From a virus: a stretch of 24,668 nt of DNA. This document shows positions 1 to 24,668 of the stretch, piece by piece. The position numbers and the translations under genes were made by a program. The notes under the pieces were generated by a model. That model was not told the origin of the DNA. It saw nothing but the letters and a program-made list of their open reading frames with translations, and ran no database searches. The DNA is taken from IMG/VR virus record IMGVR_UViG_3300020174_000071, positions 1 through 24,668 of that record. One strand, given 5' to 3'. The number at the start of each line of letters is the position of its first letter. Position 1 is the stretch's first letter.

Positions 1-2
1 CT

Positions 3-689
3 GTTGCGTCTATGGACATGACTAACCTTAGCAACAGACAACAGGCCGCTGTTCAAAACGCTCAGTCATTCCTACAGTTGGACATGACCAACTTGTCTAA
101 TGAGCAACAGACTGCAATGTTCAAAGCGCAGTCCTTGGTTCAATCACTATTCAATGATACAGCTGCTGACAATGCAGCCAAACAGTTCAATGCGTCTAGT
201 GAGAACCAAACAGATCAGTTCTTCTCTAACTTGATTTCTACTGTGAACATGTCTAATACTGCACAAAGAAACAGCATGTCTCAGTTCAACGCAGGTCAAG
301 AAAACAGTATATCGAGTTTAGTAGCCAACCTTGAAGCGGCAAGAGATCAGTTCAACGCTAACAATGCGTTGGTTGTAGCTCAATCTAATGCAACCTGGAG
401 GCAGAACAGTTCAACTATAAATACAGCTGCTATGAACGAATCTCTTGCGCAGTTTGCTAAAGATGTTAATGCTTTAACTGATGGGGCTCTTGACGAGATA
501 TGGCAACGTGAGAGAGATATCATGAGTTTCTCTGTCGACGTAGCTGAAAACGCTAAAGACAGAGCACTTAACCTACTACTCGCTGATAAAAACTTAGAGA
601 GTGTTAGAAAACAGATTGCAGCTGGTGAAGATGCAGCTGAGACTGAGATGTGGTTTACCCTTGGTCTAGAACTACTAAAGGGCTGGTAA
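3..689 (+). CDS. Repeat-rich virion structural protein, C-terminal part
   Basis: The reading frame is open to the left window edge (codons for V, A and S precede the first ATG at 12), so this is probably the end of a longer gene. The first 45 residues hold two copies of a 22-residue repeat of pattern DMTNLSN-x-QQ-x-A. Later there are several QFNA motifs (KQFNAS, SQFNAG, DQFNAN). The protein is rich in Gln, Asn, Ala and Ser and predicted helical, with no signal peptide or catalytic motif. Gln/Asn-rich proteins with QFNA repeats are common virion components of marine phages (from memory). The gene ends 4 bases before the next one and belongs to the rightward virion operon. The exact virion position is unknown. 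Confidence 0.65.
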   Translation, partial: VASMDMTNLSNRQQAAVQNAQSFLQLDMTNLSNEQQTAMFKAQSLVQSLFNDTAADNAAKQFNASSENQTDQFFSNLISTVNMSNTAQRNSMSQFNAGQENSISSLVANLEAARDQFNANNALVVAQSNATWRQNSSTINTAAMNESLAQFAKDVNALTDGALDEIWQRERDIMSFSVDVAENAKDRALNLLLADKNLESVRKQIAAGEDAAETEMWFTLGLELLKGW

Positions 690-693
690 TAAA

Positions 694-1464
694 ATGATTG
701 GTGATCCTAAACAAAAACCTTCTAGCCGTAGATCACAGTTTGCAATGGGCAGACCCAGTGCTCGTGAACAAGCTGATAGTTTGGGCGAAGTTATTGATGT
801 TCCTCAGCCAGACTTTCAAGGTCTTATGAATCAGAAGTTTGTAGCTGGGCAAGAGAAGAAAGATAAAGAACTAACTAAAGAGTTAGACATTGATTTCTAC
901 ACCACCATGATAAAAGATAGTGTTGTCCCTAAGCAGACTATTGATAGAGCTTACAAGGGAACTGGTGATCTACTAGACTTGATTGATAACTACGAAGGGT
1001 TTGGTGGCTCTGACTATTCATTACTCTGGAATAACTCTCACAAAGAGGGGGGTAAGTTCGCAGGTAAAGACGTGAGTAATATGACCATTGATGAGCTAGT
1101 AGACTTTACTAAACCATCTGGTGAGTACGGGCAGTATGTTAAGAGCACCAACCCAGAAGGTGTTGTAGGTACACCGCTTGGGCGTTATAATATTGTAGGT
1201 ACAACACTTAAAGATGTAGCTAAGAACATGGGCCTACCTGGTGATACTAAGTTCACTAAAGAAGTCCAAGATGAAATGTTCTTGTTCCTCGTTGATAGAC
1301 GCTTGAAGAAAGCCAAGGGCAACAAGAAGAGAATGCTGGAAGAGATTCGTAATGAGTTTGCTGGTTTCAAGAAGGTTCCTGATGATAATTTATACAGTGC
1401 ATTGGATACCTTTAGAATGTCACCACGACCAAAGTACAAACCTAAAGGTTTAGGAGAAAGATAA
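694..1464 (+). CDS. Virion-associated lysozyme-like protein
   Basis: A 256-residue protein. Residues 1-60 are basic and low-complexity, then a compact domain at about 85-215 resembles phage lysozyme/transglycosylase folds. It has an LLDLIDNYEGF segment with a candidate acidic catalytic residue, followed by a T-P-L-G-R-Y-N-I-V-G-T-T-L segment. This recalls the GRYQ-type motif of phage muramidases (the lambda R/GH104 style), then a V-Q-D-E-M helix. Its place among structural genes suggests a particle-borne enzyme that locally opens peptidoglycan during DNA entry rather than the lysis endolysin, which is encoded at 23981. The stop shares one base with the next start (TAATG). The fold call is by motif only; a purely structural role is the alternative. 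Confidence 0.55.
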   Translation: MIGDPKQKPSSRRSQFAMGRPSAREQADSLGEVIDVPQPDFQGLMNQKFVAGQEKKDKELTKELDIDFYTTMIKDSVVPKQTIDRAYKGTGDLLDLIDNYEGFGGSDYSLLWNNSHKEGGKFAGKDVSNMTIDELVDFTKPSGEYGQYVKSTNPEGVVGTPLGRYNIVGTTLKDVAKNMGLPGDTKFTKEVQDEMFLFLVDRRLKKAKGNKKRMLEEIRNEFAGFKKVPDDNLYSALDTFRMSPRPKYKPKGLGER

Positions 1465-1997
1465 TGGGAGCTTTTGATTTACCCATCCCAGGGGCATCAC
1501 TAACTAAAGAACCAGGGAATGCTCTCTATGAGAGACCACCTCAGATCGTTGACCCTGAGGAAGCTCTTATGGCACACCTTGAGAGACTCAATGATGCTGA
1601 CACAATGGAGTCAGCCCTCATGATGTTAGAGCGGGGTATGGATGTTAAGTCATTAGCTGAGGCTGTCCTTCGTAATGCTGTGTCCAGAGGTGTTCACACT
1701 ATTGATGTTAGCTTGATTATCCAGAAGCCAGTAGAAGAATGGATTTCTGGTGTAGCTACAGAGGTGGGTATTGACTATAAGACAGGCTACGAGAAAGCTG
1801 ACAGGAAGACTATGCGTGAGAGACATGCAGTTCTTAAGTCTGGTGAAGGTCTGACTGAAGAAAGCTTTGATGTCCTTCCAGCAGCAGAAGAACCTGTGGC
1901 AGAGCAGCCCCAAGAAATGCAACAAGAACTACCCTTAGAAATGCCTGAGCAGGAACCAGCCCCTCAAGCATCTAAAGGTCTAATGGCGAGAGGTTAA
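1464..1997 (+). CDS. Conserved phage virion protein, function unknown
   Basis: A 177-residue protein whose start overlaps the previous stop (TAATG). AGGAG lies 8 bases upstream. The N-terminus carries an I-P-G-x-S-L-T-x-E-P motif followed by N-A-x-Y-E-R-P-P and D-P-E-E-A-L. I recognise this as conserved in structural proteins of marine T4-like and podovirus-like phages, but with no assigned function. The middle is helical, and the last 40 residues are a Pro/Glu/Gln-rich tail that is probably disordered. It lies between the lysozyme-like gene and two further virion genes, so it is likely an internal or tail-associated component. No enzymatic motif is seen. Confidence 0.6.
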   Translation: MGAFDLPIPGASLTKEPGNALYERPPQIVDPEEALMAHLERLNDADTMESALMMLERGMDVKSLAEAVLRNAVSRGVHTIDVSLIIQKPVEEWISGVATEVGIDYKTGYEKADRKTMRERHAVLKSGEGLTEESFDVLPAAEEPVAEQPQEMQQELPLEMPEQEPAPQASKGLMARG

Positions 1998-1998
1998 G

Positions 1999-2967
1999 AT
2001 GGCTATTTCAAAAATTGGTGCGAACAGCGCACTCAAAGGTTACTTAGCCAGACGATCAGCTGAGAGAGAGGCTGAGCTTGATAGGACAGCTAGACGTGAA
2101 GAGTTCATGATGAACCTTCTTGAAAGAAGAAAGCAGTACCTATTGCCTGAGCTACTTAAAAGGTTTGATGGTATCGCTGAGATGCAGAAAGCTACTAGTT
2201 CTCGTTTAGCTAGGGCAAAGACCCATCAGTTTACTAAAGAAGCAGCAGCCTACTTGGAGTCAACTGGTCAACTAGAAGGTATCTTAGACAGGCTTGATAA
2301 ACTTGTAGAAAACCCAGAGGAGGGTGTCTCAACAAATGCTATCAGAATGTTTAATGAGAAGCTGGTTGAAAATGTTCCAAAAGAAAAGCTAGCCTCTGCT
2401 ATAAACTACTCTATGGAGATTGGTGCTATGCAGCGTCCAAGCCTAGATGGTTTTATGTCAGTGCTTACAGCTTCAACTGATGAAGAGCTAATGACTGCTA
2501 TGAGTGAGATGTCACCTGCACCTATGCCAACAGGAGCGGCTACTAATCCCTTAGCAATTAACCTTCTAAGTTTTACAGAGTTGTCCCCAGAGAAAAGACA
2601 AGCAGCTAGAAAAGCTATTGTTAATGAGCTAGCCCCTTTGCTTGATGGTACTGTAAACGCAGAAACTAACACTGTCACTTGGAAAGACCCTGAGAATGCC
2701 TCAAGAATTGCTAACAATGCGTTTGAGAGGTTCTTAGTTCTACGTAATGACCCCTTCTATTCAGGCTCTGAGACAGAACTTATTGGTGAGATAGGTTCTA
2801 GAATTTATCAGATGAAACAAAATAAACAAAGTTTGTTTGAAATAGCTAGCAACCCTACCTTTGACTTTAACTACACACCTTCAACAACCCCTCCCCCTGG
2901 AAGTGATGATGAAGAAGAAAGTATAGACGTTATTGAGAATAACTATTTAGGCGCAGGTATGGGGTAA
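1999..2967 (+). CDS. Putative internal virion protein, unknown
   Basis: A 322-residue protein starting 2 bases after the previous stop. It is mostly charged helix. The first 60 residues are rich in Arg and Glu (RRSAEREAELDRTARR) and look coiled-coil prone. The C-terminal 30 residues contain a proline run and the acidic stretch DDEEES. No signal peptide, membrane segment or catalytic motif is visible. Position and size resemble the middle-sized internal core proteins encoded just before the largest ejection protein in T7-like phages. I infer a virion or ejection role from context only. Confidence 0.5.
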   Translation: MAISKIGANSALKGYLARRSAEREAELDRTARREEFMMNLLERRKQYLLPELLKRFDGIAEMQKATSSRLARAKTHQFTKEAAAYLESTGQLEGILDRLDKLVENPEEGVSTNAIRMFNEKLVENVPKEKLASAINYSMEIGAMQRPSLDGFMSVLTASTDEELMTAMSEMSPAPMPTGAATNPLAINLLSFTELSPEKRQAARKAIVNELAPLLDGTVNAETNTVTWKDPENASRIANNAFERFLVLRNDPFYSGSETELIGEIGSRIYQMKQNKQSLFEIASNPTFDFNYTPSTTPPPGSDDEEESIDVIENNYLGAGMG

Positions 2968-2971
2968 GAGT

Positions 2972-5900
2972 ATGGCTTCTTATGTAGATAAAGCACCTGA
3001 GTCAGCTTTCCTCGATCTCACTGAGGATGATGATTTCAAGAAAGACTTAGTACAGTTTTTCTCTGGTGGTCGTTACCAGTACAACAAAGATGAAATGAGG
3101 GAGATGGGCTATGAGGGTATGGCCCGTCAGTTCGTTGAGCACATGCGTTATCAGAATGCTAACGAGGTCTCAGCCGCTAGGGATTACAGCTACGTAACCA
3201 ACAAGGACTTTGACCAACGAGGTAAAGATGCCTTTGGTCGTCTTATGCAAGCCTATGATACATCGAGGGAGGCTGGCACAGGCTTCTGGAATGGTGTAGG
3301 TGATTACGCTGAGGCGGTACTATTCGCCCCATCAACATACATTGGCTTGGGGAGCTTTGGTTTAAGTAAGCTTGGTGCAAAGGCTGCATCTAAAGCAACA
3401 CAACTTATGCTTAGAAAGAAGCTGAAGGATAGCCTAGCTAAGAACGTAGTTGAAAAAGGTCTGAAGAGAAACATCTACAATCAAGCCTTGAAGGAGGCGG
3501 GTGTTGGTGCAGCATCAGGTGCTGTTATTGGTGGTGGTCAAGCCGCCCTGCAGGGTGAGACCCGTGAAGATGTTATTGATGACTACGAGTACACAACAAA
3601 AGACTTCTTGTTTGATGCTACAGTAGGTGGTGTGGCAGAGGCTACTGTTGGTGGTGCCCTGGGGTATGCCTCAGGTATGATTGGTCGTTCCAGTAACATA
3701 AAGGTTGAGGATGCATTAAAGCAAAGACAAGAAGTTATCTCTGAAGACCTGAAACAAAAGGCTCAGATTGCTAAGGACACTTTGAAAAACGCTACAGCTG
3801 AGCAGAAGAAAGAAGCTATGGGTCGTATCGCTGACCTAGACGAGGTCTTGTCTGCAAGGGCAGGATCAAAGAGTGCTAAGCTAAAAGATAGCCTAGACCC
3901 TGAAAGAGTAGCAAAAGGTAAGGCTATTCTCAGAGGTATCACTAATGATTCCTTTGACCCTGAGTTTACTAGCGGCCTATCTGCTAGCACCATGCGCAGG
4001 ATTGCAGCGGCTAGCATTGAGCTAATGCAGAACGACAGACTTAACATCAAAGATAACAAAAGAATAACTGAGTCTGTAGCTTTTGCTATGAGAGACCCAG
4101 AGACAGCTACAGAAGTCTTTCCTATTCTAGAAGAGATAAGAGAAAAGTATGGCTTGTCTAAAGATGAGTTCTCTATGATCTACTTGTCTGAAGTTTCTCG
4201 TGCTGGTCAGACTCTTGGATACGCTAGTGCCATTAAGAGAGGGGCTAACTTGGCGGGTATTGATGACCTGTTCTCTAAAGGTGCATCCTCTTTTACAAGT
4301 GAAGAAGCTGCAATCATTTCAGCTAATGCTATGAAGAATGCAGGTAAGGGCACCAGCTTCCTACAAGATTTGGATGCTATGCGTATTGCATTCATGACTT
4401 CACAGCCAGCTACAACAATGCGTAACCTTAGAAACTCTGGTATCCTTATCGCTACTGATATGCTGGATGAAGTCAACAGGTCTTTGTATAAAGGTCTGAC
4501 AGGAGACCTTGCTGCAATCAAGGATGTCATACCAAACATGACAGCAATCCTTAGAGGCTACACTACAAACAACGCTGAAGCTAAGATCATTCGTAACATC
4601 CTATTAGAGGAAGCCCCAGAGCAGTATCGTAACTTGTTCAATGAAGCTTCCCGTATTGATGTAGGCATAGGCAGCAACAATGCTATGGGTAAAGCAGCCA
4701 GAGTAGTGAACATCTTCAACTCTGCAACAGACTCTGTTCTAAAAGAAGGGATGTTCTTTGGTAGTTTGGATAGACAGTTCAGAGAGCGGGGCGGGGAAAG
4801 CCTAAAGGACTGGTTAGCTTCTAACAGAACACTAGACAATTTACCTGAGGGTGTATCCCTCGACAAAGCTATGATTGATGCTCAGCGTCTTACAATGCAA
4901 AGAACCTTTAGGGAGTCTGACTCCACGATAGCTAAAGGAACTAAAGCTCTTGTAGCTATGAATAGAAAACTTCCCTTCATTATCTCTGAAGGTTTTGGTG
5001 TTCCATTTCCTAGGTATGTGGGCAACCACTTGCAGATGGTAGCAGAGTATACGCCCATTGTTGGCGAGCTTATGCAAAGGTCTAACTTTGCTACTTCCAC
5101 AGACGAGGCAACTCGAATGGGGAGACAGATGACAGGGGCCATGCTTCTAGTTGGTGGTTACACACTAGCTCAAATGAGACAAGGTGAAGTAGACTATGGT
5201 TCTTTTGTAACAGAGATGAACTCACAAGAGGACATGAAACCATACGTTGGTTCTGCTTTGGCACACCTCTACGCTGGGGATATGGCGTGGAGGGCTAACA
5301 ACGGATTGCCTGTTAAGATTACAGGTGAAGATTTACAGGCTGTCTTTGGTGGTATCCCAGACCTTAGCTTTGACTTTGAATTTGGAGCAGGTATCTTGGA
5401 AGCGATAGGGGTAAACCCTACTACAGGTAAAGAGATGGTTGCCTCAACTGAAAGACTAGAAAAAGAGATTGGAAATATCGCTTCTACTTTCTTGATGCCA
5501 ACCACTATTGCTAGGGATATCTACGGACAGTTTAACAACGAGTCAGCTGGCACTCCTTTCGTTAGAGACTTGGCTATATCAAGCCAGTTGTCTCCAAGAA
5601 AAGGTGAAGGGTCTGAGGGGATACTGGTAGGACAGGCAACACGTATGCTACCTGATGCTCCATTCCTGCAGTACACTCAATCCTTCGATGGTAGCTATGA
5701 TATGCCGTACTACAAAATCACTAACCCAGTTAGGATTGGTTCTGTTGATCCTTTGCTGAAACAAATCAGTGGTGCTGCAGCTGAGCCACCCTTGACTGAG
5801 TTAGAAAGACAGATGAGTAGGTACAACCTAAAGGATTGGCAGCTATACAACACAAGGACTGTGCCTAATGCTGGACTAGACTTTGCAGTCAGAGCACACC

Positions 5901-6313
5901 TATCTCAGAACCTGTACAAAAGGTTTGAGAATTGGGCTAATAATGCTCCCGCCTTGAATACCAGTGATAAGACTTTCTACGAACTAACAGAGGAAGATAA
6001 GCCTGGAGAAGTTTTAGAGGCTTGGATCAAAAGAGAGATAACTGCGACAAAGAACGAGATAGAAGAACAGTTTGATCTCTTTGCTGCAAGGTCACCCGTT
6101 AAGGCTAGGGGTTACATCAGAAATATGTACAAGCTGAAGCGCAATGAGATTGGTGGTAAAGTTTTTGACCAAGTGGTTATCGACTTTGTTCCTGGATTTA
6201 ATAATTCTCTGGAGTACCTACAAGACGCTGAGACTTTACAAGAAGAGACACAAAGACGAATGTTTATTCTTGGAAAGGTTAACAACTACGTCGAACCAGA
6301 ACTAAGAGACTAA
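2972..6313 (+). CDS. Large internal virion / DNA-ejection protein
   Basis: A 1113-residue protein, the last and largest gene of the virion operon, 5 bases after its neighbour. Most of it is predicted helical and charged. It has Gly/Ala-rich hydrophobic stretches at about residues 175-195 and 216-238 (GAASGAVIGGG, ATVGGALGYASG) and another near 716-735 (AMLLVGGYTLAQM), which could insert in a membrane. Size, order and amphipathic character match giant ejected core proteins such as T7 gp16. No transglycosylase motif is evident here; the lytic activity may be in the separate gene at 694. A terminator hairpin follows 8 bases after the stop. The ejection role is inference. Confidence 0.55.
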   Translation: MASYVDKAPESAFLDLTEDDDFKKDLVQFFSGGRYQYNKDEMREMGYEGMARQFVEHMRYQNANEVSAARDYSYVTNKDFDQRGKDAFGRLMQAYDTSREAGTGFWNGVGDYAEAVLFAPSTYIGLGSFGLSKLGAKAASKATQLMLRKKLKDSLAKNVVEKGLKRNIYNQALKEAGVGAASGAVIGGGQAALQGETREDVIDDYEYTTKDFLFDATVGGVAEATVGGALGYASGMIGRSSNIKVEDALKQRQEVISEDLKQKAQIAKDTLKNATAEQKKEAMGRIADLDEVLSARAGSKSAKLKDSLDPERVAKGKAILRGITNDSFDPEFTSGLSASTMRRIAAASIELMQNDRLNIKDNKRITESVAFAMRDPETATEVFPILEEIREKYGLSKDEFSMIYLSEVSRAGQTLGYASAIKRGANLAGIDDLFSKGASSFTSEEAAIISANAMKNAGKGTSFLQDLDAMRIAFMTSQPATTMRNLRNSGILIATDMLDEVNRSLYKGLTGDLAAIKDVIPNMTAILRGYTTNNAEAKIIRNILLEEAPEQYRNLFNEASRIDVGIGSNNAMGKAARVVNIFNSATDSVLKEGMFFGSLDRQFRERGGESLKDWLASNRTLDNLPEGVSLDKAMIDAQRLTMQRTFRESDSTIAKGTKALVAMNRKLPFIISEGFGVPFPRYVGNHLQMVAEYTPIVGELMQRSNFATSTDEATRMGRQMTGAMLLVGGYTLAQMRQGEVDYGSFVTEMNSQEDMKPYVGSALAHLYAGDMAWRANNGLPVKITGEDLQAVFGGIPDLSFDFEFGAGILEAIGVNPTTGKEMVASTERLEKEIGNIASTFLMPTTIARDIYGQFNNESAGTPFVRDLAISSQLSPRKGEGSEGILVGQATRMLPDAPFLQYTQSFDGSYDMPYYKITNPVRIGSVDPLLKQISGAAAEPPLTELERQMSRYNLKDWQLYNTRTVPNAGLDFAVRAHLSQNLYKRFENWANNAPALNTSDKTFYELTEEDKPGEVLEAWIKREITATKNEIEEQFDLFAARSPVKARGYIRNMYKLKRNEIGGKVFDQVVIDFVPGFNNSLEYLQDAETLQEETQRRMFILGKVNNYVEPELRD

Positions 6314-6320
6314 AAGAAAA

Positions 6321-6340
6321 CCCCCAGTGAAAACTGGGGG
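6321..6340. terminator. Bidirectional terminator between convergent operons
   Basis: A perfect 8-bp stem CCCCCAGT/ACTGGGGG closed by a GAAA tetraloop, lying 8 bases after the rightward virion operon stop and 7 bases before the last leftward gene ends. On the + strand it is followed by a moderately T-rich tail (CTTAGTTTATTT). On the - strand the tail is TTTTCTTTTA, a good intrinsic-terminator U-tract. It can therefore end transcription from both sides. Confidence 0.9.
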
Positions 6341-6346
6341 CTTAGT

Positions 6347-6592
6347 TTATTTCCTGCTTTTAAGCATTCGTTCACTATACTTGAATGCTTCTTCTATGAT
6401 CTCATCAGATCGTAAATACTTGCCAGATGCTAGCAACCCTGACAAGGCGCATCCAGCGAAGTAATCCCCACACGTCACAGGATACGATGGGGTATTAGTT
6501 ATATCTTTTTTAATAAACTCTTGGGCTTCTTGCTCAAGGGTTTTCTTTTGAGGTGGTCTACCTCTGGGTCTCTTTGTCGGACTCGTTGACAT
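6347..6592 (-). CDS. Small protein with an N-terminal AT-hook motif
   Basis: An 81-residue protein, last gene of the leftward operon. Its N-terminus contains K-R-P-R-G-R-P-P, which matches the AT-hook core (RGRP with flanking basic and proline residues) that binds the minor groove of AT-rich DNA in other proteins. The rest is a helical, mildly acidic domain with two Cys (CGDYFAGC). GAGG sits 7 bases upstream of the ATG. The start overlaps the end of the DUF3310 gene by 35 bases. I do not recognise the family. DNA binding is inferred from the motif alone. Confidence 0.6.
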   Translation of the reverse strand: MSTSPTKRPRGRPPQKKTLEQEAQEFIKKDITNTPSYPVTCGDYFAGCALSGLLASGKYLRSDEIIEEAFKYSERMLKSRK

Positions 6593-6899
6593 CTCTTAGC
6601 CTCTCTAAGTACCAAGCAGCTTTCTCTAGGTCTTCTTGCCCATTTTTATAACGCCACCTGTGTAAGTATTTTGCTATGTTACCACGCAGGTAACCTATGT
6701 ATTCTTCTGTTGATAAAAAGTCTTCGATGTATTCAATGCATTCAATCGTACCTTGACCGTAGTGTTGGGGTCTATCCACTGGGTGGAACTTTTCAGATTT
6801 CATTTGTATCCTACCAATTAAGTCTATTAATTCACCTGTACATTCGTAGCAGTTCTTATCATCATCTAAGAAGTTGCCACAGTTTGAGCAAACTACCAT
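6558..6899 (-). CDS. DUF3310 protein with N-terminal zinc-ribbon-like cysteines
   Basis: A 113-residue protein. Residues about 4-22 hold two Cys pairs (C-S-N-C and C-Y-E-C) that could bind zinc. The C-terminal half carries the signature of DUF3310, a small phage family sometimes labelled a nucleotide kinase without biochemical proof: HYGQGTIECIEYIEDF, then GNIAKYLHRWRYKNG and LEKAAWYLERL. The chosen ATG forms TGATG with the stop of the upstream nuclease-like gene, implying coupled translation. DUF3310 proteins often lie among phage nucleotide or DNA metabolism genes, as here. The biochemical role is unknown; family assignment is confident. Confidence 0.8.
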   Translation of the reverse strand: MVVCSNCGNFLDDDKNCYECTGELIDLIGRIQMKSEKFHPVDRPQHYGQGTIECIEYIEDFLSTEEYIGYLRGNIAKYLHRWRYKNGQEDLEKAAWYLERLRDVNESDKETQR

Positions 6900-7381
6900 C
6901 ACTTCACCACTTCGATTGAGTCGAGTTGATCGACAGTCATAGAGTAGTTATCCTTCTTGAAGACTAGTCCATTGTTCTCACACTTATCGCCAGCTTTAAC
7001 GAAGTCTGCATCATCCAAGAACTTTAGTCTGTCATATGCACCAAGCACCCAAACACTTGTCAGGTCTTTCTTGATGTAGGTGAAGACGAAGAAGTCACAC
7101 TGCTGCTTTCTGCTGTAAGCAAAGATGGTGCAGTTGAAGTGAGGCTTGGGGGGATAGTTACCAGCCTTAGTCTTCACATCAATGCGCTTACCGTTGAGCA
7201 TGATGTCATAGTCGTAGGTGTTATGAAACTCACCGCCTATAACTTTCTGTGCTGCTAGTTCACCAAGGAATCCGTGAAGATTTCTTTCACCTTGCATCAT
7301 AGAGTTCTTCAACTTGCCCATCTCATTTGCTTTGCGACGAGCTTCTAGAAGCATCTCATCTGTAATTGCTACCTCGATCAT
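6899..7381 (-). CDS. PD-(D/E)XK nuclease-fold protein
   Basis: A 160-residue protein. The ATG at 7381 forms ATGA with the PhoH stop and has AAGG just upstream. Visible motifs in order are G-F-L-G-E-L-A-A (Glu 41), Y-D-Y-D-I (Asp 57/59) and K-R-I-D-V-K-T-K (Asp 68, Lys 70). This E...D...DxK arrangement is typical of the restriction-endonuclease-like fold. No DNA-recognition domain is seen. In the context of an endonuclease I and a Cas4-like exonuclease elsewhere in the operon, it may be a third nuclease for host DNA breakdown or DNA processing. Target and activity are unknown. Confidence 0.65.
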   Translation of the reverse strand: MIEVAITDEMLLEARRKANEMGKLKNSMMQGERNLHGFLGELAAQKVIGGEFHNTYDYDIMLNGKRIDVKTKAGNYPPKPHFNCTIFAYSRKQQCDFFVFTYIKKDLTSVWVLGAYDRLKFLDDADFVKAGDKCENNGLVFKKDNYSMTVDQLDSIEVVK

Positions 7382-8094
7382 AAGCCTTCTTTCATAAATA
7401 TCTTCACCCACTCAGCACATATGTCACTTCTTATAATGTCTTCCACTCCAAACTCTACGATTGGTATTGGAAGCATGTGCTTCTTAGCGAGGTGTATTAC
7501 CTTTGACAGACCGTCAGCTTCCTTCAAGTCTGATTGCTGAACATCACCGTTCAGAACAATCTTACTGCCTTCTCCCACACGAGTCAACAACATCTTGAGT
7601 TCGTGGGCTGTGATGTTCTGGGTCTCATCCACGATGATGAATGCGTTATCAAAACTTCTGCCTCGCATGAGAGCAAGAGGTGCCATCTCGATGTTGCCAT
7701 TCTTTATGGCGGTATCAACTACACCCTTCCCTAAATGTTTAGTTAGAACATCGAGGACAGGCAATGCCCAAGGATAAGTCTTTTCTTCTAAGGTTCCTGG
7801 TAGGAATCCTAAGTCTTTACCCACAGCTACATGCGGCCTAGTAATTACGATCTTGTCTATCTCTTTCAAGGTGTACAGATCAGAGGCGTAGGTCGCTGCT
7901 ACATAAGTCTTACCTGTGCCAGCTGGCCCAAGGATAAACACTTGAGAGCTTTGCTTTAGGTGACCAAGTAACTCTTTCTGTTTGTCAGTCTTTGGTACAA
8001 TCCCTGAGACCTTCTTGTTCTCTGAGTTCTTGTAGTTTGTTTTACGTCTAGTTCTCTTAGGTTTAGTTGGAAAGTCTGTTTCTACTTCCAGCAT
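7378..8094 (-). CDS. phoH: PhoH-like ATPase
   Basis: A 238-residue protein with a basic N-terminus (KPKRTRRK) followed by the PhoH domain. The Walker A motif GPAGTGKT is at residues 56-63, ITRPHV at about 84-89, GFLPGTLEEK near 96-105, and the Walker B segment FIIVDETQN at 152-160. A conserved L-N-G-D-V-Q-Q-S-D motif is near 181. PhoH family proteins are P-loop NTPases of the superfamily 1 helicase type, very common in marine phages. Their role in infection is still unclear (RNA metabolism or phosphate stress have been proposed). The start overlaps the stop of a 40-residue basic gene (TAATG) and the stop overlaps the next gene (ATGA). Confidence 0.93.
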   Translation of the reverse strand: MLEVETDFPTKPKRTRRKTNYKNSENKKVSGIVPKTDKQKELLGHLKQSSQVFILGPAGTGKTYVAATYASDLYTLKEIDKIVITRPHVAVGKDLGFLPGTLEEKTYPWALPVLDVLTKHLGKGVVDTAIKNGNIEMAPLALMRGRSFDNAFIIVDETQNITAHELKMLLTRVGEGSKIVLNGDVQQSDLKEADGLSKVIHLAKKHMLPIPIVEFGVEDIIRSDICAEWVKIFMKEGL

Positions 8095-8216
8095 TAACCT
8101 TGCCCTCGACTAGGCTTGAACGATCTCTTCTTAGACTTGTTCATTGAAGAATATTTAATGCTACCCTTCTTGCCGCCTTGTGTTGTCTTCTTTGGGTTCG
8201 ACTTTACGTACTTCAT
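8094..8216 (-). CDS. 40-residue highly basic protein upstream of phoH
   Basis: A small frame starting at ATG 8216 with GGAG about 6 bases upstream and ending as TAATG on the phoH start. It encodes MKYVKSNPKK followed by more Lys/Arg: 13 basic residues, no acidic ones, with a Gly-Gly-Lys-Lys-Gly centre. The first 56 bases overlap the end of the DUF1289 gene in another frame. Good Shine-Dalgarno spacing and perfect stop-start coupling argue that it is real despite its length. It may bind nucleic acid or assist PhoH. That is inference from charge and position; I do not recognise a family. Confidence 0.6.
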   Translation of the reverse strand: MKYVKSNPKKTTQGGKKGSIKYSSMNKSKKRSFKPSRGQG

Positions 8217-8394
8217 GCTCTCTCCATTTCAACTCATGTAAGAGTTTCTTCTGCTCGTATTCTGACATGATCATCCAATCTCTGATCTCATCAGTAGTTC
8301 TCCTGCACCCCACACAGTACCCATCATCAAGACGACAGACCTTCACGCAGGGTGAGGGGACGGTCCCTAAGGACCGCCTTCTGTTTCTACTCAC
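8161..8394 (-). CDS. DUF1289 four-cysteine protein
   Basis: About 77 residues from a GTG at 8394, which overlaps the RNR stop by 8 bases. A longer GTG start at 8436 (91 residues) is also possible and has GAGGAAG close upstream. The core reads S-P-C-V-K-V-C-R-L-D, then Y-C-V-G-C-R-R-T and D-E-I-R-D-W. This is the DUF1289 signature, a small proteobacterial family with four conserved cysteines thought to bind a metal or Fe-S centre. The C-terminal 30 residues are highly charged. It lies between RNR and PhoH. Function is unknown. A 6-bp hairpin (CGGTCC/GGACCG, 8361-8376) falls in the codons before the motif. Confidence 0.75.
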   Translation of the reverse strand: MSRNRRRSLGTVPSPCVKVCRLDDGYCVGCRRTTDEIRDWMIMSEYEQKKLLHELKWREHEVRKVEPKEDNTRRQEG

Positions 8395-10144
8395 ACTGGC
8401 GCAACCCAGTAGCAGGATCGTAGTAACAAGCTCCACCTTCCTCGACGAAGTCTTGTGTATCCTCTACTTGTGGTTCCTCTGCTACATCCTCTGAGGTTGA
8501 GGCATTAAGGATACCGTAGCGTTTACCAGCTGCCCTAAACGTTGTGCAGCCAGATGCGCCACCATCATAAGCATCCATGTAAACTTTCTTAAAGTCTTCC
8601 CATGATACATTATCACCAACGTTACATGTCTTAGAACAAGCTGAGTCAACAAAGCGTGATGCCACGTTCAATACCCTCACGTGATCGAACACAGACAGTT
8701 CATCAGCAGTCTTACCCTTCACTTTAAATACACGGTAGCCGTAGTCTTCTACTCGTTCTGTCTTGGGTCCATCGAAGGTTTGGATAGTTCTGTCGTAGTA
8801 ATGGGAGAAGACAGGCTCGATTCCAGAGGATACGTTGTCGGCTGACAAGCTGATAGTTCCTGTTGGTGCAACAGATAGAAGATGACTGTTACGAATACCG
8901 TACTTGCTAATGCTATCACGTATATTGTGAGGAAGAGACTTAGCAAAGTCAGATTCAAGATAAGCCTGAGTAAAGAGAGGAAACGGACCCTTCTCAATCG
9001 CAAGCTCAACTGATGTAAGATAACAAACATCTCTGATCACTCCCATAATTTCTTCAAGAGTTCTCAGGAATGTTTCACTTCCGTAGTCAAACCCTAGGGC
9101 TTCAATGGCATTAGCTACACCAGTAACACCCAAACCCATACGGCGTTTACTCTTAGCTTCTAGCTCTTGTTCTTTCAAAGGATAGGTGGCACGATCAACT
9201 ACGTTATCCATTGCACGTACAACATGTGGGATGTCATTACGTAGTTGGTTCATGTTGAAGACATACTTGCCCTCATGATCCACAATGTACTTAGTCAAGT
9301 TGAAAGAACCTAGAAGACATGCACCATTGGGTGGTAGTGGTTGCTCACCACATGGGTTTGTTGCTGCAATCTTCTCTGCGTACCACAGGTTATTCTTCTT
9401 ATTGATACGATCAATGAAGAGGATGCCTGGCTCAGCCCAGTCCCATGTGCTGCGTAGGATTTGATCCCATAGGGCAGTGGCACTAACAGTCTTATAGACA
9501 CGCCCCTCAAACTTTAGATCGAAGTCTGTGTCATTCTTTACAGCTTTCATAAACTCATCAGTCACACCCACTGAGATGTTGAACTGTGTGAGTATGTCGC
9601 TGTTATTCTTTGCTGTGATAAACTCTTCGATGTCTGGATGATCAACACGAAGCACACCCATCTGTGCCCCACGGCGGTGACCAGCAGATGCTATCGTTTT
9701 ACACACGGCATCAAAGATACCCATGAAAGACAGAGGACCAGATGACTTGGAGTCCAACGACTTAATCATTGTGCCCCGTGGACGTAGAGTAGAGAAGTCA
9801 TAACCAATACCACCACCAAGACGCATAGTCTCAGCAGCACGACGAGCAGCTTCCATTATACCACCCATGCTATCCTCGATAGTCATAGATACAAAACAGT
9901 TGTAAGGTGTTACACGACGAGGCGCACCCATAGCAGACTGAACACGACCAGCTGGCAGGAACCTCTGGTTGTACAAGATATTTCTAAAGTTATTGAAGTG
10001 TCCTTCCCCATCCTTCAATGCCTCAGCCACACGAGTCATAGCTTCCTTGAAGGTCTCGCCTTTGCTGCGGTACTTCATTGCATGAATCTCTTCTGAGATT
10101 CTGATCTCTGGGCCGTACTGTTCTTCTGTGTTGGGTATGCTCAT
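8387..10144 (-). CDS. nrdJ: Adenosylcobalamin-dependent (class II) ribonucleotide reductase
   Basis: A 585-residue protein that reduces ribonucleotides to deoxyribonucleotides for phage DNA synthesis. Visible active-site elements are Y-N-C-F near residue 83 (first redox Cys), the finger-loop motif N-P-C-G-E at 263-267 (radical Cys with Asn and Glu), a second redox Cys at 276 (GACLLGSFNLT), GLGVTGVANA, and APTGTISLSADNVSSGIEP. The C-terminus has two Cys (573 and 584) that could regenerate the active site. Single-subunit length, no separate small subunit or activase nearby, and sequence style indicate class II, which needs host vitamin B12. There is no N-terminal ATP-cone. The start forms ATGA with the MazG-like gene. 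Confidence 0.92.
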   Translation of the reverse strand: MSIPNTEEQYGPEIRISEEIHAMKYRSKGETFKEAMTRVAEALKDGEGHFNNFRNILYNQRFLPAGRVQSAMGAPRRVTPYNCFVSMTIEDSMGGIMEAARRAAETMRLGGGIGYDFSTLRPRGTMIKSLDSKSSGPLSFMGIFDAVCKTIASAGHRRGAQMGVLRVDHPDIEEFITAKNNSDILTQFNISVGVTDEFMKAVKNDTDFDLKFEGRVYKTVSATALWDQILRSTWDWAEPGILFIDRINKKNNLWYAEKIAATNPCGEQPLPPNGACLLGSFNLTKYIVDHEGKYVFNMNQLRNDIPHVVRAMDNVVDRATYPLKEQELEAKSKRRMGLGVTGVANAIEALGFDYGSETFLRTLEEIMGVIRDVCYLTSVELAIEKGPFPLFTQAYLESDFAKSLPHNIRDSISKYGIRNSHLLSVAPTGTISLSADNVSSGIEPVFSHYYDRTIQTFDGPKTERVEDYGYRVFKVKGKTADELSVFDHVRVLNVASRFVDSACSKTCNVGDNVSWEDFKKVYMDAYDGGASGCTTFRAAGKRYGILNASTSEDVAEEPQVEDTQDFVEEGGACYYDPATGLRQCE

Positions 10145-10521
10145 CTGTTGTCTCCGCTTCCACGTAGTTTGTTTCGTTTCTGTCTGTCGTCTAATTTCTG
10201 GATGTTTAGTTCGAGGACTTCCTGAAGCCCACGCCCATAGATGTTAGCCAATGCTGTCGCATAGAAAACTACATCACCTAGTTCTTTCATGATCTCTTCG
10301 TTGTTGAAGCGGCTGCTGTCACGAATCAACTTCTTGATCTTTTCAGCAACCTCTCCAGCCTCACCAACAAGACCAAGGGTGTTCTCAACCAAGCGGTCAT
10401 GCCCAGTTGTAAGAATCTTTTTCTCGACCCAACCTGAATACAGGTCAGCCCAATCTACTTCGTCGCTTGACTGGAAGTTTTCAAAGTAACCAAAGCCCTC
10501 TAGGTCATCCCCGCTGATCAT
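10141..10521 (-). CDS. mazG: MazG-like nucleotide pyrophosphohydrolase
   Basis: A 126-residue all-alpha protein. The conserved metal-binding motif is E-x-x-E at 54-57 within GLVGEAGEVAEKIKK, followed by E-x-x-D at 80-83 in MKELGDVVFYA, and a basic tail. MazG-like enzymes hydrolyse (d)NTPs to the monophosphate and pyrophosphate. In marine phages they are proposed to adjust nucleotide pools or alarmone levels during infection. The gene is coupled to RNR by an ATGA overlap, so pool control and dNTP synthesis are made together. Single-domain length fits phage MazG rather than the tandem-domain bacterial form. Confidence 0.85.
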   Translation of the reverse strand: MISGDDLEGFGYFENFQSSDEVDWADLYSGWVEKKILTTGHDRLVENTLGLVGEAGEVAEKIKKLIRDSSRFNNEEIMKELGDVVFYATALANIYGRGLQEVLELNIQKLDDRQKRNKLRGSGDNR

Positions 10522-10748
10522 TCTACGACCTCAGCGTCCTCGACTTTTTTCTCTTCAGAAGCTTTCTTGTCTTCCTCTTCAAGGATAAGACCAGCCAGTA
10601 AATTCACACGGGCCTCTAATACCTGAGCTGTATACTTCATACGATCAATCTCAGAACTAGCAAGGCTGATTTCTTGCATTACTTTCTGTTGTGTTTCATT
10701 GAAGTCATCCGTGTATAACTCACGGTCATTGATTGTAATCTTAGCCAT
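10518..10748 (-). CDS. DUF6447-like small coiled-coil protein
   Basis: 76 residues from the ATG at 10748, chosen because GAGG lies 7 bases upstream. The N-terminus is M-A-K-I-T-I-N-D-R-E-L-Y-T-D-D, then a long heptad-like helix (about residues 18-60) and a Lys/Glu-rich tail. This layout, a short beta hairpin then a coiled coil, matches a phage family that I recall as DUF6447; the label is from memory. The stop overlaps the MazG-like start by 4 bases. Function unknown. Confidence 0.65.
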   Translation of the reverse strand: MAKITINDRELYTDDFNETQQKVMQEISLASSEIDRMKYTAQVLEARVNLLAGLILEEEDKKASEEKKVEDAEVVE

Positions 10749-10902
10749 TTGATACCTCACAGCTTACTAGTTTAACATCATCTATATCGTAGATCATATC
10801 CACGAATAGCTCTCTTATAACACGAAGAATCTCTTCGTCATCAACTTCTAAGAAGTTTGCTTCAGGGTCTACCTTGATATAAACTTTTACTTCAAACTCC
10901 AT
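10741..10902 (-). CDS. Small acidic protein, unknown
   Basis: A 53-residue frame starting at ATG 10902 with AGGTG 6-8 bases upstream and overlapping the next gene by 8 bases. It begins M-E-F-E-V-K-V-Y-I-K and ends D-V-K-L-V-S-C-E-V-S-N-G, suggesting a compact alpha/beta fold. It has 15 acidic and 5 basic residues. Similar 50-residue beta-alpha-beta proteins occur in many phage genomes (from memory) with no known role. Confidence 0.65.
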   Translation of the reverse strand: MEFEVKVYIKVDPEANFLEVDDEEILRVIRELFVDMIYDIDDVKLVSCEVSNG

Positions 10903-10943
10903 GAGAGCACCTAGTTATACGTCTAGGAAATTTCAAGTCAACA

Positions 10944-11333
10944 CTATTCATTAATCCAATCCTTAGGTATTAGTTTATCAGCATACTTAAAGCCATGCTT
11001 CTTACACCAATCTCCGTAGCTACTCTTCGCTCCCTTGTAGAGCTTAGCCCTACTGTTAGAAAAGACGAAACGAATATCTAAGTCTGGGTACTGCTTCTTG
11101 ATCTCGACATGCTTACGTCTATCGTTAGAAATGAAGCGACCTTTTGTTTCAATGATGATACCATTTTCTAAGACAAAGTCAGGGGTGTAGGTGCGATGCT
11201 TTAGGTCTACCCACTTGATCTTAGTCTTCTCGTAGGTGTAATGAACACCTAGCTTTTCTAAGTGTTGAGCTACATCAAGTTCAATACCTGAGCGGTACCC
11301 TTCCTTGATGCCTCTAAACCTAGTTTTCTTCAT
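10944..11333 (-). CDS. T7-type endonuclease I (Holliday junction resolvase)
   Basis: A 129-residue protein like T7 gp3. Active-site residues line up by spacing: Glu 18 in Y-R-S-G-I-E, Asp 52 in Y-T-P-D-F, and Glu 62/Lys 64 in I-I-I-E-T-K-G-R-F. These correspond to T7 E20, D55, E65 and K67. A conserved F-V-F-S-N motif follows. The enzyme resolves branched DNA before packaging and helps degrade host DNA. The start overlaps the Cas4-like nuclease gene by 14 bases. Length is close to the family norm (T7: 149 residues) with a shorter C-terminus. Confidence 0.92.
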   Translation of the reverse strand: MKKTRFRGIKEGYRSGIELDVAQHLEKLGVHYTYEKTKIKWVDLKHRTYTPDFVLENGIIIETKGRFISNDRRKHVEIKKQYPDLDIRFVFSNSRAKLYKGAKSSYGDWCKKHGFKYADKLIPKDWINE

Positions 11334-12195
11334 TGTAGGTTAAGTCCTCTGGCACCTTAGGTAACTTGACTATTTTAGTCAGGTACTCAGCCCTCTTGCC
11401 GCCGTTGTACAAAAACTTTCTTGCCTCAGGGAAACACTGCTTCTTGTATTCACAGAAGGTGCAGGGTTTATCCAGCTTCATATTCTCTGACGTGTCAGAC
11501 TGAGGCACTGGTTCATAAGCTCTTGCAGGTGGCTCAGTGAAAGACACCATAGTCTTGATGTCCTTTACCTCTTGCTCTTTTGTTTTAATCTCTTCAGAGA
11601 AATCATAAACATCTAAGCACATCTCGCCTGTCACTTTATTAACTACGAGGAAAGCCCCAGTCGTTTTGTCTGTGACTAGGGGATCATCCTTAGCTGCGAA
11701 CACATAAGAACTTAACTGAGAAACATAACCAAATGGGTCATCTTCTCTGAGGTTACCCTCTTTGAACTTCTTGAATCCGTAGTCTGTCGTAGTCTTAACA
11801 TCAATGGTAACACCATCAATCACAGCATCCCTGTGACCTCTGATACCAGCAACGAACATTCGTGTCTGTGTTCCTTCCACCTTGTGGCCTGAGATGTCAG
11901 CGAGTGCCAGGATTAATTCCTCGATCATGTCGCCGTAGAAAAACTTCAACAGGCCAGCACCATCAAAGCTCTCGCCTAAGTCTGTTCTATTAATCTTGTA
12001 CCACAACTTCCTTTGGCACGGTGTGCCAACAGATGAAAGGGATAGGTACCCTCTTGGTTTCTGAGGTTTAGCGAAACGGGCCTCTGCCATAGATGCAATA
12101 TTCTCTGCCATGTATTTACCAACAGTTGCTTTCCAACCGTTCTTACCTTGCAGGGTTTGCTCAATGTCTTGAATGAGGGTGTCTATCTTTTTCAT
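11320..12195 (-). CDS. Cas4/RecB-like Fe-S PD-(D/E)XK exonuclease
   Basis: A 291-residue protein. Cys 60 (T-P-C-Q-R-K-L-W) and a C-terminal C-x-x-C-x5-C cluster (Cys 245, 248, 254) form the four-cysteine iron-sulfur pattern seen in Cas4 and AddB nucleases. Nuclease motifs lie between them: GDMIEE near 89-93, G-H-R-D-A-V-I-D-G (Asp 123), I-D-V-K-T (Asp 132, Lys 134) and Q-L-S-S-Y (Gln 160, Tyr 164). No CRISPR genes are nearby. In this operon it probably fills the exonuclease role of T7 gp6, in recombination and host DNA breakdown. AGGA sits 7 bases before the start. Confidence 0.87.
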   Translation of the reverse strand: MKKIDTLIQDIEQTLQGKNGWKATVGKYMAENIASMAEARFAKPQKPRGYLSLSSVGTPCQRKLWYKINRTDLGESFDGAGLLKFFYGDMIEELILALADISGHKVEGTQTRMFVAGIRGHRDAVIDGVTIDVKTTTDYGFKKFKEGNLREDDPFGYVSQLSSYVFAAKDDPLVTDKTTGAFLVVNKVTGEMCLDVYDFSEEIKTKEQEVKDIKTMVSFTEPPARAYEPVPQSDTSENMKLDKPCTFCEYKKQCFPEARKFLYNGGKRAEYLTKIVKLPKVPEDLTYNEEN

Positions 12196-12214
12196 CTAAG
12201 TTCCTTTCAAAGGT

Positions 12215-12240
12215 GCCCCCACCCAGTTAAGGGAAGGGGC
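12215..12240 (-). other. Imperfect GC hairpin between SSB and exonuclease genes
   Basis: GCCCC and CCC arms pair with GGG and GGGGC around a 2x2 internal loop, with the loop sequence AGTTAA. It sits in the 95-base gap after the SSB stop, just before the ribosome site of the next gene. No U-tract follows on the - strand, so it is more likely an attenuating, RNA-stabilising or processing structure than a full terminator. The gap 12241-12290 holds only a purine-rich run. Confidence 0.4.
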
Positions 12241-12290
12241 GTTCTTGCAAACAAAACGAAATAACAATAGGGGGAAAGGAGACCCCTTAG

Positions 12291-12812
12291 TTAAAACGGA
12301 ATGGCATCCTCTAAGGGTGAGGAGTCTTCCGCTTTGTCCTTGCTAGCTGAAGGAGTAGAGGCTAGCTTAGACAAGTCCTGAAAGCGGGGGGAGGAGCCGC
12401 CCTCAGATTCATAGACCACATGGTCTATCACTTGCACTGACTCAAGGCGAGTACCAAACCTTGCGCCAGCTGGGTAAATGGAAACAGTCACCATGCCCGT
12501 GGAACCATTACCAATGTACCCTTTCTCATCAAGATTCCAAGGTTGCCCTGTAACATCTGCTACTGTAGGCGCACCACCTTGCCACTCATGTTTACCAACG
12601 TGAGGGCGAGAGAATGTAACCTTACCATCTTTGATTTGTTTCATAGAATTAGATGCGTTTAATTTCTCTTGGTTCTCTTCATCGAGAATCATTGTGATCT
12701 TAAACTCACCATCTGTTTCTTTATTCCACTCAGCACGGTCAAGATTTGAGGGGAATACCTTTGCCCACTCAAGTGTTCCTACCAACTGAAGATGTTCTGC
12801 TTTTGAAGCCAT
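12291..12812 (-). CDS. Single-stranded DNA-binding protein, T7 gp2.5-like
   Basis: A 173-residue protein. The body shows an OB-fold-like pattern: L-E-W-A-K-V-F near the start, E-F-K-I-T-M-I-L-D, a central Y-I-G-N-G-S-T-G-M-V-T-V and S-V-Q-V-I-D-H-V-V. The C-terminus is an acidic tail ending E-D-A-I-P-F with a terminal aromatic residue. That feature lets gp2.5-type proteins contact polymerase and helicase. GAGG lies 8 bases upstream of the ATG. It is placed directly after the DNA polymerase gene, as expected for a replisome protein. Confidence 0.87.
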   Translation of the reverse strand: MASKAEHLQLVGTLEWAKVFPSNLDRAEWNKETDGEFKITMILDEENQEKLNASNSMKQIKDGKVTFSRPHVGKHEWQGGAPTVADVTGQPWNLDEKGYIGNGSTGMVTVSIYPAGARFGTRLESVQVIDHVVYESEGGSSPRFQDLSKLASTPSASKDKAEDSSPLEDAIPF

Positions 12813-12866
12813 TTGCTTACCTCTTTTCTACTAGTGGTTTATACATAGGGATTGTACTAGATGTTG

Positions 12867-14828
12867 TCAATGGGTGTCCAACCAATTTTTTCCTACATCA
12901 TAGGAGCCTGGGGTTGGAATCTTGAAACCTAGCTCTTGTCCAACCTCAAGCATACACTGTGCTTGAAGCTTACCAAGTTCTGTAGCTTCCTCTTCTGTGC
13001 CTATCACCTCTGTCTGGTATTCATCATGGATGAACCCAACCAGTTTGAAGTTGAAGCCTAGTCGTCTAGCCTCTGATGTCCAGCGCAGCAGTGTGTGTTT
13101 CATCAGGATGCTCTCAGCTGATTGCAGCATACCTGCTAGTGCCTTGTGTTCAGAGGGTACAATAACTTTACGACCATCGTAGCCAGTGAAGTATTTCTTT
13201 TCACCGACCAAGGGGATGTACCTGTTCTTCAAATCCTTGAGGCCATCAATGGATTGAACAAAGTCCTCTCTCGCTTTGACTGCTTGCTTCTTATTAACTC
13301 GCAGTATCTGCGCTGTCTTCTCCACCCCTGCACCTAGTAGCCATGCGTATATGAATGTCTTCGCCATGTCTCTGGTTGCGTGTGGAATACCCAGCGCACG
13401 TTTGTTCACGTTGTGAATGTCTGTTTCGTTCTCTTTCTTACCTTCCATGATAGCCTTAGCATACTGGTCAGCATCGAAGTGACGCCATAGGTAATCAGCT
13501 AGAACCCTAAGTTGAATGCCATCTGCGTCAGTTCCGACAAGGAATGAGCCACTAGGAGTAGTCCAACAAGCTCTAAGATTCGAATCATATTGTTTCTTTA
13601 CCTCTTCAACTGCTGTCCTTGCCTCACCATAGAATGCTGATGGGATATTGGCAGTGTTAGGTGCCTTATGAGCACAGCGTCCAGTCCATGCACCAATGTT
13701 GTTGATGGTACCATGAATCCTACCGTCATCACCTACCTGCCCAAGCCACTCGACAAGAGAGGAACGCCTACCTTCAAGGGTCAACCATTTAGCTAGAGCC
13801 TTTGCCCCCTCTGGTGCGTCCTCTGGTAGTGTGCTTAGATTATCCTCTGAGCACATCCAGCCATAACGGTCTAGGTCTTTACCCTTCTCTTCATAGAACT
13901 CCTTAGACATAGAAGGTACGGTCTCACTCCAAGGATCACCAACACTCAGTCGATCATACTTGATGCGTGTCTTAGTCTTATCCACTGGGTGCCAGCCAGC
14001 TTCCCACAGTGCATCAATACGAACACGAGGTGAGCCAGGCTTGAAGTCAATCCAGTCATAGCACACTAACTCTTCGCCCTCTTTCTTTGTGACAGCGTAT
14101 CTTTCTTTTGCCTTAGCCACTGAGGCCATTGGCTCACCATCTTTCTTGAGGCGGTACTTTATTCTGTTTACCTCAGTCAGCTTTGGCGGGAAGTCCATCA
14201 TGAACTGTTCTTCTAGCTTCTGCATCTGGTTCTGAATAGACTTCAATAAGAACTCAGCCTTGGGTACATCAAAGGCAAAGCCGTAGTACCTCGTGCGTAC
14301 CAGTTCTATCTGTAGGTCATGCTCTGCTCTGAGAGACTTGCGCCAGTCAGGATCAAAGATGTACTTCTTGAAATGATTGAACAAAGCCTCTGTTGTATCA
14401 AGGTCACCCAGCCAATACTCCACCATCTCCTCAGAGAACTGATCGAAGGCGTGGAAGTCACCCTTGTATACCTTGAGCCTCTTACCCCAAGCATCCAAGC
14501 TATGTGGGCCTCGTGATCCTTTGACCATAGGTACATCGTAGTTGATTGTACGAGATACAACCAAGGTGTCGATGATCTTTTGTGGATCAACTACACGACC
14601 ACCCAACAGTTTGTTTAGCTGAGGTGCATCAAACTGAATGAAGTTGTGACCAATGATGCGATCAACTGATTGGTACCACTTGATTGCTTCTTGCTTAGCC
14701 TTGGTATCCTCGTGGCAGTTCTCGAACTTGTAGACTTCACCAGTCTCTAAGTCCTTACCACCACAAAGCCATAGCTTATCACAGTCATCGAGACCGTTTG
14801 TTTCGATGTCACTCACAACTAACTTCAT
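12867..14828 (-). CDS. T7-like family A DNA polymerase with 3'-5' exonuclease
   Basis: A 653-residue replicative polymerase, somewhat shorter than T7 gp5 (704). The exonuclease domain has D-I-E (Asp 7, Glu 9), G-H-N-F-I-Q-F-D (61-67) and Y-W-L-G-D-L-D (138-144). Polymerase motif A is T-D-A-D-G-I-Q-L-R (Asp 434), motif B is R-D-M-A-K-T-F-I-Y-A-W-L-L-G (Arg 486, Lys 490, Tyr 494) and motif C is I-H-D-E (Asp 602, Glu 603). Tyr 494 equals T7 Tyr 526/E. coli position 762. Leu 498 replaces the usual Tyr (E. coli 766). T7 polymerase needs host thioredoxin; whether this one does is unclear. The start forms ATGA with the primase-helicase stop. Confidence 0.95.
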   Translation of the reverse strand: MKLVVSDIETNGLDDCDKLWLCGGKDLETGEVYKFENCHEDTKAKQEAIKWYQSVDRIIGHNFIQFDAPQLNKLLGGRVVDPQKIIDTLVVSRTINYDVPMVKGSRGPHSLDAWGKRLKVYKGDFHAFDQFSEEMVEYWLGDLDTTEALFNHFKKYIFDPDWRKSLRAEHDLQIELVRTRYYGFAFDVPKAEFLLKSIQNQMQKLEEQFMMDFPPKLTEVNRIKYRLKKDGEPMASVAKAKERYAVTKKEGEELVCYDWIDFKPGSPRVRIDALWEAGWHPVDKTKTRIKYDRLSVGDPWSETVPSMSKEFYEEKGKDLDRYGWMCSEDNLSTLPEDAPEGAKALAKWLTLEGRRSSLVEWLGQVGDDGRIHGTINNIGAWTGRCAHKAPNTANIPSAFYGEARTAVEEVKKQYDSNLRACWTTPSGSFLVGTDADGIQLRVLADYLWRHFDADQYAKAIMEGKKENETDIHNVNKRALGIPHATRDMAKTFIYAWLLGAGVEKTAQILRVNKKQAVKAREDFVQSIDGLKDLKNRYIPLVGEKKYFTGYDGRKVIVPSEHKALAGMLQSAESILMKHTLLRWTSEARRLGFNFKLVGFIHDEYQTEVIGTEEEATELGKLQAQCMLEVGQELGFKIPTPGSYDVGKNWLDTH

Positions 14829-16426
14829 ATCTGATAGGATACCTCTTCTAACACTGTTGTCTCAGGATTGTAGTACACTGATCCAGCAGCACCCAGTTTA
14901 GCAAATGGTCTGTTCTTATCAACTACAAAATAAGTTGTGTTGCGTTCTGTCTCATCCTCTGCCTCAGTATCCCTGTTCAGTTTGATACAGACAATGGCTT
15001 CCTCTTCAAGGGATGCTGCGTACTTGGTACGCCCATCGTCATTGACCTGAGAGATAAAGATCACACCAATGTTAAGTTCCTTGGCTAGCTGTGCCATACG
15101 TGCACCAACAGTTGTCAGTGTGCTGGTTGCACCCTCGACCCCTGCATTGGACAGGTACGCTAGTCGCTGGACGTGATCAATGAAGATGTACTCAGCACCA
15201 TAGATGGTCGAGGCCAAGCGTACATAATCTAGTAGCTTCATAGGATCATCGTGTGCTCTCATCTCAAAGATGATTGTGTTCAGGTCTTGGCTAGCGATCT
15301 GTGCTGCAAGGATAACCTCATCCTCTGACACACCATTCTCTGCTGCATCCTCTCTTGTTCTGACGTTGACCCCAAGTTGATAAGTTGCCATTGCACGATA
15401 GGTTGTGGACTTCATCTCTTCCATGTGCAGCAAAGCAACACGAGCCTGGGACTTAAGCAACCCCATCTCGAAGTACCTGATCAACTCAGTCTTACCTTGA
15501 CCACGCAATGCCTTGATGAATGTTAGACCACCCTTGACCAAGCCTCTGATCTTATCGTCTAGTCCCTCGTGTCCTGTTGGGACATAGGCGTAAGGGTTTT
15601 CTTCAATGATAGCCTTACGAACTTCAAGCTCACCCACGAAGAAATTGTCAGGGCTGAAGCGTTGAGGCTTGAGTGCTGACCACTTCAGATCACCTGCGTC
15701 ACCAGCTGTTAGGAAGTCATTAGCATCCTTGTGCTTGGTTAGAGGCACATAGAAAAACTTCTCAGGGAATAGGGCGTACAGTTTATCAGCTGCTGCTTTA
15801 CCTGCTGCGTCTAGTTCCCCTGCGTAGATCACCTCAGAGAATGCATTCAAGTAGTCAAAGTTCTTCTTGATGAACTGCTCAGAGATCGAGGAGCTTGGCA
15901 GGGACTTGACTGGAAAGCTCTTGCCTAGTGCTTGGTAAAGACTAGCAGCATCGAACTCACCCTCTGTGATGTAGATACGCTTGCTTGATCCAGCGTTGAA
16001 GTCAGGCCCAAACAAATCCCGTGGGGAGCCACGCTCTTTAGTCCAGAATTTCTTTTCGTCGTAGCCTCTGTACTTAACGTTGTTGGGGTACTGAAAGGCG
16101 TAGCGAACTGGGTTACCCTGTGCGTCTAGCTGCATCTGGATTCCGTAGAACTCAGCTACATCCTTATCTAATCCTCTGATCCCTGAGTAGGTAGCAGATG
16201 ATACCATACGTTTCTCTGGTGGTGTCTTCATCTCACCTACTGGGTAGGCTTCCTCTGCCCAGTCAAAGATGCTGGTTCGAAACCCTTTGCTTGGGTAAGC
16301 TCTCTTGCAAGCGAAGCATTCACCAACCATCTTACGTGGGTTGTAAGAGAAAGCATCTGAACTACCGCACTCTGAGTAAGGACAGGGCTGGTGAGATATC
16401 TCTAGGTCTGTCACTTCAGCTACCAT
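14825..16426 (-). CDS. T7 gp4-like primase-helicase
   Basis: A 533-residue bifunctional replisome protein. A zinc-binding N-terminus (Cys 15, 20, 37, 40) recognises primer sites. The Toprim primase core has E-G-E-F-D (155-159) and G-E-L-D-A-A-G (203-209), where the usual D-x-D is E-x-D. The RecA-like ring helicase follows, with Walker A A-L-R-G-Q-G-K-T at 306-313 (Ala replaces the first Gly), H-M-E-E-M at 334-338 with the catalytic Glu, Walker B-like Y-I-F-I-D-H, and V-I-F-I-S-Q-V. It is translationally coupled to the polymerase (ATGA) and overlaps the small upstream gene by 11 bases. Confidence 0.94.
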   Translation of the reverse strand: MVAEVTDLEISHQPCPYSECGSSDAFSYNPRKMVGECFACKRAYPSKGFRTSIFDWAEEAYPVGEMKTPPEKRMVSSATYSGIRGLDKDVAEFYGIQMQLDAQGNPVRYAFQYPNNVKYRGYDEKKFWTKERGSPRDLFGPDFNAGSSKRIYITEGEFDAASLYQALGKSFPVKSLPSSSISEQFIKKNFDYLNAFSEVIYAGELDAAGKAAADKLYALFPEKFFYVPLTKHKDANDFLTAGDAGDLKWSALKPQRFSPDNFFVGELEVRKAIIEENPYAYVPTGHEGLDDKIRGLVKGGLTFIKALRGQGKTELIRYFEMGLLKSQARVALLHMEEMKSTTYRAMATYQLGVNVRTREDAAENGVSEDEVILAAQIASQDLNTIIFEMRAHDDPMKLLDYVRLASTIYGAEYIFIDHVQRLAYLSNAGVEGATSTLTTVGARMAQLAKELNIGVIFISQVNDDGRTKYAASLEEEAIVCIKLNRDTEAEDETERNTTYFVVDKNRPFAKLGAAGSVYYNPETTVLEEVSYQI

Positions 16427-16682
16427 TGTTTACCTTCGCTCTCTCTTTGTCATTTACATCCCCAAACTTACATTCATCTTTCTCGTACTTAATATGATCT
16501 TCGATAAAGTCATACGCTATCTGCATGTCTAGCTTGGCTGCTGCACAATACAGCACTAGCTTCAAGCCTTCCTCTGCCAGTAATCCACGGGCATGTGCAT
16601 CCATGTGAAACTGATAGGTAGCTGAACCATCCTCGTGTTCTTCTACGGTTTCGACACCAATCATACCTACGTCTTTATTCAT
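16416..16682 (-). CDS. Small phage protein, unknown
   Basis: 88 residues from the second of two consecutive ATGs (16685 and 16682). The second is preferred because GGAG is 7 bases away. It begins with a short strand and the pattern E-D-G-S-A-T-Y-Q-F-H-M-D, then a hydrophobic helix E-G-L-K-L-V-L-Y-C-A-A-A and a charged tail. This strand-then-helix layout recurs in small phage proteins near replication genes (from memory). It overlaps both ThyX and the primase-helicase gene. Function unknown. Confidence 0.65.
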   Translation of the reverse strand: MNKDVGMIGVETVEEHEDGSATYQFHMDAHARGLLAEEGLKLVLYCAAAKLDMQIAYDFIEDHIKYEKDECKFGDVNDKERAKVNNGS

Positions 16683-17373
16683 CATTCTTCTCCATCAATG
16701 CTTCCCAACTTACAGGGAATAACTTAGCCATCTCTGCGCTGATCTGTTCAGCCACAATCCTGGATTCATACTGTGTGTCAGGCTTGCAACGTAGGTGACA
16801 CATACGAGCAAACGCATCCAGTGATCCAGACCAGTACCACTCAGTCATCATAGACTGTGGCAGTAACATCCGTGCTTGCTCAGGGGCGACACCTTCCTCT
16901 AACATTTCTAGATACAAAGTTTTAGCTTCGTGATAAAGAAATTCAGGGCCAGTCTTAACATCATCTGATAAATGAACAAAGCCTGAACTACCTTGTTTCT
17001 TGTCCTCACTACGTCCACGCCAGTGACGAGGCTCAAAGAACTCTGGTTCATCATCCACGTAGCGGCGGCTGACCTCATTCCATCTGAGATAGGAGTGCTT
17101 CACAAGTTGACGTGCTACAAAGATGGGTGCCTTAACGTGAAAAGATGCAAAGGCGTGACCAAATGGTGAGATGTGTTTGTGCTTGGCCAGATACTGGATC
17201 AGCTTCACATCACGTTGGTGTAATGCTTTCTCTGGTGGCCCGTTGGTATCAACTCCAGAGTAGACGTACTGAGATTTCTTACCAAAGGATACCCGTGCTG
17301 CGTTTACTACAGACAGGTCACTGCCCATGTGGTCAATGTATGTTGATTCAATCATTCCTACACCATCACTCAC
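16675..17373 (-). CDS. thyX: Flavin-dependent thymidylate synthase ThyX
   Basis: 232 residues from the GTG at 17373, which overlaps the preceding stop as GTGA. An ATG at 17355 gives the typical ThyX N-terminus and is the alternative. ThyX makes dTMP from dUMP with FAD and methylene-tetrahydrofolate. The signature reads V-K-H-S-Y-L-R-W-N-E-V-S-R-R-Y. The N-E-x-S-x-R-Y half is intact, but the canonical R-H-R start is K-H-S. Other family features are N-A-A-R-V-S-F, H-x-S-P-F-G-H and E-Q-A-R-M-L-L-P-Q. It complements RNR in supplying dNTPs. Confidence 0.92.
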   Translation of the reverse strand: MSDGVGMIESTYIDHMGSDLSVVNAARVSFGKKSQYVYSGVDTNGPPEKALHQRDVKLIQYLAKHKHISPFGHAFASFHVKAPIFVARQLVKHSYLRWNEVSRRYVDDEPEFFEPRHWRGRSEDKKQGSSGFVHLSDDVKTGPEFLYHEAKTLYLEMLEEGVAPEQARMLLPQSMMTEWYWSGSLDAFARMCHLRCKPDTQYESRIVAEQISAEMAKLFPVSWEALMEKNDE

Positions 17374-17561
17374 TTCTTTAGCTTCCAATTTATCCAGCAG
17401 TGTACACAATGATCCTCACCTAGTGCCCAGTCTATAACAAAAACGACATTAGGTTTTCGATCTTTTTTCAGTTGCCAATTACGAGCACTAAAGGTCTGGC
17501 CTCTCTCGCCTCGAAACAATCTGTTCAGACCTATGCTGGCTTTGACTAAGTATTTATACAT
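17370..17561 (-). CDS. Small basic protein, unknown
   Basis: 63 residues from the ATG at 17561 (GAGG 6 bases upstream). Lys/Arg/Trp-rich: M-Y-K-Y-L-V-K-A-S then R-G-E-R-G-Q-T and a C-terminal segment H-C-V-H-C-W-I-N-W. The C-x-x-C pair could bind metal with neighbouring His, but one pair alone is weak evidence. It lies between tRNA-Arg and thyX and overlaps the thyX start by 4 bases. No family recognised. Confidence 0.6.
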   Translation of the reverse strand: MYKYLVKASIGLNRLFRGERGQTFSARNWQLKKDRKPNVVFVIDWALGEDHCVHCWINWKLKK

Positions 17562-17577
17562 CTTATCCTCTCGATGT

Positions 17578-17654
17578 TGGCCCACCCCGCAGGACTCGAA
17601 CCTGCAACCCCCTGATTAGAAGTCAGGTGCTCTATCCAGTTGAGCTAGGGGTGG
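17578..17654 (-). tRNA. tRNA-Arg (UCU)
   Basis: On the - strand: acceptor stem CCACCCC/GGGGTGG, D-arm GCTC/GAGC, anticodon arm CCTGA-CTTCTAA-TCAGG giving anticodon TCT, T-arm GCAGG-TTCGAAT-CCTGC, discriminator G and an encoded CCA. All stems pair perfectly. It reads AGA codons. AGA is frequent in this phage's genes, for example in the virion operon at 1-6313, and would be rare in a GC-rich alphaproteobacterial host. It lies inside the leftward operon and would be processed from that transcript. Confidence 0.96.
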
Positions 17655-17659
17655 TATCA

Positions 17660-17845
17660 TTAGAACAGCGGGTAATAAACTACACCACTTTGTTGTTCAG
17701 CCTTAGCGTCCTCGATCTGTTTTACTCGCAGGTCTGCTAGGTCAAACTGTCCAGCCCATTCAAGGTCATCTCTCTCCTTGCTTAGCTGGTTTATGTAGTC
17801 CTGTATACCCATCAGTCTGTTGTCTGTCTTCACGTTTTGTTTCAT
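17660..17845 (-). CDS. Small helical protein, unknown
   Basis: 61 residues from ATG 17845 with AAGGA 9 bases upstream. Amphipathic helices dominate (D-Y-I-N-Q-L-S-K-E-R-D-D-L-E and D-L-R-V-K-Q-I-E-D-A-K-A-E), followed by a short hydrophobic end V-V-Y-Y-P-L-F. It ends 6 bases before the tRNA. The segment ATGAAACAAA occurs twice around the start, in different frames. No family recognised. Confidence 0.6.
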   Translation of the reverse strand: MKQNVKTDNRLMGIQDYINQLSKERDDLEWAGQFDLADLRVKQIEDAKAEQQSGVVYYPLF

Positions 17846-17893
17846 TTTGTTTCATCCTTCCTATCCAATGCGTACAGTCATCGTGTTCGCTAT

Positions 17894-18094
17894 CTAGTGG
17901 AGGCTTCTCCTCTCCATGTCCTTGCGCCATGCTGCATAGTCCTCTCTCTTGTAGCCATTGAACTCCATGAAATCTTGCATGATCATCACCTCGGTCAAGA
18001 TATTCTCTACAAAGGTTGCAAGGCTGTCAGGATTATCTAAAAGATGATCCACTAGTTCTTCTACTTCTATTTCTTTATCTTCAAAGTCATCCAT
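17894..18094 (-). CDS. Small acidic protein, unknown
   Basis: 66 residues from ATG 18094 (MDDFEDKEIEVEEL), which has AAGG 8 bases upstream. A longer frame continues to an ATG at 18211 or a TTG at 18223. Its extra 40 codons cross a set of inverted repeats shared with the control region at 22994-23083, so I treat that stretch as regulatory rather than coding. The protein is strongly acidic at its N-terminus, then helical (H-L-L-D-N-P-D-S-L-A), and ends basic. Function unknown. Confidence 0.55.
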   Translation of the reverse strand: MDDFEDKEIEVEELVDHLLDNPDSLATFVENILTEVMIMQDFMEFNGYKREDYAAWRKDMERRSLH

Positions 18095-18096
18095 AG

Positions 18097-18198
18097 GTGA
18101 TACCTTAAGTTTTAACTTATAGTTTTTATTAACTACAAGAATAATAGAACTCCTAGTTATACTTGTAGTTATACTATTAGCAATACTTAAGGTATCAC
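18097..18198. repeat. Nested inverted repeats upstream of a small leftward gene
   Basis: The outer arms are a perfect 14-bp inverted repeat, GTGATACCTTAAGT (18097-18110) and ACTTAAGGTATCAC (18185-18198). The inner arms are TAACTACAAG (18130-18139) and CTTGTAGTTA (18162-18171). The same two box types, again as inverted pairs, occur at 22994-23083. The region is very AT-rich and ends 3 bases before the gene starting at 18094. It may be operators for a phage DNA-binding protein or an RNA hairpin controlling that gene. Confidence 0.75.
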
Positions 18199-18227
18199 GT
18201 AGAAAGTTCATAGTCTTTTTCAACCCC

Positions 18228-18305
18228 TCAATCAGAAGAAATATAAAATAGTAGGTAAAACAAGATGTTTACTACTATTGCTGCAACGAACAACCAGTCT
18301 ATCAT
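18228..18305 (-). CDS. 25-residue single-helix membrane micropeptide
   Basis: The frame reads M-I-D-W-L-F-V-A-A-I-V-V-N-I then L-F-Y-L-L-F-Y-I-S-S-D and stops at TGA. About 19 of 25 residues are hydrophobic, forming one clear transmembrane helix. It starts 5 bases after the end of the preceding gene. The best ribosome site, AAAGGG, is about 12 bases upstream and so weak. It could be a phage membrane modulator such as a superinfection-exclusion or channel-forming peptide. Function is inference, and existence as a gene is only moderately supported. Confidence 0.45.
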   Translation of the reverse strand: MIDWLFVAAIVVNILFYLLFYISSD

Positions 18306-18309
18306 TTAC

Positions 18310-18444
18310 TTAAAGTTTCCCTTTAACTTCTAGTCGTAACTCCTTGAAACATTGCGCTAAAAGGCTAGCTACATCCTTGGGTGTTTGGTTAGATAGCAAA
18401 CAGATTAGTCTGTCATATTGATCGTAAACATTTATTTGGTACAT
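18310..18444 (-). CDS. 44-residue small protein, unknown
   Basis: ATG 18444 with AAGGA about 6 bases upstream, overlapping the preceding small gene by 13 bases. Sequence begins M-Y-Q-I-N-V-Y-D-Q-Y-D-R-L and continues with a helix P-K-D-V-A-S-L-L-A-Q-C-F-K-E-L. The beta-strand then helix layout is compact for its size. No family recognised. Confidence 0.55.
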   Translation of the reverse strand: MYQINVYDQYDRLICLLSNQTPKDVASLLAQCFKELRLEVKGKL

Positions 18445-18554
18445 GTCTGTTCCTTTGCGTATTTTACAGCGATATTTCTGTTGTGGGATATGATGATAAC
18501 TTTACCATCATCACCATACACCACCCATTTTCTTTTTCGTTTGACTATCGTCAT
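18432..18554 (-). CDS. 40-residue basic protein, unknown
   Basis: Starts as TAATG on the stop of the 119-residue gene upstream. Sequence M-T-I-V-K-R-K-R-K-W-V-V-Y-G-D-D-G then V-I-I-I-S-H-N-R. The basic N-terminus followed by two predicted strands could bind nucleic acid. Overlap on both sides supports it as a coupled gene of this operon. No family recognised. Confidence 0.55.
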   Translation of the reverse strand: MTIVKRKRKWVVYGDDGKVIIISHNRNIAVKYAKEQTCTK

Positions 18555-18913
18555 TAATCCAAGCGGCTATCAGCATGGGCATCAAACCCAAATGCTCGAA
18601 GAACTTTAGCTGCACCTTGGGCACCAGCCTCTTTACATCCTATGTTCTGGAAGCCACAGTTCGCTGGGTTCCACCAGTTGAAACGCTTACCTGTGTAGTC
18701 TAGGTCTAGCCCCATCTCACGCAGGAACTTACGCTCAGCACGGCCCTGCTTGGTATTGCCTTTGTGCTTTGGATAGATGTTGACCCAAGCAAAGCCACAG
18801 TCGAATGCATCCTGACCATCTAGGTTCTGCTCGATGTACTTATCACAGTCTACCTTGGCTTGCGCCCATGCTAGGTCACGAATTTCTTGAGGTGTTGCGT
18901 TAATGTTTTCCAT
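18554..18913 (-). CDS. Conserved phage hypothetical protein
   Basis: 119 residues with GGAG 10 bases before the ATG. The pattern is F-D-C-G-F-A-W-V-N-I-Y-P, then R-K-F-L-R-E-M-G-L, W-W-N-P and a C-terminal K-E-A-G-A-Q-G-A-A-K-V-L-R-A-F-G-F-D-A and S-R-L-D. I recognise this as a family recurring in phages of many proteobacteria, without known function. The C-terminal helix with K-E-A-G-A and the closing S-R-L-D are its conserved marks. It is one of few proteins in this block above 100 residues, and likely cytoplasmic. Confidence 0.7.
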   Translation of the reverse strand: MENINATPQEIRDLAWAQAKVDCDKYIEQNLDGQDAFDCGFAWVNIYPKHKGNTKQGRAERKFLREMGLDLDYTGKRFNWWNPANCGFQNIGCKEAGAQGAAKVLRAFGFDAHADSRLD

Positions 18914-18914
18914 A

Positions 18915-19166
18915 TTAGTATTCTCCTTTTGTGTGTGTATCTAACCTAGATATCGCTGTTTCATAATTCAAGGGGTGCTTCCAATTTTTTCTTGGTTCAT
19001 CTTGGTAGTTCCTATTGCGCACATGTTCTCGTGCTGTGGTGTAGGATATCCCCCAGTATCGACAGGCTTGGGCTATTGATAAGAACTCTACCCCGCCTAG
19101 CTTACACTTGTAGCCTGCCTGTACTTGATCTGGCTCGACGTATCGAATGCGTTGGTTATACTTCAT
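18915..19166 (-). CDS. Putative helix-turn-helix (NUMOD1-like) DNA-binding protein
   Basis: 83 residues. The core G-V-E-F-L-S-I-A-Q-A-C-R-Y-W-G-I-S-Y-T-T-A-R-E-H-V-R resembles the helix-turn-helix modules found as repeats in homing endonucleases (NUMOD1 style) and in phage regulators: a short strand, then an A-x-x-W-G-I-S turn and a recognition helix. It has no nuclease domain. It starts inside the end of the preceding 54-residue gene (overlap of 11 bases). It is a candidate for the protein that reads the repeats of the control region, but this is inference. Confidence 0.6.
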   Translation of the reverse strand: MKYNQRIRYVEPDQVQAGYKCKLGGVEFLSIAQACRYWGISYTTAREHVRNRNYQDEPRKNWKHPLNYETAISRLDTHTKGEY

Positions 19167-19320
19167 TGTGTTTTTCCACGTCAGGTGTAAATGAGACTAC
19201 AAGATCAAAAGCAAAGCTACCATCTGTTTCGTATCCCATATCAAGTAACTTTTCGTGGATCATTTCTGCCAAGAAATCAAACTCTTGGTTAGTAAAGTCT
19301 GCCAGTGTTACTGTTTTCAT
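19156..19320 (-). CDS. 54-residue small acidic protein, unknown
   Basis: ATG 19320 follows the upstream stop as TGATG. It begins M-K-T-V-T-L-A-D-F-T-N-Q-E-F-D-F-L and contains A-E-M-I-H-E-K-L-L-D-M-G-Y. A helix then strand layout with net negative charge. It overlaps the helix-turn-helix gene by 11 bases. No family recognised. Confidence 0.6.
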   Translation of the reverse strand: MKTVTLADFTNQEFDFLAEMIHEKLLDMGYETDGSFAFDLVVSFTPDVEKHNEV

Positions 19321-19481
19321 CATGCTACTCCCTTATAAGGTTCATCTATTACGTCTACAATCTCTGTCAGTTGGATTGCGTCCTCATAAACAAAATCATA
19401 GTCCATGTTTTCCATAATCTCTGACAGGTCAAAGGTGTCACTATATTCTAGTTTTACTGTTACAAATACTGTCTTAGTCAT
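19320..19481 (-). CDS. 53-residue very acidic protein, unknown
   Basis: ATG 19481 chosen for its ATGA overlap with the upstream stop and AAGGAG 9 bases before it. Two strands (K-T-V-F-V-T-V-K-L-E-Y) are followed by D/E-rich helices. There are 13 acidic against 3 basic residues. Such charge could mimic DNA, a theme in phage inhibitors. That is speculation; no family recognised. Confidence 0.6.
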   Translation of the reverse strand: MTKTVFVTVKLEYSDTFDLSEIMENMDYDFVYEDAIQLTEIVDVIDEPYKGVA

Positions 19482-19678
19482 AACGCTGTCTCCTTGTCTG
19501 CCCACTCTGGTGCTTTACAAATACCTTCCTCTATTAAGCGTGTTGCTGTTCTCCCGTACCACCCTTGTAGATTCCACACTAGGGCTGTGTCAATAAGGTG
19601 TTGCCATGCCCCTACTTCTTCGTCGTAGTCAGCAGGGACTAGCTGTTCACAAATCATGATTGCATCTTGTGTGTTCAT
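19478..19678 (-). CDS. Small phage protein with QHLIDTALVWNLQGWYGR motif
   Basis: 66 residues from ATG 19678 (ATGA overlap with the upstream stop). The central motif W-Q-H-L-I-D-T-A-L-V-W-N-L-Q-G-W-Y-G-R followed by A-T-R-L-I-E-E-G-x-C is a hallmark of a small, widespread phage family. I recall it as one of the recently numbered DUFs (DUF7417, from memory). Its members have no known function but are usually in early-gene blocks, as here. Confidence 0.7.
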   Translation of the reverse strand: MNTQDAIMICEQLVPADYDEEVGAWQHLIDTALVWNLQGWYGRTATRLIEEGICKAPEWADKETAL

Positions 19679-19872
19679 TGTTCTACATCCTCGTCCACAA
19701 TATAAATATAACCTTCCTCGACGATCTGATAAGGGCATCCAAAATATCCATCCATCACATGGACAGCTTGCATGAATGCTTTCAACTCTGACTCAGTAGC
19801 AAAGCAATATGTCTCCGCTACATCACCATTTTCCAACAGGTCTTCGCCCCATAGAATACTAACCTTATACAT
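19675..19872 (-). CDS. 65-residue acidic protein, unknown
   Basis: Begins M-Y-K-V-S-I-L-W-G-E-D-L-L-E-N-G and ends Y-I-Y-I-V-D-E-D-V-E-Q. It has 14 acidic and 2 basic residues and a mixed strand/helix pattern (S-E-L-K-A-F-M-Q-A-V in the middle). It overlaps both neighbours by 4-8 bases. The ATG lies inside the upstream gene's last codons. The S-E-x-E-L-x-A-F-M-x-A style helix is common in small phage proteins of unknown role. Confidence 0.62.
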   Translation of the reverse strand: MYKVSILWGEDLLENGDVAETYCFATESELKAFMQAVHVMDGYFGCPYQIVEEGYIYIVDEDVEQ

Positions 19873-20005
19873 CGCTTACATCCTCGTCGTCGTCATACTC
19901 TTGGATATTTCTAAACGATACCCAAATATTTTCGTTGTCGTCTTGGACCACTTCCCAAGATGTCGGGCAAGTGTTTAACCATTCAAAGAAGTCCTCTCTA
20001 ATCAT
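19865..20005 (-). CDS. 46-residue very acidic protein, unknown
   Basis: ATG 20005 with AGAGG about 9 bases upstream. It starts M-I-R-E-D-F-F-E-W-L-N-T-C-P-T-S-W and ends in an Asp/Glu cluster (Y-D-D-D-E-D-V-S-D-V). It has 14 acidic and 2 basic residues in 46. Proteins starting with a helix and the W-L-N-T-C-P pattern occur in many phages (from memory), of unknown function. It overlaps the next gene by 8 bases. Confidence 0.6.
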   Translation of the reverse strand: MIREDFFEWLNTCPTSWEVVQDDNENIWVSFRNIQEYDDDEDVSDV

Positions 20006-20020
20006 AACTCTATCCTCTTG

Positions 20021-20236
20021 TTATGCCTCTATTGATAGAATAGCCCTCTTGATACCATAATAAGACCATTTGATACCGTCGGGGGTGTAGCTACCACGCA
20101 AGCGGTTACGCATTTCTTTTGCAGCCTCTTCGTAGCCAATCATAGTGATCAACCCATATGCCATAGTGTATAAGTCTTCATCATTGTGAATCCACAAAGC
20201 CATGTTGCGTTCACGTTCATCTATTGTGATATACAT
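20021..20236 (-). CDS. 71-residue small protein, unknown
   Basis: The start forms TAATG with the upstream stop and has GAGG upstream. It contains W-I-H-N-D-E-D-L-Y-T-M-A-Y-G, a helix E-E-A-A-K-E-M-R-N-R-L, and G-I-K-W-S-Y-Y-G-I-K-R-A-I. The latter pattern suggests a small alpha-rich domain. No family recognised. It is part of the translationally coupled small-gene array. Confidence 0.6.
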   Translation of the reverse strand: MYITIDERERNMALWIHNDEDLYTMAYGLITMIGYEEAAKEMRNRLRGSYTPDGIKWSYYGIKRAILSIEA

Positions 20237-20469
20237 TAGTGTGTTCCTCTCATATCTTCGTCCACAATATAGGAATTGATTGTTGTTTCGATCAGGTCAT
20301 GCAGGGAATTGAAACGATCCTGCCCATCGTCTGTGTAAGTTGTGCAGCATGTGCCACGCACATAAAGGTCTTGGGGTGCTGTGATTGTGCCATGATAAAG
20401 AGCATCGAGCATCTCACCCGCTAACACTGCGATCAGTTCTTTCTTGTCTGTGATATCTAGGCGTTCCAT
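20236..20469 (-). CDS. 77-residue small acidic protein, unknown
   Basis: Starts at ATG 20469 (a GTG at 20472 is also possible), with GGAG 9 bases upstream. Helix K-K-E-L-I-A-V-L-A-G-E-M-L-D-A-L, then a Cys pair (G-T-C-C-T-T) and D-L-I-E-T-T-I-N-S-Y-I. Stop shares a base with the following ATG. No family recognised. Confidence 0.6.
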   Translation of the reverse strand: MERLDITDKKELIAVLAGEMLDALYHGTITAPQDLYVRGTCCTTYTDDGQDRFNSLHDLIETTINSYIVDEDMRGTH

Positions 20470-20660
20470 CACGCTACACTCCCGTTAAGTATTACACACA
20501 GTTGACGTACACCATTGGATTGGACGGTGTGCAATTCTACATCCACACGTCCATGTGGTGTCTCTGCGTATCTGTCAACAAACTCTTGATGTGTCACCTC
20601 TTGCGTATCTAGGTCATCCAAAGCATCAACAAAGAACCTCACATTAATATCTTTTAGCAT
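20469..20660 (-). CDS. 63-residue small acidic protein, unknown
   Basis: Begins M-L-K-D-I-N-V-R-F-F-V-D-A-L-D-D-L-D and ends in strands (V-E-L-H-T-V-Q, Q-L-C-V-I-L-N-G). It overlaps the upstream gene by 7 bases. GAGGA lies about 9 bases before the ATG, within that gene. Predicted alpha/beta. No family recognised. Confidence 0.6.
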   Translation of the reverse strand: MLKDINVRFFVDALDDLDTQEVTHQEFVDRYAETPHGRVDVELHTVQSNGVRQLCVILNGSVA

Positions 20661-20848
20661 TGCTCTACATCCTCGTCTGTTACACCCATATCTTCGATAA
20701 ACTGTAGCACCTCGTCAAGGTCTGCACTCTTGCGGTAATATTGCCACATGTGATCTGACACCATATCAGTCATGGTATCCATATCTATAGCATCAACCCA
20801 CAACATCACGGCTAGTTCTAGTTTGTTTTCTGTATTGGTATCCATCAT
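20654..20848 (-). CDS. 64-residue extremely acidic protein, unknown
   Basis: ATG 20848 (a second ATG follows at once), GGAG 9 bases upstream, just overlapping the previous gene's end. It has 17 acidic and 3 basic residues, net about -14, with Met- and Asp-rich helices (D-A-I-D-M-D-T-M-T-D-M-V-S-D-H-M). Such composition resembles DNA-mimic inhibitors encoded by phages against restriction, CRISPR or host polymerase. No family recognised; function is speculation. Confidence 0.62.
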   Translation of the reverse strand: MMDTNTENKLELAVMLWVDAIDMDTMTDMVSDHMWQYYRKSADLDEVLQFIEDMGVTDEDVEQC

Positions 20849-20849
20849 G

Positions 20850-21176
20850 TTAAAAGGCTCCAAACTCTATACCAGAGGCGATAGTCTCACCTTCATTGGA
20901 TATTGTACCATCTGCCATGTCTACGATGTAGTGACCATTGTCCCATTCTTCTTTGTACTTTGTGACACCTAGTGATAAGCCACCGTCCATCTCTTCATGG
21001 TATGCACCTATCAAACGTGCCATTGCATAACTTGCATTCATCTTGCGCATGTTGCGTGCTGTGTCCCGCACCACACCAACCACACTGTCGGGATCGCCCA
21101 GCCAATGAATGTAGATGTAGCATGCTGCACTGCTTCCATGTGTGTCTTTCACTTCTATTGTTGCTCTGTTTCCCAT
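20850..21176 (-). CDS. Conserved phage hypothetical protein (MGNRA family)
   Basis: 108 residues. It starts M-G-N-R-A-T-I-E-V, then a strand with Y-I-Y-I-H-W-L-G-D and a helix V-V-R-D-T-A-R-N-M-R. A second half reads A-R-L-I-G-A-Y-H-E, L-S-L-G-V and G-H-Y-I-V-D. I recognise the M-G-N-R-A start and the IHWLG-like strand as a recurrent phage family of unknown function. AAAGGA lies 8 bases upstream, inside the preceding gene, which it overlaps by 22 bases. Confidence 0.68.
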   Translation of the reverse strand: MGNRATIEVKDTHGSSAACYIYIHWLGDPDSVVGVVRDTARNMRKMNASYAMARLIGAYHEEMDGGLSLGVTKYKEEWDNGHYIVDMADGTISNEGETIASGIEFGAF

Positions 21177-21430
21177 TTTAAAATCCTTTCTATTTCCTGT
21201 TCTGCTAGTGCATCTTGTGCGGCCTCGTAGTGAGCAACCACATATTCAGCATATGATAAATCTTTGGCGTATTCTTGCATCTGTTGATTGTAGATTGCTA
21301 GGTCAGTTGATACCCAAGATGGTCGGACACCTCGCCCATATTGATTGATCAGGCTGTTGATCTGGCGTTCTTTGTAGGCAACACGGCCTCGCATTGTCTC
21401 AACTTGTTCGAGTGCCTCGTTATATGTCAT
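21155..21430 (-). CDS. 91-residue helical protein, unknown
   Basis: ATG 21430 chosen for GAGAGGAA 7 bases upstream. Long heptad-bearing helices: N-E-A-L-E-Q-V-E-T-M-R-G-R-V-A-Y-K, then A-I-Y-N-Q-Q-M-Q-E-Y-A-K-D and Y-E-A-A-Q-D-A-L-A-E-Q-E. It is probably a coiled-coil hairpin or oligomer. No family recognised. Confidence 0.62.
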   Translation of the reverse strand: MTYNEALEQVETMRGRVAYKERQINSLINQYGRGVRPSWVSTDLAIYNQQMQEYAKDLSYAEYVVAHYEAAQDALAEQEIERILKWETEQQ

Positions 21431-21446
21431 TTCTATTCCTCTCATT

Positions 21447-21521
21447 TTATCTTGTCTCAATTAACCATGCGATCACATAACAACAGATCAACACGCCCAG
21501 TAGAAAGTATGGTAAAGCCAT
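21447..21521 (-). CDS. 24-residue membrane micropeptide
   Basis: Starts as TGATG on the stop of the upstream gene, with GAGGA 9 bases before the ATG, and stops at TAA. Sequence M-A-L-P-Y-F-L-L-G-V-L-I then C-C-Y-V-I-A-W-L-I-E-T-R: one transmembrane helix of about 18 residues with a charged C-terminus. The ribosome site and coupling are as good as for its larger neighbours, so I judge it a real gene. It may alter the host membrane early in infection; no family recognised. Confidence 0.55.
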   Translation of the reverse strand: MALPYFLLGVLICCYVIAWLIETR

Positions 21522-21739
21522 CAGTTTATTTCCTCAACATCTGTCCAATAGAATGAGGCCATCTTTTTTGTGTGGACGTTATAGATAGGCTGCAACCAGT
21601 GGTTTACCTGTGCCTCAGTTGGCTTGCGTAGTTGCCCATTTACTTTACGCTTTTCACCTGCGTTTGTCTTGAATGTAACCGTGCAGAAACGAGAACCACG
21701 GGCTTTGATGATATCTTTAACAGTTGTTTTATTAAGCAT
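21521..21739 (-). CDS. Small beta-rich phage protein (WYL/SH3-like barrel)
   Basis: 72 residues from ATG 21739, chosen because GAGAGGAA lies about 7 bases upstream. The pattern T-V-K-D-I-I-K-A-R-G-S-R-F-C-T-V-T-F-K-T-N-A-G, then K-V-N-G-Q-L-R-K, and Y-W-T-D-V-E-E-I at the end matches a common phage family with a small beta barrel. Its members have strand-turn-strand with G-x-R and V-N-G-R marks and are often compared with WYL domains. Possibly a nucleic-acid or ligand binder; function is not established. Confidence 0.65.
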   Translation of the reverse strand: MLNKTTVKDIIKARGSRFCTVTFKTNAGEKRKVNGQLRKPTEAQVNHWLQPIYNVHTKKMASFYWTDVEEIN

Positions 21740-21771
21740 TGTTTCTTTCCTCTCATTTGATTGTTTTGGGC

Positions 21772-22353
21772 TTATACGCCCCAGATACGCTTCCATGTTA
21801 CCCATGTTACAGCTTGCATTTGATAGGCTGTTATGCCCTCTTTAAGTGCTGCATCTGCATACGCTTGTTGCAATTCAATACGTGCTTTTTTGCCAATGTT
21901 TGGAACCTCTTGCAATACTCTGCGTTCACTATTGGCGATACACCAAGCGTGACCATCAATCACACAAACATTTTCGCCATGAATGCAGCGATAAAAGTCA
22001 GATATTTTTGGGCCGTTCAAGATTGTAAGCACTTGGTCATAGTCACCCACGCTTTCCAAGATTGCCCACGCCTTTTCCCACATCTTTTTATAGGTGCTTG
22101 CCTTTACATCCTCATAATAGCCGCCGCTAACAAAAGTTTCGCAGAATAGCCTTGCATCCTTGATGTTTTGTTCCCAGTCGTTTGTTGGCGACAGTGCAGC
22201 GATAACACCCACGACGATATGCAAAGGTAGTCCTGTATCATCTGCGATATCCCACGCCTCTGATTTAGCGTCGGCGTACCAGTTTAAACCGTGGGCAATC
22301 TCTGACTGTGATGCTCGGTCATAAACTGCTAAGATGTTTTTGATCATGTTCAT
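21772..22353 (-). CDS. DUF7178-like phage protein, possible HhH-glycosylase-like fold
   Basis: 193 residues from ATG 22353, chosen because GAGGA sits about 9 bases upstream; longer in-frame starts lack this. Conserved pieces are M-I-K-N-I-L-A-V-Y-D-R-A-S, G-V-I-A-A-L-S-P-T-N-D-W-E-Q-N, K-I-S-D-F-Y, V-C-V-I-D-G-H-A-W, and C-terminal M-Q-A-V-T-W-V-T-W-K-R. I recall this phage family as DUF7178 (from memory), of unknown function. The A-A-L-S-P-x-N helix and I-D-x-H strand-helix echo helix-hairpin-helix DNA glycosylases (VDTHV region), which I infer only weakly. It is the first gene of the leftward operon, so probably made earliest. Confidence 0.7.
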   Translation of the reverse strand: MNMIKNILAVYDRASQSEIAHGLNWYADAKSEAWDIADDTGLPLHIVVGVIAALSPTNDWEQNIKDARLFCETFVSGGYYEDVKASTYKKMWEKAWAILESVGDYDQVLTILNGPKISDFYRCIHGENVCVIDGHAWCIANSERRVLQEVPNIGKKARIELQQAYADAALKEGITAYQMQAVTWVTWKRIWGV

Positions 22354-22462
22354 TTTTGTTTTCCTCATTGTTTTTCGTTTTGTTAAAATAGAGATATCGC
22401 TATTGAATGAATCTTTCAATACCTAATCTGATTTTTTTTGGTAACATAATGTTACAGACTGA

Positions 22463-22477
22463 AACAATTCGTGAGGT
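22463..22477 (+). repeat. AACA[A/T]TTCGTGAGGT repeat, copy 1
   Basis: A 15-base element repeated with one mismatch at 22852-22866. The copies are 389 bases apart and flank the iteron block on both sides. Immediately left of this copy is a perfect palindrome GTAACAT-A-ATGTTAC (22441-22455). Possible protein-binding sites. Confidence 0.6.
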
Positions 22478-22487
22478 CTATTTATAT

Positions 22488-22528
22488 ATTATAATGAGTA
22501 AGGGATAGGGATTCATTTTGTGATCACA
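22488..22528 (-). promoter_or_regulatory. Probable leftward promoter with upstream palindrome
   Basis: On the - strand a TATAAT box (22493-22488) lies about 135 bases upstream of the first leftward gene. No good -35 hexamer is visible at 17 bases. Instead the palindrome TGTGATCACA (22519-22528) is centred about 42 bases upstream of the predicted start, a typical class II activator position. Leftward early transcription could therefore depend on an activator. The start point is inferred, not seen. Confidence 0.45.
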
Positions 22529-22572
22529 GTTTTATCTGGTGGTTTGTAGTTGCTTTTCTCTTTGTGATCACA
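22519..22572. repeat. Duplicated TGTGATCACA palindrome
   Basis: The perfect 10-bp palindrome occurs at 22519-22528 and 22563-22572 (extended TTTGTGATCACAAA at 22561-22574), 44 bases apart, about four helical turns. A related AGTGATCAG site is near 22923. Paired palindromes in phase suggest dimer operators that could loop. The half-site resembles TGTGA of CRP/FNR-type sites, though the spacing differs from the CRP consensus. Confidence 0.65.
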
Positions 22573-22583
22573 AATTCCCAAAT

Positions 22584-22684
22584 GTTTAAGACTAAACGAA
22601 TCTCAACCAGAAAATAGTTTAATGTTAAACAATCTCTAAAAACTAATAGTTTAATACTAAACTAATAATGATTTAATGTTAAAC
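22584..22684. repeat. Four helically phased 14-bp near-palindromic iterons
   Basis: Copies: GTTTAAGACTAAAC (22584), GTTTAATGTTAAAC (22617), GTTTAATACTAAAC (22649), ATTTAATGTTAAAC (22671). Start-to-start distances are 33, 32 and 22 bases, about 3, 3 and 2 turns of DNA, so all face the same side of the helix. The surrounding AT-rich sequence, divergent gene layout and neighbouring GC hairpins fit an iteron-type replication origin or a multi-site operator. Origin function is inference. Confidence 0.75.
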
Positions 22685-22714
22685 ATACTGTTTTAGTCAG
22701 GTATTTAACCGTCT

Positions 22715-22744
22715 GTCGGCCACCGACTACCCACCAGGCGTGGG
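22715..22744. other. Two adjacent GC-rich hairpins in the control region
   Basis: GTCGG-CCA-CCGAC (22715-22727) and CCCAC-CAGGC-GTGGG (22730-22744) stand next to each other in a GC-rich island (22711-22760) inside otherwise AT-rich DNA. Neither is followed by a T-run, so they are not standard terminators. They could be recognised as single-stranded hairpins, for example as primase or initiator sites near an origin. Confidence 0.55.
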
Positions 22745-22851
22745 CCAGGGCGGGGGTGTACGTTCTATATATACCCGTAATGACAGCGGGGAGGTGATTT
22801 CACTTGTTAACCACTTTTCGTATACAATGGTTACCAATGTTTCAAACCTGT

Positions 22852-22866
22852 AACATTTCGTGAGGT
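22852..22866 (+). repeat. AACA[A/T]TTCGTGAGGT repeat, copy 2
   Basis: Second copy of the element at 22463-22477, differing at one base. Here it follows a TGTAACA box (22849-22855), as the first copy follows the palindrome containing TGTTAC. The pairing of both sequence elements at both sites suggests a duplicated composite site. Confidence 0.6.
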
Positions 22867-22902
22867 ACGTACAAAAGCGTCCCCCCTAAGAAGAGGAGGA
22901 GT

Positions 22903-22919
22903 TGTAACACTCTGTAACA
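22903..22919 (+). repeat. TGTAACA direct repeat pair
   Basis: TGTAACA occurs at 22903-22909 and 22913-22919, one helical turn apart, and again at 22849-22855. The pair sits 32 bases upstream of the -35 box of the rightward promoter, an activator-like position. Possible binding site; nothing more can be seen. Confidence 0.45.
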
Positions 22920-22950
22920 AAAAGTGATCAGATTGTAGCAGTTTTAGGGG

Positions 22951-22978
22951 TTGACTTGGCGGGTATTTCCTATATAAT
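22951..22978 (+). promoter_or_regulatory. Rightward sigma70-type promoter
   Basis: TTGACT (22951-22956), a 16-base spacer and TATAAT (22973-22978) make a near-consensus host promoter, reading into the gene at 23157 and the lysis cassette. The predicted start is near 22985, so the shared inverted repeats at 22994-23083 would lie in the 5' leader of this transcript. No phage RNA polymerase is seen in the window, consistent with use of host polymerase. Confidence 0.8.
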
Positions 22979-22993
22979 TATACTGTAAGTATT

Positions 22994-23083
22994 ACTTAAG
23001 GTATTAACTACAAGCTATACTTATATTTCTATACCTTTAATTAGATAATACTTGTAGTTAAACCTAAAGTATTACCTTAGGTA
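22994..23083. repeat. Inverted repeats in the rightward leader, shared with 18097-18198
   Basis: Left arm 22994-23014 (ACTTAAGGTA then TTAACTACAAG) pairs imperfectly with the right arm 23051-23070 (CTTGTAGTTAA then ACCTAAAGT). The inner 11-bp pair TTAACTACAAG/CTTGTAGTTAA is perfect with a 36-base spacer. TACCTTAGGTA follows at 23073-23083. The same boxes in inverted pairs occur at 18097-18198. Downstream of the promoter they could form an RNA hairpin or act as repressor operators. Confidence 0.75.
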
Positions 23084-23126
23084 CTCCTTAATCCCCCCTT
23101 TTTTGTAGTTTTTTGTTGACAGAACA

Positions 23127-23152
23127 ACAACTATAGGTACAACTATAGGCAC
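23127..23152 (+). repeat. ACAACTATAGG[T/C]AC direct repeat
   Basis: Two 14-base copies, period 12, end 4 bases before the ATG at 23157. The second copy supplies the only Shine-Dalgarno-like AGG (8 bases before the ATG). It may be a repressor site over the ribosome-binding region or a slipped duplication. The remainder of 23084-23126 is a C-run, T-runs and the segment TTGTTGACAGAACAACAA with partial dyad symmetry. Confidence 0.5.
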
Positions 23153-23156
23153 TTTA

Positions 23157-23432
23157 ATGGCTTCCTCTAGAACCAAATATTACAGATCAGATAAAGTCTT
23201 AGAAGAATTTTACTTGTCACTAGCTAAAGGTGACGAAAAGAAATTACGAAGAGTACATATCCCCCACAGTTCAGTCTTCTATGCTCGTGAAGCATACTAC
23301 CAGTATTCTGGAGAGTGGATATCCTTAGACAGAATGGAACGGAGTATGTACCTAGAAGGTATGCTTAAAGCATATGATGTACTTGAACCAGAGAGGGAAA
23401 GAGAATGGGAGAAAGAGCACAAACAGTCCTAG
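23157..23432 (+). CDS. Small phage protein before the lysis cassette, unknown
   Basis: 91 residues, first gene of the rightward unit. Pattern R-S-D-K-V-L-E-E-F-Y-L-S-L-A-K-G, then H-I-P-H-S-S-V-F-Y-A-R-E-A-Y, L-D-R-M-E-R-S-M-Y-L-E-G-M-L and a charged tail. I recall relatives with H-I-P-H-x-x-x-Y-Y-A-R and R-x-x-Y-L-E-G-L in marine phages, next to lysis genes, of unknown role. A regulatory or packaging-accessory role is possible. Its end overlaps the holin gene by 28 bases. Confidence 0.68.
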   Translation: MASSRTKYYRSDKVLEEFYLSLAKGDEKKLRRVHIPHSSVFYAREAYYQYSGEWISLDRMERSMYLEGMLKAYDVLEPEREREWEKEHKQS

Positions 23433-23644
23433 ACCAATGGCAGATATTACCAAGGTTAATGATGTTAGTTGTCACCATTCTCACCTACAAATCAGTATTT
23501 TGGTTTATGGCTCTCGATAACCCCTCTAATGCTCAAGCAGGACTAGTATCAGTGTGTATGGGTGCACTCACAGGTTGTTTTGGCATATGGGTAAACGGAG
23601 AAAGTAAAACCAACTATGTCAAAGATAACGAAGAAACTAGGTAG
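23405..23644 (+). CDS. Holin-like protein, two membrane segments
   Basis: 79 residues. A short polar N-terminus with Q-W-Q-I-L-P-R is followed by membrane segments at about 16-37 (L-M-M-L-V-V-T-I-L-T) and 44-63 (A-G-L-V-S-V-C-M-G-A-L-T-G-C-F-G), and a charged C-terminal tail. Small size, two helices and position right before spanin and endolysin genes indicate a class II-type holin that forms lesions in the inner membrane. GAGGG sits about 8 bases upstream. Confidence 0.75.
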   Translation: MGERAQTVLDQWQILPRLMMLVVTILTYKSVFWFMALDNPSNAQAGLVSVCMGALTGCFGIWVNGESKTNYVKDNEETR

Positions 23645-23981
23645 TCTATGCCTGATCCTGTTATTATCTAGCTGTGGTCTAACAGGATTACCTTTTTTTG
23701 GTGGCGGGGGTGGACCTCAGGTTAACTCTAACGCTCAAATAGGTAAAGAGAACACACAACAGATTGTAGCTCAACAAACTACACAACAAGCCTCAAGAGA
23801 TATTGTTACAGAGATTAAAGAAGTAGAAGCTCAGTCCATCGAGGACTTAACCATTAAGAATACTAACATACCTATCTGGTTTGTAGTTCTATTAATACTT
23901 GGGTGGCTTCTACCTACACCAACACAAATAGGCCAAGGGTTGTATAATGCGACTTTAGGGTTGATCAGGAGAAAAGATTAA
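23616..23981 (+). CDS. Putative unimolecular spanin (lipoprotein with C-terminal membrane helix)
   Basis: 121 residues. The N-terminus K-K-L-G-S-L-C-L-I-L-L-L-S-S-C is a lipoprotein signal with lipobox Cys 20. A Gly-rich patch and Gln/Asn-rich segment (40-80) follow, then a membrane helix at 85-100 (I-P-I-W-F-V-V-L-L-I-L) and a basic tail R-R-K-D. An outer-membrane lipid anchor plus inner-membrane anchor in one chain is the layout of u-spanins such as T1 gp11, which fuse the two membranes at the end of lysis. It overlaps the holin by 29 bases and the endolysin by one. An Rz1-like protein with a separate partner is the alternative. Confidence 0.7.
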   Translation: MSKITKKLGSLCLILLLSSCGLTGLPFFGGGGGPQVNSNAQIGKENTQQIVAQQTTQQASRDIVTEIKEVEAQSIEDLTIKNTNIPIWFVVLLILGWLLPTPTQIGQGLYNATLGLIRRKD

Positions 23982-24451
23982 TGGCATTCAAGCTATCCCA
24001 ACGATCACTAGATAAACTTGAGGGTGTACACCCAGACATGGTAGCAACAGTTAAGCTAGCTATTGAACTGACAACTGTAGACTTTGGAGTAACTTATGGG
24101 CTCAGAACCCTAGGTGAGCAGAAGAAACTATACGAGTCAGGCAGATCACAGACCATGAAGTCTAAGCACTTGTTGCAAGGGGATGGGTATAGCCACGCAG
24201 TTGACCTCGTAGCGTATGATGGACCAAATGTAGTTTGGGAATTGAACATGTACGACAACATTGCTGATGCAATGGCTGAAGCAGCTAACGAGGTTGGGTG
24301 TAAGATCAAGTGGGGAGCAGCGTGGTCAGTAGGAAACATTGCAGCCTATGTAGGTACAATGGAAGATGCTATGAATGAGTACATCGACCTAAGAAGGTCA
24401 CAAGGCAAAAGACCTTTCATAGACGGCCCTCACTTCGAACTGATGGCATAA
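23981..24451 (+). CDS. Endolysin, M15-family zinc peptidase
   Basis: 156 residues. Catalytic zinc motif region S-K-H (His 63) ... S-H-A-V-D-L (His 72, Asp 75) and D-G-P-H-F-E (His 151), with T-Y-G-L-R-T at 38-43 and Q-K-K-L-Y near 47. These mark the VanY/M15C peptidase family, which cuts L-Ala-D-Glu or D-Ala bonds of the peptidoglycan peptides. Compared with the usual S-x-H-x-x-G-x-A-x-D spacing there are five extra residues between His 63 and Asp 75. No signal peptide, so release needs the holin. The start overlaps the spanin stop (TAATG), with GGAG 10 bases upstream. Confidence 0.88.
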   Translation: MAFKLSQRSLDKLEGVHPDMVATVKLAIELTTVDFGVTYGLRTLGEQKKLYESGRSQTMKSKHLLQGDGYSHAVDLVAYDGPNVVWELNMYDNIADAMAEAANEVGCKIKWGAAWSVGNIAAYVGTMEDAMNEYIDLRRSQGKRPFIDGPHFELMA

Positions 24452-24456
24452 GATTT

Positions 24457-24551
24457 GGCGGTATAAATTCTAGATGAAAGATTTATAATAGAATTAGTTG
24501 GGGTAACACAGAGAACCGCCCTCGTTCCCCCAACAGATTAAAGGAATGACT
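24457..24551 (+). promoter_or_regulatory. Intergenic leader with TATAAT box and hairpins
   Basis: The 100-base gap after the endolysin holds TATAAT (24484-24489) without a clear -35. It also has a 7-bp stem GTTGGGG (24497-24503)/CCCCAAC (24528-24534) with a 24-base loop. The loop contains ACCGCC (24515-24520), complementary to GGCGGT at 24457-24462, allowing a competing fold. No U-tract follows, so a promoter and structured leader for the next gene is favoured over a terminator. AAGGA precedes the ATG at 24552. Confidence 0.45.
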
Positions 24552-24668
24552 ATGCCAGTACCTGAGCGAGTAAAGAACAAGATGAAAGAACTAGGCTTGT
24601 CTGGCGTGAATAAACCTAAGCGTACTCCTAGTCATCCCAAGAAGTCTCATGTAGTTATGGCCTCAGAG
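24552..24668 (+). CDS. Conserved phage protein, 5' end only (DUF6321-like)
   Basis: The first 39 codons of a gene cut by the window edge. Sequence M-P-V-P-E-R-V-K-N-K-M-K-E-L-G-L, then S-G-V-N-K-P-K-R-T-P and H-P-K-K-S-H-V-V-M-A. This basic N-K-P-K-R-T-P-x-H-P-x-K-S-H motif is conserved in marine phage proteins, catalogued from memory as DUF6321, function unknown. AAGGA lies 7 bases upstream of the ATG. It probably begins the next rightward unit. Confidence 0.75.
   Translation, partial: MPVPERVKNKMKELGLSGVNKPKRTPSHPKKSHVVMASE

Follow-up and report, generated by a model that had tools for sequence, protein, structure and literature searches.

Paired arrays of quasi-palindromic boxes at two promoters of HMO-2011-type roseophages as candidate operators for one phage regulator

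Introduction

HMO-2011-type phages and cobaviruses are reported to be widespread in the sea. Phage T7 times its gene expression by its own RNA polymerase. According to a report on cobaviruses, these phages have no RNA polymerase gene (PMC6918029), so that something else must time the host polymerase. In the parts of the literature covered here, the way in which early, middle and late genes are separated in HMO-2011-type phages and cobaviruses appears to be undescribed. A first-pass annotation of one viral fragment pointed to the same module of four inverted-repeat boxes at two distant control points, and proposed that one phage regulator or one RNA-structure switch coordinates both. Are the two sites a common control element, and are they read as DNA or as RNA?

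The window, by which we mean the entire analysed stretch of 24.7 kb (24,668 nucleotides of IMG/VR record IMGVR_UViG_3300020174_000071), is a linear fragment of an HMO-2011-type roseophage with gene content related to this group, and its nearest isolates are CRP-13, CRP-345, CRP-9 and CRP-1. CRP-9 and CRP-13 are described as having HMO-2011-type particle genes together with a replication module of the Cobavirus type (PMC8528129). In the window, early genes run leftward and lysis and packaging genes rightward, both from an intergenic region located at roughly 22.4-23.1 kb. We refer to the box-bearing locus in the early operon as element A and to that of the late operon as element B.

The intergenic region carries further features. 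A G+C-rich block at 22720-22800 has similar blocks at the same intergenic place in CRP-13, L039, HMO-2011 and CRP-1. It is reminiscent of the 5' part of the cobavirus direct terminal repeat, a conserved and G+C-rich stretch, so that the virion genome end may lie at this block; the cobavirus paper describes direct terminal repeats together with a terminator between the arms (PMC6775973). About four repeats of the form GTTTAANNTTAAAC occupy 22583-22685 and are also found in CRP-13 (L006), and two palindromes of the TTTGTGATCACAAA type at 22517-22574 recur in CRP-13 and partly in CRP-345.

The boxes in the window

All boxes lie where the first-pass annotation had placed them. The exact word CTTGTAGTTA occurs at four sites in the 24.7 kb, 18130(-), 18162(+), 23005(-) and 23051(+), and with up to one mismatch it has 9 sites against 2.25 expected, a number reached in 0 of 100 shuffles. 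The word ACTTAAGGTA is found at 18101(-), 18185(+) and 22994(+), and with one mismatch at 23073(-). The predicted excess over shuffled sequence was therefore borne out for CTTGTAGTTA, which is clearly over-represented, but not for ACTTAAGGTA, whose count by itself is ordinary (matched in 18 of 100 shuffles). Three exact 11-mers are common to both loci: TACTTAAGGTA (18184, 22993), TTAACTACAAG (18129, 23004) and TACTTGTAGTT (18160, 23049). At the first locus the outer arms do form a perfect 14-bp inverted repeat (18098-18111 / 18185-18198), and arms of 20 bp are 90% matched.

The description as a four-box module captured real boxes but was too narrow, because roughly six or seven quasi-palindromic boxes are present per locus, with steps of 12 bp between many of them. 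The four boxes are the conspicuous portion of an element that is larger and conserved. Likewise, the same outer boxes are present at both loci, but their relative directions are opposed, with TACCTTAAGT...ACTTAAGGTA at A and ACTTAAGGTA...TACCTTAGGT at B, a discrepancy that is harmless since each box is nearly palindromic. When strict TACTNNNAGTA boxes with at most one mismatch were counted, the window reached at most 3 per 120 bp and its shuffles at most 2; the case for the window rests on the shared words and on its relatives.

Promoters and genes at the two elements

The late operon begins with the sigma70-like promoter P1 (22951..22978, + strand; TTGACT, 16 bp, TATAAT), which matches 11 of 12 consensus positions, and 12 of 12 in many relatives. 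Element B (22981..23083, +) follows with boxes at 22981-22991, 22993-23003, 23004-23014, 23049-23059, 23061-23071 and 23073-23083. The first of them begins 3 bp past the -10 hexamer of P1, and the corresponding distance is 0-3 bp in the elements scored. A second promoter-like site, P2, lies further on (23116..23143, +; TTGACA, 16 bp, TACAAC), and many relatives have TTGAC(A/T)-16-TA(C/T)AAC at the corresponding position. Next comes the first late gene (23157..23432, +), encoding a conserved protein of 91 aa with no known fold, whose predicted structure (pLDDT 84) has no PDB match. Using the product of this gene, we retrieved the loci of relatives from IMG/VR, and their order is that of the window: P1 (usually TTGACA-16/17-TATAAT), a box-filled leader, P2 (TTGACA-16-TACAAC) and the first late gene. 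SIO1 (L097) has a P1 region near 8.2-9.4 kb, and its P1 with the first 20 transcribed bases (TATAATAGTCTTAACAAGTCTCCCCTGC) is repeated at about 37400-37480 before another late gene.

Element A (18098..18198, - strand) has boxes at 18184-18194, 18172-18182, 18160-18170, 18148-18158, 18131-18141, 18114-18124 and 18101-18111. Its probable promoter (18196..18223, -) consists of TTGAAA (18218-18223), 16 bp and a weak -10, TACGTG (18196-18201); like P1, it was assigned solely by consensus match. In 7 of 8 lineages, a TTGA(A/C) stands upstream of A with the spacing of a promoter. The first gene after A (17894..18094, -) encodes a 66-aa acidic protein that reached no Pfam family at threshold; most lineages with an A carry a homologue downstream of it, but none was detected in L013-L015. 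The gene after A varies between phages, but the place of A is constant, with the small early genes on one side and the replication genes on the other. Just upstream of A, 18225-18305 (-) encodes a tiny predicted membrane peptide (MIDWLFVAAIVVNILFYLLFYISSD), and similar ones precede A in CRP-13 and CRP-9.

Conservation of the arrays

Conservation of the boxes in relatives proved to be one of architecture and not of literal words. The exact words were discarded as a general element, because an IMG/VR scan returned only the near-identical sibling contig L003 and two chance matches in coding sequence. Every TACT-type relative with enough sequence has two clusters of quasi-palindromes of about 11 bp (TACTNNNAGTA type), usually 12-13 bp apart. 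With a cluster defined as at least 4 boxes per 120 bp, two clusters were counted per genome or contig in CRP-13, CRP-9, L013, L019, L024 and L031, where dinucleotide shuffles averaged 0-0.01. The partner of B, a second cluster roughly 5 kb away within the early operon, was located in L013, L014, L015, L019, L023, L024, L031, CRP-13 and CRP-9, and the cobavirus CRP-4 also has both A and B. Across 21 elements with 117 boxes, the commonest spacing, 12 or 13 bp, accounts for 49 of 96 intervals. CRP-1, CRP-345 and HMO-2011 have a box-like B leader and no clear counterpart of A, and a k-mer scan of these three, L037 and L039 gave no convincing second array. In L050, a plausible A-type element at 2940-3000, upstream of an integrase-like gene, has the words CCTAAGTAT and ACTTAAGTA in common with B of L050.

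The spelling of the box changes with the lineage, being TACTNNNAGTA in CRP-13-like phages, CACTTAAGTG in HMO-2011, CCTTTAAGTAT in CRP-4, AACTTAAAGTT in L037 and TACTTAAGTA in L050, and it changes at A and B together. Sharing of 8-mers between A and B was 0.19 within one phage against 0.10 between phages (exact permutation test across seven lineages, p 0.002; over k of 7-10 the p value was 0.002-0.005), where the p values serve as guides since the lineages compared are related. Within the sequence available, the best match to B outside B was A in all seven lineages. The proposal of one regulator or switch for both sites thus found support in so far as each phage seems to have a single recognition system of its own. 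Two more details concern the boxes as units: the close relatives L020 and L021 differ in box number by one 12-bp unit, and the word TACTGTTAGTA occurs twice inside one arm of A in L013.

The elements are also rich in A+T (71-85% against 55-59% in the surrounding sequence), as would be expected if A and B were transcription-primed replication origins, at which a strong promoter and an AT-rich boxed region start leading strands, similarly to the primary origin of T7. The cumulative skew turns near B, and T7-like replication was inferred for cobaviruses (PMC6775973). The skew here tracks gene direction, however, and is uninformative; the position of A at a gene-class boundary with variable neighbouring genes suits transcription control, and no initiator gene was identified. 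We regard replication origins as quite unlikely.

DNA words or RNA hairpins

Since both elements consist of inverted arms, they could act in the transcript. The first 100-150 nt or so of the middle and late transcripts would then be structured leaders, in which a long hairpin acts on elongation, RNA stability or translation, for instance as an antitermination RNA that needs no protein, as a site for RNase III or as a 5' shield. In line with the RNA-structure switch considered by the first-pass annotation, both RNAs of the window fold into long hairpins (A, -39.4 kcal/mol, z -6.6; B, z -3.4), and the A and B elements in general form long hairpins more stable than their shuffles (z mostly -2 to -6.6). 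Native arms also match each other better than swapped arms do (p 0.028 for A and 0.0003 for B), and permuting the order of the boxes lowers stability (p 0.0003). Some changes are paired on both sides, as in the arms of B (CTGTTAG/CTAACAG, CTGTTGG/CCAACAG, CTATTAG/CTAATAG) and at the inner-box centres of A (AAC/GTT, AAT/ATT, ACA/TGT), and the apical stems of A elements differ in sequence and remain paired.

These observations kept the RNA switch under consideration, but other results weakened it. A transcribed hairpin should favour G-T over A-C mispairs, and the arms contain 26 G-T and 30 A-C, which argues against pairing of the sense RNA as the main constraint. The reverse complement folds equally well or better in most B elements, and flipping single boxes had no significant effect on stability (p 0.17). 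Hairpins arise in any case as a by-product of palindrome arrays, and the words repeated within an arm are left unexplained by RNA folding. We therefore rejected a sense-RNA hairpin as the sole explanation for want of a wobble bias, and a known RNA family because A and B had no Rfam match up to an E of 1. Structured leaders for both operons seem to us possible but doubtful.

What a leader maintained as RNA may look like can be seen in the related group L040-L053, which speaks for such leaders among these phages. The region upstream of the first late gene is box-free in L040, L041, L043, L047, L049 and L052 of this group, and the leader has a stem of GGTAYGTG with CRCRTACC-type sequence, with changes on both sides and G-U pairs in the sense strand. 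From its pattern of substitutions, this stem has the appearance of a genuine RNA structure.

Arms that match with no wobble bias are the trace expected of correction at the level of DNA. Template switching during replication (quasi-palindrome correction) could keep inverted arms matched at AT-rich promoters, and the words would then have little function. This leaves unexplained why each phage has common words at A and B, which lie about 5 kb from each other, and why the arrays have a fixed place behind promoters, and we consider it very improbable as the whole account.

Candidate regulators

Operator arrays call for a protein that reads the words. CRP-1, CRP-4, CRP-9 and CRP-13 share the host strain FZCC0023 and differ in their box words; we accordingly rejected a host factor as the reader, and the word specificity is probably phage-encoded. 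The helix-turn-helix protein at 18915-19166, favoured by the first-pass annotation as the common regulator, was found only in the sibling contig and is unlikely to have this role. No early protein was found that tracks the box word, and the HTH-like early proteins are lineage-specific. One of these, gp06 of CRP-13 (L088:1991-2320), shows similarity to winged-helix regulators of the MarR type (NCBIfam E 2.3e-5, a score that falls below the cut-off), but it is limited to L099 and L019, and L013 and L023 share the word without gp06. CRP-1 and CRP-345 have an unrelated early protein (gp07 in CRP-345) that reads as winged-helix by eye only. The first late gene product, the model of which matched nothing in the PDB, was dismissed as the reader because it is conserved in HMO-type phages and not detected in the box-bearing CRP-4. 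The 66-aa acidic protein after A has no DNA-binding signature. No ribbon-helix-helix (RHH) protein came up when early proteins from the window, CRP-13 and CRP-4 were scanned against Pfam, although small divergent proteins can escape such scans.

Discussion

With a probability of about one half, we interpret A and B as DNA operator arrays for one putative phage regulator of middle and late promoters. Palindromes at regular steps, words repeated within an arm, a copy-number change of one unit and words matched at two sites fit a DNA-binding factor, and both elements are located at promoter sequences. In the simplest mode, tandem boxes that span and directly trail the points where host RNA polymerase would begin transcription from two promoters, the promoter of A in the early operon before the replication genes and P1 of the lysis and packaging operon, would be bound by a phage-encoded factor that covers the start sites or blocks early elongation until it is removed. 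Reading of the same word at A and B would place middle and late operons under a common timing signal. We infer that the promoters are active and that a protein, encoded by the phage, binds the boxes and represses rather than activates. Counting against operator arrays are the failure to find a regulator gene that tracks the word, the weak promoter of A and the phages that have no clear A. Moreover, the arms match better than the box words predict, and their mirror arrangement is a real extra beyond the needs of operators, for which reason we hold operator arrays at no more than the above probability. The mirror arrangement may stem from pairing of the RNA, from correction by template switching or from a symmetric nucleoprotein complex. 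A and B might instead be a dual-mode DNA/RNA switch of marine podoviruses lacking an RNA polymerase, unlike described phage operators, in which the word is rewritten in each lineage in both copies and both arms together, through pairing or a symmetric nucleoprotein structure in addition to the boxes; this we judge unlikely.

Among known systems, the operator arrays of RHH repressors (MetJ met boxes, Arc, Omega type) consist of short palindromic boxes placed head to tail at a promoter with near-constant spacing, and have degenerate copies in variable number. A and B resemble them in their tandem palindromic boxes, degenerate copies, variable copy number, near-constant spacing and location at promoters. 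Here, however, the boxes measure 11 bp, follow each other in steps of 12-13 bp and are split into two mirror groups on either side of an AT-rich centre, and no RHH gene was identified. The put RNAs of HK022 are antitermination leaders just downstream of the early promoters, which occur in two copies, form hairpins of conserved RNA structure and work with the host polymerase; A and B resemble them in copy number, place behind promoters and hairpin formation, but have no sense-RNA wobble signature and repeat DNA words. The T7 primary replication origin likewise comprises tandem promoters and an AT-rich stretch; A and B differ in being two sites with box arrays and host-type promoters. Cluster A mycobacteriophages have stoperators, asymmetric sites of about 13 bp that are dispersed over the genome and recognised by a phage regulator (PMC9283540, PMC6550527). 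They share with A and B lineage-specific DNA words at several genome places, but the boxes here are palindromic and form two dense clusters behind promoters. Extended start-associated sequences of cluster K, with 17-bp arms and a 13-bp start-site repeat at many genes, are likewise imperfect inverted repeats upstream of genes, with a conserved place and a consensus that shifts between subclusters (PMC3203893), whereas A and B are arrays of boxes, each with a promoter, at the heads of two operons. The first-pass annotation knew of no such element in these phages, and this agrees with the literature searched: a text search of RCA-phage papers gave no mention of promoters or palindromes, and nothing like A or B is described where the papers checked treat transcription, repeats and intergenic sequence.

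The finding is a concrete, conserved candidate for a control site at both gene-class boundaries. As the words are rewritten in a matched manner at two distant sites, the cognate regulator can be hunted across the one-host phages CRP-1, CRP-4, CRP-9 and CRP-13.
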